In this document: piece by piece, positions 1 through 64,000 of the stretch
Numbering within the stretch: the stretch's first letter is position 1
Layout of the letters: each line of letters begins with the position of its first letter
NCBI RefSeq assembly: GCF_014023125.1
Contig: NZ_CP048914.1
Location: 772,698-836,697, forward strand
Reading direction: 5' to 3'
Origin: Candidatus Xianfuyuplasma coldseepsis
Lineage (GTDB): Bacteria; Bacillota_I; Bacilli_A; Izemoplasmatales; Izemoplasmataceae
Length of the DNA: 64,000 nucleotides
Notes under the pieces: generated by a model
What the model saw: the letters and a program-made list of their open reading frames with translations, nothing else
Told to the model about the DNA's origin: nothing
The model's database searches: none
Position numbers and translations under genes: made by a program

Positions 1-317
1 ATCGGATCAAATGTATCCATTAGTAAAAACTCTTGTAGGGTCATCTCACGCTGTAAATCGGGATGTTTTACAAAGAATTGATCAATGGAAGTCGCTTCCG
101 CTGGCCAGGAAGAACGATATGTTAAGGGGTTACGATGAAAAATATCGTCATCGGGTTCATACTGATAATGACTAACGATTAAGTCTTGGAACTTCTTGTA
201 TTTATACAGTTCCATGTTCCCTGTTTTTTCATATTCAAGTTGTTTCTTTAACTTGAATTTTGTGATGTCAAAACCATTGAGTTCCAACAACAGCATTAAC
301 TCTTCACTCGGATTCAT
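1..317 (-). CDS. hypothetical protein, C-terminus cut by window edge
   Basis: An open frame of about 105 codons runs from an ATG at 317 off the left edge with no stop. A strong AAGGAGGG ribosome binding site lies six bases upstream of the ATG. The visible protein starts MNPSEELMLLLELNGFDI and is rich in Lys, Glu and aromatic residues. It has no signal peptide or membrane segment, so it looks cytoplasmic. It follows the CvpA-like gene by only 15 bases on the same strand and is probably cotranscribed with it. I do not recognise the family. The call rests on the open frame, the RBS and the tight spacing. Confidence 0.7.
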   Translation of the reverse strand, partial: MNPSEELMLLLELNGFDITKFKLKKQLEYEKTGNMELYKYKKFQDLIVSHYQYEPDDDIFHRNPLTYRSSWPAEATSIDQFFVKHPDLQREMTLQEFLLMDTFDP

Positions 318-332
318 CGTATCCCTCCTTTC

Positions 333-2675
333 CTAGCGGATTAAGCTCTTAACTTTTAATCTAAAATCATCACTAAACAAGCCGTATTCATCTTCGCCAA
401 GAATACGCATTGCTTCAATCGTGATTTGTCCATCAGCATACATTTGTTCCAGTAACGTAGTACCATTGGTTTCATCGACAACATTAAACGCGAATTGATC
501 GGCAATAGCCGACACACTCTCTTGTGTAATTACATTGTTTTCAACCGATGCATTCACTTCAGCTAAGAAAGCATGCATTTTATCAGAATCGTATACTTTG
601 GGATTATTCTCTTCATCAACCATAAAGTAGGCTTTAAAGTAGATTTCACCAACCAAGTAACGTACATTCATGAAATCACCAAATAATCCGCCTTCTGAGC
701 TGTTTTGGGTACAGATTTGTACATCATACCCCTGGACGTACTGCGGGTTACCACAGAACCGTGCAGCATCATTAAATACCGCGGCAATCAGTGGGGTCGT
801 TTCCAAGGTCTCATATACATCGAGATGATACTTCATGACACTAATACCGATTTTAAGAATCATTGGAATATCTCCTTGGATACTGCTTGCAATATCCTTG
901 TAGTACTCCTCGTATTCATCGACAAGTCCCTTTGTACTCTCTAAAATATCCTGTACTTCGGGAAACCCTTCAAATGGCTCATCAAATAATCCTGCTTCAT
1001 AATCATACTTGAATTGTGAAATAATCCACGATACACTTTCCCCTTCAAATAGCGTTCCAACAATGCTGAACGCTTCATCGGCAAAGTCATAATCAACAAC
1101 TAGTGCTGTGTTAAATGCTGGACAACGACTACTTTCAAGTGCAATGTCATCAAGTTCCACCGTATCAATGTTTTCCATTGTGCATTCCAACCACAAGGTG
1201 AATACATCATACGACCGGATACTCATTTGTGCAAGATAGAGTTTCTCTTCCAATGCATCATCACTAACACCCGCCATAATATCGTCGTAATTCGCTTTAA
1301 AACTGACAATAACCGCTGATATGTTATTCATGTTCGGTGGCGTATTATCACCATTGGATAAACCTTCAACATACCATTTTAGCAATCCCGCATGATTTTC
1401 AAAGTTCGATCCAAGGCTCGTTAAATCACTGCGAATATCCTCTTTATTCGCATAATCATCAACATATTCTTGGGCTGCAACGACTTCATCAGATGGTTCC
1501 AACTCAGGATCAATTGGCGCTACTGTACCTTCATATGGAACATAGTTTGACGGCTCATCCAAACTCATTTCTGGTCGAGTTTCGGTGAACTCCTGTGTAA
1601 ATGCAGTTCCTGATAATAATGCATCAACTTTCAATGTTTCATACGCTTCTAATGCATCCAAATAGACATCCAGTTCATCCAAGTAGAGTTCGTATGCTTG
1701 GGTATACTCGTAATTGGCAAGTAATTCTTCATAGTTCTCAACCGACGCTTCATAAACATCAACAATCTCTTGGTTGGCATCGAAGATTTCATTAAACTGA
1801 TTTTCATAATCAAGTAAATCTTGATATAGATAGGTATTTGTATCGGTTTCAGTCACCAATATGTAACTAACACCATAGTAATTTGTTAAACTTAATGATT
1901 CATCAAACATCTCGAAATAGGCAGTATCTAAGGCGTTTTTCGCCTCCTCAGTTAAGTCGCTATAGACGAGATTCATAAAGTCTTTTTCATAGGAGTTCGC
2001 ACCACCCATATACTGCTGTTGGTACTCGGTAATGGCTTCGTTATAGTAATCTTCAATTCCCTCTTGCGATAGCAATTGTTGGAAGGCGTCTGCCTTGTCC
2101 GCAAGCCCTTTAATTGGAACTGCTTTTTCCGCTGTTCGGGCGATCCGTGAGAATGGTGGTGGGTGCTCCAAGACAAAATTCGTTAAATAGGAGTTAACGG
2201 AAACGAGATTGATGGAAAATGCCGGTAAAATAATGAAATACACCAAAACATATCCGTTAATTAGTGAGAACAATGCTCCAAGGTAATTGTTCTTTTTCCC
2301 AAGTTTTGCACGCATATTCTCATTTAACAAATATCGTCTTGCGTAAATTGATAAAATAAATATACCGGTAAACACAACAATATATGTGGATAAATAGGCA
2401 ATAATCATTGTCACCGTATTTTTACCAAAACTCAAATACTCACTTACCAATTCAAAGAATAGCGTATTGGAAAGCGGGACATAGAGGTAGTTGGTAATCA
2501 TCGGTCCCATATAATAAATGATGACAAATGGTAAGATAAGGTTAATCGATAAGCGAATTTGTTTATGGCCACCTGAAATATACCCATACACTAAGTATGC
2601 GCTGAATATTAAGATTAATACGACGTCAAAATTAAACGGTAGTGCTACTTCTTCAGGTATAATAGCCGATAACAT
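333..2675 (-). CDS. CvpA-like membrane protein with very large extracytoplasmic domain
   Basis: This 780-aa protein has four hydrophobic segments near the N-terminus (about residues 17-33, 42-60, 88-112 and 131-155). The first contains a Gly-rich turn (GYISGG), as in the CvpA/colicin V production family. Residues 160-780 are hydrophilic, Asp/Glu/Tyr-rich and contain several predicted helical stretches. CvpA proteins are normally 160-200 aa, so most of this protein is an added domain, probably outside the cell. An AAAGGAGG site precedes the ATG. The gene follows the secreted 627-aa protein gene, with a terminator hairpin between them. CvpA homology is judged by eye. The role of the ectodomain is unknown. 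Confidence 0.65.
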   Translation of the reverse strand: MLSAIIPEEVALPFNFDVVLILIFSAYLVYGYISGGHKQIRLSINLILPFVIIYYMGPMITNYLYVPLSNTLFFELVSEYLSFGKNTVTMIIAYLSTYIVVFTGIFILSIYARRYLLNENMRAKLGKKNNYLGALFSLINGYVLVYFIILPAFSINLVSVNSYLTNFVLEHPPPFSRIARTAEKAVPIKGLADKADAFQQLLSQEGIEDYYNEAITEYQQQYMGGANSYEKDFMNLVYSDLTEEAKNALDTAYFEMFDESLSLTNYYGVSYILVTETDTNTYLYQDLLDYENQFNEIFDANQEIVDVYEASVENYEELLANYEYTQAYELYLDELDVYLDALEAYETLKVDALLSGTAFTQEFTETRPEMSLDEPSNYVPYEGTVAPIDPELEPSDEVVAAQEYVDDYANKEDIRSDLTSLGSNFENHAGLLKWYVEGLSNGDNTPPNMNNISAVIVSFKANYDDIMAGVSDDALEEKLYLAQMSIRSYDVFTLWLECTMENIDTVELDDIALESSRCPAFNTALVVDYDFADEAFSIVGTLFEGESVSWIISQFKYDYEAGLFDEPFEGFPEVQDILESTKGLVDEYEEYYKDIASSIQGDIPMILKIGISVMKYHLDVYETLETTPLIAAVFNDAARFCGNPQYVQGYDVQICTQNSSEGGLFGDFMNVRYLVGEIYFKAYFMVDEENNPKVYDSDKMHAFLAEVNASVENNVITQESVSAIADQFAFNVVDETNGTTLLEQMYADGQITIEAMRILGEDEYGLFSDDFRLKVKSLIR

Positions 2676-2703
2676 AATTCGCCTCCTTTCACCCTAAACT
2701 TCA

Positions 2704-2734
2704 AGAAAAACCCTTGGTTAAAAAGGGTTTTTCT
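2704..2734 (-). terminator. intrinsic terminator, 12-bp perfect stem
   Basis: A perfect 12-bp inverted repeat (AGAAAAACCCTT and its complement) surrounds a 7-base loop, giving an A-tract/T-tract hairpin. It lies downstream of the 627-aa secreted protein gene and just before the CvpA-like gene, so it probably limits readthrough between them. Confidence 0.75.
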
Positions 2735-2792
2735 ATATACTATTATTCAAATGAATTAGGGGGGTTAGATCAATTGTTATTATTCGGGTTCG

Positions 2793-4676
2793 TTATTCGG
2801 TTGGGATATCGTCTTCTCCAAGGGCTCCAAAGATACCTTCAAATCCTGTTAATACGGATGGATCGATTAGATCAACGATGGTATCTAAGAATTCTTCTTG
2901 AGTTTCTGAATCCAAATCTTCAAAGTTGGTAAATAGATCTTCGATTTGTTCACCTGTTACAGTTCCACCAGTTGAGATGGTATCTTGTAGATCTTCAACA
3001 GCACTTAATACGGCTCCCTCAGTAGGATCGTTTGTATCCAATACGCCACCAAGATCGGTGATTAATTCTTCACTACCTACAACATCTTCTAAGGCATCGG
3101 TGAATGCATCCAATGTTGCTTGATATTGTCCTGCAGTAACGGTTAATACAATCGCGTTTTCTTCCAAAGCGATACCGGTAACTTCAACAGCACCTTCATT
3201 GGTACCTTCTCCGAGTAATGCGCTTAACCCAGCAGCAGAGATGATTAGATCTCCATCTTCGTTAAACTGACCAAACTCGACATCGCCCATTTCGGCAAAT
3301 ACTTGTTTAAATGCACTTAAATCAAGGATTTCTAGGTAATCACCACTGTTTTCATCAACATCTTTACCAGCGGTAATGTCAACAAATCGGAAGTGCAATT
3401 CTTCACTTGTACTTGAGATTTGCTCTGCACGGATCACAACGAGGGAATCAATACCAGCAATACGGAATTGGGCTTTTACATAGATTTCCGTTGCTTCAAA
3501 TTCAAACCAAATCGCTTTTAAACCGAGTTCAATGTTTTCCGTTTCGGTTTCATTAATCGGAATTTCAACGGTTTGACGTGTATCACTAAATCCGTCTGCA
3601 TTGTAATAGATCAATTTATTGAAGGTTTTTTCTTTAATTTTAAATCCACCATCAAGGAAAGAACTATTAAAGATGTATTCTGTGAATAAATCTTGCATGT
3701 AGGCTTCGGGATCAAATAATTCGGGATTGAATTCACCAATAACGGTTTCGGTTCCAACCTCTTCTTGATCATGGAGATCATAGACGTACTCTGGGAATCC
3801 AGAATCATCGGTAGAACGGAATTTAGAAACGCCAGCTGTTAGAACAAATTCATCATCTTGTAAATCAAAATTAATCAATTGATTTTCAAAGATTATCGAT
3901 AATACTTCTTGTCCTAATAGAGCTCCAGAATCCACTTCACCATTATCGTCTGTTGCCATTGATTCTAAGATTTCATCTTTTTGAATTGTAAACGATAGGT
4001 TATTTAAATCAAGTTCACCTAGAGGAATCTCATCAAGATTGCTTTCCAAATCAATGTCGGCTTGTGATTCCAGCATATTGATAATACTTGTGAAGAATGA
4101 TTTTGGCAATGGTAAACGTCCAAGTTGAACTTTATCAAACTCTAAGTAATAGTAATCTGGATCATCTTCAAATAAGAAGTGAACTTCTACAACTGTTTTA
4201 TAAGTCATTTGGCCGTTTAAATCAATTTCCAAGAAGGCATTGAAAACAAATCGTCCAGGATCTGAGGACGTATCACCATCATAGAATGATACCCAAAGTC
4301 CAACCAAACGATAGCTAAAATCATAACCTTCTACAGGAACGTAATCAGCAAATACATAACATTCTTCATCTGTCATACAATCTTCACCTGGATTATAGTC
4401 TGGATTGTTCTCCAAAACCGCATCGTAAATCGCTCGATTGATGATGTCAGAATGTAAATTAAAAACTAAATCGTCGGATGTTCCATCTTCCACTTCTTGG
4501 ATTGATGTATCCAACTCGGTAAACAATAATGTTTCGGCATTATCTTTATCCGGCCCGTATAAATACGTAGGCATGTGTTCATCACCTGTACCATCATACA
4601 TTAAGGTTGCAGCAAGTGCAGGTGTCCCCAATATAACCGCAATTGGTATAAAGAGTGCTAAAAATAATTTTTTCAT
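2793..4676 (-). CDS. secreted protein of unknown function (627 aa)
   Basis: The N-terminus MKKLFLALFIPIAVILGTPA followed by LAA is a signal peptide with a type I cleavage site near residue 23. No lipobox or later membrane segment is visible, so the mature protein should be released or loosely held outside. It is strongly acidic. Alternating hydrophobic strands fill residues 30-460, and a C-terminal part (about 510-627) is low in complexity and rich in Asp, Glu, Leu and Thr. It lies 101 bases downstream of tsaD, with a possible TATACT -10 element at 4717-4722. I do not recognise a named domain. Its position beside the large surface operon and the CvpA-like protein suggests a cell-envelope role, which is inference. 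Confidence 0.7.
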   Translation of the reverse strand: MKKLFLALFIPIAVILGTPALAATLMYDGTGDEHMPTYLYGPDKDNAETLLFTELDTSIQEVEDGTSDDLVFNLHSDIINRAIYDAVLENNPDYNPGEDCMTDEECYVFADYVPVEGYDFSYRLVGLWVSFYDGDTSSDPGRFVFNAFLEIDLNGQMTYKTVVEVHFLFEDDPDYYYLEFDKVQLGRLPLPKSFFTSIINMLESQADIDLESNLDEIPLGELDLNNLSFTIQKDEILESMATDDNGEVDSGALLGQEVLSIIFENQLINFDLQDDEFVLTAGVSKFRSTDDSGFPEYVYDLHDQEEVGTETVIGEFNPELFDPEAYMQDLFTEYIFNSSFLDGGFKIKEKTFNKLIYYNADGFSDTRQTVEIPINETETENIELGLKAIWFEFEATEIYVKAQFRIAGIDSLVVIRAEQISSTSEELHFRFVDITAGKDVDENSGDYLEILDLSAFKQVFAEMGDVEFGQFNEDGDLIISAAGLSALLGEGTNEGAVEVTGIALEENAIVLTVTAGQYQATLDAFTDALEDVVGSEELITDLGGVLDTNDPTEGAVLSAVEDLQDTISTGGTVTGEQIEDLFTNFEDLDSETQEEFLDTIVDLIDPSVLTGFEGIFGALGEDDIPTE

Positions 4677-4777
4677 TGTGTTTCCTCACTTTCGAATAAC
4701 GTTTTCTTCTAACCCCAGTATATAGAAAATATGTGGATATTTTATGAACTTGCTTTTAATAAGTTATGAAATTAACA

Positions 4778-5770
4778 TCACTCCAATCGTAGACGAGATG
4801 CACCATTCAAGGTCATATCATCTGTTTTCTGTATTTTTTTGTACTGGTAATACCCCGCAATTCCAATCATCGCGGCATTATCGGTACAATATTTAAATTG
4901 CGGAACAACCACCTCTACGTCTGTGATTTGTTCATCAATTTTTTTTCGTAATCCTTTATTGGCGGCAACACCACCAGCGATGATAAACATCTTTGCATCA
5001 TACTGTTCAATCGCTCGTTTACTCTTATCAACCAAAACATCGGTAACCGCTTCTTGAAAGGATGCACATAAATTAGACACGTGTACTTCTTCATTGCGTT
5101 GATGAATATTGTGAACCAAGTTTATCACATGGGACTTTATACCGGAGAAACTAAAATCAAAGGTATCGCCCATAGAGATGTCCGGCATCGGATAGGTGGG
5201 TTGTCCCTCGATGGCCAATTGATCGACAATCGGTCCACCTGGATAACCTAGTCCAACCGTACGAGCCACTTTATCATAGGCTTCTCCTACGGCGTCGTCC
5301 ATCGTTTCACCAAGTTTTTGAAAATCATAATGTTCTTCCATTAAGATCAGTTCGGTATGTCCACCACTTACAACAAGACAAATCAAGGGAAACGCCAAAT
5401 CGCGTTCAATCGCATTGGAATAGATGTGTCCCGCAATGTGATGAACCCCAACAAGAGGAATCTGATTCGCAAAGGCAAATGCCTTGGCAGCATTGACACC
5501 AACGAGTAAACTACCAATCAACCCAGGACCTTTTGTGACTGCTACTAGATCAATATCATCCTTGGGTATTTGTGCTTGTTCAAGTGCTTCTTCAAACACC
5601 ATTGTAATCCCTTTTATATGCTCTCGTGAAGCGATTTCCGGAACCACACCACCATACTGTTTATGAACGTCAATTTGCGACAAAACGACATTGCTTAAGA
5701 TGACTTTTCCATCTCGTTGAATACTGACACTCGTCTCATCACAAGAACTTTCAACACTTAACACAATCAT
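4778..5770 (-). CDS. tsaD: tRNA N6-adenosine threonylcarbamoyltransferase TsaD
   Basis: TsaD transfers the threonylcarbamoyl group to A37 of ANN-decoding tRNAs (t6A), working with TsaB and TsaE in the cytoplasm. The 330-aa sequence starts [14 protein letters not shown], and the metal-binding HxxxH motif (HHIAGH) is at about residue 110. It also has the family ATP-binding segments SGGHTEL and GGPIVD and the C-terminal CTDNAAMI. Length is normal for the family. The ATG overlaps the rimI stop by 4 nt, so translation is coupled. The partners tsaE and tsaB lie 19 kb upstream on the same strand instead of immediately before rimI, an unusual split of a conserved gene order. Confidence 0.97.
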
Positions 5771-6219
5771 ATTCTCACTCCTATGGAATACATCATGACT
5801 AGAGCATCTTCGCCATCCTCATAATATTGTTTTCTAGTTGTCACTGCGGAAAATCCTAGTTTCTTATACAATTCCACCGCAGGTGTATTACTCGGTCGTA
5901 CTTCAAGCGTAATATTCTCAATATGTTCGCTTCTACAGATTTCAATCACGCGTTTCACAAGTAGTGTCCCATACCCCTGATTACGGTATCGATCTTCGAT
6001 AAACAAATTCAATATTTCAGCATTGGGAAGCGTTAACCAACATCCAATGTACCCAACACGTTTGCCTTCTCTTAAAGCGATAAAGTAACGGGACATATCA
6101 TTGTACATAATTTCGTTATACAATGTTTTTTCACCTAAACTCTTACCAAATATCTTGATTTCTTGTTGATACACATAAGGAATATCACTTAAATCCATTT
6201 TTCGTATCTGGATATTCAT
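5767..6219 (-). CDS. rimI: ribosomal-protein-alanine N-acetyltransferase RimI (GNAT)
   Basis: A 150-aa single-domain GNAT acetyltransferase. It has the acetyl-CoA binding pattern [15 protein letters not shown] (about residues 80-95) and the C-terminal LYKKLGFS followed by Tyr-rich sequence typical of RimI. The family acetylates the N-terminal alanine of ribosomal protein S18 (and other proteins). It sits directly before tsaD with a 4-nt overlap, the usual Firmicutes context (tsaE-tsaB-rimI-tsaD). Here its upstream neighbour is a lipoprotein gene 17 nt away. RimI versus another GNAT rests on both sequence pattern and context. Confidence 0.88.
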
Positions 6220-6236
6220 GTCATCACCTCAATATT

Positions 6237-7100
6237 CTACTCTGTCTCGTCGTCGGTACTGTCCTCACTACTAAAGTTAATACCGATTTCATCTTGTAAT
6301 TCATCCATGGCTGCAATTTCATCCGCATACAATGTTTCGAAGTCTGCAATGAGCGGTATAACTTCTGTCAGGTTTTGCAAATCCATAATGTTGATATCAT
6401 CGGGAATACCATTGATCTCATTCTTTGTCGGAACGTTGTCTTGATGTTTTAAATACAACTGTTCATATATTCCCATATCTTTGTAGTAATTGTGATACCC
6501 ATTTAATAGTTCATCGCGATCTTCATTAATAATCATACTGTATGTACCGAGTAATTCACGTGTATGTGGTAACTCATAAATTTCAATGAAGCGGACCAAC
6601 TCTTCCGGATTGTAAATAATGATACTAACGGTTGTATTTTTATCCTCGGTAATGGTTCCCATTAAATGGTATTCATCCGCAAACCCTTGTCGGAATTGAT
6701 TGTTGGTATCTACGGTTTTATAGAGACAACTCAAATTGTCAAACTTATACCGTGTGTTTCCAACTTCAATGTTAATTGGTATCAGTAAATCGTTTAAATA
6801 TTCCGTACAAACCGAACGTGGTTGCATGAACACATTACCGGTAAATCCCTCTATTTCGATGTCGAAGTCAATATTTGGATTCAGCATAATCATCTCTTCA
6901 ATCGATAGTAAATGATCGATATTGAGTTCAATCAACTCCCCGTTTGTATCGGTTTTATAATCAATAATTATTTCACCATCTGTAGAAAATAGAGTATTGT
7001 CTTGGCGTGGTTTGAAGTTATATACAAGAGCATCTTCCCCACCACAAGAACTCAGGATAAACACAAGTACAATTACAATAACGCTAAGCATCTTTTTCAT
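6237..7100 (-). CDS. lipoprotein, paralogue of the upstream lipoprotein
   Basis: The N-terminus MKKMLSVIVIVLVFILSSCG is a lipoprotein signal peptide with the lipobox LSSC (Cys19), so the protein should be anchored to the outer face of the membrane. The mature part is about 268 aa, acidic, with an alpha/beta-like N-terminal half and a helical C-terminal half ending in a Glu/Asp tail. It resembles the upstream lipoprotein (7097-7939) at three places: an IIxYxTxxxGE strand, a Cys-xxx-IP-I segment, and a second Cys-x-Tyr. The ATG overlaps the upstream stop by 4 nt, and rimI begins 17 nt downstream. I do not recognise the family. Confidence 0.82.
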   Translation of the reverse strand: MKKMLSVIVIVLVFILSSCGGEDALVYNFKPRQDNTLFSTDGEIIIDYKTDTNGELIELNIDHLLSIEEMIMLNPNIDFDIEIEGFTGNVFMQPRSVCTEYLNDLLIPINIEVGNTRYKFDNLSCLYKTVDTNNQFRQGFADEYHLMGTITEDKNTTVSIIIYNPEELVRFIEIYELPHTRELLGTYSMIINEDRDELLNGYHNYYKDMGIYEQLYLKHQDNVPTKNEINGIPDDINIMDLQNLTEVIPLIADFETLYADEIAAMDELQDEIGINFSSEDSTDDETE

Positions 7101-7939
7101 TGGAACATCCCCAATCTGCTTAAGGTATCGTAGATTGCATCTAAAATATCTCCTGCGTTTTTTAATCGAACTTGTTTAATCAATTCATGATCACGTCCTA
7201 GGGCTTCAATCGTTTCTTCCGACCAAATGTTATTGACATCTTCATCTTGATAATCATCGCGTAATGTAAGTAGATTAATTGATTGATTTTGAAGGATGTA
7301 ATTCTCTAGTACATGAATCTCACTCATGGTTTCCGATAACCGTTCATAAGTATTACCTGCTTGGGTATAACTCATTGGTAACACGGAGACAATCTCTTTT
7401 TCCCATCGGAACGAGTTAAATGTGATTTGCTCGATAAACAAAATATCCTCAAACGTATTCAGTTTAAAATCAGCTTGTTTAAATCGCTGGATATTAGTGA
7501 TTTCAATCGGTATATCTTGCTCTGGAACTTCAGGTTCACTGAATCCATTATGAAAGATGTATTCATCGTATGAGCAATACCCGTTGTCTCGCACATTATA
7601 GACATAGGTTTCATCGGCAATACGAATAAAGCGAGGTATTGCAGTTTCCCGGGTAATCCCACAACTAAGTAGTTCTTCGCTTGTTACAATGTTTGAAAAT
7701 TCTGCATCACTTTCTAACTGATCAACATCAAACTGTGTATAATCCAACGCTTCAAAATATGTCATTAGTTGATCAATCAAGAAGATATCAATCTCACCAA
7801 TGGAGTTTGTGTGGTATTGAATAATCAGGTTTTCAGATATGACATAACCACTACGATTTTTCTCATAATTTCCACGATCAAACAACCCACATCCAGTGAG
7901 TAGTATTGACAGGGATAAAATGAGAAATAATCGTTTCAT
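7097..7939 (-). CDS. lipoprotein, first of a paralogous pair
   Basis: The protein is 280 aa with a short lipoprotein signal MKRLFLILSLSILLTGC (lipobox LTGC, Cys17). The mature region contains LIIQYHTNSIGEI, an internal Cys followed by an IPxFI strand, and a second Cys-Ser-Tyr. These match the neighbouring lipoprotein and suggest gene duplication followed by divergence; the two internal cysteines could form a disulfide. The C-terminal third is helical. It starts 4 nt after the giant LRR lipoprotein and overlaps the next lipoprotein by 4 nt, so it belongs to the same operon. Function is unknown. A role as accessory subunit of the nearby ABC transporters or the giant lipoprotein is inference. 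Confidence 0.82.
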   Translation of the reverse strand: MKRLFLILSLSILLTGCGLFDRGNYEKNRSGYVISENLIIQYHTNSIGEIDIFLIDQLMTYFEALDYTQFDVDQLESDAEFSNIVTSEELLSCGITRETAIPRFIRIADETYVYNVRDNGYCSYDEYIFHNGFSEPEVPEQDIPIEITNIQRFKQADFKLNTFEDILFIEQITFNSFRWEKEIVSVLPMSYTQAGNTYERLSETMSEIHVLENYILQNQSINLLTLRDDYQDEDVNNIWSEETIEALGRDHELIKQVRLKNAGDILDAIYDTLSRLGMFQ

Positions 7940-7943
7940 ATGA

Positions 7944-10900
7944 TTACACTCCTATCGTAAAGGTAAGTGCACCTTGCAATGCCAGTGCATTGGCATCCGC
8001 TTGTGCTTCAATTGCCGCTGGAAGTGCCGCTTGTAATGTAGCTTCATCCATCAATGCAGCAATATTGTTTAAGGTTGTTGTAATGGCGGTACGAATGGTT
8101 GTTTCTTCACCGGCCCCTAAGTCTCCTACGGTGATTCCCGCATCGGTTAAATAACTTTGGAAGTAGTCTTCTTCGGTACCGAGTGTATCCGTATCAATCG
8201 CATTACGGAGTGTTACTTCGTCCAAGTGATCCATATATTCATTGGCTTGAATCTCCGCCCAAGAATCATCAATGGTATCATCACGTAAGCCGTTATATAT
8301 TTCATTATCAATCGCTTCTTGAGCCGTTACTGCAGGAAGTTCTTGATCGTAATAATAATCGTAGATATCTTGATCTGTTAATGGTGAATACAATGTCACA
8401 GAAGTACCGTCTAATGCAGTAATGATATCTCCTACGTTAGTGGCATCCAACGTATTCATATTAAGTGTTTGTAACGATGCTAACATGGTTGTACTCGCAA
8501 AGTCAATAGTAGTAATTAAGGTATCATTCATGGTATAGGTATCACTAACACTAAGTCCTGTTGTTGTCAGTGTATCAATATTGAGTCCAACAACTTCTAA
8601 TTCACCAACGTTACCGGTAATCGATACCTCATTCTCACTTGCCAGTGTAATGGTACCAATGCTTAAATCTGTGATATTAACACTAAGTGGATTAAGACCT
8701 TCATACGAAATAGTTACTTCGGTAAATCCACCAAGAATAGCCGCTTCCACTTCAATGTTTTCGGATAATGTCGCAACATTTGTCGGTGTCGTTTGATTTT
8801 GATGAATAATAAATGTATCAATAACCACATTATTTGTATCAATACTTGCTATCGGACCTGTAATCGTGACATCAAACTCATTAACGGTATGCACTCCATC
8901 ATAGGTAATATCCGTAAGGCTACCAGTTTCCGTTATTGTAACGGAAGTTGCATCAACATTTAATGCAAGGATTGTTGAGGTTGTAGCACCCATCTCTAAA
9001 TCAGCTACTGATCCAGTGATAGACTGTACATTTGAACCATCTAAGACAATAAGTGTATTCGGTGTAGTGAAGTTTATATCAAGAACATTTGCCGTCACAC
9101 TCATGGAACCGCTCAACGCACTTGTTAGATTCATGGTATAGGTTGATACTGTTTCAAAAGTGACATCTGGAATGTCTGTCGTTAAGTTGAAGTTATCTTG
9201 AATTGTAGTAATTGAAAGACTTGTTGAAACGTTTCCTAAAGACGTATCCAGTGATGCTAATGCATCGGAAACAATGAATAAATCGCTTGTGTTTAAACCA
9301 GATAAATCGATACTTGTCATGAAGTCATCGTCAATATCCAACGAACTCATTGAACCAGATACCGTAAGCGATACTGCTTCTGAAGTAACAAACACATCCG
9401 CAAGAACACTTGTTACATCGACGGTATCAATCGCTGTTCCTAACATCGATATTGAGTTGGCATTCGGCACAACAACGGTCAGATCTGATTGTGATGTCGT
9501 AACAGAGACATCACTTAGTGATGCATTTGTAGTATTGAATGATGTTAATCCTGTAGAAAGGTAAAACACAGTATCAAAGGATGTTCCAATACTGTAGGTA
9601 ATATCTGATAAATTCGTTCCTGTAAAGGTTACATCAGCTGCGGACCCACCTACATTTAACACGGTTGGTACTGCATAATTACCCGTGATTATGGCTTGAT
9701 TATTACCGATAGATAACTGAATATCCGTCAATGTTGTTGCTTCAATATCCACATCATCTAACGCACTAATGTCAATACCGGTTGTATTTGTCGTAATATC
9801 GATTGAACCATTATTCTTTGATGAATTGATTTCCAAATCTGTAGCTCCTTGAAGATCTACATCATAGGCAGACGATGAAGCTGAAATGGTAGTCGTATCG
9901 ACATTGGACCCGTTAATTACGGACAGCGAAGCTGTGGTTGCATCACTAATATTCAATGTGCTTACAGAAGCATCGTTCAAATTAACAAGAGACAACTGCG
10001 ACGAATCAATGACGAGGATCGATATCGTACTAGCCGCATTCACATTTACGGTTGAATGATCTCCATTTAACGTAATTCCCGATGCCGTTACGTTATTTAA
10101 ACTCATAGTTACAGCGCTAGATGTAAGGGTTGCAGCATTAATTTCTCCAGAGAATGTTTCCATATTTGGAGTTGTTAATACAAGAGTCTGTACATTTAAT
10201 GCATCCATATCAAGTGTTGTTACGTCGGTCTCAATATTTACCAAAGCAATATCAACATCATTGGTTTGAATCGTATCCAACGAGGTGTTTGTTAAATCCA
10301 ATCGAGATAAGGTAGATGTTCCAACCAAGGTGAAATCAGTAACTGGTATCGCATCCCCAATCAATTGGGTAATATTCGTTGTTGCACTAAGGCTTGCGGC
10401 ACTGTCAATCAAGGTCACGGTTCCGCTATCAATATCAACATCCAATGTGGATAACGGTGCATTTAAGTACAATGCAGTTGAGCCACTACCAATAATGGTA
10501 AGACCTGCTTGTGACGATATGATGGTTACTTGATCAAGCGTAGCTGTACCATAGTTTAATGTTGTAAATGCTGTGGATTCAACTGATACGGATTCCACAG
10601 TAGAGGAATTATCAATAGTAATGCTACTTCTATTATCATCAGTAATCGTTATACTATCTGCTGTAGCAGTAATCGCTAATGGATTTGAGGACGACGAATT
10701 CATATGGAACTCATTATTTGGTGTATTCAAAGTTAAATCGTCAATCGCATTCCCGTTTAATGTGATTAATGTAGCATTTGGAACAGATAATGACATCGTT
10801 GAAGCATTTGCCGAAATTGTCATCTCATTTATCGTTCCAGAAGTTAGGTTTATGCTTTCTATTGGGCTTGTACTTAGGGTTACTGTATCAGCTGACAATG

Positions 10901-13900
10901 ACCCCGTTAAAGTGACTAGGGAGGACGTACCTACCGTTTCAAATGTTCCCGTAGACACATCTAGATTTAATATGGTTGTTGTACTTTGTAATTGTACTGA
11001 TCCATTTGGAAAATCCACGATTAAATCCGTTAGATTGTCATTAATAATGGCAACATCATTTGTTACTCTACCAGAAACAAAGGTTGTATCAAGTGTTTCT
11101 ACTTCAGAAATAATTAGTACATCCGTAATGGTTTGTAGTCCAGTTTGAACAACGCTCTGTACATTTACCCCATTCGAAGTGAATATGCCCGTAGAAACAT
11201 CAACATTTATCGTTTCTAACGTATCCCCATAGACGTCCATATTAAGCGCAGCCCCATCGATTGAAACACTGGTTGCTTCCACACTATTTAACGTTAGTTC
11301 TCCAACCATATTGACAAGCACACTAACTGCATTTGTTGTAACATCAATATCATTCGAATTCCCGTTTGCTAGAAGTAATAATTCACCTATTGAAGATTCC
11401 ATAGTAATGGAGATCGAGTTCACTAAAGATCCATATCCTGTAATTTCAACATAATCTAAGTTTGCGTTATTCAAATCTGTAATATCCGCATTCAGAAGAT
11501 CAATCGATACCATGGATAATGCGGCGTAATCATCTAGGAAGGCATAGCTAGTATAGTCTGCGGTATTGATGTTAAGTGTTTCCATTGCTGTAAAACTGTC
11601 GGTATCAAAATTAGCTGTAGGAGCACTACCGCTATTAACCAGTGATACAGTTAGGGCATTATGAAAGGAGTTGATGACGGTAATATCGCCATCAATACTG
11701 AGTTCATCCAATTCATTATCAACACTACCAATGTAATGGAAACTATTGGTAATTGTTGTTAAATTGGGATAGTTCGCATTGACATATTCTGCCACAAGTG
11801 GTTCAAACCGTGGAACATCATTAAAGCTATTTGTAATGGTAATTAATGCTGTTGGATTAATCCCAGATGCAGTTATGGAATCAAATCCACTGTAATTTAG
11901 TAGATGTTCTACTGGACCGTTCACGCCAATATATACGGCGATATCGTAATTAGATAATGGTCCAAAATCAAATGTAGTAGATGTATTTGAAATCTCTAAT
12001 ACGTCCAATGTTAATTCCATAGGTAAACCACTAAATGAGCTTAAATCAGCGACATCCAGGCCTATATATAATTGTTCAAGAAGTGTCAGATTATCCAGGA
12101 AATTGGTCGTTGTTATTTCGTGATTATTCAACCGTAGGATGGTTAGCGGTGTACCACTAAATGCATCATCTCCAATCGTTGTTATCGTCGATTGTAATAG
12201 TTGATTCGTTAGTACGAGCTCTTCCATACCTAGGTTTTGGAATCCCGTGATGGCTTCAATGTTATTACCGGTATAATTAATTGACGTTAATAACGGCATA
12301 TTGTTAATACCATCAATCGCATGCAATGTACGTGTATCTCCAAATCCAGATCCAAGTTGATCTGAAATATCGAGAGTTGTAACCCCTGTTATTCCATCTA
12401 AGAAGGCTACCGTAGTCAAAATATTGCCACTTAAATCAATGGTTGTAATACTAGCCGCAGTATTGAGTGATGGGACGGTTTCCAAAAGGTTATTTGCAAG
12501 GTTTAAATCACCGATTGTTGCATTATTAAATGAGTTTGTTAAGGTTTCAATATCACTATTGCTGAGATCAATAAGATCACCATCATAATTATTAAAACTA
12601 CCATCAATGTCGCTAAAACTGTTATTCGACAATTGCAATCCATTCTCATTAAACGTAATATCATTAAAGCTATCCTGTATATAGGACACAGCAAGTGGAT
12701 TTTGATTACGGATTAACAGTGTATCATATATTCCACCATTGAAGGAATTATCAATAACGCTAATAAAGCCTCCACTAAAGGAAATCACATTATCCGATGA
12801 ATACGTCGCGAATATATTGTTAAAGGAGTTTTCAATACTCCGCAGAGAACTACCGGTAATATCAAGGTTCTCTAAATTATCAAGATCATTAAAACAATTA
12901 TCGAGCGACGTAATACTCGTATTGGTTAAATTTACCGTTTCTAAACGAGGTAAATCAATGAAGGCATTGGCCAAATCATTACCAACATTAATATTCATCG
13001 CATATACCGTTGTCAATTTATCCAAATCATCGGTATCCACACCGCTAATCACAGATAGATTCGCAATATTTGTATCGGAGATATTGAGATAATCCAGATC
13101 TGGATTGTTGAGAATAAACCGTAAATCATCAATATTATTCCCACTGATATCAATATACTCTAAATTCGCTAAATTAAAGGAATACTCATCAATCACAGCA
13201 ATGTTCATATCGGGCCAAATAATATCGGTGATCGTGTTGTTATTCGAAAAACTATTTAAAATAAATAGCCCGTCTGCCAGATCATAGTCCAGTGTTAGTA
13301 CATGATCTTCATGGATTGTAAGGTTTGGTAAATCATTATAACTATTCTCAATCCGTGCAATCACATTTGGACGTAATACGGGCACTTCTTCAGGATCAAT
13401 GGTTTCTGGCGTTGCAATAATGAGCTCATTCAATTCTGGTAGATTCTGTATCCCAACCAACTGCGTTAGACCATTATTATATAATACCAATTGTTCTAAT
13501 GAAGGATGTCCATCAACACGAGATATATCATTCAATATATTGCTATGTAGGTCTAAAATGCTCAAATTAGGCCATACATTACTAATATCTGGAATGGTTG
13601 TAATATTGTTCTTACTAACATCAATAGCGATTAAATTCGGAATCGCAAGCAAATCATCAAACGAGGTTAGTTGATTATCACTTAAATCGATGGCCGTTAA
13701 TCCCGTCATTCCCGATAAATCATTAATATTTGAAATATTATTATTGTACAGAATCAATTCGGTAATATTCGTGTATTCCCCAATCGGTGTGATGTCCGAT
13801 AAATTATTATTGTGAAGATGTAATACATCCAAACTAATATCGCGATCACGCAACCCTTCAATCGATGTTAAGTTGTTATCATTGAGTTTTAAGGTCGTTA

Positions 13901-14741
13901 AATAAGGCGCATTCTCTAAACTGTCAAAGTCCGGACTGACGCCGTTTCCCACACATCCTAAGTTATTAAAACTAAGATCTAGGGTTCGTAAACTTTCCAA
14001 ATCGTCCAGTGTGCTAATATCACAAATTTGGTTATTGGATGCGTCAAGTGTTTCCAAATTACTTAGTCCGCTTAGGTCATCCCCAAGTTGAATAATATTG
14101 TTCTCGGAAATGTCGAGTGTTTCGAGTAAACCAAGATTATTAATCGATGGGAAATAGACAATTTCATTATTGTCTAAATACAGATGTTGTAAATTAACAA
14201 GGGCGTTTAACTCCCCAACATTCACTAATCCATTATCCGATAAATCGAGACTCGTTAACTTAGTCATTTCGCCAACACCAGTAACGTTTTGCAAGGTTAG
14301 TGTGTCATGAATGACTAAGTTATTGATTTTACTTAAGTTCTTGAAGCTATCAATACTGACAATGCTTGTATTTAACAATTCAATCGATTGAATGTTACTG
14401 AGGGCACTGATTTCACTAATGTCTTTAAAACTGCGTCCGACAAGTGTTAAGGACGTTAAATTTTGGAAGCATTGGATACCTCCTAAATCAATATCGCGCC
14501 CAACTTCATCAACTTCAAACTCCAGTTCGATTTCGGAAATAACACTTAAGTAGTTGAATCGATTTAAGTTGTACCCAGCGTCGTCTAAAAGCTCAAACAT
14601 ATCCGGACTTGCTATTGAGGCAAATCCCGCATAGGTTTGACAATATTCTGGTAAATGTTCGTTTTCCGCATTGCGACTGCAAGCTCCTAGTACACCAACG
14701 ATAAATAACACAACGATCGCATATAGACTACGTTTCATCAT
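7944..14741 (-). CDS. giant leucine-rich-repeat lipoprotein (2265 aa)
   Basis: A lipoprotein signal with lipobox LGAC (Cys21) anchors this very large protein outside the membrane. Residues about 88-450 carry regular 21-22-residue leucine-rich repeats of the SDS22/internalin type (LxxLxLxxNxIxxIxxLxxL). Residues about 460-1060 continue as irregular LRRs with a recurring xNSFN-like motif. From about 1080 to 2095 the chain becomes a Ser/Thr/Asn/Val-rich, almost cysteine-free series of short beta strands with a loose ~20-residue period, likely a beta-solenoid. The last ~160 residues are acidic and helical. No LPxTG or C-terminal membrane anchor is seen. The ATG overlaps the upstream ABC gene by 4 nt. 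Such architectures usually act as adhesins or receptors; the ligand is unknown. Confidence 0.9.
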   Translation of the reverse strand: MMKRSLYAIVVLFIVGVLGACSRNAENEHLPEYCQTYAGFASIASPDMFELLDDAGYNLNRFNYLSVISEIELEFEVDEVGRDIDLGGIQCFQNLTSLTLVGRSFKDISEISALSNIQSIELLNTSIVSIDSFKNLSKINNLVIHDTLTLQNVTGVGEMTKLTSLDLSDNGLVNVGELNALVNLQHLYLDNNEIVYFPSINNLGLLETLDISENNIIQLGDDLSGLSNLETLDASNNQICDISTLDDLESLRTLDLSFNNLGCVGNGVSPDFDSLENAPYLTTLKLNDNNLTSIEGLRDRDISLDVLHLHNNNLSDITPIGEYTNITELILYNNNISNINDLSGMTGLTAIDLSDNQLTSFDDLLAIPNLIAIDVSKNNITTIPDISNVWPNLSILDLHSNILNDISRVDGHPSLEQLVLYNNGLTQLVGIQNLPELNELIIATPETIDPEEVPVLRPNVIARIENSYNDLPNLTIHEDHVLTLDYDLADGLFILNSFSNNNTITDIIWPDMNIAVIDEYSFNLANLEYIDISGNNIDDLRFILNNPDLDYLNISDTNIANLSVISGVDTDDLDKLTTVYAMNINVGNDLANAFIDLPRLETVNLTNTSITSLDNCFNDLDNLENLDITGSSLRSIENSFNNIFATYSSDNVISFSGGFISVIDNSFNGGIYDTLLIRNQNPLAVSYIQDSFNDITFNENGLQLSNNSFSDIDGSFNNYDGDLIDLSNSDIETLTNSFNNATIGDLNLANNLLETVPSLNTAASITTIDLSGNILTTVAFLDGITGVTTLDISDQLGSGFGDTRTLHAIDGINNMPLLTSINYTGNNIEAITGFQNLGMEELVLTNQLLQSTITTIGDDAFSGTPLTILRLNNHEITTTNFLDNLTLLEQLYIGLDVADLSSFSGLPMELTLDVLEISNTSTTFDFGPLSNYDIAVYIGVNGPVEHLLNYSGFDSITASGINPTALITITNSFNDVPRFEPLVAEYVNANYPNLTTITNSFHYIGSVDNELDELSIDGDITVINSFHNALTVSLVNSGSAPTANFDTDSFTAMETLNINTADYTSYAFLDDYAALSMVSIDLLNADITDLNNANLDYVEITGYGSLVNSISITMESSIGELLLLANGNSNDIDVTTNAVSVLVNMVGELTLNSVEATSVSIDGAALNMDVYGDTLETINVDVSTGIFTSNGVNVQSVVQTGLQTITDVLIISEVETLDTTFVSGRVTNDVAIINDNLTDLIVDFPNGSVQLQSTTTILNLDVSTGTFETVGTSSLVTLTGSLSADTVTLSTSPIESINLTSGTINEMTISANASTMSLSVPNATLITLNGNAIDDLTLNTPNNEFHMNSSSSNPLAITATADSITITDDNRSSITIDNSSTVESVSVESTAFTTLNYGTATLDQVTIISSQAGLTIIGSGSTALYLNAPLSTLDVDIDSGTVTLIDSAASLSATTNITQLIGDAIPVTDFTLVGTSTLSRLDLTNTSLDTIQTNDVDIALVNIETDVTTLDMDALNVQTLVLTTPNMETFSGEINAATLTSSAVTMSLNNVTASGITLNGDHSTVNVNAASTISILVIDSSQLSLVNLNDASVSTLNISDATTASLSVINGSNVDTTTISASSSAYDVDLQGATDLEINSSKNNGSIDITTNTTGIDISALDDVDIEATTLTDIQLSIGNNQAIITGNYAVPTVLNVGGSAADVTFTGTNLSDITYSIGTSFDTVFYLSTGLTSFNTTNASLSDVSVTTSQSDLTVVVPNANSISMLGTAIDTVDVTSVLADVFVTSEAVSLTVSGSMSSLDIDDDFMTSIDLSGLNTSDLFIVSDALASLDTSLGNVSTSLSITTIQDNFNLTTDIPDVTFETVSTYTMNLTSALSGSMSVTANVLDINFTTPNTLIVLDGSNVQSITGSVADLEMGATTSTILALNVDATSVTITETGSLTDITYDGVHTVNEFDVTITGPIASIDTNNVVIDTFIIHQNQTTPTNVATLSENIEVEAAILGGFTEVTISYEGLNPLSVNITDLSIGTITLASENEVSITGNVGELEVVGLNIDTLTTTGLSVSDTYTMNDTLITTIDFASTTMLASLQTLNMNTLDATNVGDIITALDGTSVTLYSPLTDQDIYDYYYDQELPAVTAQEAIDNEIYNGLRDDTIDDSWAEIQANEYMDHLDEVTLRNAIDTDTLGTEEDYFQSYLTDAGITVGDLGAGEETTIRTAITTTLNNIAALMDEATLQAALPAAIEAQADANALALQGALTFTIGV

Positions 14742-17446
14742 TCATCACCGTCCTTACGCAAAATATCAATTGGTTTTGTATTCGCTAATTTCGTGACATT
14801 GCGATTACTCAAGAACCCAAGTAAGACAAATACCACAACAATATAGAATAATAAGTTAAAGAAACTAATCGATGTAATCGTACCATCATCACCGACAGAC
14901 AGCTTCATTCCAGCGAAATTAATAACACCACTACCTTGATTAATAACCAGTAAGAAGACCGTATTAATGATCTCATTCGCATAATAAATCATCACAACAC
15001 TCATCGCTGCAGCGAGTAAGATTTCAAAGACAATCTCAATAAAGAAGAGATTCTTAATATCTTTTGCTGTTGATCCAACACTGCGATAAATCCCAATCTC
15101 ACCAATTCGTTCCGACAAGATGACACTTAGCAAAATATTAAAGAAGATAATACTGATAAACATCAACGTATTAAAGAAGACACCAAATAAAATCGAAATA
15201 CTATTTAAGTAGTGATAACTCTCACTATTTACCTTACAACCTGAATAATCGGTAATCGTAAAGACATCTCCAGCGACAATGACATCATCAAAATCGGTTC
15301 CTTCGTTCAAGATATTATCAATCGCATAAATCGCACATTCGTCTCCTTGTTCGATTTCTTCTTTACGAATAATCTCATAGGAATCGCCATATCCAGCGGT
15401 ATTGTGAAACTCTGTTAAGGGAATTGCAAAGGTTGTAACCGCTACATTATACGGATCGTTATCACGATCGATTCCACTCTCTAAGTTGACACTGAAGTAC
15501 CCATCCACATTTTCGACTCCATCCCCAGGGGTAAAGAGCTTATTGTAGGTTAAAAAGTCCATATAGACTATCGATTCATTATCATTTTCAATAATACCGG
15601 TAATCGTCATTTCTTTCATGGTTAATTGATCACGAAATACGGCATTGTCAATAAATGCAATCCCATTATTTCCTGATGCTTCATCATAGACTTCTTGATA
15701 GACGCGTTCGATATATCGGGGTTCTCCTGGATCTAAAAACGCATCCTTCTCATCCGCCATATAGTAAATCGCATCACTACGTAATAACATATCAAAATAA
15801 CCAGGTACAATCGAATCAACTTGTTCTTTAAAATCATCCATATAAGCGATATAATCTTCAATCGTATCGAAATATCGACTATACTGTTGATCGCGAATAA
15901 TTTGAATGCATTGATCCTGATAATAGGGCTCCAAATCATCATAGTAATAACAATAATGGGGAAGATTCATGTTCAAGTAACGAACTTCAACTCGCTCCAT
16001 GGTGTAAAGTGGGTTATCCTCAATAATCGAGCCATCTGCCACTTCTACCAATGTCTCTAGATAATCACTTACATTGTAGATTCCCTCATCAATTTCAAAC
16101 GAATATTGAGGTACGGTAATCGTTGTATCTACATAACTCGATAAATTGACAACATCATCACTTAAATCAAAATACTCCCGATAAAACTTCGTTGTCACCA
16201 TCATCTCATCAAAATTATACGGATATATACTATCACCAATAAAGAGATCGTTGTAACTGTAATCATTTACCTTCGCAATATCAATTAATCGTACTTTATA
16301 CTGACTAAACAAGTCCGGACGACTCATATTGGGGAACACTTGTTCAATCCCATCGGTTGATTCACTAAACGCCACATCTGGTGAATATCCCTGGATTAAT
16401 TCCGAATCCACATCAGCAAACTCCGCATTATAAGCACTGATTAAATCACTCAGTGCTGTATTGTAATTATTGACACTGACAACCTGGTCTTTAGGAACCA
16501 GACTAAAGGCATAACTATTCGCTTTATTAAGCGCTTCAAAATAGGCATCATAACTATCGCTAATCCCTTGTTCAATTCCACTAAAGAGGATTGTAAAACT
16601 GAACGCTAAAGCTAACGATAACGCTGTAAAGAACGTCCGCAACAACTGCGATCGTATCTTTGAGAACGTCAATTCAAATTTATCCCATATATTCAAGTTT
16701 GTTGGTTTTGTTTTACGGTATACATTCTGATACGTTTGTTCGATATCCTCCCGGATCAAATCACTGGTAAAACGCCCCTCTGCAAGCTCAATAATCCGCG
16801 TTGCATGCTCATTCGCGATTCCCCTGTCATGTGTTACAACAATAACCAAACGTTCTTTACTTAATCCCTTAATCAGCTCAATCACATTTTCACTCGTTTT
16901 ATGATCGAGTGCACCGGTTGGTTCATCGGCTAAAATGATGGCCGGATCTTTAACCAGAGCCCGGGCAATCGCTACACGTTGACGTTGTCCTCCGGATAAT
17001 TGTCCTGGTAATTTATGCATATGATCCGCCAAACCAACTCGTGTTAACACATCATGAATCTTTGCTACCCGGCTTTTACGACTGGTTTCATGTTGGTATT
17101 TCAAGGCAATCTCAACGTTTTTATACACACTTAAATATTCAATTAAATGATATTCCTGGAAAATAAATCCAATTTTCTCATTACGAATTGCATCCCATTG
17201 CCCTTCATTAATGCGCGCAATGTTATTTCCTTCCAAGAAGTAATCGCCACTTGTAGGTGTATCCAATCCTCCCAGAATATTGATCAATGTCGATTTACCA
17301 GATCCACTTTTTCCTACTACAGCAACAAATTCGCCACGTTTAAAAGACGTCGTAACCTTGTTCAATGCAACAATTTTACGCTCTTCTTTTGTTTCATATA
17401 CCCTGGTGACATCGACCAGGCGTAAGATAATATCGCCTCTAGACAT
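14738..17446 (-). CDS. ABC transporter, fused ATPase-FtsX permease (902 aa, fourth of four)
   Basis: The N-terminal ~230 residues are an ABC ATPase of the LolD/MacB type: Walker A GKSGSGKS at about 45-52, signature LSGGQRQRVAIARA at about 150, Walker B IILADEPTGALD. A membrane segment follows (about 265-285), then an extracytoplasmic domain of about 480 residues with several cysteines, then three membrane segments near the C-terminus ending KPIDILRK, as in FtsX/MacB permeases. Proteins of this type form dimers that move substrates outside the membrane or transmit force to them. It starts 4 nt after the previous ABC gene and overlaps the giant LRR gene by 4 nt. Substrate unknown. Confidence 0.9.
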   Translation of the reverse strand: MSRGDIILRLVDVTRVYETKEERKIVALNKVTTSFKRGEFVAVVGKSGSGKSTLINILGGLDTPTSGDYFLEGNNIARINEGQWDAIRNEKIGFIFQEYHLIEYLSVYKNVEIALKYQHETSRKSRVAKIHDVLTRVGLADHMHKLPGQLSGGQRQRVAIARALVKDPAIILADEPTGALDHKTSENVIELIKGLSKERLVIVVTHDRGIANEHATRIIELAEGRFTSDLIREDIEQTYQNVYRKTKPTNLNIWDKFELTFSKIRSQLLRTFFTALSLALAFSFTILFSGIEQGISDSYDAYFEALNKANSYAFSLVPKDQVVSVNNYNTALSDLISAYNAEFADVDSELIQGYSPDVAFSESTDGIEQVFPNMSRPDLFSQYKVRLIDIAKVNDYSYNDLFIGDSIYPYNFDEMMVTTKFYREYFDLSDDVVNLSSYVDTTITVPQYSFEIDEGIYNVSDYLETLVEVADGSIIEDNPLYTMERVEVRYLNMNLPHYCYYYDDLEPYYQDQCIQIIRDQQYSRYFDTIEDYIAYMDDFKEQVDSIVPGYFDMLLRSDAIYYMADEKDAFLDPGEPRYIERVYQEVYDEASGNNGIAFIDNAVFRDQLTMKEMTITGIIENDNESIVYMDFLTYNKLFTPGDGVENVDGYFSVNLESGIDRDNDPYNVAVTTFAIPLTEFHNTAGYGDSYEIIRKEEIEQGDECAIYAIDNILNEGTDFDDVIVAGDVFTITDYSGCKVNSESYHYLNSISILFGVFFNTLMFISIIFFNILLSVILSERIGEIGIYRSVGSTAKDIKNLFFIEIVFEILLAAAMSVVMIYYANEIINTVFLLVINQGSGVINFAGMKLSVGDDGTITSISFFNLLFYIVVVFVLLGFLSNRNVTKLANTKPIDILRKDGDE

Positions 17447-17450
17447 CTAA

Positions 17451-19667
17451 TCACCCACTTCTAAGGGCATCAATTGCACGCATGTTTGCTGCTTTAAACG
17501 ATGGAATAAGCACACTTGCAAACAAGAACACAACGGCTCCTGCAATTACCGATATCGTAAATCCAATTTCGTAACTGAACATTTCATTTACACCAAATAA
17601 TGGCTCAAACACCGTTAAATCCACAACAATGTATTTATAAAGCCATCTAAATCCATATGCAATCCCTACATAAAGAGCACTATTAATTAATACAATTCGG
17701 ATCGCTGTTTCCACAGTTTCAAACACAAACATATTCCGAATGCTTTTCTTACTGACACCGATACAGGAATAAATACCAATCTCACGAATCCGTGAAACAA
17801 CACTGGAGGACACAATATTGATATCAATCGTACCGCTGATGATAATTAAACTGAAGAAAATCGCTAAATACATATAATATAGCATGTCTTCCAACGACTT
17901 ATTCTCTTGATATTCACGTAATTCGTAATTATTTACATCCGCATCTAATTCCGTACTTAACGCATTGATTTCAATGCCTTGATCAATGTCATCCAAATAG
18001 AAACTTACGTATTCATCGTAATATTCATCGACACGTGTGAATCCCAAATTGTATTCAAGATGGTATAAGTACTGATCAAAACCTTCGTTTGGTGTAAAGA
18101 TATGGCCAACATAATCAATGCCTTTATAATAACTATTCAATACCCCAGAAATAACAAACTCAAAACAACTACCTTCGGGATCTGTAATCCGATCATTGGT
18201 AATATCATTTCCGCCGTCAATTAGCGTTTCCCCACAAATATACAAGGATTTCCCAACAAAGTAATCCAATCGTTTGGGAAGTGTACCTGTATAATCCTGG
18301 TTGTACACCGATTCTATGGAATACCCGTAAAATCTTGTTAGTAGAAACTCACTACTTACCAAGACGTTATTGTTTTCTCTCGGATATATACCCGCAATCA
18401 ATTGGCTGTTCAAATAAAAATTATCCCGATCTTCTGGTAATGACACCATCTTCGGACTAAACACACCTTTGTTATAGGTGGTTTTCGACGATGTAATCGG
18501 TAAGAAATCATCAGCGTCCTCACCATAGACCAAATACATCTCTTGTACATAGTGTTCATAATACAATGCTGCCTCATCGACTGTATCCATACCTTCTAAG
18601 GTAGTAATCACATCACTTGAATCTTCATAGTTTGTCACCAAATACTGACGATAATTGTTATTAATGTCAAATAAATTGAAATTATAGGCTGTGATATTCT
18701 TCATAACAATATTAACAATCAACAACATGCTGATACTAATCACGAAACTCCATAAAATTCGACGATTTATGCGTCGTTTTTGCTTGTAGTTTTCACGGGC
18801 AATTTTCCGCGTAAAGACTGGATTATTCGGAATGTATTTCCGTTGCATTGGAACCATATGTCGTTTTCCAACAACCAACTCATCTTCTAACTCAGGATAT
18901 TGTTTTACCAAACGGCGTTTTAACCGACGACTAATCCGTGCTTCATAGGACAATAAGCGATTGGTTAAATCCCTCGTCGTACTATTCTTTTCCCGCACAA
19001 TCTCATCACTAACAGTTTCCCCATCATGAAGCCGAACAACGCGCGTCGCGTTGCGATATGCCAAATCTTCATCATGCGTAACCATGATGATAATTCGCCC
19101 TGCAGCAAATTTCTGCAATAATTTCATGATTTCTTTTGCAGTTGTGCTATCGAGTGCACCGGTTGGTTCATCGGCTAGAATGATTGTTGGATTGACAATA
19201 ATCGTCCGCGCAATCGCGACACGTTGCCGTTGTCCTCCGGATAATTCAGTAGCAAGCTTATCCTCAACACCTTCGAGTTCCACTTCTTTCAACAGACGAC
19301 GGGCAATATTGCGAGCAACATTGTTGTCAGAACCAGTTAAGATAAGCGGTAAGACAACGTTCTCTAAAACGGTTAAATGATCAATTAAATTGAACCGTTG
19401 AAAGATGAATCCAATCTCTGTATTCCGTATTTCACGCCATTTGGCATCGTTAAATTTATCAACGTCCAGCTCATTAAAGAAAATTTTACCGTTGGTTTTC
19501 GCATCGACACCACTAATCATATTTAAGAATGTGGTTTTCCCACTTCCGGACTCACCTAAAATCGCGACAAACTCGCCTGCTTCGAACTTAAGGTTGACAC
19601 CTTTCAAAGCAACAAAGTCACGTTCTTTTGTAGGATATACTTTTTCTAAATCGCGTACTTCGATCAT
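17451..19667 (-). CDS. ABC transporter, fused ATPase-FtsX permease (738 aa, third of four)
   Basis: It has the same design as its neighbours. The ABC domain spans residues 1-225, with Walker A GESGSGKT, signature LSGGQRQRVAIARTI and Walker B IILADEPTGALD. A basic linker and a membrane segment at about 305-330 follow. Then come an ectodomain of about 270 residues and three membrane segments, the first followed by SRIREIGIYSCIGVS, a typical FtsX/MacB cytoplasmic loop. The C-terminus AANMRAIDALRSG matches the family. The ATG overlaps the stop of the 1105-aa ABC gene by 4 nt. The ectodomain differs from those of the other three proteins, so the four probably have distinct substrates or form heterodimers; this is inference. 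Confidence 0.9.
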   Translation of the reverse strand: MIEVRDLEKVYPTKERDFVALKGVNLKFEAGEFVAILGESGSGKTTFLNMISGVDAKTNGKIFFNELDVDKFNDAKWREIRNTEIGFIFQRFNLIDHLTVLENVVLPLILTGSDNNVARNIARRLLKEVELEGVEDKLATELSGGQRQRVAIARTIIVNPTIILADEPTGALDSTTAKEIMKLLQKFAAGRIIIMVTHDEDLAYRNATRVVRLHDGETVSDEIVREKNSTTRDLTNRLLSYEARISRRLKRRLVKQYPELEDELVVGKRHMVPMQRKYIPNNPVFTRKIARENYKQKRRINRRILWSFVISISMLLIVNIVMKNITAYNFNLFDINNNYRQYLVTNYEDSSDVITTLEGMDTVDEAALYYEHYVQEMYLVYGEDADDFLPITSSKTTYNKGVFSPKMVSLPEDRDNFYLNSQLIAGIYPRENNNVLVSSEFLLTRFYGYSIESVYNQDYTGTLPKRLDYFVGKSLYICGETLIDGGNDITNDRITDPEGSCFEFVISGVLNSYYKGIDYVGHIFTPNEGFDQYLYHLEYNLGFTRVDEYYDEYVSFYLDDIDQGIEINALSTELDADVNNYELREYQENKSLEDMLYYMYLAIFFSLIIISGTIDINIVSSSVVSRIREIGIYSCIGVSKKSIRNMFVFETVETAIRIVLINSALYVGIAYGFRWLYKYIVVDLTVFEPLFGVNEMFSYEIGFTISVIAGAVVFLFASVLIPSFKAANMRAIDALRSG

Positions 19668-22600
19668 AGGTTATCACCATCCCGTATCGCTTGAATGGTA
19701 TCGATATTCGCAATTTTACGTGTGGATACACGTTTGATAATTAACTTGTATATAAATAGGTAGAACAACAAGGATACAAAGACAATAACCATCGCATTGA
19801 GGACAAAGACATCATATAAATTAAAGTCAAAGAATAACCCTAATAACGGCATATAGAAATGACTGATTGGTGCATTTGTGAAGAATTCCAAGCGACTTAA
19901 GAGGAATAATATAACCACAAATCCACCATAACTAAACAGCGCTACACGGCGATTTTCCAGTTGTACCATCGAGTGGATGTCCTCATAACTCGTACCCAAA
20001 ACCCGTAAACTTGCAAGTTCTTTAATCCGACGTCTTGTCGCTGTTTCATAGATGTTGCCATACAAGTTAATTAATACAATGCTTAAGAACGCAACACTGA
20101 CAAACAAGATGACGTAGATCACCACATACAAAATCACCATGACAATACTGCGAATCGCATTGGTTGTCAGGCTGGATATTAAAATATCAAGATTTGTTGT
20201 TTCTAAGAAGTCGACAAATCGCTCATTGCTTTCCAATCGTTCAATCATATTAATGAAAATACCTATAAAGTCAATCGCACTAAATGTCTCCAGTAAGCTA
20301 CGTGGGACAATGATATATATCAGCGATGAAATTGATCCACTTTCTTTTAAGTACAAACGACTAATGCGCAATTCAAGATTTTCATCATTTGCAGTGGTTT
20401 CATATAAGTTACTTAATCGATGTCCATATTCGTTAAAAATGATTAGATTGGTGCTCTCTTGATACGTTAATCGAGAATAATCACCATAATTCTCAAGAAC
20501 ATCAATATACTGCGAGCTTTGTTTTAAACGAATATAGGCGGTATCCGCATTATCGAGCATATCCATCGCATCATCCGTTGTACTACAACTTGGACATAAG
20601 TACGATAACTCACTCGATAATCCACCAACATCACTTACCACCGACATATGTTGTGCTAAGTAATATCGCAATAAATCGCGATGCGTCAAACCAGGAAATA
20701 GTTCATCATCCACTAGTGGCGTTAGTACAGATGCATCTGGATTCTCACCATTGATGTCCGCACGAACATAGTCCGCAACCACATCGGTTGCATCTTGAAG
20801 CGTTGTCACAAGTAAATCCATGAATTCGACATAATCGGATTTCAATTCTCCGATAAACGCCTCATCAAAATCATTAATGATTGTATCTACTTCATATAGT
20901 TCATAGTTTTCCGTTGAAATTTCAGCGTATAAAATATCTTTCTCAAAATCCCCCACAGTAGCATTGTCAACAATTTCGAAGTTAATGTCATTCTCCGCTT
21001 CAGTACTGAATACGAAACTCATCGTATCGTTGGATAGGGTCGTTGATAACGACGAATCCAACATTTCTAAGTACGGATTAATATCCCCATCAAAGTTGAT
21101 TAACCCTACCACTTCAAAGGTCGTAGTCTCGGTATCGTAACTCATTGTGTAATTACTATCACTATTGTCGATTGTAATGATATTCTTGGTGATATCAAGC
21201 GTTCGTTCTTCTTCAGACAATTCAAAGAATGCTTCGGTAATCCGTCCACTTGGGATCACTTCCATAACATTTCCGTGATCATCTTTAAAATCACTCGGAT
21301 TTAGGATTTCATAATCAAACAAGTACGCCACCGGAATCACGACTTCATCCGCTTCCTCAGGCAATTTCCCGCCTTCTAACATATGCTTATTCAAAATGGC
21401 TTCGTTCGATTCCGCATAGAGAAAATCAAACGGATAGGTTACTTGTTGATCGAGGTCCAATCCCAAGAAGTTCGTCACATAAACATTCGGTTCTGCGAAC
21501 TGATAAATACTTTCATAAGTATACTGTAGCTGTTCAAACAAAATCGCTTCATTTGTATCACGGAAAATGATATTTGAATTGTTATAATAAATGTTAAACA
21601 CATCATCCGCACCCGAAGAATCTAGCTCAGACTCAATATAATACAGCTTCTCTTTTTGATAATAGTATTGGAAATACGGATCATCTAACAAGGTCTCAAA
21701 GAAGGGATCTTCCGCTATTTCAGTTTGCGAAAAATCACTGATGAAACGCGGGCGTTTATCCTCATATTGATAAATGACGCCTAAATCTGTTTCCTTTTCC
21801 GGACTGAGATACACACTTGGAACAAAGAAAATCTCATTTTCATTGTTCATCGTGCGGGTATATAGGGCTTTTTCGTTAAATCCACCAATGGTTTCGTTTA
21901 CAAAATTTAACCCAAATACAATGGTTAATAGAAACACCGTAAAAATCATCGCACTAAACAAATGTAGCCCAATATTCCGCAAGAAGGACTTGTTCGCATA
22001 GCTTTTCTTACCATGAAAATCATCCGATGTTTGTAAGAAGCGATATATCCGTGTCGATAGTTTTGAATTCTGCATCCGTTCCTTGATTAAACGTCGTCGT
22101 AATTCATCATCAATATTGAATTTTTCATTGTTGTTTAAGCGGAACTCGGATAAATCGACACCCAAATCTTTTAATACGGTTGCCTTATTATCCTCATCAA
22201 TACGAGTCTCAATATCAATCAATTGTTCAATGATTTCATTATCTTGGTTGATTTCTTTATCAATGATTAAATCCAGTTCATCTACCCGTACTTTACTTGG
22301 ATCGGTAATTAATTCATCACGAATGGTGTATCCGCTTTTTAGTTCTATAACACGAGAACTAAAATCGCGGACAATCGCTTTGTTATGCGTCGCAATAATT
22401 AATAATTTGGTCCGACACAAATCTTTTAATAGCTCCAATATTTCATTGGAAGTACGAGAATCAAGTGCTGCTGTTGGCTCATCCGCTATGATCACATCTG
22501 GGTTCTTAACAAATGCCCGAGCAATCGCAACACGTTGGCGTTGTCCTCCGGATAACTCATAGGGATATTTATCGGCATGTTCTTGCAAGCCCACTAGTTT

Positions 22601-22981
22601 TAACGCATGCAAAGATGCCCGGCGGCGACTACCTGCGTTTACGACACCGATAACCCGGAGTGCCAACTCAACATTCTCAATAACGGTAAGATTATTGAGC
22701 AATACGTAATGTTGAAAGACAAACCCGATTTTACGTTTACGGATGGTATCGATCTCCCGTTCGGACTTTTCTTTCATACTTTCGCCATCTAAGATGTAAT
22801 GACCGGCATATTCACGATCAAATCCACCTAAAATGTTCAATAAGGTACTTTTACCACTACCGCTTTTACCAAGCAATACAACGACTTCCCCTTTGTCTAG
22901 TCGATAATGAATATCGCTTAACGCAATAATGTTATAATTCACTGTCTCATATACTTTTGTTAAATTCCGTAGTTCAATCAT
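19664..22981 (-). CDS. ABC transporter, fused ATPase-FtsX permease with the largest ectodomain (1105 aa, second of four)
   Basis: The N-terminal ABC domain (1-220) has Walker A GKSGSGKS, signature LSGGQRQRVAIARA and Walker B VIIADEPTAALD. A charged helical linker (about 225-330) leads to a membrane segment at about 335-358. An ectodomain of about 600 acidic residues follows, then three membrane segments with the FtsX-type loop RRRIKELASLRVLGTSYEDI. MacB ectodomains are usually about 220 residues, so this one is unusually large. It includes a CPSC pair that could form a disulfide. Start and stop both overlap neighbouring genes by 4 nt. The substrate cannot be read from sequence. Confidence 0.9.
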   Translation of the reverse strand: MIELRNLTKVYETVNYNIIALSDIHYRLDKGEVVVLLGKSGSGKSTLLNILGGFDREYAGHYILDGESMKEKSEREIDTIRKRKIGFVFQHYVLLNNLTVIENVELALRVIGVVNAGSRRRASLHALKLVGLQEHADKYPYELSGGQRQRVAIARAFVKNPDVIIADEPTAALDSRTSNEILELLKDLCRTKLLIIATHNKAIVRDFSSRVIELKSGYTIRDELITDPSKVRVDELDLIIDKEINQDNEIIEQLIDIETRIDEDNKATVLKDLGVDLSEFRLNNNEKFNIDDELRRRLIKERMQNSKLSTRIYRFLQTSDDFHGKKSYANKSFLRNIGLHLFSAMIFTVFLLTIVFGLNFVNETIGGFNEKALYTRTMNNENEIFFVPSVYLSPEKETDLGVIYQYEDKRPRFISDFSQTEIAEDPFFETLLDDPYFQYYYQKEKLYYIESELDSSGADDVFNIYYNNSNIIFRDTNEAILFEQLQYTYESIYQFAEPNVYVTNFLGLDLDQQVTYPFDFLYAESNEAILNKHMLEGGKLPEEADEVVIPVAYLFDYEILNPSDFKDDHGNVMEVIPSGRITEAFFELSEEERTLDITKNIITIDNSDSNYTMSYDTETTTFEVVGLINFDGDINPYLEMLDSSLSTTLSNDTMSFVFSTEAENDINFEIVDNATVGDFEKDILYAEISTENYELYEVDTIINDFDEAFIGELKSDYVEFMDLLVTTLQDATDVVADYVRADINGENPDASVLTPLVDDELFPGLTHRDLLRYYLAQHMSVVSDVGGLSSELSYLCPSCSTTDDAMDMLDNADTAYIRLKQSSQYIDVLENYGDYSRLTYQESTNLIIFNEYGHRLSNLYETTANDENLELRISRLYLKESGSISSLIYIIVPRSLLETFSAIDFIGIFINMIERLESNERFVDFLETTNLDILISSLTTNAIRSIVMVILYVVIYVILFVSVAFLSIVLINLYGNIYETATRRRIKELASLRVLGTSYEDIHSMVQLENRRVALFSYGGFVVILFLLSRLEFFTNAPISHFYMPLLGLFFDFNLYDVFVLNAMVIVFVSLLFYLFIYKLIIKRVSTRKIANIDTIQAIRDGDNL

Positions 22982-24432
22982 TCGGTTGCTAACATCCTGA
23001 TTGTGTTACTACGTGAAATCTTATACGCTGGAATCAAACTTCCAATCATAAAGAGCACGAGTACAATAAAGAATATTGGTAGTACATGGAGATAGTGAAT
23101 GTGAAAATCAATAAGAGGGGAATCAATATTGATTGTAAAGGACAACAACGTACCATAAATGACCTGAACGATATTGACAACGAAATCATAATATTCGACA
23201 TAGAGTATCGCTTGAAAATCAAACACACCATTCAATAACAACATCAAGATAAATGTATACAACAAGGTATCTTTGAAAATCGCCATTGTAAACTTAATCG
23301 GGCGAAGCATAAACAATATTCCAATCTCTTCTTGGGATGCCCCAAATGCCTTTAATACAGCTATTTCCCGTTTCTTTGTAATAATGTTTATCGTAAATAC
23401 AAAGAGATACGACACAATACAGAAGCCAATCAATATATACAAAATCACTTGAATCAACTGGGTAATATTCTGTTCTAAGAATTGGTAGATAAAATCGAGG
23501 ATTATATTGCGATCCGCAACCTCGCTTTGAACAAAGAAATCCAAATACCGTTTGGTAAAGACGTCTAAATTCTGATTGATAATCGACACAACAATAAACA
23601 ATGTCAGTGAAATACTAAATGTTCTAAAGGTATTACCAAATTTCTTCTTATCAATATCCATACTGACAAAAGAATACGTGAATAAATTTAAAAAACCGGC
23701 ACGATGGTCGGATAGTTTGCGTTTTTGTGAAGGTGCTTTTACTGGAATATCTTCCAAGATATCATCTTTGACGATATTACCATCTACCAACATTATGATG
23801 CGATTACTGTATTTTTTCGCGAACTCCTCATCATGAGTAACCATAATGACAGTTCTTGTTTCCGATAATTGTTTGAGCAACTTCAAGATTTCAACAGCAG
23901 TATAATCATCCAGTGCCCCTGTTGGTTCATCACAAAGAATGATTTTTTGGTCGTTGACGATGGCTCTAGCAATCGCTACCCGTTGCTGTTGCCCACCCGA
24001 TAACTCTACAGGACGGACTTTTGCATACTGTTCTAATCCCACTTGTTGCAGCGCGACAAGTGCTCGTTCCCGTGCTTCTTTAAAACGTACTCCATTTAAA
24101 ATCATTGGCGTTGCAACGTTATCGAGGACACTCATGTCTTTCACAAGATTAAATTCTTGAAAGACAAAACCGATATAATTATTACGAATGACATTTATTT
24201 TCCGTGTGCCTAATTTGCTTATATTTTGGCCATCAATATGAATCGACCCTTTGTCAAACTCCAACAATGTACTTAAAACATTCAAAAGAGTAGTTTTTCC
24301 CGATCCACTACGGCCTAAGATCGACACAAAACTACCTTCTTCAATATCCAAGTTAATACCTTTTAACACGTGTGTGGTGTTGGTACCATGCTTGTAACTT
24401 TTATGTAAATTCTTGATTGTCAAGATACCCAC
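22978..24432 (-). CDS. ABC transporter, fused ATPase-FtsX permease with minimal ectodomain (484 aa, first of four)
   Basis: This is the first gene of the surface operon. I chose a GTG start at 24432 because a GGAGGTG site lies about eight bases upstream and the nearby ATG is followed at once by TAG. The ABC domain (1-225) has Walker A GRSGSGKT, signature LSGGQQQRVAIARA and Walker B IILCDEPTGALD. A membrane segment at about 260-280, a short exposed loop and three further membrane segments form an FtsX permease, including the KKREIAVLKAFGAS loop. With almost no ectodomain it may pair with one of the larger partners encoded downstream. tsaB ends 70 nt upstream. Confidence 0.9.
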   Translation of the reverse strand: MGILTIKNLHKSYKHGTNTTHVLKGINLDIEEGSFVSILGRSGSGKTTLLNVLSTLLEFDKGSIHIDGQNISKLGTRKINVIRNNYIGFVFQEFNLVKDMSVLDNVATPMILNGVRFKEARERALVALQQVGLEQYAKVRPVELSGGQQQRVAIARAIVNDQKIILCDEPTGALDDYTAVEILKLLKQLSETRTVIMVTHDEEFAKKYSNRIIMLVDGNIVKDDILEDIPVKAPSQKRKLSDHRAGFLNLFTYSFVSMDIDKKKFGNTFRTFSISLTLFIVVSIINQNLDVFTKRYLDFFVQSEVADRNIILDFIYQFLEQNITQLIQVILYILIGFCIVSYLFVFTINIITKKREIAVLKAFGASQEEIGILFMLRPIKFTMAIFKDTLLYTFILMLLLNGVFDFQAILYVEYYDFVVNIVQVIYGTLLSFTINIDSPLIDFHIHYLHVLPIFFIVLVLFMIGSLIPAYKISRSNTIRMLATE

Positions 24433-24479
24433 TACATCACCACCTCCATGTTTTTGCCTTACTATAACTATATCCTAGT

Positions 24480-24496
24480 CACACTTTATAAGTGTG
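24480..24496 (-). other. 7-bp hairpin between tsaB and the ABC operon
   Basis: CACACTT and its exact complement flank a 3-base loop in the 70-nt gap after tsaB. No T-tract follows on the minus strand, so it is not a classical terminator. It could be a processing site, an attenuator, or part of the cassette boundary. Confidence 0.4.
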
Positions 24497-24502
24497 AATA
24501 TC

Positions 24503-25114
24503 CTATGAATTCTCTAAATTGCGTTCGGCCTCTGTTTTTCGTAAATAATTAGGATTAAGTCCATGAATATCAATAACTTCATCAAATAAATCAGACGTTA
24601 ATAATACGCTCATATTCGGTTCACCATTACTGATTGTATCAAACGGAACATCCAATGATTTCTTGTAATCCACTAAATTTGTTAACTGTTCATTATCAAC
24701 CAATTCTAGCGATTTTCCAGTTCTTTTATACAATCCCAAGAATGAATTTCCACGTCTTGCATCAAACTCTACTAGAACATATTTACTGCCAACATATGAA
24801 CTAGCCACCAACGCTAGACTACTTACCGTTTTTACTGGTATGGAATTATTCCAAGCAAACATCTTTGCTACAACGACACCAATCCGTAACCCCGTATAAG
24901 ACCCTGGACCAATACCGATAATAATTTCATCCAAATCAGCAATACTCCAACCTACTTCATCAAACATCGTTTCAATCATACTCATCAACTTCACGCTGTG
25001 ATCATTATCCCCTGGTTTGTAGTACGATGTGAGACAGGTATCATCTTCATACAACCCAATGAATAGATATTTAGTGGCTGTATCAATTGCTAAGCGCTTC
25101 AACAATTGCTTCAT
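24503..25114 (-). CDS. tsaB: tRNA threonylcarbamoyladenosine biosynthesis protein TsaB
   Basis: TsaB is the scaffold partner of TsaD in t6A synthesis. The sequence has the expected N-terminal LAIDTATKYLFIGLYED and the family signature IGIGPGSYTGLRIGV (about residues 70-85). At about 203 aa it is slightly shorter than many TsaB proteins but complete. I chose the ATG at 25114 rather than 25123, because GGAAGG lies about 11 bases upstream of the former and only two from the latter. The gene overlaps tsaE by roughly 30 nt. In most Firmicutes rimI and tsaD follow at once; here the ABC/LRR block intervenes. Confidence 0.93.
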   Translation of the reverse strand: MKQLLKRLAIDTATKYLFIGLYEDDTCLTSYYKPGDNDHSVKLMSMIETMFDEVGWSIADLDEIIIGIGPGSYTGLRIGVVVAKMFAWNNSIPVKTVSSLALVASSYVGSKYVLVEFDARRGNSFLGLYKRTGKSLELVDNEQLTNLVDYKKSLDVPFDTISNGEPNMSVLLTSDLFDEVIDIHGLNPNYLRKTEAERNLENS

Positions 25115-25532
25115 AAGTACCATGTCCTTCCATTTTTAATAACCGTTTCGTTGGCCCTTGAATCTCAATCTCAATCACCAAACGGTCTTCTGGTAAACTG
25201 TCTATAATATGCTTGTACCATTCAATCACACAAAGACCATCCCGATAAATATAGTCTTCTAAATCATAATCTGCACCAATTCCATTCAATCGATACACAT
25301 CCATGTGATAAAGCGGTAATTTTCCTTCGTATATTTTCATAATTGTAAACGTAGGACTATTAATCATATCATCAATACCAATGGCTTTTCCGAGATATTT
25401 GGTAAGTGTGGTTTTCCCTGCACCTAAATCACCTTCCAAGCACAAAACAAACCCGGGAAATACATGGGTACTCAACTGTTGAGCAAAGTCATTCATATCC
25501 TCCACATTGTTTACAATACGTTCTTTATACAT
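25083..25532 (-). CDS. tsaE: tRNA threonylcarbamoyladenosine biosynthesis ATPase TsaE
   Basis: A 149-aa P-loop ATPase with Walker A GDLGAGKTTLTK (about residues 34-45), the SPTF switch segment and YHMDVYRL, all typical of TsaE (YjeE/YdiB). It assists the TsaB-TsaD complex in t6A formation. The gene is first in the minus-strand cluster, with a GGTGAG site before the ATG and an extended -10 promoter about 32 nt upstream. It is divergent from the lipid kinase gene. Length and motifs leave little doubt. Confidence 0.95.
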   Translation of the reverse strand: MYKERIVNNVEDMNDFAQQLSTHVFPGFVLCLEGDLGAGKTTLTKYLGKAIGIDDMINSPTFTIMKIYEGKLPLYHMDVYRLNGIGADYDLEDYIYRDGLCVIEWYKHIIDSLPEDRLVIEIEIQGPTKRLLKMEGHGTYEAIVEALSN

Positions 25533-25563
25533 CGTCTCACCAACTCAAAAAATATATATTACA

Positions 25564-25572
25564 ATTATAACA
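25564..25572 (-). promoter_or_regulatory. extended -10 promoter for tsaE
   Basis: On the minus strand TG-T-TATAAT (TATAAT at 25564-25569) forms an extended -10 element 32 nt before the tsaE ATG. No good -35 is visible, as is common with extended -10 promoters. It lies back to back with the promoter of the plus-strand lipid kinase gene. Confidence 0.6.
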
Positions 25573-25600
25573 TAATAAAAGATTATGTTATATTTTTTCA

Positions 25601-25609
25601 TGATATAAT
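25601..25609 (+). promoter_or_regulatory. extended -10 promoter for the lipid kinase gene
   Basis: TG-A-TATAAT (TATAAT at 25604-25609) is an extended -10 element. Transcription would start near 25616, immediately at the AAGGGGG ribosome binding site, giving a very short leader. This also supports the ATG at 25630 over an earlier in-frame start. Confidence 0.65.
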
Positions 25610-25629
25610 TGTATCAAGGGGGAATTCCT

Positions 25630-26481
25630 ATGGATCTCATTCTATACAACCCAAAATCAAAAAATAGTCGTGGAAATATCCAGACCCACAAACTAATCAA
25701 AGCCTATAAGAAAGCGAATAAACCGTTTCGGCTTAAGAGTATATTGAAAATTGACGATGTGACATCTTACCTCGATGAACACACTCACTTTCAAAACATC
25801 ATCCTCTTAGGTGGTGATGGCACGATTAACAATCTCGTGAACAATATTGTTCATTATGATCTGCAACCGGATATTTACCTCAAGAAAAATGGATCTGGTA
25901 ACGACTTTTTACGCACCCTAAAAATACAAGATCACAAACCTCAATTTATCATGGAAAATACGTTGGATAATACGGATAAACATTACTTTATAAATGGAAC
26001 GGGAATTGGCTTAGATGGGCTCGTTATCGACTATGTGGATAACGCAAAAAACAAAGGAAAATTAACCTATTTCCTCTCCTCATTTCGAGCGATGATGAAC
26101 TTTGTACCCGAACCCTTGGACGTCACTATTGATGGAGAATCCTACCACTTTAAAAAAGCATACACGTTAATCATCAACAATGGCCAATTTGTTGGTGGCG
26201 GAATGCGCATGACACCGGACGCAAACCTCTATGATGAAGATTTGGAGATTCTTGTCGTACACAGAGTTCCAAAATACCTACTACTCGTCATCTTTTCTTC
26301 TGTCTACTTCGGTCTTCACACCCGGTTCAAACGGTATGTATTCCACAAGAGAGGGCGCCATATAAAGGCATCATTCACAACGCCCCAAATTGGCCAATCC
26401 GATGGTGAGAAGTTCATCGATGTTACGACCGTTGAAGTTCAATCAACAAATAAGAATATTCATTTTCGTGCATACAAGTAA
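25630..26481 (+). CDS. diacylglycerol/lipid kinase family protein
   Basis: The protein is about 283 aa and has the DAGK catalytic domain: an N-terminal LILYNPKSKN strand-loop and the nucleotide-binding GGDGTINNLVNN at about residues 65-76, followed by GSGNDFLRTL. These match the YegS/DgkB/LCB5 family, which phosphorylates diacylglycerol or related lipids at the membrane face. I chose the ATG at 25630 because AAGGGGG lies seven bases before it and the promoter leaves no room for the earlier start. It is divergent from tsaE and ends in a strong terminator. Exact lipid substrate is not determinable. Confidence 0.88.
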   Translation: MDLILYNPKSKNSRGNIQTHKLIKAYKKANKPFRLKSILKIDDVTSYLDEHTHFQNIILLGGDGTINNLVNNIVHYDLQPDIYLKKNGSGNDFLRTLKIQDHKPQFIMENTLDNTDKHYFINGTGIGLDGLVIDYVDNAKNKGKLTYFLSSFRAMMNFVPEPLDVTIDGESYHFKKAYTLIINNGQFVGGGMRMTPDANLYDEDLEILVVHRVPKYLLLVIFSSVYFGLHTRFKRYVFHKRGRHIKASFTTPQIGQSDGEKFIDVTTVEVQSTNKNIHFRAYK

Positions 26482-26507
26482 AAAAGACGCTAATTTTGCG
26501 TCTTTTT
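26481..26507 (+). terminator. intrinsic terminator, bidirectional
   Basis: AAAAAGACGC and its complement form a perfect 10-bp stem with a 7-base loop. It lies between the convergent lipid kinase gene and the YgjV-like gene and can serve both. The same stem core recurs at 38.77 and 49.48 kb. Confidence 0.85.
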
Positions 26508-27135
26508 ATATGTTAAATATATATTTTGTTACTCCGTTTTCTTCGGTTTCAACAAACCCCATTTTTCGTAAGTACTTATCGTGCAATGGATTGTAGCTAT
26601 AGGCAATTAATGATGTAATTCCAAACTCCGTAAAATATGCTTTATTCTCTTGGAAAATAAACTTGCCAAGTTTAAAGTCTCGATACTGGGGAATAGCGTA
26701 ATCTAGACGTATTTCTAAAGTAGAATCATCCACTTCGTCAGCCACAAATACACCAGCTGTTGTCATATTACGTAGAATGTATAATTTCACTTTTGCATCA
26801 CGTATATGAATATTTTCTAAGTCAAAATACTGTTCAATTTCGTCACGATAAAAGTCAATAAAGGAGTCTAAATATTGATGATCCTCGGTAATTGGCAGAA
26901 TTGTAAAATACTCTTTAGATCCATACATTTTGATTAAGTACACAATATCTATTATCGCAATCCCGAGATTCATAAAGCCTGTTGGATAACTTAAAATCAT
27001 AAACCCATAAGCCCCAAACAATAATGCTCCTACTAAATTGATCCATCTCAACTTCACGATTGAACTCATTAAGAGCGAAACTAAGACAATTGCGGATGCT
27101 ATGTACCCCAACCATTCCAATGCTACTTCATTCAT
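26506..27135 (-). CDS. YgjV-like membrane protein with C-terminal GNAT-like domain
   Basis: I chose the ATG at 27135, preceded by AAAGGAGG, giving 209 aa. Three hydrophobic segments (about residues 5-25, 30-48 and 53-70) with the pattern RWINLVGALLFGAYGF resemble YgjV-type inner membrane proteins. The cytoplasmic remainder, about 75-209, contains DYAIPQYRDFKLG and YLRKMGFVE, reminiscent of the acetyl-CoA site and last strand of GNAT acetyltransferases. Substrate and role are unknown. The gene stands alone between two terminators. Confidence 0.65.
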   Translation of the reverse strand: MNEVALEWLGYIASAIVLVSLLMSSIVKLRWINLVGALLFGAYGFMILSYPTGFMNLGIAIIDIVYLIKMYGSKEYFTILPITEDHQYLDSFIDFYRDEIEQYFDLENIHIRDAKVKLYILRNMTTAGVFVADEVDDSTLEIRLDYAIPQYRDFKLGKFIFQENKAYFTEFGITSLIAYSYNPLHDKYLRKMGFVETEENGVTKYIFNI

Positions 27136-27195
27136 ATCTATATCCTCCTTTTGTAACAACTTATTGTATCAAAGAATGTAAAATAATCAAGAAAA

Positions 27196-27220
27196 AAAGC
27201 AATTCAATATGAATCGCTTT
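27196..27220 (-). terminator. intrinsic terminator after the YgjV-like gene
   Basis: A 10-bp stem (one G-U pair on the minus strand) with a 5-base loop, followed on the minus strand by a run of seven T. It starts against the pgi stop codon. On the minus strand pgi is read first, so it terminates pgi transcription before the YgjV-like gene. Confidence 0.7.
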
Positions 27221-28549
27221 TCATAGACGTTTTTTTAGTTCCTTGGTTAACTCTTCATATCCTGGTTTTTCCAATAATGCAAACATGTTTTTCTTGTATG
27301 CTTCTACACCAGGTTGATTAAATGGATTAATTCCTAAAACGTATCCACTAATTCCACAGGCCAATTCAAAGAAGTACACCATTTTACCAAATGTATAAGG
27401 AGAAGTATCTGGAAGATTCACAATAATGTTTGGTATTCCGCCATCAGTATGAGCTAAAAGGGTTCCAAGAAATGCTTTTTTATTGACAAAATCAACGGTT
27501 TTATTGGCTAAGTAGTTCAATCCATCAAGGTTTCGTTCATCGCTTGGTACAGCGATTTCCCGTCGTGGATTATCAACGTTTAATACCGTTTCAAATAGAT
27601 GTCTCTCACCATCTTGAATATATTGTCCTAAACTATGTAAGTCGGTACTAAAGGATGCACTTGATGGGAAAATTCCCAAATGATCCTTTCCTTCACTCTC
27701 ACCAAATAATTGTTTCCACCATTCACCAACAAAGAATAATGATGGTTCATAATTGACGAGCATTTCAATCTTTTTACCGCTTCGATATAATAAATTGCGC
27801 AAAGCAACGTATTTATAGACGGGATTACTTAGATTTTCTACTGTATATTCTTGTAGTGCATCTTGTGCACCTCGCATCATCGCTTCAATATCGACTCCCG
27901 AAGCAGCAATTGGTAATAACCCTACAGGGGTAAGAACACTGTAACGACCACCAACATCATCAGGAACGATGAATGTCTCGTAGCCTTCTTTATCGGCTAA
28001 GGAGCGTAATGCACCCCGCGCTTTATCCGTAGTTGCATAAATTCGTTTATTCGCTTCTTCTTGTCCATATTTATCAAGGAGTACCTGTTTAAAAATTCGG
28101 AAGGCAATTGCTGGTTCTGTCGTCGTACCAGACTTGCTTATTACGTTGATAGATAGCTCTTTCCCATCAATATAATCCAATAAATCAGCAATGTAAGATG
28201 ATGAAATATGATGTCCGACAAATATGATTTCTAAGGATTGGTCTTTATCAAAATGCTTATTCAACATATCCAATGCAGCTTTTGCCCCCAAATAAGAGCC
28301 CCCAATTCCAATCACTAGCAGTACATCACTATCTTCTTGGATCTTCTTCGCAGCCTTTTGAATTCGGGAAAATTCACCTTTGTCATAATCGTTAGGCAAT
28401 GTTACCCAACCTGTGTAATCACTTCCTGCACCAGTTTTCTTTACAAGTGTTTTATGCGCTTGTTTAATTTCTTGCTCAATGTTTGGTAATAAAGCTTCAT
28501 CTATAAATGACGTTGCGTTTGTAATATCTACGGTTATTTGCTTGTTCAT
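27221..28549 (-). CDS. pgi: glucose-6-phosphate isomerase
   Basis: The 442-aa protein interconverts glucose 6-phosphate and fructose 6-phosphate in glycolysis. The sugar-isomerase signature [17 protein letters not shown] is at about residue 200, [13 protein letters not shown] near 80, and [14 protein letters not shown] near 140 holds the phosphate-binding Ser/Thr residues. Length matches the short Bacillus-type enzymes. A RBS (AAAGGAGG) precedes the ATG, and a TGATACTAT extended -10-like sequence lies upstream. The gene is monocistronic, ending at a terminator. Confidence 0.97.
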
Positions 28550-28615
28550 GTTATACCTCCTTTTATCGATTAAATAGTATCACAACATTGTTCATTTGTA
28601 TAGCCATATAACAAT

Positions 28616-28642
28616 AAAAAAACGATGATAATCATCGTTTTT
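28616..28642 (-). terminator. intrinsic terminator after the S1-domain gene
   Basis: AACGATG and its complement flank a 5-base loop, bordered by A- and T-tracts. It overlaps the last codons of the S1-domain gene and lies upstream of pgi. Confidence 0.75.
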
Positions 28643-28952
28643 TGTGATAATTCTCGATCCATTGATCAAGTTTTTCTTTTAAAGGAGAAAACCCGCTTTT
28701 TAAGACAATATTGTATCGTTTTTTACGTTTATGCAATGCTTTAAACGATAAGCTGAGTTTGTGATCTTGTACGTCGAGCACTTTTAGCTCCATAACATCG
28801 CCTACAGCAACGTAATCTTCAATATTACGGACAAATCCATCGCTAAATTCGGATATATGGATTAATCCCACATATTGATCATCGATTTTTACAAACGCTC
28901 CATATGGCTTAATTGCAGTAATCTCTCCTTTAACAATGCTTCCCTTGTTCAT
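28632..28952 (-). CDS. S1 RNA-binding domain protein (YugI/general stress protein 13-like)
   Basis: A 106-aa protein consisting of one S1 domain (residues 1-70) with GEITAIKPYGAFVKIDDQYVG and the LIHISEFSDGFV strand typical of OB-fold RNA binders, plus a basic C-terminal tail. It resembles the YugI/GSP13 family, which associates with ribosomes. The gene ends within its own terminator. The biological role is known only at family level. Confidence 0.85.
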   Translation of the reverse strand: MNKGSIVKGEITAIKPYGAFVKIDDQYVGLIHISEFSDGFVRNIEDYVAVGDVMELKVLDVQDHKLSLSFKALHKRKKRYNIVLKSGFSPLKEKLDQWIENYHKKR

Positions 28953-29022
28953 TGATGAAACACCTCATATTCGATTACTCGTAAACAGTATATCAAATTT
29001 TGCTGTGTAAATGAATAAAAAA

Positions 29023-29043
29023 AGAAAATCCGATGGATTTTCT
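29023..29043 (-). terminator. intrinsic terminator after the NifU-like gene
   Basis: AGAAAATCC and its complement give a perfect 9-bp stem with a 3-base loop, with an A-tract on the plus side that becomes a T-tract on the minus strand. It starts four bases after the stop codon of the NifU-like gene. Confidence 0.75.
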
Positions 29044-29046
29044 ATC

Positions 29047-29280
29047 TTAAATATTCTCGACACCAATGATTCCTGGTACTTCTTCTAACAAGATGGTTTC
29101 AATCCCGTCTTTTAGAGTCGAATCCAGTGCTCCACAACCAACGCATGCACCTAACATTTCAACAAATACGATTCCGTCTTCGAAACGTACATAGCGAATG
29201 TCACCACCATCACGTTGGATATAAGGTCGAATTTTTCGTATGATTTCTTTTACTTGTTTTTCTATCATTTCGTCATTCAT
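29047..29280 (-). CDS. NifU-like Fe-S cluster scaffold (Nfu domain)
   Basis: This 77-aa protein is a stand-alone NifU C-terminal domain: RPYIQRDGGDIRYVRFEDG near the N-terminus and the cluster-binding GACVGCGALDSTL with CxxC at about residues 46-49. Nfu proteins carry or deliver Fe-S clusters in the cytoplasm. It resembles Bacillus YutI, and yutD follows upstream here as in Bacillus, supporting the assignment. A GGTGAT-type RBS precedes the ATG. Confidence 0.93.
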   Translation of the reverse strand: MNDEMIEKQVKEIIRKIRPYIQRDGGDIRYVRFEDGIVFVEMLGACVGCGALDSTLKDGIETILLEEVPGIIGVENI

Positions 29281-29346
29281 GAAATCACCTCAAATGATAT
29301 TGCAACAATAGTATACATCGTTTTTAAAATAGGACCTAATAAAACG

Positions 29347-29610
29347 CTAATTTTTTGGTTTCTTTTTGTTGAGTCGACGCAATACAAAATACGGTGCATT
29401 TGGCGTACAAGACTCCATTAAATAATCTGGTATTGTTTCTACGGTTTTGTCGGTAAAACCCTTTAAACGTAACATATCAGCACTATAGTCGCCAACAATA
29501 TACTTATAACGATTTAAGTACGGAACATACTTATCGTTAAACATCTTTATTTCAAGGGCTTCCTTGTAATCCTTAATGATTTCAAAATAGCCATGATCGG
29601 TTTCTATCAT
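29347..29610 (-). CDS. yutD: YutD-like protein (DUF1027)
   Basis: The ATG at 29610 has a GGAGG site six to seven bases upstream and fits the family start; an ORF start 48 nt earlier does not. The 87-aa protein has YKYIVGDYSADMLRLKGF and YFVLRRL near the end, the core pattern of the YutD family of uncharacterised Firmicutes proteins. The neighbouring Nfu gene is a conserved association in Bacillus. It is small, basic and cytoplasmic. Function is unknown. Confidence 0.82.
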   Translation of the reverse strand: MIETDHGYFEIIKDYKEALEIKMFNDKYVPYLNRYKYIVGDYSADMLRLKGFTDKTVETIPDYLMESCTPNAPYFVLRRLNKKKPKN

Positions 29611-29755
29611 AGTGTACCCTCCTACTTCTTCTGGTATTACTGTATTGTACCATAACATATATCAGACTTCTAGTAAATCGATTATGAAGAATATAAGTAT
29701 TATTCAAAATATCAAAAACATCTTTATATAGCCATTTCCATGTAATCAATAATCC

Positions 29756-29835
29756 GTTAAGTGAACACTCCCACTACTTACAATAGGTATTGTTGAAGTA
29801 GGGGCTTCTCGGGTAATGCGCACTATCGCGCGCAA
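29756..29835 (-). mobile_element. degenerate right-end remnant of an IS200/IS605 (TnpB-type) element
   Basis: On the minus strand this stretch reads GAGAAGCCCCTACTTCAA, a long imperfect hairpin, then GTGGGAGTGTTCACTTAACGG. The layout (GAAGCCCC, a hairpin, GTGGGAG, TTCAC) matches the right ends of IS200/IS605-family elements carrying tnpB, where the omega-RNA 3' part lies. A second GCGC-rich hairpin sits at 29818-29835. No tnpA or tnpB frame is left nearby; only short open stretches remain. The identification is from remembered consensus, not a database match. Confidence 0.5.
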
Positions 29836-29973
29836 ATCAATCGAGCTATCAAGGTTGTCCCATCCTCTATGTAATATCTATTCTTTTGTTTTCTGTTTTT
29901 ACTCCCTTCTAGTATTTACCTACTTGCATACTATCATATTGTTGTAGAAGTGGCAAAATGCAGAAAACGCAAT

Positions 29974-30051
29974 ATTTTCGAAAATGCAAAGCATTTCTGC
30001 ACCAGAAATGATATATATTCATCTCCCACTTACCAAATTTTCGAAAATTTG
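29974..30051. repeat. cluster of short palindromes downstream of ispF
   Basis: The 12-bp palindrome ATTTTCGAAAAT lies at 29974-29985, and an 18-bp perfect palindrome containing the same core lies at 30034-30051. Between them CATTTCTG and its complement flank three bases (29992-30010). Together with the adjacent element remnant this fills the 443-bp gene-free gap between yutD and ispF. I saw no gene in the gap. Confidence 0.6.
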
Positions 30052-30101
30052 CTTGAAGAAGGAGTCTTCTATATATGAAACGATAAATTCTCTACTGATA
30101 T

Positions 30102-30578
30102 TTAATCGTTTGAAACCAAGACAACACTCTCGGTCATGATGGCTTCTTCTCGACCAATAATTCCTACACGTTCGCCTGTGGTCGCCTTAACACTGACAAA
30201 TTCAGGTTCAATATGCAGTAATGAAGCGATATTCTCACGTATTTGAGGAATGTATTGCTGCAATTTTGGACGTTCTAAATAGACCGTTGAATCAATATTA
30301 ACGACGTGATATCCACGCTCGATGATCTTCTCCATCACTTTTCGGACCAATAGTGAAGAATTAATGCCTCGAAACTCTTCGGAAGTATCTGGGAATAAAC
30401 TACCCAAATCTCCTAGGGAAAGAGCCCCAATTAGCGATTCACACACTGTGTGAAGGAGACAGTCTCCATCACTGTGACCAACACTTCCTTTGACATGGGG
30501 AATACGTACACCACCTATCAACAAACGATAGCCCGGTTCCAATCGATGGGTATCCGTACTATGTCCTATACGGATCAT
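30102..30578 (-). CDS. ispF: 2-C-methyl-D-erythritol 2,4-cyclodiphosphate synthase
   Basis: IspF makes the cyclic diphosphate intermediate of the MEP isoprenoid pathway. The 158-aa sequence has metal ligands in STDTHRLEPG (Asp, His), GGVRIPH, the GHSDGDCLLH loop and the C-terminal KATTGERVGIIGREEAI. Length is normal. It overlaps the ispD stop by 4 nt, so ispD and ispF are translated together, as in many bacteria where they are adjacent or fused. The family TTTE segment reads TTGE here, a mild variation. Confidence 0.96.
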   Translation of the reverse strand: MIRIGHSTDTHRLEPGYRLLIGGVRIPHVKGSVGHSDGDCLLHTVCESLIGALSLGDLGSLFPDTSEEFRGINSSLLVRKVMEKIIERGYHVVNIDSTVYLERPKLQQYIPQIRENIASLLHIEPEFVSVKATTGERVGIIGREEAIMTESVVLVSND

Positions 30579-31231
30579 AAAATCACCTCCAATAGTGGAA
30601 TATCTTCTTTAGTAGTTAGCTTAATAGAGCGATAATCACCTTCTACATAAGATGGCATAACTGTAGTAAAACGCCGTATTAAATCTGTATCATCGGTAGC
30701 TTGATACCGTGAATTACGTGCTTTTCTATGGGCATCAAGCAATAAATCCTTAAAGAAAGCCTGAGGTGTTTGAATGGCAACCAATTCATTTCTATCCAAC
30801 GTCTTATTTAAGCGGTTTCCGCTTGTTTTTACTATCGTATCAACAACCGAAACAGCAAGTGTAGAAGCAGAAGTAGTAACCATATCTTTCACTAAATGAT
30901 CAATTTTTACAGAACTTATGTATGGTCGAGCCGCATCATGAATTAATACATATTCGTATTTCGCTTTATTAAGCGCTTTAAATACACTTTCTTGACGTGT
31001 TCTTCCACCTACAACAATACTAGTAACACGGTGATGATATTGATCATACATGAAGTTAAAATCAGCATCTGATGATACTAGTACTATTTCTTTACAAAAT
31101 GGATAATTTTCGAAAAATTCAATACTGTAATCAATCACTCTTTTACCATTGATTTTTAAGAATATTTTATTGAATTCTAAACCCATTCTTGTACCACTTC
31201 CAGCGGCAGTAATTATTGCTGTAAATTCCAT
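30575..31231 (-). CDS. ispD: 2-C-methyl-D-erythritol 4-phosphate cytidylyltransferase
   Basis: The 218-aa enzyme couples CTP to MEP in isoprenoid synthesis. The N-terminal nucleotide loop AAGSGTRMG with the later Lys (FNKIFLKING), VGGRTRQESV, VLIHDAARPY and the QTPQAF motif are all present. The ATG at 31231 has AGGTGAT upstream, and a promoter with 17-bp spacing lies 22 nt further back. It heads the ispD-ispF pair. Confidence 0.96.
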   Translation of the reverse strand: MEFTAIITAAGSGTRMGLEFNKIFLKINGKRVIDYSIEFFENYPFCKEIVLVSSDADFNFMYDQYHHRVTSIVVGGRTRQESVFKALNKAKYEYVLIHDAARPYISSVKIDHLVKDMVTTSASTLAVSVVDTIVKTSGNRLNKTLDRNELVAIQTPQAFFKDLLLDAHRKARNSRYQATDDTDLIRRFTTVMPSYVEGDYRSIKLTTKEDIPLLEVIL

Positions 31232-31252
31232 TCATCAATCACCTATTTTCAA

Positions 31253-31281
31253 ACTATAAATTTGTTGTTTATGTAGCACAA
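31253..31281 (-). promoter_or_regulatory. SigA-type promoter for ispD-ispF
   Basis: On the minus strand, TTGTGC (-35, 31276-31281) is separated by exactly 17 bases from TATAGT (-10, 31253-31258), just upstream of the ispD RBS. The rest of the 31232-31590 gap is about 80% A+T and holds only this promoter and the terminator at 31511-31550. Confidence 0.6.
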
Positions 31282-31510
31282 TTCTATTGTAACATTTTAA
31301 GTTTTTAATGACCAATATTTTCAACTTTTTCTAGACATAAAATATAGATTTATAATAATCATATTTTTGAATCGTTTGCAAAATTTTCATACACTATTTT
31401 AAAACATATTTTTTGTTATCTAAAATACATTCCTTACTAAGATTTTATGAATATTAATTTGTATACTTTATTTGAGTTTTCCACAAATATCTATTGTAAA
31501 TTGCGTCAAT

Positions 31511-31550
31511 AAAAAACAAATGAATATGATTGCTTATTCTTTTGTTTTTT
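31511..31550 (-). terminator. intrinsic terminator after the GGDEF-like gene
   Basis: AAAAAACAAA-T-GAATA pairs with TATTC-T-TTTGTTTTTT around a short loop, giving an approximately 15-bp stem with one mismatch and flanking A/T tracts. It lies 40 nt after the stop of the degenerate GGDEF gene. Confidence 0.7.
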
Positions 31551-31590
31551 TTATAAACCCATTCACATCAAAAGACTATATTCTTTATAG

Positions 31591-32745
31591 CTACTTTCGG
31601 TTAAAGAAACAGAATGACTGGCCAAATGAATCATGAAATGTTTGCTGAAGCGCTTGTTCAGCTTCTTGTAATACTGTCTCTGGTTTTTTCCCTTCATAAG
31701 GTGATTCTGAGATTCCTAGATTGGGATAAATTGTTTGTGTTACTCCACCAAATTTCATATGCATAGTAAAGAGTTCTCCAGAGCCAACAAGAGCACGATC
31801 GAGAATGTCAAACTTACTTTTCTCTTTAATGATTAATCCAAATTTTATACCAGAAATTCGGAATAAACTTTGATTGTCTTTAATGAATTTAAATCGTATT
31901 TGAGAGAGATATTCTCCCATCATCAAATCACCAAATTCTCGTCCATATTTTTCATTAATCTTTGGTATATTAGTTAAGTAAATTAAGACAAAATGATACG
32001 CGTTTTTTTTACGATGAAGACGTTGCATTTCTTGATACATTTCTTTGTGTCCAGCGAGGTTATTTAATACATCAACTTCACTCTCTGGATACCGTCTTAT
32101 ATCAAGTGGTTTAATTAAAGAAATGTAAGATCTTTTTTTGTGTAAAATAATCATCTTACCATGTTCATCAACCCATATTTTTTTTCCATCTTTTTTGATG
32201 CGATATTTAATACGATATGTCGGGTATTTTCTCGAACATTTTTCCAGTTTTGAATGGTACTCAACAAGATCTTCTTTGATGATTAAGTTTTCAAAGTCCT
32301 CTACAGGAATTTCATTGTCTTTTACACCAATTATTTCAATAAATCGATCCGATCCAAAGATCTGATCCCCATCTCGGAAGGAAATTCCATCACGGAGCAA
32401 CTCGATGGTTGATATAAATCGTTGTCTTAATAGTTCAGATGATGAAGAAACATACTCAAGTTTCTGCTCAAGGTCATGAAAATCGAATTCTGAGACGTTT
32501 TTCTTAAATAAGAGTACCGAATTATCAATAATCATGTAAAACGCGAAGAAACCGACAGTAATGTATGAATACCAGGTATAATATACTCCTTCAAAGTCTT
32601 CAAAGAAGTAGAGGTAACCAAATGCCAATAAAAAAACAAAAGCGACTATGAAAGAATAGTCGTACTTTCGTTTCTTTGTTAATTTAATGATTATCGCATA
32701 GATAAACCATGCAGCGATAATACCTACAAGAAGTAGTGGGTTCAT
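31591..32745 (-). CDS. membrane PAS-GGDEF-like protein with degenerate GGDEF site
   Basis: I chose the ATG at 32745, with GGAGTG five bases upstream (384 aa). Three N-terminal membrane segments (to about residue 85) are followed by a coiled linker, a PAS-like domain (about 120-225, with IWVDEHGKM) and a diguanylate-cyclase-like fold (about 245-384). The fold is recognisable from INEKYGREFGDLMMGEYL, the strand LFRISGIKFGLII where GGDEF should lie, and ISESPYEGKKPETVLQEAEQAL. SGIKF replaces GG[D/E]EF, so cyclase activity is unlikely. It starts 13 nt after the FAD fusion gene and is probably coexpressed with it. Confidence 0.8.
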   Translation of the reverse strand: MNPLLLVGIIAAWFIYAIIIKLTKKRKYDYSFIVAFVFLLAFGYLYFFEDFEGVYYTWYSYITVGFFAFYMIIDNSVLLFKKNVSEFDFHDLEQKLEYVSSSSELLRQRFISTIELLRDGISFRDGDQIFGSDRFIEIIGVKDNEIPVEDFENLIIKEDLVEYHSKLEKCSRKYPTYRIKYRIKKDGKKIWVDEHGKMIILHKKRSYISLIKPLDIRRYPESEVDVLNNLAGHKEMYQEMQRLHRKKNAYHFVLIYLTNIPKINEKYGREFGDLMMGEYLSQIRFKFIKDNQSLFRISGIKFGLIIKEKSKFDILDRALVGSGELFTMHMKFGGVTQTIYPNLGISESPYEGKKPETVLQEAEQALQQTFHDSFGQSFCFFNRK

Positions 32746-32758
32746 AAAATCACTCCCA

Positions 32759-35092
32759 TTAGTCAATATAACCCGTGATGTAGGATGATGGATAGAAAAT
32801 TGATAGGTAGAACGATAGTGGAATCATGTAGTATGCTAAGGAAGCATAACTACGAATTAGTGTAATGTCCATGATCAAGATGACAAAGAATGTCATTCCC
32901 CAAATAAACGTTAACCCACCACTCATCTTGACAAATAGCTTCGTTCTAGTATAATCCGTACGATAATCATGTCGAATATACGAATATGCTAATGGACGGT
33001 TGATCAACCAGGTGCCTAAAAGGTATATCGAAAAGATACCAAGCGTATATTTGGCATCCTTCATTTCGTTGATATACGGTATAAATATACTCAACACTGA
33101 TAAAATGAAGTATAAACCAAGAACAAAGTACTCAAATACAGATATCTTGTGTACCATCCGATATTTGAAATATACCGTACCACCAAATAGAGCCAAGGTA
33201 ACTGGACCAATAATGACGTTGTAATGGTAGTTTGCCAGTAGATTCGAAATCAGAAGAAGTGCCATTTGAACAAGAAAGATAATATTTCCCCATTTTCCTT
33301 GAACATACTGATACGTTATTGGTTTTGTAATCTCAATTCCCATATCAAAAGCTTCCATGACTTCATTGAGAAATTCTTCGCTACCAACATATTCAAGTGT
33401 ACCATTGGAAATCGCTTTATCTAGCGTTGTATTACCAACACTTAAATCATATAATGTCTCATTCGTTGCTATGATAATGATATCCGAAATATCACTAACA
33501 CCCTTGTACAAACGCTGATGCGCCCCTTTGGTTCGAATATAATACGAGTCTTTACCAATAAAGAACTGAATGTTCTTCTCCACTTTGCCCAGTGAATTTG
33601 GGATAAACTGGTGATTAATAATATTCATCAGTTCATCATGATTAATGAAATAGTCATCATCTTCACCATGATAGATCAGATCATCAATGATGTCACCATA
33701 TTCTACTCCAGTTTGAATTATACCCGTAATTCCAGCTTCTGGTTTCATCCAAGATCCAATGAAATAAGCATTGGGAAATGGGTTAATATCGCTGTAATCA
33801 TCAATTTCAAACAAATCATTAATCGTCTTTCCTTCCCAGTATTCAGGGGAAGCCAAACTACTCATATACGGGATTTTCGCTCCAATACGTTGCAACGTAA
33901 TGTGGTCTTTTGCCTTAGGGAAATAAGCTAATAACTGAGAAACCACTTCCTCTAACTTTGTTTTTCGTGGTGTATTATCATCAACAAACTCTACTAATAA
34001 AGCCGTTTTACCGTCCGGACAAGCCTTGTCATCATAGGCCTTATAATTGATTATACTGAGAATTCGTACAGCATCGTCTTCCACTTCACTAAATATATAC
34101 TGACTGTCGAACATGTCGATTTCTTCTGGTGCACAATTTAAGCCGATATATGCTTGATTGACAAAGAGTTCGACTTCAATTTTAGGATACATCGACAAGA
34201 ACTTTTCCTTTATATCTAGCCGTTTTGGTGCGTAACGATCAACAAATTCATCAGTTCTCATATTGATGATAAAGTGTCGCGCTTCAATCACATTGTCATC
34301 ATCATCAATGACCTTAACAATTTTGTCATTTTTGATAATAACATCTTTAATCGAACGGTTCATGAAGATTTTTTCTCGTGTTTTTGAAATCTCAGTGGTA
34401 AGTGTTTGCACAATTTGATCATACGATGTCGTTATAAAGTGATTTCCGTCAATAAATGTATCAAACCACTTAATGAAATAATGGTACGCATTAATATCTT
34501 CTGGTTGTAGTCCAACAGAATTGTAGGTTAGTGTGAACTCGTCTATTACTCGTTCGTCACTAATATATTTTTCCAGTACATCACGCAAACTTAAATCGCC
34601 CCATTCAATCAATACACTTGATAACGTAAATTCAGCATTGATGAGTCGAGCTTGCTTTTGAACCCGGAAATCCTTATAATGAGCCATTATATCCGTAAAC
34701 AAACGATGAATTTCATCACGTTGTTTGGGATATCGTCGAACTAAGTAAGTCTTGAAATCTTTCATATTGTTTGGGCGACGTACCAATTGACGATCTCGTG
34801 TAACAATCATCGTGTGAAAATTATCGTAAAACTCAAACTTATTCGCTATCCCACACTGTTTTAGGTATTCATAGAACAAGTCTCCACGATGAACTCCACC
34901 CATATCGTGATGGTGGAATGTATATTTAAAGTTCGAGTTTTCCGAATCACGGAAACGTTTTGAGTACGACTCTAGTTTACGGTCTTTTTGCTGCTCAAAA
35001 ACGGCGACATTGCGCAGTCGCTTCGATAAATATGTAGCGGTAGTTAGACTCCCAAGTCCACCACCAATAATGACAACATCATACTTTTCCAC
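32759..35092 (-). CDS. FAD oxidoreductase (phytoene desaturase-like) fused to SCP2-like and six-helix membrane domains
   Basis: Residues 1-480 form a phytoene-dehydrogenase/carotenoid-isomerase-type flavoprotein, with the dinucleotide loop VVIIGGGLGSLTTAT at the N-terminus and a C-terminal FAD contact IGSWMKPEAGITGIIQTG (about 445-462). Residues about 500-585 (SDIIIIATNETLYDL, then a Leu-Asp-Lys-Ala-Ile-x-x-Gly-x-Leu-x-x-x-Gly pattern) look like an SCP2 sterol-carrier domain. Residues 603-768 hold six hydrophobic helices. The whole is 777 aa and membrane bound. The substrate is likely a polyprenyl or other lipid; this is inference. I know of no common protein with this order. No carotenoid synthesis genes lie nearby. 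Confidence 0.8.
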   Translation of the reverse strand: MEKYDVVIIGGGLGSLTTATYLSKRLRNVAVFEQQKDRKLESYSKRFRDSENSNFKYTFHHHDMGGVHRGDLFYEYLKQCGIANKFEFYDNFHTMIVTRDRQLVRRPNNMKDFKTYLVRRYPKQRDEIHRLFTDIMAHYKDFRVQKQARLINAEFTLSSVLIEWGDLSLRDVLEKYISDERVIDEFTLTYNSVGLQPEDINAYHYFIKWFDTFIDGNHFITTSYDQIVQTLTTEISKTREKIFMNRSIKDVIIKNDKIVKVIDDDDNVIEARHFIINMRTDEFVDRYAPKRLDIKEKFLSMYPKIEVELFVNQAYIGLNCAPEEIDMFDSQYIFSEVEDDAVRILSIINYKAYDDKACPDGKTALLVEFVDDNTPRKTKLEEVVSQLLAYFPKAKDHITLQRIGAKIPYMSSLASPEYWEGKTINDLFEIDDYSDINPFPNAYFIGSWMKPEAGITGIIQTGVEYGDIIDDLIYHGEDDDYFINHDELMNIINHQFIPNSLGKVEKNIQFFIGKDSYYIRTKGAHQRLYKGVSDISDIIIIATNETLYDLSVGNTTLDKAISNGTLEYVGSEEFLNEVMEAFDMGIEITKPITYQYVQGKWGNIIFLVQMALLLISNLLANYHYNVIIGPVTLALFGGTVYFKYRMVHKISVFEYFVLGLYFILSVLSIFIPYINEMKDAKYTLGIFSIYLLGTWLINRPLAYSYIRHDYRTDYTRTKLFVKMSGGLTFIWGMTFFVILIMDITLIRSYASLAYYMIPLSFYLSIFYPSSYITGYID

Positions 35093-35202
35093 ATAATCAC
35101 CCGTTTTCTAGTCTATCCATTATTATACCATATTTAATATTTCTAATTCTATCAAATTTGGTAATTATCCACATTAACTTTCATAACACCTTGATATAAA
35201 AA

Positions 35203-35220
35203 AAAGCCATTTCTGGCTTT
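35203..35220 (-). terminator. intrinsic terminator after cdaA
   Basis: AAAGCCA and its complement flank a 4-base loop, preceded on the plus strand by a run of A (T-tract on the minus strand). It touches the cdaA stop codon. The 126-bp gap to the next gene holds nothing else obvious. Confidence 0.75.
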
Positions 35221-35959
35221 ATGATTGCAAATGTTTTTCGAGATATAACAACAAAGCTTCTTTTGAAATATCGTGATCCAAATATCCATCAACAGCAACA
35301 CTGATCTTCCCTGTTTCCTCCGAAACAACAATTGTTAAAGAATCTGTAATCTCGCTAATTCCGATGGCAGCACGATGCCGTGAACCAAAGGTTTTTGGTA
35401 TATCCAATCGTTCCGTTGGTGGAAAATATGCTCCTGCACAAACAATATTGCTCATTCGTACGATAACAGCGCCATCATGCAGCGGTGTACTAGGGAAGAA
35501 TATGGTCGATAACAACTCATGATTTAACTGGGCATTAATAGGATAAGCCGTTGAGATATATTCATCTAATGAGTTTGTTTTTTCAAACGTTATCAATGCC
35601 CCAATGCGCTTACTAGAGAGGAAATCAACACTTTTTATCAATTCAATTTTAACCGTATCTTCAATGGTATTTGAGAAGAGATGTCCTCCCTTAAAACCAA
35701 GTTTCTTTAATATCAATACAAATTCCGTTTGAACCGTAACAACAAACAAAGGTATGATAGGTAATCCCTTGATTAAAGCCTCATGCCACACAATCTGTTC
35801 TCGCACCATTTCAATAATTGCAACCACAATCAAAACAACAACAAGCAGTTTAAAGAAACGATACAAATGAATGATCGTTTTTGTTTTGATGAGATTGGTA
35901 AAAATGGCAAGCAAGTATACGTTTATCAATAAAACGTCGAATTGAGTAATATCTGACAT
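35219..35959 (-). CDS. cdaA: diadenylate cyclase CdaA
   Basis: CdaA makes cyclic di-AMP from two ATP. Hydrophobic N-terminal segments (about residues 8-24, 32-52 and 62-80) precede the DAC domain, which carries the catalytic motifs HDGAVIV and SRHRAAIGI (about residues 160-195). Length (246 aa) is near the Bacillus enzyme (273 aa). An AAGGAGTGG site precedes the ATG. In most Firmicutes cdaR and glmM follow; here the gene is alone, with a terminator directly after it, so any CdaR must be elsewhere. Confidence 0.94.
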   Translation of the reverse strand: MSDITQFDVLLINVYLLAIFTNLIKTKTIIHLYRFFKLLVVVLIVVAIIEMVREQIVWHEALIKGLPIIPLFVVTVQTEFVLILKKLGFKGGHLFSNTIEDTVKIELIKSVDFLSSKRIGALITFEKTNSLDEYISTAYPINAQLNHELLSTIFFPSTPLHDGAVIVRMSNIVCAGAYFPPTERLDIPKTFGSRHRAAIGISEITDSLTIVVSEETGKISVAVDGYLDHDISKEALLLYLEKHLQS

Positions 35960-35978
35960 AAAACCACTCCTTCATTTC

Positions 35979-35987
35979 ATTATAGCA
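35979..35987 (-). promoter_or_regulatory. extended -10 promoter for cdaA
   Basis: On the minus strand TG-C-TATAAT lies 20 nt before the cdaA ATG. The -35 region (TTTAGT at 17 bp) is weak. The plus-strand region from 36000 to 36190 is AT-rich without other clear features. Confidence 0.55.
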
Positions 35988-36194
35988 TAGTTTAAAAAAA
36001 CACTAAACCAACAAATTTATTTTTTAATATATTCATCTTTGTTTTTGTGAGTGTATTTCTAAAAAAATCATCAATTTTCTAAATAAGAAATCGGGTAATT
36101 TTCTGTATATTTTTTCAATTAGGAAAACGGCTATTTTGAGCGATTTCACAGTATTTATGAAAAGTCAAGACTACAAATATATTTTCTTTTATTA

Positions 36195-36200
36195 TATAAT
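36195..36200 (+). promoter_or_regulatory. -10 element for nrdJ
   Basis: TATAAT at 36195-36200 lies 32 nt before the nrdJ ATG. The -35 is poor (TACAAA-like at about 36172). Its position means transcripts start near 36207, which excludes the earlier in-frame start at 36136. Confidence 0.5.
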
Positions 36201-36231
36201 GGTACTACACTTTTCCAGGGGGTTTGAAAAG

Positions 36232-38763
36232 ATGATTAAATATACAAAACAACTAACCGAAAAAATCAACAAAGATATCCAAAACGGATTTCCACATTTG
36301 TTTCCAATTACAGATGATATGAAAATGACATTTGAGGGTGTATCACGATTGGTAATGCTCGATCGTTATACCCAAAAAGATTTGTCTCTAAATACACTAA
36401 GTATCGGTGATTTGGTAATCACTGTCGTTAAGTACGATCCGAAATTCCCCGCTCGCGGAATCGGAAATGTAGTAGCTATCAATGGTGATGATATCACGAT
36501 AAAATTAGAGGAAGAATCGCTTGGTAGTGCTGAAGATGCAGATAAAAATGGTACCATCGTTCGTAACATTCGACAACTCGATAAACCATTGGAACTCTAT
36601 TTTGAACAAATCGCAAAACGGCTCGCTTATCATCTTGGGGAAGATGAAAGTCAAGACGTAATCGATTCATTCTATCATGAAGTCTCCTCATTAAACTTAG
36701 TACCCGCAGGACGGGTCTTGTTTGGTGCAGGAAGCAATACAAATGTAACATACTTTAACTGCTTTGTAATGCCTTTTGTGCATGATTCACGTGGTGGTAT
36801 TAGCGATCACCGTAAGCAAGTTATGGAAATTATGAGCCGTGGTGGTGGCGTCGGAACGAATGGTTCAACCTTACGCCCAAAAAACGCATTGGCAAAAGGA
36901 GTTAATGGGAAATCAAGTGGAGCCGTTAGTTGGTTGCACGATTTAAGTGAATTAACCCACCTTGTTGAACAAGGGGGATCGCGTCGTGGAGCCCAAATGA
37001 TCATGATGGCAGATTGGCATCCGGACATTGTTGAATTCATCATTTCGAAAATGCAAAACCCCAAAATACTTCAATTTCTAATTGATAACATTGAAGATCA
37101 ATCCATCATAAAAGCTGCAAAAGCTAAGTTAAAATTTGTCCCTTTATCAGAAACCGAGATTCAAATTAACGAGTACATCTTAGAACAAAACCGCTTAACT
37201 CCAGGTATATTTTCCAAACAGATCGTGGATACTGCATTTGAGAAAATCAATAAAGGTGGCCATTATGAGGTGAATAACCCTGATTTTCTTACAGGAGCAA
37301 ACATCAGTGTTGCTGTCACAAAGGATTTTATGGAAGCTGTCGACAATGACGAGGATTACGAACTTCGTTTTCCTGATGTCGATTCTTACAAAGATAAAGA
37401 AAAAGAAGATTACGATGAAAAATGGATGCATGTTGGCGATGTTCGCGAATGGGAAAAGATGGGATATCGCGTAAAAACGTACCGTACGATTCGTGCGAAA
37501 GACCTGTGGAATCTCATCAATGTATGTGCAACTTACTCCGCAGAACCAGGTATTTTCTTCATTGATAATGCGAATGAAATGACCAATGCTCAAGGATATG
37601 GCCAAAAAGTAGTATCAACCAATCCTTGCGGAGAACAACCATTAGCACCTTATTCTGTTTGTAATCTCGCCGCAATCAACCTTGCCAATATGGTAAAGAA
37701 AGATGATGCTGTCGTCGATTGGGATAAACTGCAAAACACCATAAAAACAGCAATTCGAATGCAAGATAACGTTATTGATAAAACCCATTATTTCTTGGAA
37801 GAAAATCGTGTTCAAGCATTAGGTGAACGGCGTATTGGTCTTGGAATTATGGGTCTTCACGATCTCCTCATTTGGACCAATCATCGATATGGATCCAAGG
37901 ACGCTAAATTACTCGTTGACAAATTGTTCAAATTTATTGCTACAAATGCGTATGAACAGTCCATAAAATTGGCTAAAGAAAAAGGTTCATTCCCCTTCTT
38001 GGAACAATTTGGAAGCAAAGAAAAATTACTGCAATCCGGATACATAAAAAAATTACCAGAGTATATCCAACAAGATATTCTCAAACACGGCATTCGTAAT
38101 TCACACTTATTAACCATCGCACCAACCGGTTCAACAGGTACGATGGTTGGCGTATCGACTGGATTAGAACCCTATTTTGGTTTTTCCTACTTCCGAAGTG
38201 GACGTTTGGGTAAATTCATTGAAGTAAATGCTCCAATCGTAGAAAACTATCTCAAAGAACATCCTGAATTAGACAAAAGCTCATTACCAAATACTTTTGT
38301 TAGTGCCATGGAACTAACTCCCGAAGAACATGTCGATATGCAATGTACCATCCAAAACTGGGTCGATTCATCGATTAGTAAAACCGTAAATGCACCAAAA
38401 GGATACAGCGTTGAAGAAGTCGAACAAGTCTACATGCGACTCTATAAAGGTGGCGCAAAAGGTGGAACCGTTTATGTCGATGGTTCTCGTGACTCACAAG
38501 TACTGACATTATCGAAAGATGATGATGAGAAAATATCCGCTCCAAAACAAGTGGATATCGCTGAACTAGGCGTTGAACTTGTAGAAGAGAAAAAGGAACC
38601 AAAAGAATCCAAAACACCCGGGATGCGAAGTGATCGACAAGATCGAAACATCGGTGTAGAACCTGGAGATATTTGTCCGATATGCTTAGAAGGTACCGTT
38701 GAAAATCTAGGTGGATGTCATACTTGTACAAACTGTAACGCTCAATTAAAATGTGGATTATAA
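36232..38763 (+). CDS. nrdJ: adenosylcobalamin-dependent (class II) ribonucleotide reductase
   Basis: NrdJ reduces ribonucleotides to deoxyribonucleotides using a B12-generated thiyl radical. I chose the ATG at 36232 (AGGGGG site, promoter position), giving 843 aa. Key sites are NCFVMPF with the first active cysteine, RGGGVGTNGSTLR, the NPCGEQPLAPYSVCNLAAINL active-site loop (Cys and Glu of NxCxE, partner Cys), and PTGSTGTMVGVSTGLEP. The C-terminus has CPICLEG and CTNCNAQLKC clusters, the redox tail of NrdJ proteins. It is monocistronic with a strong terminator. No cobalamin riboswitch is seen upstream. Oxygen-independent DNA precursor synthesis fits a host able to grow with or without oxygen. 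Confidence 0.96.
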   Translation: MIKYTKQLTEKINKDIQNGFPHLFPITDDMKMTFEGVSRLVMLDRYTQKDLSLNTLSIGDLVITVVKYDPKFPARGIGNVVAINGDDITIKLEEESLGSAEDADKNGTIVRNIRQLDKPLELYFEQIAKRLAYHLGEDESQDVIDSFYHEVSSLNLVPAGRVLFGAGSNTNVTYFNCFVMPFVHDSRGGISDHRKQVMEIMSRGGGVGTNGSTLRPKNALAKGVNGKSSGAVSWLHDLSELTHLVEQGGSRRGAQMIMMADWHPDIVEFIISKMQNPKILQFLIDNIEDQSIIKAAKAKLKFVPLSETEIQINEYILEQNRLTPGIFSKQIVDTAFEKINKGGHYEVNNPDFLTGANISVAVTKDFMEAVDNDEDYELRFPDVDSYKDKEKEDYDEKWMHVGDVREWEKMGYRVKTYRTIRAKDLWNLINVCATYSAEPGIFFIDNANEMTNAQGYGQKVVSTNPCGEQPLAPYSVCNLAAINLANMVKKDDAVVDWDKLQNTIKTAIRMQDNVIDKTHYFLEENRVQALGERRIGLGIMGLHDLLIWTNHRYGSKDAKLLVDKLFKFIATNAYEQSIKLAKEKGSFPFLEQFGSKEKLLQSGYIKKLPEYIQQDILKHGIRNSHLLTIAPTGSTGTMVGVSTGLEPYFGFSYFRSGRLGKFIEVNAPIVENYLKEHPELDKSSLPNTFVSAMELTPEEHVDMQCTIQNWVDSSISKTVNAPKGYSVEEVEQVYMRLYKGGAKGGTVYVDGSRDSQVLTLSKDDDEKISAPKQVDIAELGVELVEEKKEPKESKTPGMRSDRQDRNIGVEPGDICPICLEGTVENLGGCHTCTNCNAQLKCGL

Positions 38764-38765
38764 GA

Positions 38766-38789
38766 AAAAGACGCAAATTTGCGTCTTTT
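38766..38789 (+). terminator. intrinsic terminator after nrdJ
   Basis: A perfect 24-bp palindrome AAAAGACGCAAA-TTTGCGTCTTTT. A realistic fold has a 9-bp stem and a loop of six. The core GACGC/GCGTC repeats that of two other terminators in the window. A TATAAT at 38794-38799 immediately after may serve hflX. Confidence 0.85.
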
Positions 38790-38837
38790 CTTGTATAATA
38801 GGAGTGAGTTCAAAATAAATAGCAAGAGGTGATAATC

Positions 38838-40079
38838 ATGTTCAAAGCAATATTGGTTGGCGCAGATTTGAAACAAGATGGAACAATAGATTACTATATG
38901 GAAGAGTTATACAATTTAGCAGTTGCAAGCAATTTAGAGGTCGTTTATTCGATTACTCAATCACTCAACCGCATTACACCAAAATTTTACATTGGTTCCG
39001 GTAAAGTCGATGAAATCAAGCGTTATGTCACCAATCTTAATGCAGATATGGTTATCTTCAACAATGAACTCAGTGGATCGCAATTACGAAATTTAGAGCA
39101 AATATTGGACTGTCGTGTCATCGACAGAACCCTCTTAATTCTAGATATATTCGCTAAACGAGCACGCACAAAAGAAGCGATGTTACAAGTAGAAATCGCT
39201 CAGCTAGACTATATGTTGCCCCGTCTTGTCGGCTTAACAGACAGTTTAAATCGTCAACAAGGTGGGATTGGATCCCGTGGTCCTGGTGAAAAGAAACTGG
39301 AACTAGACAGACGTCGAATAATTAACGAAAGAAGTAACCTTCAGAAAGAACTAGAAGACGTTGTCAAAAACCGTCAGGTTCAACGTCGAACACGTGATCG
39401 TTCCAACATCAAAAAGGTGGCCATTGTCGGTTATACAAATGCTGGGAAATCGACATTATTAAATGCTTTGGTTGATGTTACATCCCACAATGAAGACAAA
39501 AAAGTATATGTTGAGAATATGTTGTTTGCGACATTGGAAACCGCAACAAGGCACATTGTTCTTGACAATAATAAAGACTTCATTTTAACAGACACCGTTG
39601 GTTTTGTATCGAACTTACCTCATAAACTTGTGGAGTCATTCAAATCGACCTTGGAAGAAATCACGGAAGCGGACTATTTAATTCATGTTGTTGATACAAG
39701 TAATAAATTTTATGAAACCCAAATTCAAATAACCAAAGATACCTTAGCTGAAATTGGTGTACACGACATACCAACACTATACATCTACAACAAGTACGAC
39801 CTAATCGACCACGCTATAGAACCATCAAACTTTCCATATATCATTGTTAGTTTATTAGACAATGAAGCCATTTCCCAAGTATTAGACTTCATTGAGAAAG
39901 AGATCTTTAAGGATTATGAAGTTGTCAAACTTCTTATCCCTTTTCAAGAAGGAGATCTGGTTTCATATCTCAATGAACACAATAATATTATCCATCAAAA
40001 TTATGTCAATGAAGGGACGGTTATCGAACTCGAACTTTCCCAATTGCAAAAACAAAAATACGCCGACTATATCATTTAA
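38838..40079 (+). CDS. hflX: GTPase HflX
   Basis: HflX is a ribosome-associated GTPase that splits or rescues stalled ribosomes. I chose the ATG at 38838, with AAGAGGTG seven bases upstream (413 aa). The HflX N-terminal domain has QQGGIGSRGPGEKKLELDRR (about residues 148-165). The GTPase domain has G1 GYTNAGKSTLLNAL, switch/G3 DTVGFVSNLP and G4 NKYD. Length is typical. The gene stands between nrdJ and a convergent dus gene, with its own TATAAT upstream. Confidence 0.95.
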   Translation: MFKAILVGADLKQDGTIDYYMEELYNLAVASNLEVVYSITQSLNRITPKFYIGSGKVDEIKRYVTNLNADMVIFNNELSGSQLRNLEQILDCRVIDRTLLILDIFAKRARTKEAMLQVEIAQLDYMLPRLVGLTDSLNRQQGGIGSRGPGEKKLELDRRRIINERSNLQKELEDVVKNRQVQRRTRDRSNIKKVAIVGYTNAGKSTLLNALVDVTSHNEDKKVYVENMLFATLETATRHIVLDNNKDFILTDTVGFVSNLPHKLVESFKSTLEEITEADYLIHVVDTSNKFYETQIQITKDTLAEIGVHDIPTLYIYNKYDLIDHAIEPSNFPYIIVSLLDNEAISQVLDFIEKEIFKDYEVVKLLIPFQEGDLVSYLNEHNNIIHQNYVNEGTVIELELSQLQKQKYADYII

Positions 40080-40080
40080 A

Positions 40081-40106
40081 AAGAAGGACCTAATGTGGTC
40101 CTTCTT
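40081..40106. terminator. bidirectional terminator between hflX and dus
   Basis: AAGAAGGACC and its complement form a perfect 10-bp stem with a 6-base loop. The dus stop codon lies inside the hairpin. It serves both convergent genes. Confidence 0.85.
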
Positions 40107-41073
40107 TTCTATGATTCTGATATTCTTCGATAATTTGTAGTAAGTCATCTTTGGTTGAAACTTGGGATAATGCCTTGCGAACATGACTAGCTCCTGGTAA
40201 TCCTTTTACATACCACGGACCATGATTACGCATCTCCAGCATTGCTACTTTTTCTCCTTTTAAAGCGATTAACCGCTCCATATGGTTCGACATACGGTGG
40301 AATCGTTCCTCGATTGAAATATCTCTATTGTAGGTTCCTGTTTCCAAATATTGGACCGTTTGTTCCACAAGCCAAGGATTTCCAAGGACGCCACGACCAA
40401 TCATTACAGCATCACATCCCGTTTCTTCTAACATTCGTTTGGCATCCTCTGGTGTCGTTATATCACCATTGCCAATGACTGGAATATCAACAGCATCTTT
40501 AATTTGTTTGATGTAGGACCAGTCTGCCTTGCCACTATACATTTGCTTCCTTGTACGAGCATGAACAGCGATCGCTTTAGCTCCAGCCTTTTCGCATATC
40601 TGAGCGATTTCCACGGCATATATTGTATTCTTGTCCCACCCAATTCTCATCTTTACAGTAACTGGTTTTTCAACCGCTTCAACAACGGCCTTTACTATCG
40701 TATATATCTTTTGTGGATCTAATAAAAGTTTGGCACCCGCATCACTCTTAATGACTTTATTAACGGGACAACCCATATTTAAATCGATGATATCACAATT
40801 GGAATGTTGATCTATGATTTTTGCTCCTTCAACAATGGTTTCTAAATCTCCACCAAAAACTTGCATTGTTAACGGGCGTTCTTCATCCACAACTTCGATC
40901 ATCTTAACGGTTTTTTTGTTGCCGAAAGTCAGTGCCTTATCACTAACCATCTCTGCATAAATAAGACCTGCACCAAACTCTTTCATGATGGTTCGAAATG
41001 CGATATTCGAAACACCTGCCATCGGTGCAATAACAACTCTATTCTGTAGTTCTATATCCGCAATTTTAAACAT
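40090..41073 (-). CDS. dusB: tRNA-dihydrouridine synthase (DusB-like)
   Basis: This FMN enzyme reduces uridine to dihydrouridine in tRNA. The 327-aa sequence has the N-terminal VVIAPMAGVSNIAFR, the catalytic DLNMGCPVNKVIKSDAGAKLL with the active Cys, VKMRIGW, AVHARTRKQMYSG and the phosphate-binding GNGDI and MIGRGVLGNPW. This pattern fits the Bacillus Dus/DusB group; the subgroup is judged by eye. A GAGGTGATT site precedes the ATG. The gene is divergent from hslO across 112 bp. Confidence 0.93.
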   Translation of the reverse strand: MFKIADIELQNRVVIAPMAGVSNIAFRTIMKEFGAGLIYAEMVSDKALTFGNKKTVKMIEVVDEERPLTMQVFGGDLETIVEGAKIIDQHSNCDIIDLNMGCPVNKVIKSDAGAKLLLDPQKIYTIVKAVVEAVEKPVTVKMRIGWDKNTIYAVEIAQICEKAGAKAIAVHARTRKQMYSGKADWSYIKQIKDAVDIPVIGNGDITTPEDAKRMLEETGCDAVMIGRGVLGNPWLVEQTVQYLETGTYNRDISIEERFHRMSNHMERLIALKGEKVAMLEMRNHGPWYVKGLPGASHVRKALSQVSTKDDLLQIIEEYQNHRKEGPH

Positions 41074-41164
41074 TGAATCACCTCGTTGTTTCGTAAGTTA
41101 TATTGTACACAATGGAAATTTAAAATGCAAATACTTAATCCTTTCAATTTTCACGTATTTTGGG

Positions 41165-41170
41165 TATAAT
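41165..41170 (+). promoter_or_regulatory. -10 element for hslO
   Basis: TATAAT at 41165-41170 lies 15 nt before the ATG, with TTTCAA 17 bp upstream as a modest -35. The short distance leaves a leader of only about ten bases. This supports the start at 41186 rather than the long upstream extension that would cross the divergent dus gene. Confidence 0.55.
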
Positions 41171-41185
41171 ATGTGCGGTGATATT

Positions 41186-42064
41186 ATGAAAGATTATTTA
41201 GTTAAAGCACACGCATATGATGCCACAGTACGCATTTATGCAGCCAGTACAACAACACTGGTAGCACACGCTCAAGACATTCATGGATTATGGCCCACTA
41301 GTGCCGCTGCATTTGGACGCTTATTAACGGCAAGTGTGATTATGGGTGCCATGTATAAAGGGGACCAAGAACTAACTATACGTGTCGATGGTGATGGCCC
41401 AATTGGTGGTATGGTTGCAACGACTAATGCGCATGGTGAAGTTCGCGGATATGTAGGTAATCCTCGCGTATTTCTACAGTACAACTCTGGTAAATTAAAC
41501 GTGGGACAAGCAGTAGGAAATGGCTTTATTCACATCACAAAAGACTTAAAGGTAAAAGACATGTTCACATCATCCGCGGAGATTCAAACTGGAGAAATTG
41601 GAGACGATTTTGCATACTATTTTACAGCTTCTGAACAAATTCCTAGTGCCGTAGGACTCGGTGTCCTCGTAAATGACGACAACACCATCCTATCAAGTGG
41701 TGGATTCATTCTTCAAATTATGCCTGGATGTTCCGAGGAAACAATCGAACAAATCGAAACGATATTAAAAGACATCAAACCAGTTAGTGAAATGATTCAA
41801 GAAGGATATAAACCAGAAGATGTCATTCGTGATTTAACTAACAATGAATACAAACTTCTCGAGCACCTTGATTTAGAATACAAATGTGATTGTAATCGAG
41901 AAAAGTTTGAAAAAGGATTGATTAGCTTAGGTGTGGCAGAACTTGAAACATTCCTTGAGGATGAAGACCCCATCGAAACATCTTGCCACTTTTGCAATAC
42001 AAAATATCATTTTTCAAACGATGATATTAATCAATTAATCCATGAAATTAAGTCAGCGAAATAG
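41186..42064 (+). CDS. hslO: redox-regulated chaperone Hsp33
   Basis: Hsp33 is a cytoplasmic holdase activated by oxidation of a zinc cluster. The sequence from ATG 41186 is 292 aa, the usual length. The N-terminal core has GLWPTSAAAFGRLL and GPIGGMVATTNAHGEVRGYVGNP. The C-terminal switch has CDC (about residue 235) and CHFC about 30 residues later, the required CxC...CxxC spacing. The RBS (GGTGAT) is weak. The stop lies inside the terminator hairpin. Confidence 0.96.
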   Translation: MKDYLVKAHAYDATVRIYAASTTTLVAHAQDIHGLWPTSAAAFGRLLTASVIMGAMYKGDQELTIRVDGDGPIGGMVATTNAHGEVRGYVGNPRVFLQYNSGKLNVGQAVGNGFIHITKDLKVKDMFTSSAEIQTGEIGDDFAYYFTASEQIPSAVGLGVLVNDDNTILSSGGFILQIMPGCSEETIEQIETILKDIKPVSEMIQEGYKPEDVIRDLTNNEYKLLEHLDLEYKCDCNREKFEKGLISLGVAELETFLEDEDPIETSCHFCNTKYHFSNDDINQLIHEIKSAK

Positions 42065-42077
42065 TGCTGGCTTTTTT
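42050..42077 (+). terminator. intrinsic terminator overlapping the hslO stop
   Basis: AAGTCAGC pairs with GCTGGCTT around an 8-base loop that contains the hslO stop codon, followed by T6. From 42078 to 42315 I see no gene, only AT-rich sequence with no clear signal. Confidence 0.7.
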
Positions 42078-42315
42078 ATTTAGAAAAATCACACTCGAAT
42101 CCCATATTATAGTTATTATAAATATAAAAAAGAAATAAAGTCCTGAAAATATATAGGGTAAACTGGATGGGAAATGGCCATATAACGCTATCAAATAGTA
42201 GGTAGAAATGACTATCATATGCCTAAAGTCAATTTGTTTGTTTGCGAATTATATAGATTCCTTATTTGTAATTTTTCGTTATCACAATTACTTATTTACC
42301 CCTTAGCCTACTCAA

Positions 42316-42342
42316 AAAGGAGTGTCACAATGACACTCCTTT
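42316..42342 (-). terminator. intrinsic terminator overlapping the end of the PfkB kinase gene
   Basis: A perfect 12-bp stem (AAAGGAGTGTCA and its complement) with a 3-base loop, followed on the minus strand by T5. The kinase stop codon lies inside it. Confidence 0.85.
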
Positions 42343-43206
42343 AACGATTTTTTCGATCACTTCTTTTGTATATTTTTTATTATACAAATCATAACTTGTA
42401 CAAGACATCGCACCACATATTGATCCAAAAACTAACGACTGTTTAATATCGTTTGTTTCCAGATACTTTATCATCATCCCAGCAACAAAACTATCGCCAG
42501 CACCATTGGAATCCACATATGTAAAATCAGTATATCCTTTTAATTCAAATACTTGTTTATGATCCATTGCAACAAGTCCTTTTGATCCATTTGTTATAAC
42601 AACAAACTCTTTTCCTAGTTCAATATACTTTTTGAGGAATTGTCCATGATTTGGAATAGATACCCCACTTGCAATTAAAATATCGGCTACATCAATAAAG
42701 TCTTGATGATATGGATTTCCTTCATCGTAATCATGAATATCTACAACGATTGGAATATCGATGTTTTGTAAGAATGGAATATACTGTCTACAAAACTCGT
42801 TAATATTTAAGAAGACAACATCCACAGTTGTGATTATGTCGTAAAATTCATGTGGTATAGGTGGGATTTGTGTCCCAACCGATGTGAAAATACTAATTCG
42901 TTTCCCTTGGGAGTGCATAATGTTTGTATGCGCAGTGCATTTATCTGTTTCAACAGGTACTACATGAATGGTAGTTGTTTCAAAAAACGATTCAATAATT
43001 GGTCGATATTCATCGTTTCCTAAATCGGTAATGAGCGTAACCTTAGAGCTTAAAACGTCTAAAGCAAGAGCCTTTCCGGCTCCGGTACCACCGATATTTG
43101 TGGATACATTCGTTGCCCACAAGCTCATATCATCAGCTATGGAATTAATTTCTGGAACATGGATTAGTGTATCGACACTACATCCTCCAATAACAAGACT
43201 TTTCAT
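42325..43206 (-). CDS. PfkB-family carbohydrate/nucleoside kinase
   Basis: A ribokinase-like sugar or nucleoside kinase of 293 aa from the ATG at 43206 (GGTGAT site). It has the N-terminal VIGGCSVDTLIHVP with GGTGAGKALAL (substrate/Gly-Gly motif) and the C-terminal ATP/catalytic motif DSNGAGDSFVAGMM, where the GAGD aspartate is the base. The substrate cannot be told: candidates are ribose, pseudouridine or another small sugar. It is monocistronic, between two terminators. Confidence 0.86.
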   Translation of the reverse strand: MKSLVIGGCSVDTLIHVPEINSIADDMSLWATNVSTNIGGTGAGKALALDVLSSKVTLITDLGNDEYRPIIESFFETTTIHVVPVETDKCTAHTNIMHSQGKRISIFTSVGTQIPPIPHEFYDIITTVDVVFLNINEFCRQYIPFLQNIDIPIVVDIHDYDEGNPYHQDFIDVADILIASGVSIPNHGQFLKKYIELGKEFVVITNGSKGLVAMDHKQVFELKGYTDFTYVDSNGAGDSFVAGMMIKYLETNDIKQSLVFGSICGAMSCTSYDLYNKKYTKEVIEKIVKGVSL

Positions 43207-43251
43207 CGTAATCACCAGTTAAATTATACACTGTTTTTGCATGAAAAAAAG

Positions 43252-43278
43252 AAAAACCGTTTTTCACAAACGGTTTTT
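43252..43278 (-). terminator. intrinsic terminator after glnA
   Basis: AAAAACCGTTT and its complement form an 11-bp perfect stem with a 5-base loop, with T/A tracts on both sides. It starts five bases after the glnA stop codon. Confidence 0.88.
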
Positions 43279-43282
43279 TTTG

Positions 43283-44623
43283 TTACATTACTTTCAAGTA
43301 GCGTTTGATTTCCCATTCTGTTACAGATGTCCGGAAATCATCCCATTCTTGTTGTTTTGCCTCGATAAACTTTTCAAAGACATGTGCACCCAAAGCCTCT
43401 TTTACTACGTCGTTTTTCTTAAGTTCTTTGACAGCGTCTTTTAGATTTTCTGGTAAATTGACAATGCCCATTGCTTCGCGATCATCACGAGATAGTTCAT
43501 ATAAGTTAATATAAACGCGATCAGTAGCTTCTAGTTTCTTCTCAATTCCCTCTAATCCACTTGCTAAAATAGCTGCTAATGCTAAGTAGGGATTTGCACT
43601 TGGATCGACACTACGGATTTCAGTTCTAGTAGCACGTCCTTTTTTCGCTGGTATACGAATCATTGCACTGCGGTTCGCATCACTCCAAGAAACGTAGCAA
43701 GGTGCTTCATATCCTGGTACTAGACGTTTATACGAGTTTACAGTTGGGTTTGTTACAGCAGTAAATCCACGTGCATTTTTCATAATTCCTGCAATCCATT
43801 GTTTTGCAACATCACTTAATCCAATTTCACCTTTTGGGTCATAAAATGCGTTATTTCCATCTTTATCACTTAGTGAACAGTTGGTGTGCATCCCAGAACC
43901 ATTGATTTCAGAAATTGGTTTTGGCATAAATGTCGCATGTAATCCATGTCTTTTCGCAACATTTTTAATGACTAACTTAAATAATTGAAGATTATCACTT
44001 AACCGAACGACATCATTATACTCAAAGTTAATTTCATGTTGTCCGGGTGCTACTTCATGATGTGCAGCTTCCATAGTGAATCCAATTTTTTCGAGTTCTA
44101 GTACAATATCCCGACGACAATCTTCTGCCCCATCTACTGGAGCAAGGTCGAAATACCCACCATTATCATTAAAATCAAGTGTTGGTTCACCGTTTGCATC
44201 TAATTTGAATAAGAAGAACTCGGGTTCCACACCAACGTTAAATGCACCAAATCCAAGAGACTTCATTTTTTCGACGTTGCGTTTTAGAACATAACGTGGG
44301 TCGCCTTCGAATGGTTCTCCGTTTGGTAGATAGATATCACAAATCAAAATTCCCACTTTACCATACGTTGTCTGTTCCCACGATGAGATCAACCATGAGT
44401 CATAATCAGGATATAAATACATATCCGCTTCCTGAATACGAACAAATCCGTCAATGGATGATCCATCAAACATTACCTCATTGTCTAAAGCTTCTTCCAG
44501 TTTATTTCCTGGAATTTCAACGTTCTTAATAACCCCGTTGATGTCTGTGAAACACAAACGAACGTATTTCACATTTTCTTCTTTGGCATTCTTTAAGATT
44601 GCCTCTTTGGTCCATGTTGCCAT
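43283..44623 (-). CDS. glnA: glutamine synthetase, type I
   Basis: GlnA joins ammonia and glutamate to glutamine. The 446-aa length and the absence of a Tyr adenylylation loop point to the short GSI-alpha form of Firmicutes. Motifs are [48 protein letters not shown], and the ATP/catalytic [16 protein letters not shown] strong AAGGAGG lies upstream of the ATG. Transcription should start at a perfect consensus promoter and pass an ANTAR-type antiterminator leader (44643-44722), so expression probably depends on the adjacent ANTAR protein. Confidence 0.98.
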
Positions 44624-44642
44624 AATTTCCTCCTTAAAATAT

Positions 44643-44722
44643 AAAAAATGATGCCAAAAAATGCTGCGTCAGCATTGACATCATTTAATTTCTATTCCTT
44701 GTTTTACGAGACGTCCTTGTCT
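44643..44722 (-). promoter_or_regulatory. ANTAR-type two-hairpin antiterminator leader of glnA
   Basis: The minus-strand leader starts with a hairpin AGAC-AAGGAC-GTCT (44709-44722). Its six-base loop has A at position 1 and G at position 4. About 29 nt later GTC-AATGCT-GAC (44668-44679) gives a second hexaloop with the same A1/G4 pattern. The second hairpin is mutually exclusive with a terminator: ATGATG and AATGCTG pair with CAGCATT and CATCAT (44646-44686), followed by T6. This is the recognised architecture of ANTAR-bound antiterminators. The ANTAR gene is the next gene upstream. Confidence 0.78.
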
Positions 44723-44730
44723 ACAAACCA

Positions 44731-44759
44731 ATTATAAATAAGGGGGTACTAAATGTCAA
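44731..44759 (-). promoter_or_regulatory. perfect consensus SigA promoter for glnA
   Basis: On the minus strand TTGACA (44754-44759) and TATAAT (44731-44736) are separated by exactly 17 bases. The -35 overlaps the last codons of the ANTAR gene. The start point falls near 44722-44724, so the first ANTAR hairpin forms at the very 5' end of the transcript. Confidence 0.88.
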
Positions 44760-45300
44760 TCTTATTTTCGATGATAAGGTTTACAAGACGACGTTTTGAA
44801 ACCCGTAAATCCATTGCTTTTTTCTGAATAAATTGGTGGGAATCCTCTTCAGATAGCCCTTTATTCATTAACACTCGTTTTGCCTTATTTGTTAGAAGTA
44901 TTGTTTCTAGACGTTCTTTTGTATTGTCATTTACAGATTGTAAGCGACGAATTTCTTTCATGTATTTCGCTACCAATTTTATTGTAACAGGTAATTCTAC
45001 TTCCATCGTGATTTCATTCACTAAGTTGAAAAACAAATCATGATAGACATTATACAGTTGTCCAATGGATGGGGTATTGGTAATGTAGATAATTGGTATC
45101 GCTTGTTCGATAATCAGTCGTTCAATAAAGATCGGTTTGTTTGGGACATCGTTGCGATGGGACAAAATGATTGCATCGTATTGCTTTACGGTATTGCGTT
45201 GAAGATGGTTTACGAAATCACCCTTGATTCCGTGTTGATTTAGCAATCGTTCAATTTGTTTGTCAAGATGTCCATTTCCGTTGATAATTGCGACTCGCAT
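44749..45300 (-). CDS. ANTAR-domain RNA-binding antiterminator (NitR/NasR-like)
   Basis: A 183-aa protein with a divergent receiver-like N-terminal domain (1-115) that lacks the usual acidic phosphorylation pocket. A coiled linker and a C-terminal ANTAR domain (about 128-178) follow, with RLETILLTNKAKRVLMNKG and RVSKRRLVNLIIE as the three-helix pattern. ANTAR proteins bind pairs of hexaloop hairpins and prevent termination. The gene lies immediately upstream of glnA, whose leader has such hairpins, as in clostridial nitrogen regulators. AAAGGAGTGATC precedes the ATG. The signal sensed is not visible. Confidence 0.88.
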   Translation of the reverse strand: MRVAIINGNGHLDKQIERLLNQHGIKGDFVNHLQRNTVKQYDAIILSHRNDVPNKPIFIERLIIEQAIPIIYITNTPSIGQLYNVYHDLFFNLVNEITMEVELPVTIKLVAKYMKEIRRLQSVNDNTKERLETILLTNKAKRVLMNKGLSEEDSHQFIQKKAMDLRVSKRRLVNLIIENKIDI

Positions 45301-45332
45301 ATGATCACTCCTTTGTGATTAGAGTCTAGACA

Positions 45333-46574
45333 TTAGTATGGTAATGGATATTTGGTTGTTAAAGTACTAACTTGGGAACGTACTCCTTCTAAAATGGTGT
45401 CGTCTTCTGGGTTCATCAGTGTATCGTAGATTAGTTTTGCAACAACTTTCATGTCGTCTTCGTTAAATCCTCTTGTCGTTACTGCAGGTGAACCGAGACG
45501 TATTCCTGAAGTAATGAATGGTTTTTCGGTATCATTTGGTACGGTATTCTTGTTGCAAGTTATATGAACGCGGTCCAGTAGTTGTTCCGCATCTTTTCCC
45601 GTTAATCCCGTTAATGATTTCACTTCGACTAAAATTAAATGATTATCGGTTCCACCCGAAACTACATGGAATCCAAAATCCTGCAGCTCTTGTGCCAATA
45701 CTTGAGCATTCTTAGTGACTTGAGATTGATACGTCTTAAACGATGGTTCAAGCGCTTCTTGGAATGCAGCTGCTTTGGCAGCAATCACGTGCATTAATGG
45801 TCCTCCTTGAATTCCTGGAAAGACGACACGATTGATTTGTTTATACAGTTCAAAACTATTGGTTAGAATAATGCCCCCACGAGGACCTCGCAATGTTTTG
45901 TGGGTGGTGGATGTGACAATATCCGCGTAATCGCATGGGTTTTGGTGTAAACCAGCGGCGACTAGGCCGGCAATGTGGGCCATGTCGACCATAAATTTGG
46001 CATCCACTTTATCACAAATTTCTTTGATTCGCTTAAAATCAATTGCTCGAGGATAGGCACTTGCACCAGCAACAATTAATTGTGGTTTCTCCTTTAATGC
46101 AAGCCGTTCTAGTTCATCATAATCAATTTGCTCGGTCGTTCTGTCGACTCCATAACTAACAAAGTGATAATCAATCCCACTAAAATTTAGGGGGTGTCCG
46201 TGGGTTAAATGTCCTCCGTGATCCAAACTCATACCAAGAACCGTATCTCCTGGTTTTATGATTGCACGGTATGCACCCATGTTTGCAGTGGAGCCACTGT
46301 GAGCTTGTACGTTCGCATATTTAACCTTAAACAGTTTTTTTACGCGATCTCGGGCTAGATTCTCGGCCATATCGACAAACTCACAGCCGCCGTAATATCG
46401 ACGTCCTGGATATCCCTCCGCATATTTATTGGTTAAGACACTTCCTTGTGCTTCTAAAACCGCTTCTGAGACAAAGTTCTCCGATGCGATTAATTCAATA
46501 TGTGATTGTTGTCGTTGTTTTTCTAGTTCAATTGCTTCATACAACGCTTGATCTTGTTCTTGTAATTTACTCAT
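45333..46574 (-). CDS. glyA: serine hydroxymethyltransferase
   Basis: GlyA is a PLP enzyme converting serine and tetrahydrofolate to glycine and methylene-THF. I chose the ATG at 46574 because GGAGG lies nine bases upstream and it begins [15 protein letters not shown]; it gives 413 aa, the normal length. The PLP lysine lies in [13 protein letters not shown] (about residue 225). [12 protein letters not shown] and [15 protein letters not shown] form the active site. It overlaps the pyrR end by 8 nt. It works with folD and fhs, also in this window, in one-carbon metabolism. Confidence 0.98.
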
Positions 46575-47085
46575 TTGGTGATTCCTCCAACTGATAGATA
46601 TATACGCCTGGTTGCTCATGAAACTCAACACGTACTTTTTCACTGGCACTTGTTGGCATATTTTTACCAACGTAGTCCGCTCGTATTGGTAATTCTCTGT
46701 GTCCCCGATCAATTAGTACCGCTAACTGGATCTTTGCAGGTCGACCCAAATCAATGATTGCATCCATACTTGCTCTGGCAGTTCTTCCCGTATACAAGAC
46801 ATCATCAACAATAATGACAACATTGCCTGTAAGGTTCACGTCAAGTTTGGTAAAATTCTCATTTTTGACATCATCGCGGTATCCAGATATATCCAATGAG
46901 TACACCGGGATTTCAACTTCTTCAATTGCCTGAATGTTTTCTTGAATGGCTTCTGCGAGAGGAACCCCGTTTCGTAATATACCAACGAGTACGACATCAT
47001 CTAAGTTATTATTGCGTTCAATGATTTCATGAGAGATGCGACGAATCGTTCGAATCATCTTATCTTCTTCAATTAGTTTACGCAT
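46567..47085 (-). CDS. pyrR: bifunctional pyr operon regulator / uracil phosphoribosyltransferase PyrR
   Basis: From the ATG at 47085 (AAGGAAGTG six bases upstream) the protein is 172 aa, near the usual 180. It has the phosphoribosyltransferase PRPP loop [18 protein letters not shown] (about residues 90-107), [12 protein letters not shown], and the [16 protein letters not shown] segment typical of PyrR. PyrR binds pyr mRNA to attenuate transcription and has UPRTase activity. No pyr genes or PyrR-binding loop are seen nearby. It lies before glyA, an unusual partner. PyrR versus a plain phosphoribosyltransferase rests on this sequence pattern. Confidence 0.92.
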
Positions 47086-47180
47086 TGCAATCACTTCCTT
47101 GTTCATATGAATATTGTAGTAAATAATCCGCCAGTTGTAAACTATTTAATAAGAGATTATAATGTTATCAAGGTGATGCT

Positions 47181-47867
47181 ATGAATAAACTGTTTTTCAA
47201 ATTCTCATTATCACTCGTATTACTAATCAATACAATTATATTTATTGTATTTTTTCCGTCATTAATTGATGTCGTAGAAGAATGGTTATTTCCATTATTC
47301 TTCATTTACTTTATTCTTGATTCGTTCAGTGTCATGTTCCCACGATTTAACGATTCGATTTACAGTAGTAAGATGGAAGCCTCAAAATTTATGGAAGTCC
47401 CTGATTATGATCAAACAAAATTAAAAGAATTAGCAAAACACAACAATAAAATTTCCATTATTATCTTTTTCCTGTACGCTTCACTCATAATTTGTATAGG
47501 GTTTTTATACAAATTCATCGATTTTTTGGATGAAAAGTACATTTATCTCGTATTTTTTGCATTAAATTTTGCCGATTATTTTTGTATTATGATTTGGTGT
47601 CCATTTCGAAGCTGGTTTTTAAAGAATACTTGTTGTAATACATGTCGCATCAGCAACTGGGATCGAATTATGAAATTTTCAATATTGATTTTTATTCCAA
47701 ATATTTATACCATTACAATTTTTATTCTTGGTGTTCTTATTTTTCTATACTGGGAATACAACCACTTCCGTTACCCCGAACGATTCTATCGAATTTCAAA
47801 TCAATTGTTGTGGTGTACCAATTGTGACAAGGTAACTTGTGGAAAGCAACACAAAAAAAAGGACTAG
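47181..47867 (+). CDS. four-helix membrane protein with CxxC clusters, unknown
   Basis: A 228-aa protein with four hydrophobic segments (about residues 8-28, 35-50, 92-112 and 118-135) plus two more around 163-190. Between them lies the conserved-looking block CPFRSWFLKNTCCNTCRISNWD, and at the C-terminus WCTNCDKVTCGKQHKKKD. The paired cysteines could bind a metal. I have a faint recollection of similar uncharacterised proteins in Clostridia but no name. It stands alone, divergent from pyrR, with a weak GGTGAT site and a terminator at its end. Confidence 0.7.
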   Translation: MNKLFFKFSLSLVLLINTIIFIVFFPSLIDVVEEWLFPLFFIYFILDSFSVMFPRFNDSIYSSKMEASKFMEVPDYDQTKLKELAKHNNKISIIIFFLYASLIICIGFLYKFIDFLDEKYIYLVFFALNFADYFCIMIWCPFRSWFLKNTCCNTCRISNWDRIMKFSILIFIPNIYTITIFILGVLIFLYWEYNHFRYPERFYRISNQLLWCTNCDKVTCGKQHKKKD

Positions 47868-47885
47868 CCTGAGCAAGTCCTTTTT
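47856..47885. terminator. bidirectional terminator between the CxxC membrane protein and the purine permease
   Basis: AAAAAGGACT and its complement form a 10-bp perfect stem with a 10-base loop. The stop of the plus-strand gene lies at the stem base, and the purine permease ends 16 bases to the right. Confidence 0.85.
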
Positions 47886-47900
47886 GTTTAAATATATTGT

Positions 47901-49259
47901 TTAGAATCCGGCGGTTGCTTTTACGACAAAGTATACAACAAACACAACGGATAATACCCACATTTCAATACTAACTTCTTTATGACGTTTCGTTATCAAC
48001 ATTGTGAGTGGATAGAATACAAATCCGACAGCAATACCTTCAGCGATTGAGTAGGTTAATGGCATTACTAAGATAACTAAGAATGCAGATACGGCAATAA
48101 CTGTATCGTTCCAATCGATGTCTTTTAACTGAGATGCCATTAATACACCAACCATAATTAATGCTGGAGCAGTAACGGCTGCAGTAACAACACTTAGTAA
48201 TGGACTAAAGAACATGAATACGAAGAAGAATAGTGCTGTAAATACAGAGGTTAATCCTGTTCGTCCTCCAACTTCAACACCAGCTAGTGATTCGATGTAT
48301 GAAGTAGTAGAAGATGTTCCGGAAATTGCTCCAATTACAGTTGCCGTTGAATCAGCTAACAATGCTTTACCACTGTCTTTTAATTCTCCAGTTTCATCCA
48401 ATAATCCTGCGCTATGTCCTACAGTAACAAGTGTTCCTGCAGTATCGAAGAAATCAATAAACAATAATGCAAAGATTACAATGAAGAATTGGAAATCCCA
48501 AACACCATCAGTGAACCCTTTAGTGAATTCAAAGAAATACGGTGCAGGTGGCGCATCAACAATTCCTGTAGGTAATCCTACTTGTCCAAAGATAATTCCA
48601 ACAATTGAAGTAATGACAATCCCGTAGAGGATCGCTCCACGAATTTTTAACACGTACAATCCGACTGTAACGAGTAATCCAAATACAGCAAGAAGTACAA
48701 CAGGGTCTGATAAATCACCAAGACCAACTAATACGGCAGGATTATCAACAATTAATCCAGCATTTTGGAGTCCGATAAAGGCGATGAAGAACCCAATACC
48801 AGCACCAATGGCCAATTTCAAGTTTTTCGGAATCGCATTAATGATTCGTTTCCGTAATCCTGAAAGACTAAGAAGAACGAACAATAATCCAGAGATTAAG
48901 ATTCCAGCGAACCCTTGCCAAGGTGAATACCCAAGTGTTACAACAACGGTCCATGTGAAGAACGCGTTCATTCCCATACCAGGTGCTAATGCAACTGGGT
49001 AATTTGCATACAACCCCATGATTAATGTTCCGGCGATTGCTGCGATTGCTGTTGCGGTGAAGATTGGTCCCCATTCCAAACCTGTGAGACTGATCATTGT
49101 CCCTGTACCTGTTCCATCATCAACTAATCCTTGTAAAGTAGTTGGATTAACGAATAAGATGTACGCCATTGCCAGGAAGGTCGTTAGACCAGCTAAGAAC
49201 TCGGTTTTAACCGTTGTACCGTGCTCTTCCAACTTAAAAAAGTTCTTTAAAAAATCCAT
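47901..49259 (-). CDS. NCS2/AzgA-type purine (guanine/hypoxanthine) permease
   Basis: A 452-aa membrane transporter from the ATG at 49259 (GGAGG about nine bases upstream). It has the AzgA/PbuG pattern: EFLAGLTTFLAMAYILFVNP, YPVALAPGMGMNAFFTW, FFDTAGTLVTVGHSAGL and ISGTSSTTSYIESLAGVEVGGRTGL, and about 13 hydrophobic segments. These proteins import adenine, guanine or hypoxanthine by proton symport. The upstream purine riboswitch of the guanine type supports guanine/hypoxanthine. The gene ends near a shared terminator. Confidence 0.92.
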   Translation of the reverse strand: MDFLKNFFKLEEHGTTVKTEFLAGLTTFLAMAYILFVNPTTLQGLVDDGTGTGTMISLTGLEWGPIFTATAIAAIAGTLIMGLYANYPVALAPGMGMNAFFTWTVVVTLGYSPWQGFAGILISGLLFVLLSLSGLRKRIINAIPKNLKLAIGAGIGFFIAFIGLQNAGLIVDNPAVLVGLGDLSDPVVLLAVFGLLVTVGLYVLKIRGAILYGIVITSIVGIIFGQVGLPTGIVDAPPAPYFFEFTKGFTDGVWDFQFFIVIFALLFIDFFDTAGTLVTVGHSAGLLDETGELKDSGKALLADSTATVIGAISGTSSTTSYIESLAGVEVGGRTGLTSVFTALFFFVFMFFSPLLSVVTAAVTAPALIMVGVLMASQLKDIDWNDTVIAVSAFLVILVMPLTYSIAEGIAVGFVFYPLTMLITKRHKEVSIEMWVLSVVFVVYFVVKATAGF

Positions 49260-49340
49260 TAAAAAATCCTCCAATTTTTGTGTGTTTGGTTGTATTATAC
49301 ACAATCTAAAAGAGGAGAATATCCTTAAAAAATAAAAAAC

Positions 49341-49416
49341 GGATTATAGTCCCAACGTTTACGGTGTCGGGGTAGAAACAATCGAACCCTATTATCGATC
49401 ATATATAATACCAACC
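49341..49416 (-). promoter_or_regulatory. purine (guanine-type) riboswitch
   Basis: On the minus strand the hallmarks of the purine aptamer occur in order: a P2 stem ATCGA/TCGAT, GTTTCTACC (J2/3), a P3 stem with loop CCGTAAA, and GACTAT (J3/1). The C in GACTAT is the specificity base and indicates guanine/hypoxanthine rather than adenine. P1 (GG-T-ATT with AATCC) is short and imperfect. It lies about 80 bases upstream of the purine permease ATG. A T6-A-T6 tract follows P1 directly. Confidence 0.9.
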
Positions 49417-49423
49417 AGTTTTA

Positions 49424-49452
49424 AGTGTATCGAAACTTGAACAATTGTTCAA
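49424..49452 (-). promoter_or_regulatory. promoter of the riboswitch-permease unit with 16-bp palindrome
   Basis: On the minus strand TTGAAC (-35) and TACACT (-10) are 17 bases apart, placing the start just before the aptamer. The -35 is embedded in a perfect 16-bp palindrome TTGAACAATTGTTCAA (49437-49452), which could be an operator. Confidence 0.5.
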
Positions 49453-49474
49453 TAGTGTGAAAACACTTTCATAG

Positions 49475-49502
49475 AAAAAGACGCTAGTTTAGGCGTCTTT
49501 TT
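49475..49502 (-). terminator. intrinsic terminator overlapping the DUF1461 gene end
   Basis: AAAAAGACGC and its complement flank an 8-base loop. The stop codon of the DUF1461 gene overlaps the stem. It insulates the purine biosynthesis operon from the riboswitch unit. Confidence 0.88.
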
Positions 49503-50125
49503 ACAATTTTTTCATTTAGGAGATAGATTCCAGCAATCGATCCACCGAATAATAGTAAGATAATCAAACCACTTACCATCCAAAAGCTCTGTGGCAATAA
49601 CAGTATCAATACATCATCCCAGTATAATAACCAGTCATCATTGGTAAAGAACAATTCGTGAAAGATGCGAAATGTCGTATCGAAATCAATGATGACGGCT
49701 CCACCGACAAATACGATAAAGGCAATTGGTCCAAACGGCATGACTTTTAGTGTTTTATACAGTTCTTTGGGATCTTTCTTATACTGATAGAATAGCAAGC
49801 CTGATCCAACTATCAGTGAACCCAAAGCAACAAGTCGTAAGGTAGTGTATAAGTTTTTCACATCAACCATGTGACTGATTTCGGTATCCCTCATAATCGT
49901 GGAATCATCATTTTCATCCATTCCGAATTCCAAATCATCGTATTGATAGTTTAAGTATCCCATAATCCGTTCAATTGCATAATCATGATCGTACTCAATT
50001 AATGCATGGGATGGGTAAATCCCTTTGGATAGACGTAAATAGGTTTTTGTAGTAAGTAAACTAGCAAACAACATTACAAGAAAAATTGGTATGGTAATGT
50101 TGATAATTATCCGTGTAATTCTCAT
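49484..50125 (-). CDS. DUF1461 (TIGR01906-type) integral membrane protein
   Basis: A 213-aa protein with hydrophobic segments at about residues 5-25, 93-112, 128-147 and 180-203. The exposed loop (30-90) carries RIMGYLNYQ and the HMVDVKNLY sequence. The later motif FHELFFTNDDWLLYWDDVLILLLPQSFW is typical of the DUF1461/TIGR01906 family. It follows purB by 18 nt and is probably in the same operon. Function is unknown. Confidence 0.82.
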   Translation of the reverse strand: MRITRIIINITIPIFLVMLFASLLTTKTYLRLSKGIYPSHALIEYDHDYAIERIMGYLNYQYDDLEFGMDENDDSTIMRDTEISHMVDVKNLYTTLRLVALGSLIVGSGLLFYQYKKDPKELYKTLKVMPFGPIAFIVFVGGAVIIDFDTTFRIFHELFFTNDDWLLYWDDVLILLLPQSFWMVSGLIILLLFGGSIAGIYLLNEKIVKRRLN

Positions 50126-50143
50126 GATGCCTCCTTGTGTAGG

Positions 50144-51439
50144 CTACCGTATACCTACTCGTTTAAATATAGTGTCGACCTGGCGAAGGTAGTACTCAAC
50201 GGTAAACAACTCATCCAACTCTTTGTTATTGATATAAGATAATATCATCTCATTCGCATGAAGCAACTCTTTAAAATCCATTTGCTGTTGCCATGCTTTC
50301 ATTGCTAATGGTTGTACGGTATCATAAGCCATTTCTCGGGACATCCCTTTTTCAATCAACGTGGATAAAATACGTTGTGAAAAGATAACCCCTTTTGTGA
50401 TGAAGATATTATCATACATTCGACCAGGGAACACCGTTAGATTCTCTAAAACTCGTCGATATCGATGTAATGCATAATCAGTAATCATCATAGCATCCGG
50501 GAAAATAACACGTTCAACCGAAGAATGTGATATATCTCGTTCGTGCCATAACGGTACATTTTCATAGGCACTTACCATGTATCCACGGAGAATTCGAGCA
50601 ACGCCGGTTATGTTCTCCGAACTAATCGGATTGCGCTTATGGGGCATAGCACTTGATCCTTTTTGTCCTTTGTTAAAGAACTCCTCTACTTCACGAACTT
50701 CCGTTCGTTGAAGATGACGGATTTCAAGCGCGATTTTCTCCATAGAAGCACCGATCAATGCCAATTCGGCCATATATGCCGCATGGCGATCACGCTGCAA
50801 AGTCTGGGTTGAAATATTGGTAGACCCGATACCGAGTGCTTGACAAACATAATCCTGTATAAATGGTGGTGTATTAGCAAAATTACCTACTGCACCACTG
50901 ATTTTTCCAACTTCAAGCCCTTGTCGGACTTCTTTAAATCGTTTAATATGTCGGGTAAACTCATCATACCACAAGGCCCATTTTAAGCCAAACGATGTGA
51001 TATCTGCGTGTATTCCATGGGTACGTCCGATACAAGGAATATCCTTGTATTGTAACGCCTGCTTCTTGAGAGTTTCATGGAATGCTAGAAGATCTTGTTC
51101 AATAATGTCATTAGCCTGTTTATATAAGTATCCTAAAGCTGTATCAACGACATCGGTACTTGTTAAGCCATAATGAACCCATTTCTTTTCTTCTCCAAGG
51201 GATTCACTAACACAACGTGTGAAGGCGACAATATCGTGTTTGGTTTCTTGTTCGATTTCTTGAATGCGTTTTACACGAAAGGTTGCCTTATTTCGAATCT
51301 TGTGTACATCCTCTTTAGGAATAGTACCAAGTTCACTCCATGCTTCTAAGGTTTTGATTTCAACTTCTAAATAAGCCTGGAACTTCGCTTCTTCAGTAAA
51401 TAGACGATGCATCTCATCTCGACGATATCGCGAAATCAT
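50144..51439 (-). CDS. purB: adenylosuccinate lyase
   Basis: PurB cleaves SAICAR and adenylosuccinate, releasing fumarate, in purine synthesis. The 431-aa sequence has the fumarase/lyase signature [11 protein letters not shown] (about residue 260) with the catalytic Ser, [17 protein letters not shown] with an active His, and [14 protein letters not shown]. Length is that of the Bacillus enzyme. The start overlaps the folD stop by 4 nt. DUF1461 follows by 18 nt. Confidence 0.97.
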
Positions 51440-52287
51440 GGCTTTACTATCCTTTCAAAACATTCTAAGGTATTTTGCAATAATGATGTAATCGTCATAG
51501 GACCTACTCCTCCAGGTACAGGAGTGATATAGGACGCTTTGTCTTTAATCGCTTCAAAATCACAATCCCCTACAAGTTTTCCATCAACTCGATTGACACC
51601 AACATCAATGACAACAGCCCCTTCTTTTACCATATCGGCAGTAACGGTGTTGGCACGTCCTACAGCTGCAACAATGATATCAGCACGAAGACATTTTTCC
51701 TTCAGATTTTTGGTTCTACTATGGGCGATTGTCACGGTACAATGTTCTTTCATCAACAGCATAGCTGCGGGTTTTCCCACAATATTACTACGTCCGATAA
51801 TGAGGGCATCTTTACCTTGTAGTTCAATGTTTTTACTATGCAACATCGTTAAGATTCCTTTCGGTGTTGCGGGTAGAATGGCGGGTCTCCCAAGATGCAT
51901 ATAAGCAACATTCAACGGATGAAATCCATCCACATCTTTGGTGATATCAATTGCATCGATGACTTTATTCTCATCAATATGTTTTGGTAGTGGTAATTGA
52001 ACTAATACACCATGAACCTCATCGTCATTATTTAATGTTTCAACAATGTCTAATAATTCTTCTTCAGAAATGGTATCGGGTTTTCGAATGACTGTACTAT
52101 GGATCCCCGCTTTCGTACAAGCACGTTCTTTCCCCCGTACGTAACTCTGACTTGCAGGATCTTCCCCAACGAGTACAACCGCTAAATGGGGCACTTTCCC
52201 ATATTTTTCTTGTAGCGCTAATACATCCAAACGAACTTGTTCTCGTACATCTTTGGACAATGCTTTTCCACTAATAATTTCACCCAT
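51436..52287 (-). CDS. folD: methylenetetrahydrofolate dehydrogenase / cyclohydrolase FolD
   Basis: FolD interconverts methylene-THF and formyl-THF with NADP. The 283-aa protein has [17 protein letters not shown] (catalytic Lys in YVxxK), [35 protein letters not shown] (cofactor site) and VPGGVGPMT. It shares one base with the stop of the flavin reductase-like gene and overlaps purB by 4 nt. With fhs and glyA it forms the cell's one-carbon cycle, feeding formyl-THF to purine synthesis. Confidence 0.98.
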
Positions 52288-52805
52288 TATTCTTCTCCTT
52301 CTATCTGATACGTATCAATAATTTCACCATAATACACCATATGGAAGTTATTATTCGGATAGTACCGATCTTTTACCTGTTCCATAATAGCGTTTGGCTC
52401 CAAAGCTTGTCGATAAATAATTTTACATTCATAATGTAATTCACATTGTTGAATGACTGGGGTTTCGACTTTTCTACCTTTTACCAAGGTAAGATCTAAG
52501 TCTTTGATCTTATCAGTTTCTCGTGCTGATTTCGTACCACAGTATGCCAGTTCTTTCTTCATCGTACCAAATTTTGGAACACTTATCGTAAATTCATCAG
52601 TATATTTTAAGTAATTGTAGGTTTCTCGTGAATACCGGACATAAATCGCATATACGGGCTTTCCCCAAATGATATGAATTCCACCCCAAGCGATGGTCAT
52701 CGTATTGATCCGTCGTCCTTTTTTGGTGGTTAGAAATGCACCTTTTGCCAATTGGTTCAACATTGTGTCGCTTTCGCTATATAAGGATATATCAATATAC
52801 TTCAT
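52287..52805 (-). CDS. flavin reductase-like (flavoredoxin) protein
   Basis: A 172-aa protein of the flavin-reductase-like FMN-binding split-barrel family. It has NTMTIAWGGIHIIWGKPVYAIYVR (N-terminal strand typical of FMN-binding domain proteins), EFTISVP, and ELAYCGTKSARETDKI. It is the first gene of the folD-purB operon, with GGAGGTG before the ATG and an extended -10 promoter. Its role is unclear: possibly supplying reduced flavin or acting as an NADH/NADPH-dependent oxidoreductase. Confidence 0.85.
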   Translation of the reverse strand: MKYIDISLYSESDTMLNQLAKGAFLTTKKGRRINTMTIAWGGIHIIWGKPVYAIYVRYSRETYNYLKYTDEFTISVPKFGTMKKELAYCGTKSARETDKIKDLDLTLVKGRKVETPVIQQCELHYECKIIYRQALEPNAIMEQVKDRYYPNNNFHMVYYGEIIDTYQIEGEE

Positions 52806-52823
52806 ACGAACACCTCCAAGACT

Positions 52824-52832
52824 ATTATAACA
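52824..52832 (-). promoter_or_regulatory. extended -10 promoter of the flavin reductase-folD-purB operon
   Basis: On the minus strand TG-T-TATAAT (TATAAT at 52824-52829) lies 18 nt before the ATG. No clear -35 is seen. ACAT-GCGT-ATGT just upstream is an imperfect palindrome. Confidence 0.55.
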
Positions 52833-52855
52833 TTAAACATACGCATGTATAGAAA

Positions 52856-52886
52856 AAAAGGCAACCAATCTATCTGGTTGCCTTTT
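52856..52886 (-). terminator. intrinsic terminator after the M32 carboxypeptidase gene
   Basis: A 12-bp perfect stem (AAAAGGCAACCA and its complement) with a 7-base loop and flanking A/T tracts, 20 bases after the M32 carboxypeptidase stop. Confidence 0.88.
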
Positions 52887-52905
52887 GGCTATTTTTAGCG
52901 GTTTA

Positions 52906-54396
52906 CTAGAAATATAGTTCCGTATATTTTTCTTTGAGATATTCTACATAATATATTGGATTAAACGGTTCACCTGTGACGTCGAGAATTAATTCAGCAG
53001 GGGTTTTGGATTGTCCAAATTGATGTATTTTTTCTTTTAGCCAATCATTGATCGCTTTGATGTTGTTGTTGCGAACTAAATCATCAAGATCCAAATCCTG
53101 CTTCATCGCATGAACAAATTGTGCCGCGTATGCGGTTCCTAGTGCATAGGTTGGGAAATACCCAAACAATCCAGCACTCCAATGGACATCTTGTAATACA
53201 CCTTCGGCATTCGTTGGGGGTTCAATACCTAAATATTCAACCATCTTTTGATTCCAAACTTCTGGTAGTTCGTCCACTTCAATCTCATTACTAAACAGTT
53301 TTCGTTCAATTTCATAACGAATCATAATGTGTAGTGGATACGTTAATTCATCGGCCTCAACACGAATTAGTGACGCTTCGACCTTGTTGGCATTACGGTA
53401 GAAATCATCCGCCGTTATATCTTTTGTTTCTTCTGGGAAAATCTCTTGAAACTTAGGATAATGCGCTTCCCAAAATGCTTTACTGCGGCCAATAACATTT
53501 TCATAGAATCGTGATTGGGATTCGTGAACACCCATGGATGCTCCACCATTGAGTCCCGTATCATTCCATTTATCATCCACTTGTTGTTCATAGGTCGCAT
53601 GTCCAAGTTCGTGAATAGCAGCAAAAATGGATGAAAATACGTAGTTTTCCAAATATCGCGTTGTAAATCGAACATCGGATGGATGTGTGTTCCATGTAAA
53701 TGGATGTACACTCTCTTTCATCAACCCTTTGGTTCGATCAAAGGCTAACACATCAATCAAATAATCACAGAATTCCTTTTGTTTTTTAGGATCAAATGAA
53801 TTTGTAGAAAAGTCTTTCTTAAGCGGTTTTCCATCTTTTAAGACTTTGTGTACAAACGGAACAAGTTCTTTGCGTAACGTATCGAAAAAATGGTCGTATT
53901 GTTTCATTGTCATTCCTTCTTCAAAGTCATCGAGCAAGACATCATAATCTTCCATATCAAGTTCATAATAGGAGACAAATTTGCGATTATAGTCCACTAA
54001 CTTTGCTAGATTGTCTTTGAATAAATCCCAATTGTCTTGTGCTTTTGCATCTTCCCAAAGACGTTGCGATAAATTGACAAGTTTATTGTATTCAACAAAC
54101 TCATTTTCTGGAATTTTAACCATCTTATCCATGTCTTTTTTAGCACGTTTAATTTCTAATTGCATATGCTTATCAAGTTCATCTAATCGCTCATATAAGC
54201 CATATACCGCTTGTTTAAATTCGTCACCTGTACGTAGTTTAAACACTTCTTGAGATAGAACTGCCAACATTTCAGCGCGACGTTGAAAAGCACCTCGCGG
54301 TGCTTCTGTTTGGCTGTCCCATCCAACGACATTTATTACATATCCATAGGCTTTTAATTTCTTTTGAATTGCCTTATATTGATCTAATAATTCCAT
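52906..54396 (-). CDS. M32 family metallocarboxypeptidase (carboxypeptidase Taq-like)
   Basis: The 496-aa protein has the zinc site AAIHELGHATYEQQ (HExxH at about residue 261) and the later glutamate in HESQSRFYENVIGRS. YPLHIMIRYEIERKLF and the C-terminal GLFGYFPTYALGTAYAAQ also match M32 carboxypeptidases. The enzyme removes C-terminal residues from peptides in the cytoplasm. Length is normal. It stands alone, with a terminator after it. Confidence 0.95.
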   Translation of the reverse strand: MELLDQYKAIQKKLKAYGYVINVVGWDSQTEAPRGAFQRRAEMLAVLSQEVFKLRTGDEFKQAVYGLYERLDELDKHMQLEIKRAKKDMDKMVKIPENEFVEYNKLVNLSQRLWEDAKAQDNWDLFKDNLAKLVDYNRKFVSYYELDMEDYDVLLDDFEEGMTMKQYDHFFDTLRKELVPFVHKVLKDGKPLKKDFSTNSFDPKKQKEFCDYLIDVLAFDRTKGLMKESVHPFTWNTHPSDVRFTTRYLENYVFSSIFAAIHELGHATYEQQVDDKWNDTGLNGGASMGVHESQSRFYENVIGRSKAFWEAHYPKFQEIFPEETKDITADDFYRNANKVEASLIRVEADELTYPLHIMIRYEIERKLFSNEIEVDELPEVWNQKMVEYLGIEPPTNAEGVLQDVHWSAGLFGYFPTYALGTAYAAQFVHAMKQDLDLDDLVRNNNIKAINDWLKEKIHQFGQSKTPAELILDVTGEPFNPIYYVEYLKEKYTELYF

Positions 54397-54438
54397 CGTA
54401 TCACTCCTTGAGTAAATTATATCATGAATGAGTATGTT

Positions 54439-55392
54439 TTACTTGATTTTAACTTTTCCACTCAAGGTTTTTTGTTTTAATACTTGGATATTGGTTTGTT
54501 TCTGGTTTTCAATTTTAATATCACCGCTTACAGAGCGTAACGAAACTGTCTTTGGATAAAATTCTTTTCCTTTGCAATCGCCACTAACGGTTTTTAAGAT
54601 CAAGTTGTCACATGTTGTTTCTTCCAATTTCAGATCCCCACTAACGGTGTTGGTATTCAAATCACCAGAAATGGCTGCATGCAGCATATGAACATCTCCT
54701 GATACCATACTGACATTACAAGATTCTAAGGTGACATCTTTCCATGCTAAATCACCACTTACTGTTGAAATATGGGCATCTTTCGCGACAACACCTGTTA
54801 GTTTCGCATCACCACTCGTTGATTTGATATGTAGTGTTTCAGTTGTAATACCGGCATATTTACCATCTCCACTAACTGTTTTTACATCAAAAGTGGTACT
54901 TTGAACTCCTTCAGGTACTCGAACGATAAATTTGACAGACTCTTTTCTCATCGAGAAATGACGTTCGCGACTATTGCGTTTTAAGGTAAAGGTTGATCCA
55001 TCAAATGACGCGGTGTAATCGTCGGTGTCTTTGATGTTTTTATAATGTACTTCTATTTGATCTAAGTCATGATTCTCATATTTAATATCTTCGCTTACTA
55101 AAGCGATTTCCACGTTAAACTCTTTTGCTGTTACTGGGAATGTTTCTAATAATGTATATCCGTCCACGTTTTGTCCTCCTTTTTCAACCACGTGGGTGGC
55201 TGCGTTCTCTTTTAAATCCTGGGCTAGTTTTTCGGGATCACCAAATTTTAGATGTAATTCCTCATCGGATAAACCTTGTTCTTTAGCGGTTTCTATCATT
55301 TCTTGATGATCGTTGATGATTTCTTCAATTTCTTCTTTACTAAAGTTTCGTTTCTTCAGTTCTTTTTTCAAATCTTGCAAGAATTTCTTCAT
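54439..55392 (-). CDS. HAAS-domain protein with DUF4097 beta-repeat (PadR partner)
   Basis: The N-terminal ~65 residues (KKFLQDLKKELKKRNFSKEE with FGDPEKLA) are a HAAS/DUF1700 domain typical of proteins paired with PadR regulators. Residues about 75-317 form a DUF4097-type beta structure with repeated VSGD motifs (about eight) at roughly 18-20 residue spacing. No membrane segment is visible. The gene starts at an AGGAGG site inside the last codons of padR (53-nt overlap). PadR/HAAS pairs usually respond to envelope stress; that is family knowledge, not shown here. Confidence 0.88.
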   Translation of the reverse strand: MKKFLQDLKKELKKRNFSKEEIEEIINDHQEMIETAKEQGLSDEELHLKFGDPEKLAQDLKENAATHVVEKGGQNVDGYTLLETFPVTAKEFNVEIALVSEDIKYENHDLDQIEVHYKNIKDTDDYTASFDGSTFTLKRNSRERHFSMRKESVKFIVRVPEGVQSTTFDVKTVSGDGKYAGITTETLHIKSTSGDAKLTGVVAKDAHISTVSGDLAWKDVTLESCNVSMVSGDVHMLHAAISGDLNTNTVSGDLKLEETTCDNLILKTVSGDCKGKEFYPKTVSLRSVSGDIKIENQKQTNIQVLKQKTLSGKVKIK

Positions 55393-55711
55393 GTTTTTTT
55401 CCTCCTTTATTTAAAATCTCGTACACACCACCGATAAAGTGGTCCCATGAATCGCGTAGTTCCGCATAGTAGCGAAAGCCTTTGTCGGTTATTTTATAGT
55501 ATTTGCGAGGTGCACCAACATTCGACTCTTGTAAATACGTCGTAAAGTATCCTTCTTTCGTTAGCCGGCGTAAAATCGGATATATCGTATTTTCATTGAC
55601 GTCTAAATGCTGCGATATGTTGTTAATGATCATATAACCGTACATATCGTCTTGCACCAATTCAGATAACACGCAAAGTTCTATAATTCCGCGCTTAAAT
55701 TGTGCATTCAT
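55340..55711 (-). CDS. PadR-family transcriptional regulator
   Basis: A 123-aa winged-helix repressor from the ATG at 55711 (GGAGATG upstream). It has LCVLSELVQDDMYGYMIINNI and LDVNENTIYPILRRLTKEGYF (recognition helix), then APRKYYKITDKGFRYY, which is the PadR signature. It overlaps the HAAS/DUF4097 gene by 53 nt, forming the common PadR-HAAS pair. The promoter upstream contains palindromes suitable for autoregulation. Confidence 0.92.
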   Translation of the reverse strand: MNAQFKRGIIELCVLSELVQDDMYGYMIINNISQHLDVNENTIYPILRRLTKEGYFTTYLQESNVGAPRKYYKITDKGFRYYAELRDSWDHFIGGVYEILNKGGKKHEEILARFEKRTEETKL

Positions 55712-55730
55712 ATCATCATCTCCTATACCA

Positions 55731-55759
55731 ATCATAACACACTACTGTGTCGTACACAA
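55731..55759 (-). promoter_or_regulatory. padR promoter with overlapping inverted repeats
   Basis: On the minus strand TTGTGT (-35, 55754-55759) and TG-T-TATGAT (-10, 55731-55736) have a 17-base spacer. The spacer contains TGTGT-ACG-ACACA-GTAG-TGTGT, overlapping inverted repeats that look like an operator for the PadR protein itself. Confidence 0.6.
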
Positions 55760-55772
55760 TACCTAATTAAAA

Positions 55773-55800
55773 AAAAGGACTATTTTAGAACAGTCCTTTT
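55773..55800 (-). terminator. intrinsic terminator overlapping the end of fhs
   Basis: AAAAGGACT and its complement flank a 10-base loop. The fhs stop codon lies within the loop region, and a T-tract follows on the minus strand. Confidence 0.82.
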
Positions 55801-57458
55801 GCTTCTCCATCTTTCGTAATGTCCATTTTTAGCGCTGCAGGTTCTTTTGGTAATCCTGGCATTGTCATCACATCACCTGTTAAAGCAACAATAAATCCAG
55901 CTCCAACAGATGGTCTAAGTTCACGAATGGTGATGGTAAATCCAGTGGGTCGACCTAGTTTTTTCGGATTATCACTTAAGCTGTACTGCGTTTTTGCCAT
56001 ACAAACACCTAGATGATCCCAACCTTCCCGTTTAAACTGACGTAGTTGTCGTTTTGCGGTTGTTGTAAACTCAACTCCATCTGCTCCATATACAGTTTTT
56101 GCAATGGTTTCTATTTTCGTTTCCAGTGAGTCATCTGGTGAGTACAATCGTTTGAAATGATTCTCTTTTGTATTGATTTCATATAGTACTTTCTTGGCTA
56201 AATCAACAGCACCATCTCCACCTTTCGCCCATACTTCACTACGACTGAATGGGTGATTGTGTTCTTGTAAGTAGGCTTCCAATGCTTGAATTTCAGTTTC
56301 GGTATCACTGGTAAACGCGTTAATAGCGACCACATACGGAACGCCAAAGGTTTTTATTGTCTCAATATGTTTTTCCAAATTGGTGATTCCTTGTTGCAAT
56401 GCTTCTACATTTTCAAGATGTAATTCTTTTTTATTGACACCACCATGCATTTTTAACGCCCGAATAGTCGCAACAATTACAATTGCACTTGGATCAAATC
56501 CAGCTTGGAACGTTTTAATATTCAAAAACTTCTCGGCACCTAAATCAGCCCCAAATCCCGCTTCTGTTATAACGTATTTTGCTAATTTACGTCCCATATT
56601 GGTTGCAATTATACTATTACATCCATGAGCGATGTTTGCAAATGGACCTCCATGGACCAATGCTGGTGTGTTTTCCAACGTTTGAACTAAATTTGGTTTT
56701 ATCGCATCTTTTAAGATTAATGCAATGGCTCCTTCTACTTGTAAATCACCCACCGTAACAGGTTTACGTTGGTAGGTATATCCAACAACAATTCGTCGAA
56801 CACGGTTTTTCAAGTCTTCTAAATCACTTGCTAAACAGAGCACGGCCATGATTTCTGAAGCAACTGTGATATTGAATCCATCTTCCCTAGGTAAGCTGTT
56901 TCCCACTCCTCCTAGACCAACAACAATTTGTCGTAAAGCACGATCATTCATATCGACTGCACGCTTCCATGTAATCCGCCGTGGATCAATTTGCAACTCA
57001 TTGCCTTGATGAATGTGATTGTCAATAATCGCACTAATCGCGTTGTTTGCAGTAGAGATTGCGTGAATATCTCCGGTAAAGTGAAGATTCAAATCCTCCA
57101 TCGGTACAACCTGACTGTAGCCTCCACCTGCAGCTCCTCCCTTAATTCCCATAACCGGGCCAAAAGAGGGTTCTCGTAAGGCGATGATTGCATCTTCACC
57201 GATTTTGGCAAATGCCTGTCCTAACCCAACGGTAGTTGTGGACTTTCCTTCTCCAGCAGGAGTAGGGTTAATTGCCGTTACTAGAATCACTTTCCCATTA
57301 TCGTGTGTAGCAAGTTTGTCCATGACATCAAGATTGATTTTCGCTTTGTATTTTCCATACAATTCAATATCGTCTTGCGATAAACCTAATGATTTGGCAA
57401 TTGTGGTAATGTCCTTCATTGTAGCTTGTTGCGCAATTTGTAAATCTTTATTTTCCAT
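55785..57458 (-). CDS. fhs: formate--tetrahydrofolate ligase
   Basis: Fhs makes 10-formyl-THF from formate, THF and ATP. Of two adjacent ATGs, the second (57458) has better spacing from GGAGG. The 557-aa protein has the P-loop [14 protein letters not shown] (about residue 67), [20 protein letters not shown], and [23 protein letters not shown]. It supplies formyl groups for purine synthesis with folD in this window. The gene is alone between padR and the aromatic operon, on the opposite strand to the latter. Confidence 0.98.
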
Positions 57459-57568
57459 CATATACCTCCTCTATTCCGTTCTTATTTTCTCACTTTTTAA
57501 AACGAAAAGCAACAAAAGCACCTAAAACGCTTACAAAATTCCTAGTAAAAAACCCGATTAAAATATAG

Positions 57569-57574
57569 TATAAT
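57569..57574 (+). promoter_or_regulatory. -10 element for the aromatic amino-acid operon
   Basis: TATAAT at 57569-57574, 31 nt before the tyrA ATG, with no convincing -35. It lies in the 146-bp divergent gap with fhs. No T-box or tryptophan-type leader fits in so short a gap. Confidence 0.45.
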
Positions 57575-57604
57575 GGATACATACCACAAAAACAGGTGAT
57601 AAAA

Positions 57605-58438
57605 ATGAAGATAGGAATCGTAGGACTTGGCTTAATTGGGGGCACATATGCAAAAGCTCTTAAACGCTATCCATATACGATTGTGGGTATGGATATCGAT
57701 GAATCTGTCATCCATTATGCTCTCCAGAACAATATCATCGATATTGGAACCACGAACCCAAGCGATGTACTAGGCGATTTAGATGTCGTCTTTTTGTGCT
57801 TATATCCAAAAGCGGCTGTGTCTTTTATCCAAAAACATATCACCTCGTTTAAACGTGATGCGATTATCTCGGATGTTGTTGGCGTAAAACGATTCTTGAT
57901 TGATCGATTGGATGTATACCAAAATGATGACGTTGAATTTGTCTTTGCGCATCCTATTGCAGGTCGAGAGAAAGTTGGAATAAAATACAGTGATGAAGCG
58001 ATTTTCCATGATGCAAACTTTGTTATCACACCAACAAAACACAACACCTTGGAAGCGTTGAACTTAATTGAAACTTTAGCCAAACAAATGGGCTTTAAAA
58101 ACGTGTCACGAATTGCCGATTATGAACACGATGACATTATTGCATATACATCGCAGTTAACCCATGCGATTGCAATTTCACTTGTGAATAGCGACACGGA
58201 TAAGTACGATACCGGATTATTCATTGGTGATTCGTATAAAGACTTAACACGGATCGCTATGATTAACGAGTCCCTTTGGTCGGAATTGTTCTTAAATAAT
58301 AAAGACTTCCTTTTACGTCGCATCGATGCCTTTGAAAAACAGTTGGATTTACTAAAGGATGCTTTAGCAAATAAAGATCAGGCAAAATTGGAAGAGCTAA
58401 TGCGTCAATCCACGAAAAAACGAGGTGATATCAAATGA
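57605..58438 (+). CDS. tyrA: prephenate dehydrogenase
   Basis: TyrA oxidises prephenate (or arrogenate) on the way to tyrosine. From the ATG at 57605 (AGGTGAT upstream) the protein is 277 aa. The NAD site MKIGIVGLGLIGGTYAKAL is at the N-terminus, with the catalytic histidine in FAHPIAGREK (about residue 115) and a second in QLTHAIAISL. There is no C-terminal ACT domain, unlike Bacillus TyrA, so feedback control may differ. It is first in the plus-strand aromatic operon, and its stop overlaps the aroA start by 4 nt. Confidence 0.94.
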   Translation: MKIGIVGLGLIGGTYAKALKRYPYTIVGMDIDESVIHYALQNNIIDIGTTNPSDVLGDLDVVFLCLYPKAAVSFIQKHITSFKRDAIISDVVGVKRFLIDRLDVYQNDDVEFVFAHPIAGREKVGIKYSDEAIFHDANFVITPTKHNTLEALNLIETLAKQMGFKNVSRIADYEHDDIIAYTSQLTHAIAISLVNSDTDKYDTGLFIGDSYKDLTRIAMINESLWSELFLNNKDFLLRRIDAFEKQLDLLKDALANKDQAKLEELMRQSTKKRGDIK

Positions 58439-59706
58439 GTGATATGACCGAAATTAAGCTGTTTCCTAGTTATTTAGAAGGACCATTATCTGTACCAACA
58501 TCCAAATCATTAACCCATCGTGCATTGATTTGTGCTGCACTTGCAAGAGGAAAAAGCACCATATCCAATGTCGTCTTTAGTGAAGATGTGAAGGCAACGA
58601 TTGCCGCACTCCAACAAATTGGAGCGAAGTTTGAGATCGAGGATTCTACCGTTTATGTAAAGGGTGTTCGTTCGATAAGAACTCCTAGTAAAGCGATTGA
58701 TTGCAACGAGTCAGGTTCAACACTTCGTTTTCTGATACCGATATTATCACTAACGAACAAACCCATTACATTCACTGGAAAACCATCTCTACTAAAACGC
58801 CCTCAATCAGTTTATCAAACTCTTTTTAAAGAAGATGGAATTCCGTTTATACATACCCCTGATGAAATAATGGTAAACGGCTCTGTTAAGGCTCGTAATT
58901 ATACAATAGACGGATCGATATCATCACAATTTTTTACTGGTTTAATGTGCTCCCTACCCCTATTAAAAAAGGATTCTCACATAACCATTAAAGGTGTGCT
59001 AGAGTCCAAAGGATATATTGATTTAACGATAAACATCTTGGAACAGTTTGGAATTGAGATCCAAGAACTAGAAAACGGCTACTATATCCCCGGAAATCAA
59101 GCCTATAAGCCGTTTGATTATACGGTAGAGGGTGATTTCTCCCAAGCTGCGTTTTTCCTTGTAGGGGGAATTTTAAACGGTTCTATCACGATTGATAATT
59201 TATCTCACGAATCACTCCAGGGTGATCGGGAGATTATTGACATCATCAAACGCATGAAAGGACGTATCATATTTACGGAAAACGGCTATAGTACTACAAA
59301 ATCCGAAACAAACGGAGCCACAATTGATATTTCGAATTGTCCCGATTTAGGTCCAATTGTCGCCCTACTTGGTACCTTAAGTAGAGGTACAACAACCATT
59401 GTCAATGCTTCTCGTTTACGTTTAAAAGAGTCAGATCGAATTGAATCCACGGTACATACACTACAAACACTGGGGGCAAACATCAAAACCAATGACGATG
59501 ATATCATCATCTATGGAAAAGCCCAATTGGCGGGTGGTATTGTTGATTCATATAACGATCATCGCATTGCGATGATGAGCGCCATTGCCGCTTTGCGATG
59601 CGAAAATCCAGTTATACTAACACAAGCTAACGCGATACATAAAAGCTACCCCCACTTCTTTGAGGATTACGAAAAACTAGGTGGTAAATTTACCATAAAG
59701 GACTGA
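58435..59706 (+). CDS. aroA: 3-phosphoshikimate 1-carboxyvinyltransferase (EPSP synthase)
   Basis: AroA transfers enolpyruvate from PEP to shikimate 3-phosphate. The 423-aa protein has SKSLTHRALICAALARGKS, NESGSTLRFLIPI, the RPQ and QFFTGL substrate contacts, and the C-terminal DHRIAMMSAIAAL and RLKESDRIE motifs. The ATG overlaps the tyrA stop (ATGA). Length is normal. aroB follows by 5 nt. Confidence 0.97.
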   Translation: MSDMTEIKLFPSYLEGPLSVPTSKSLTHRALICAALARGKSTISNVVFSEDVKATIAALQQIGAKFEIEDSTVYVKGVRSIRTPSKAIDCNESGSTLRFLIPILSLTNKPITFTGKPSLLKRPQSVYQTLFKEDGIPFIHTPDEIMVNGSVKARNYTIDGSISSQFFTGLMCSLPLLKKDSHITIKGVLESKGYIDLTINILEQFGIEIQELENGYYIPGNQAYKPFDYTVEGDFSQAAFFLVGGILNGSITIDNLSHESLQGDREIIDIIKRMKGRIIFTENGYSTTKSETNGATIDISNCPDLGPIVALLGTLSRGTTTIVNASRLRLKESDRIESTVHTLQTLGANIKTNDDDIIIYGKAQLAGGIVDSYNDHRIAMMSAIAALRCENPVILTQANAIHKSYPHFFEDYEKLGGKFTIKD

Positions 59707-59711
59707 TTATT

Positions 59712-60710
59712 ATGTTAAAAGTTCCAGTTGTACTCCCAGGAAGAGAGTACAACATCATTATTGAACAACACTGTTTGCAACACATCAATGATTACGTTGA
59801 TCCATCTCGAGAAATCGTGATTATTACCGATGACAATATTCCCAAACAATACCTCAACACAATTGCACCATTACTAGGAGATCCTTTCACTCTTTTTGTC
59901 CCTCAAGGAGAGTCCTCAAAAAGCATGGAAATGGCTCAGTTATTATGTGAAAAGATGTTGAAGGAAGGTATCACTCGTAATGCATTAATCCTTGCTCTAG
60001 GTGGTGGCATGGTTGGTGATTTGGCTGGATTTGTTGCCAGTATTTATATGCGTGGGATCGACTATATCCAGATACCAACAACGCTGTTATCTCAAATCGA
60101 TTCATCCGTTGGTGGTAAAGTTGGTGTCAACGCAAGTATCATGAAAAACGCTATAGGAGCATTTAAACAACCGCAACTAGTATTAATTGATTCAACAACA
60201 CTACAAACATTGGATCAACGTCAAGTAAATAGTGGTATTGCCGAAATGATTAAATACGGATTAATCGCCAGTAAATCCCTATTTAAAGCGTTATTAGAAG
60301 ATGATATTCTTCCCAATATCGATAACTACATTTATGAATGTGTCTCGATAAAAAGAGATGTCGTGATTAAGGATGAGCGCGATACAGGAGTTCGACAAAT
60401 ATTGAACTTTGGACATACGATTGGTCACGCAATAGAACAAGCATCAAAATATCAGTTATTACACGGTGAAGCAGTCGCCATTGGTATGGTGATAATGGCT
60501 AAAAATAAGTCTTATTATAATGACTTAATACATCTACTCGCTAAATATAACCTTCCAACATCATATGAGTATGATAAAGATGAAATTTACCAGTATATAA
60601 CAACCGATAAGAAAGCAACCAAAACTTCTTTGAACATAATTGTCGTTGATGAAGTGGGAAATGGCTATATTGAGCCAATTGAAATTTCCCAAATTAAAGA
60701 GAAATTGTAG
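59712..60710 (+). CDS. aroB: 3-dehydroquinate synthase
   Basis: AroB converts DAHP to 3-dehydroquinate with NAD and a metal ion. The 332-aa sequence has ALGGGMVGDLAGFVASIYMRG, QIPTTLLSQIDSSVGGKVGVN, EMIKYGLIA (metal Glu) and the metal-binding NFGHTIGHAIE (His). Length is slightly shorter than usual (about 350). It lies tightly between aroA and aroC (8 nt). Confidence 0.97.
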   Translation: MLKVPVVLPGREYNIIIEQHCLQHINDYVDPSREIVIITDDNIPKQYLNTIAPLLGDPFTLFVPQGESSKSMEMAQLLCEKMLKEGITRNALILALGGGMVGDLAGFVASIYMRGIDYIQIPTTLLSQIDSSVGGKVGVNASIMKNAIGAFKQPQLVLIDSTTLQTLDQRQVNSGIAEMIKYGLIASKSLFKALLEDDILPNIDNYIYECVSIKRDVVIKDERDTGVRQILNFGHTIGHAIEQASKYQLLHGEAVAIGMVIMAKNKSYYNDLIHLLAKYNLPTSYEYDKDEIYQYITTDKKATKTSLNIIVVDEVGNGYIEPIEISQIKEKL

Positions 60711-60718
60711 GTGATTTT

Positions 60719-61807
60719 ATGAGCTCTTTTGGACAAGTTATCCACATCAATTTGTTTGGTGAGTCACATGGGGAATCCATTGGATTGGTAATCAATAATC
60801 TCCCTGCCGGCCTTACCCTAGACAAAAAACGGATTGAGCACGCGTTATTTAAACGGCGCCCAAAATCCAATTTATCCACAGCAAGACAAGAGAAAGATCC
60901 CTATAAGATCGTTAGTGGTTACTTCAATGATAAGACCACAGGTACGCCGTTAACCATACTTATTCCAAATGAAGATACTCGATCAAGGGATTATACTCCA
61001 GAAATACTAAGACCTTCTCATGCAGATTTTACAGCAAAGGTAAAATATAATGATAGTAATGATTATCGGGGTGGCGGTCATTTTTCAGGACGCCTAACGA
61101 CACCTATCGTCATTTTAGGGGCTATTTGTGAATCAATCCTCGAAGAAAAAGGTATCATTGTATCATCACACATTGCTTCCATAAAAGACATTTCCGATAC
61201 GTCCTTTGCCGACATAGACATTACCGAAGATATACTTAAAAAGCTTAATCTAAGCGACTTTCCAGTTGTCAATTCAACAGTAAAAGCGAAATATGAAGCA
61301 CAAATTTTAGATGCCAAGCATAACCTTGACAGTGTAGGTGGAACCATTGAGACAATGATTCACGGAATCCCTGCTGGGTATGGCTATCCCTTCTTTGACT
61401 CTGTAGAAAGTATTCTCGCTCATCTACTGTTTAGTGTTCCTGCTGTAAAAGGAGTCGAATTTGGAAAAGGATTTGCCATTACAAAGCTATTTGGTAGTGA
61501 AGCAAACGACTCCTTTATTCTAGAAAACGGCCAAATTAAGACCTCATCAAATAATAGTGGTGGAATTCAAGGCGGTATCTCAAACGGTATGCCAATCACA
61601 TTCAAAGTCGCCATAAAACCCACTGCATCGATTGCGAAACCGCAAAAAACTGTAAACATTGAAACGATGGAAGAAACAACGTTGGAACTAAAGGGACGAC
61701 ATGATCCTGCCATTGTTCATCGTGTTATCCATGTCATCAATGCAATTACGAACTATGCTGTATTAGAACTAATACTCCGAACGGAGGGCACAAAATGGAT
61801 CGGTTAA
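60719..61807 (+). CDS. aroC: chorismate synthase
   Basis: AroC makes chorismate from EPSP and needs reduced FMN. The 362-aa sequence starts with FGESHGESIGLVI and includes RRPKSNLSTARQEKDP, RPSHADFTAKVKY, DYRGGGHFSGRLT and GRHDPAIVHR near the end, all family motifs. The GGGHFSGRLT variant occurs in some Firmicutes. It overlaps the chorismate mutase gene by 13 nt. Confidence 0.97.
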   Translation: MSSFGQVIHINLFGESHGESIGLVINNLPAGLTLDKKRIEHALFKRRPKSNLSTARQEKDPYKIVSGYFNDKTTGTPLTILIPNEDTRSRDYTPEILRPSHADFTAKVKYNDSNDYRGGGHFSGRLTTPIVILGAICESILEEKGIIVSSHIASIKDISDTSFADIDITEDILKKLNLSDFPVVNSTVKAKYEAQILDAKHNLDSVGGTIETMIHGIPAGYGYPFFDSVESILAHLLFSVPAVKGVEFGKGFAITKLFGSEANDSFILENGQIKTSSNNSGGIQGGISNGMPITFKVAIKPTASIAKPQKTVNIETMEETTLELKGRHDPAIVHRVIHVINAITNYAVLELILRTEGTKWIG

Positions 61808-62043
61808 AGGCCTTACGTAGCGAGATTGATGATCTAGATCAATCCATTATGGAATTGTTAGAAAAACGAATGGACATAGCCATTGAAATTGGTAACTATA
61901 AACAATTAAAAAATATTACAGTTTTCGATTCAAGTAGAGAACAATCAATATTAGAAAAAGCGTCCACATTTAGCCATTCTCCACAAATATCAAACATCTA
62001 TAAAGCAATTATGAAGGAGAGTAAATCCCTACAAAGGAAGTAG
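61795..62043 (+). CDS. chorismate mutase (AroQ class)
   Basis: An 82-aa all-helical protein starting DRLKALRSEIDDLDQSIMELLEKRMDIA, the N-terminal helix of AroQ-class chorismate mutases. It has catalytic Arg and Lys positions (RSEI, KRMDIA, and REQSIL later). It converts chorismate to prephenate, the TyrA substrate. Its start overlaps aroC, giving translational coupling. No fused prephenate dehydratase or DAHP synthase domain is present. Confidence 0.9.
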   Translation: MDRLKALRSEIDDLDQSIMELLEKRMDIAIEIGNYKQLKNITVFDSSREQSILEKASTFSHSPQISNIYKAIMKESKSLQRK

Positions 62044-62052
62044 GTACTACAA

Positions 62053-63303
62053 ATGTATGGATTACTAGGAAAAGTACTCACACACAGTTTCTCCAAAGAC
62101 ATCCATGAATTTTTCACGGATTGTAAATACACTCTTTTTGAAAGCGATAATCTCAAAGAGTTCTTTGAATATATACCTTTTTCTGGTATAAATGTAACCA
62201 TACCCTATAAACATGACGTAATACCGTACTTAGATGAACTATCAGAAGAAGCACATGTCTTACAAGCAGTAAACACCATAATTAACAAAAGCGGAAAACT
62301 CATCGGTTACAACACCGACTATTACGGACTTGAAAAAGCCCTTAGTTATGCCAATATAACCGTTAAAAATCAAGAGATAATAATAGTGGGAAACGGCTCA
62401 ACTAGTAGAACAATTGCCTATTATTGCAAACATAATTCGGCGAAAAATATCACTATTCTTGCTCGCAATCCAAAGAAAAATGAATATCATTTTACCGATG
62501 TGGATAACTTCAATTCAGCAACTATCATATTCAATGCAACACCTGTGGGTATGTTTCCAAACAATAACCACCCATTCCCAATTGACTTATCTAAGCTTCC
62601 TCATTTAACTTCAGCGGTGGATATGATTTATAATCCCTTACGCTCATCCTTATTAATTGCTGCAAAAAAGCGTAATATACAAACACTAAACGGCTTATTT
62701 ATGCTAATAAGTCAAGCTGTAAAATCCATCGAATTGTTTCATGATGTGACTATTTCAGACGATGTAGTACAACAATACTACAATGATCTTCTCTTTAAAA
62801 TGACAAATATTGTTCTGATTGGAATGCCGATGAGTGGTAAATCATTTTTCGCTCGAATCATTGGACAAAAATACGATAAAGATGTGATTGATTTAGATAA
62901 CATGATTGAGCAAGAAAACCACATGTCTATCCAACAAATCTTTGAAAAGTATGGCGAAGCAACGTTTCGAAGTATTGAAAAAAACATAGTTTACAAATGC
63001 TCAAAAGAACATAACAAAGCGATTTCCTGTGGTGGCGGTGTCGTATTAGATCCGGACAACATTGATTATTTAAAACAAAATGGTGTCATTTTATACTTAG
63101 ATATGCCACTTGATTTATTAAAGCGATGTAACCCTAGAAATCGTCCATTACTACAAAATCCTGCAAATCTAGAAAAACTCTATTATGATCGTAACGATCT
63201 ATATCGTAATAGCGCTGATATCATTATTCCAAAAAACACCTTCAATAAAAACATCACTGAAGGCATTATCGAGGTGAAAATCAATGAATATTTTAATTCT
63301 TAA
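62053..63303 (+). CDS. aroE/aroK: fused shikimate dehydrogenase-shikimate kinase (AroE-AroK)
   Basis: Residues 1-250 are shikimate dehydrogenase: GLLGKVLTHSFSKDIHEFF, the catalytic Lys in INVTIPYKHD, NTDYYGL, and C-terminal LNGLFMLISQA. The NADP loop is VGNGSTSRTIA rather than GAGGA. Residues 255-416 are shikimate kinase: Walker A GMPMSGKSFFA, DLDNMIE, FRSIEKNIVYK and GGGVV. Both active sites look intact, so one protein performs two consecutive shikimate steps. It overlaps aroQ by 20 nt. Such a fusion is uncommon; most bacteria have separate genes. Confidence 0.94.
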   Translation: MYGLLGKVLTHSFSKDIHEFFTDCKYTLFESDNLKEFFEYIPFSGINVTIPYKHDVIPYLDELSEEAHVLQAVNTIINKSGKLIGYNTDYYGLEKALSYANITVKNQEIIIVGNGSTSRTIAYYCKHNSAKNITILARNPKKNEYHFTDVDNFNSATIIFNATPVGMFPNNNHPFPIDLSKLPHLTSAVDMIYNPLRSSLLIAAKKRNIQTLNGLFMLISQAVKSIELFHDVTISDDVVQQYYNDLLFKMTNIVLIGMPMSGKSFFARIIGQKYDKDVIDLDNMIEQENHMSIQQIFEKYGEATFRSIEKNIVYKCSKEHNKAISCGGGVVLDPDNIDYLKQNGVILYLDMPLDLLKRCNPRNRPLLQNPANLEKLYYDRNDLYRNSADIIIPKNTFNKNITEGIIEVKINEYFNS

Positions 63304-63721
63304 TGGTCCTAATTTAAATATGCTTGGTATTCGTGAACCTGAAGTATATGGTTCCAAAACATACCAAGATTTAGAATCCTATCTTCACTCTTTTGAAGAT
63401 AATTATCCTGTTACAATTGATGTCAAACAATCAAATCTAGAAGGACTTCTCATTGATATCTTGCATTACGCAAACGACCATTACGATGGCGTACTATTCA
63501 ATGCTGGAGCCTTTACCCATTATTCCTATGCTCTTTATGATGCCATTAAATCGATTACGATTCCCGTGGTTGAAGTGCATCTCTCAGACATTACAACAAG
63601 AGAGGAATTTCGTAAAGTGTCTGTGATACGAAATGCCTGTGTTGGTAGTATAATGGGTCTTGGATTCAAAAGTTATGAAGAAGGTTTAAAATTATTATTA
63701 AAAGGTCGTGACGAACAATGA
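63284..63721 (+). CDS. aroQ: 3-dehydroquinate dehydratase, type II
   Basis: AroQ converts dehydroquinate to dehydroshikimate. The 145-aa protein begins MNILILNGPNLNMLGIREP and has the loop with catalytic Tyr (PEVYGSKTYQDLE), QSNLEGLLIDIL, and FNAGAFTHYSYALYDAI (catalytic His region), then VEVHLSDITTREEFRK, the type II signature. Its stop overlaps the start of the DAHP synthase by 4 nt. Confidence 0.96.
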   Translation: MNILILNGPNLNMLGIREPEVYGSKTYQDLESYLHSFEDNYPVTIDVKQSNLEGLLIDILHYANDHYDGVLFNAGAFTHYSYALYDAIKSITIPVVEVHLSDITTREEFRKVSVIRNACVGSIMGLGFKSYEEGLKLLLKGRDEQ

Positions 63722-64000
63722 TTGTTAAATTAAAGAGAAATGCAAATCAAACCGATGTAACCCATTTAAAGGAACATCTGCGTAACCAAGGTTTTGAACT
63801 ACATGAAAGCATTGGTACATCCTACAGTATTTTTGGCGTGGTTGGTGACACCGCAAGTTTCGATATGCGTAGTTTATACGCCTACGAATGCGTCGAAAGT
63901 GTTGTTCGTGTTCAAGAGCCATTTAAAAAGGTAAACCGGAAGTTTACCCAAGAGGATACGATCATTGATGTGAATGGAGTACGGATAGGTGGCGACAACA
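63718..64000 (+). CDS. aroF: DAHP synthase (type I-beta), N-terminal part, cut by window edge
   Basis: The open frame starts at the ATG overlapping the aroQ stop (ATGA) and runs off the right edge. The visible 94 residues form an ACT-like ferredoxin-type domain (MIVKLKRNANQTDVTHLKEH). RVQEPFKKVNRKFTQEDTII then DVNGVRIGG follows, where the catalytic barrel of short DAHP synthases begins. The family condenses PEP and erythrose 4-phosphate, the entry to the pathway. The N-terminal domain is typically the feedback-regulated part. The call is family-level, from these regions and operon context. Confidence 0.85.
   Translation, partial: MIVKLKRNANQTDVTHLKEHLRNQGFELHESIGTSYSIFGVVGDTASFDMRSLYAYECVESVVRVQEPFKKVNRKFTQEDTIIDVNGVRIGGDN

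Follow-up and report, generated by a model that had tools for sequence, protein, structure and literature searches.

The glnA gene in the 64-kb window analyzed here (the entire stretch of DNA from Candidatus Xianfuyuplasma coldseepsis) is very probably controlled by an antitermination leader that responds to an ANTAR protein encoded immediately upstream. The leader tracks the ANTAR gene across the family, its first hairpin (HP1) covaries, the RNA-contact residues of the protein are kept, and a second leader of the same kind precedes the amt gene; together, these observations make antitermination the best reading of the locus. The sequence-only reading, which had proposed a default-off leader and ANTAR antitermination of a nitrogen gene, thus finds support both in the elements themselves and in their co-occurrence among related genomes.

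Organization of the glnA locus

On the minus strand of the window, glyA is followed by the ANTAR gene and then by glnA, with the glnA ATG at 44623 (Table 1); the true start of glyA is probably located further downstream than the listed ORF start. The glnA promoter (TTGACA-N17-TATAAT, 44759-44731) matches the sigma-70 consensus at 12 of 12 positions and ranks at the top of 15 promoter-like sites in 3 kb, in line with its initial description as a perfect consensus. The accompanying statement, that the ANTAR gene ends inside the -35 box, had to be corrected: the box lies wholly within the final codons of the gene (I-D-I), and the promoter spacer contains the stop codon (44751-44749). The Lys-Ile-Asp conserved at the C-terminus of the ANTAR protein shares bases with the -35 box (AAGATTGAC; window 44749-44762, minus strand), and its invariance may be due to the promoter rather than to the protein. 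Elsewhere in the window, a purine riboswitch aptamer (Rfam RF00167, 75.5 bits; 49327-49428, minus strand) precedes a permease ORF (47901-49304) whose product resembles transporters of the xanthine/uracil type.

Table 1. Features of the glyA-ANTAR-glnA locus (window coordinates)
Feature	Coordinates	Strand	Evidence
glyA, serine hydroxymethyltransferase, conserved upstream neighbor of the ANTAR gene	45333..46712	-	PF00464
ANTAR gene (NitR/EutV/AmiR-like); product with a receiver-like domain lacking phospho-Asp, a coiled coil, and an ANTAR domain	44749..45300	-	Pfam PF03861, AF2 model, PDB matches
-35 box TTGACA, within the last ANTAR-gene codons	44754..44759	-	direct reading; TTGAC invariant across 16 aligned leaders
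-10 box TATAAT, spacer 17 nt	44731..44736	-	direct reading; nearly invariant in the family
HP1, AGAC-AAGGAC-GUCU, first ANTAR hexaloop (A1, G4), at the predicted transcript 5' end	44709..44722	-	direct reading; covariation, 30 leaders of four families
Linker HP1-HP2, 28 nt	44681..44708	-	direct reading
HP2, UGUC-AAUGCU-GACG, second ANTAR hexaloop (A1, G4), overlaps terminator 5' arm and apex	44667..44680	-	4-bp stem in all four genus genomes
Intrinsic terminator hairpin	44646..44686	-	fold; paired base stem across 18 leaders
Terminator U tract	44643..44648	-	direct reading; conserved
glnA ribosome binding site, AAGGAGG	44629..44635	-	direct reading
glnA, type I glutamine synthetase, 446 aa	43283..44623	-	TIGR00653, 556.8 bits (above cut-off); PF00120

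Transcription is predicted to start at about 44724, with HP1 following directly. HP1 and the second hairpin (HP2) each consist of 4 bp, compared with the minimum of 3 bp in ANTAR systems, and carry hexaloops with A at the first and G at the fourth position (A1 and G4); the outermost pair of HP2 is a U-G wobble. HP2 is located inside the terminator hairpin (AAAUGAUGUC-AAUGCU...AGCAUU..GGCAUCAUUU), so that the two structures are mutually exclusive. Accordingly, the RNA elements originally proposed, namely, the two hexaloop hairpins (AAGGAC and AAUGCU), the overlap of the second one with the terminator arm, and a terminator that the transcript meets ahead of glnA, are all present at this locus. 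The minimum free energy of the leader is -22.7 kcal/mol (z = -3.2), a stability equaled by none of the 200 shuffled sequences. The predicted stability of the terminator far exceeds that of HP2 (-17.1 versus -1.6 kcal/mol), and hence the unbound RNA should terminate. Within the 64 kb, on both strands, this is the single place where two A1/G4 hexaloops with stems of at least 4 bp occur with the second one over a terminator arm, and when the leader is dinucleotide-shuffled, 2 of 5000 sequences show the same combination of two hexaloops and a terminator. A simple terminator scan did not pick up this terminator, probably, because a 4-nt bulge interrupts the stem. Rfam yielded no match at the glnA leader at the gathering threshold; two weak thermometer-like matches from a permissive scan of related loci fall on GC-rich leaders and were taken as chance.

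The ANTAR protein

The protein encoded upstream of glnA is an ANTAR RNA-binding regulator as judged by its Pfam match (PF03861, 32.3 bits versus the 27.3 cut-off), and its AF2 model (pLDDT 88) has the best Foldseek matches in the PDB to EutV with RNA (6ww6), EutV (6wsh), and AmiR (1qo0). Four RNA-contact residues of EutV, K149, E160, M172, and R175, are identical in the window protein and invariant among 17 homologs; the positions of R142, R168, N173, and R177 differ. EutV Tyr164, which stacks on the loop G4, is represented in the 17 homologs by an invariant His, as in AmiR.

No Pfam receiver-domain match was detected in the protein. The position aligned with the receiver Asp is occupied by S (T, S, or H in the homologs) and the acidic pair is absent, so that the phosphorylatable Asp of EutV-type regulators is missing and phosphorylation is an unlikely mode of activation. 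A search for a PII protein that was positive in 13 of 14 control genomes found none in the genome that contains the window. Given the Asp-less receiver-like domain and no PII found, the signal probably arrives via a partner protein or a ligand, perhaps, glutamine synthetase itself.

Conservation and co-inheritance of the leader and the ANTAR gene

The genome containing the window (1.96 Mb, a single contig) carries one ANTAR gene; the comparison includes, as named relatives, Candidatus Izemoplasma sp. and another Tenericutes MAG. Among the 49 genomes of the family, 17 encode the ANTAR protein, and in every one of these, its gene is followed directly by glnA across a gap of about 114-135 nt. The leader, always located between these two genes, is found in each of the 17 ANTAR genomes and in none of the 32 others, and the promoter precedes the terminator in 17 of 17. 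A covariance model of HP1 and the terminator (R1), built from 16 leaders of the window's family and two of another family, produced 17 strong matches (E<=2.6e-7), one per ANTAR-bearing genome; because R1 was trained on the family leaders, their recovery is expected, and the informative part is that there is no strong match in the other 32 genomes, where the top match has E=0.012. The leaders of genomes without the ANTAR gene were checked by a motif scan as well, with results agreeing with those of R1. A second R1 match in the genome that contains the window (L092 2208-2267, E 0.0145) lies at a convergent terminator, where a sugar-transferase gene ends, and was taken as chance.

Both parts of the leader bear the marks of conserved RNA structure. 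Across 30 leaders from four families, 99.1% of the HP1 cells are paired, doubly changed cells number 15 versus 4.0+-1.6 in shuffles, the covariation value is 0.475 versus 0.263+-0.032, and A1 and G4 of the loop are nearly invariant. The base stem of the terminator is conserved and covarying across 18 leaders (98.3% paired, 5 doubly changed pairs). In the alignment of 16 leaders, the window row has an erroneous first flanking base (TAG for AAG), and this alignment served to assess conservation in the other columns.

The dual hairpin is absent from all 14 family genomes that have glnA but lack the ANTAR gene, and in 8 of these, glyA is still adjacent to glnA. This retention, along with the glyA-ANTAR-glnA order that the window family has in common with the sister family f3, makes joint loss of the ANTAR gene and its RNA target the simplest account. 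Mapped on the glyA tree, the presence and absence of the ANTAR gene involve at least 3 changes, so that the co-occurrence rests on about three events rather than on 49 independent genomes.

In family genomes that lack the ANTAR gene, the glnA promoter is preceded by a LacI/cre-like operator, AAAACGTTTACAT, exact in loci L040, L041, L043, L044, L045, and L053 and with 1-2 mismatches in L042, L046, and L049. It is absent from 30 of 30 ANTAR-glnA leaders and, among ANTAR genomes, precedes three amt promoters. This distribution possibly reflects a swap of regulators.

Register of the second hairpin and linker length

The HP2 of the sequence-only reading is real in the window and is present in all four genomes of the genus, but it is genus-specific; the HP2 typical of the family lies about 9 nt upstream. 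In most of the family and in family f10, HP2 has the form AC-AANGGY-GU or a close variant, with the loop itself making up the foot of the terminator 5' arm; the family form AC-AAUGGU-GU is the one displaced by about 9 nt from the HP2 of the window genus. The stem comprises only 2-3 bp in most of the family; in family f14, it reaches 6-8 bp (GAAC-AAUGGG-GUUC). The window genus shows erosion of this older stem, and all four of its genomes have a new 4-bp hairpin, UGUC-AA[UA]GC[UA]-GAC[AG], in the downstream register; the other 13 leaders of the family lack it. It is unlikely, albeit conceivable, that the genus HP2 is instead the older family loop (AAUGAU, 44685-44680) with an eroded stem, the GAC at the terminator apex being kept for another reason. 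A1 and G4 of the older loop are indeed kept in all four genus genomes, although the same bases serve the terminator stem; against this, the older stem is wholly unpaired in the window and forms no more than two pairs (one of them G-U) in the genus, whereas the new GUC-AAUGCU-GAC hairpin has 4 bp throughout the genus and is absent in the other 13 leaders.

The linker between HP1 and HP2 is 28 nt in the window and 22-28 nt in the genus. In the eut leaders, the linkers are 5-12 nt, and lengthening to 14 nt impaired EutV (PMC3369931); a later survey of ANTAR RNAs used linkers of 2-25 nt (PMC8164766). The window linker exceeds both ranges. A short linker matters for EutV but is not established as a family-defining trait.

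A second likely leader upstream of amt

The single amt gene of the genome that contains the window is preceded by a leader (L101:2831-2771, minus strand; G000:C1, about 508.6 kb) in which a promoter is followed by HP1 AUAAAC-AACUAG-GUUUAU, 29 nt of linker, and HP2 CGAC-AAAGGU-GUUG, which overlaps a strong terminator; the leader has a fold z of -4.3 and is likely a second ANTAR leader. The loop of this HP1, AACUAG, has A1 but U4 in place of G4. In a genome of a sister genus (G027), the amt leader (L093:616-693, plus strand) has two canonical loops, UAAAC-AAGGGC-GUUUA and UGAC-AAUGGC-GUUA, on stems (AAAC/GUUU) unlike those of the glnA leader. The regulon predicted from these leaders likely consists of glnA and amt. 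Another amt leader, in genome G028 (L106), has one hexaloop left, as if two repeats recombined, and the amt frame there looks broken.

A different element in the sister family

In f3, the ANTAR gene, the promoter, and HP1 are retained, and the terminator is replaced by another element, which lies between HP1 and glnA and comprises an extended Shine-Dalgarno sequence (AGAAAGG), a covarying hairpin with GAGUGC-N3-GCAUNGUC, about 12 nt, and AUG (loci L021-L026, L028, L031, L032, and L073-L080). The hairpin shows 46 doubly changed cells versus 14.8+-3.4 and a covariation value of 0.614 versus 0.281+-0.032, and f3 genomes that lack the ANTAR gene have no such element or a degraded one. No credible Rfam match was found in the scanned f3 loci. 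The arrangement suggests a translational output, and the element is possibly a new structured RNA involved in translation control. The notion that the f3 Shine-Dalgarno sequence is the second ANTAR hexaloop was rejected as unsupported by covariation (24 of 500 shuffles scored as high).

Proposed mechanism and alternative explanations

Under the proposed mechanism, RNA polymerase would start at the strong promoter immediately 5' of HP1 and, by default, would stop at the terminator about 80 nt on, so that glnA expression stays low. The active ANTAR protein, produced from the adjacent gene, would bind HP1 on the emerging RNA and then HP2; with HP2 held in the folded state, the terminator 5' arm would be withdrawn and transcription would enter glnA. 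This active state most likely reflects nitrogen shortage, and the amt gene of the genome is probably under the same ANTAR protein. We infer binding, antitermination, the direction of control, and the signal, with nitrogen indicated by the target genes and by analogy with the Clostridium NitR.

Two other accounts of the locus have to be weighed. The hairpin could be a mere end-of-operon terminator of the glyA-ANTAR unit that is leaky for glnA, with coincidental hexaloops and the ANTAR protein acting elsewhere. A terminator 3' of the ANTAR gene would have such a position, and a single hexaloop says little, given that single GACAANGNNGTC motifs number 29 genome-wide versus 15 in the reversed control. 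However, the location of the promoter ahead of the terminator in all 17 genomes, the HP1 covariation in four families, the loss of the leader along with the ANTAR gene, and the lack of other ANTAR genes in the same genome render this account highly improbable. Alternatively, the ANTAR protein could bind the leader and act by RNA stabilization, by an effect on translation, or by repression of glnA. Sister family f3, where the same HP1 is followed by the Shine-Dalgarno-hairpin element without a U tract, indicates that other ANTAR outputs seem to exist nearby, but in the window family, the strong, conserved terminator with its U tract overlaps HP2, and the glnA ribosome binding site is outside the hairpins; binding without antitermination is therefore also very improbable. 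The points that go against antitermination are the 28-nt linker, the short HP2 stems in the family, the amt HP1 loop without G4, and the small number of independent losses.

Comparison with known ANTAR systems

The glnA leader is probably a variation on the NitR-glnA theme, now in Candidatus Izemoplasmataceae, and this kind of switch is already known. In Clostridium saccharobutylicum, nitR is located downstream of glnA, and an antisense RNA is also involved. In contrast, the ANTAR gene in the window lies between glyA and glnA, and the promoter is nested in its 3' end. NitR has been described as an ANTAR protein that antiterminates GS/GOGAT genes when nitrogen is limiting (PMC6316151). Compared by description, the two systems have in common an ANTAR regulator tied to glnA and a proposed antitermination of ammonium-assimilation genes; in the window, what was observed is the adjacency of the ANTAR gene to glnA and the leader. 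A 2012 paper predicted ANTAR RNAs ahead of glutamine synthase and ammonium transporter genes, with the same RNA architecture and the same kind of target as here (PMC3369931).

With EutV/EutW of Enterococcus faecalis, the window protein shares the REC-like domain, the coiled coil, and the ANTAR domain (PMC3369931, PMC8934654). The dual A1/G4 hexaloops, the position of the second hairpin over the terminator, and the main RNA-contact residues are shared as well, whereas the linker length (28 nt versus 5-12 nt in eut), the replacement of Tyr164 by His, the lack of a phosphorylatable Asp, and the lack of an adjoining dedicated kinase set the window apart. The similarity to AmiR of Pseudomonas aeruginosa, the partner of AmiC, extends to the fold (1qo0) and the ANTAR domain, including the His at the Tyr164 position; the AmiR receiver is not phosphorylated either. 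Unlike the AmiR system, there is no AmiC-like gene adjacent to the ANTAR gene in the window, and the target is glnA, not an amidase operon. The system differs from what is known in the 28-nt linker, the HP2 shift of about 9 nt, the aspartate-less receiver-like domain, the gene order, and the fact that no PII gene was found. In the collection of papers searched, none names both Izemoplasma and ANTAR.

Implications

A broader scenario, which we put forward tentatively, is that of an old glyA-ANTAR-glnA module, the RNA output of which might have been rebuilt more than once, as antitermination in Izemoplasmataceae, with the second hexaloop moved by about 9 nt in the window genus, and as translational control in the sister family via an undescribed Shine-Dalgarno-hairpin-AUG RNA; the receiver-like domain might sense nitrogen without phosphorylation or PII, possibly, through contact with glutamine synthetase. 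The leaders, with their long linkers, two HP2 registers, and a terminator-less sister family, form a natural set that tests how widely the linker-length and hairpin-position rules of EutV apply. The locus would provide a compact example, extending over the family, of glutamine synthetase under ANTAR control in the Mycoplasmatota lineage. With one ANTAR gene, glnA and amt as the two likely targets, and no PII found, nitrogen control in this organism may rest on one RNA-binding protein.
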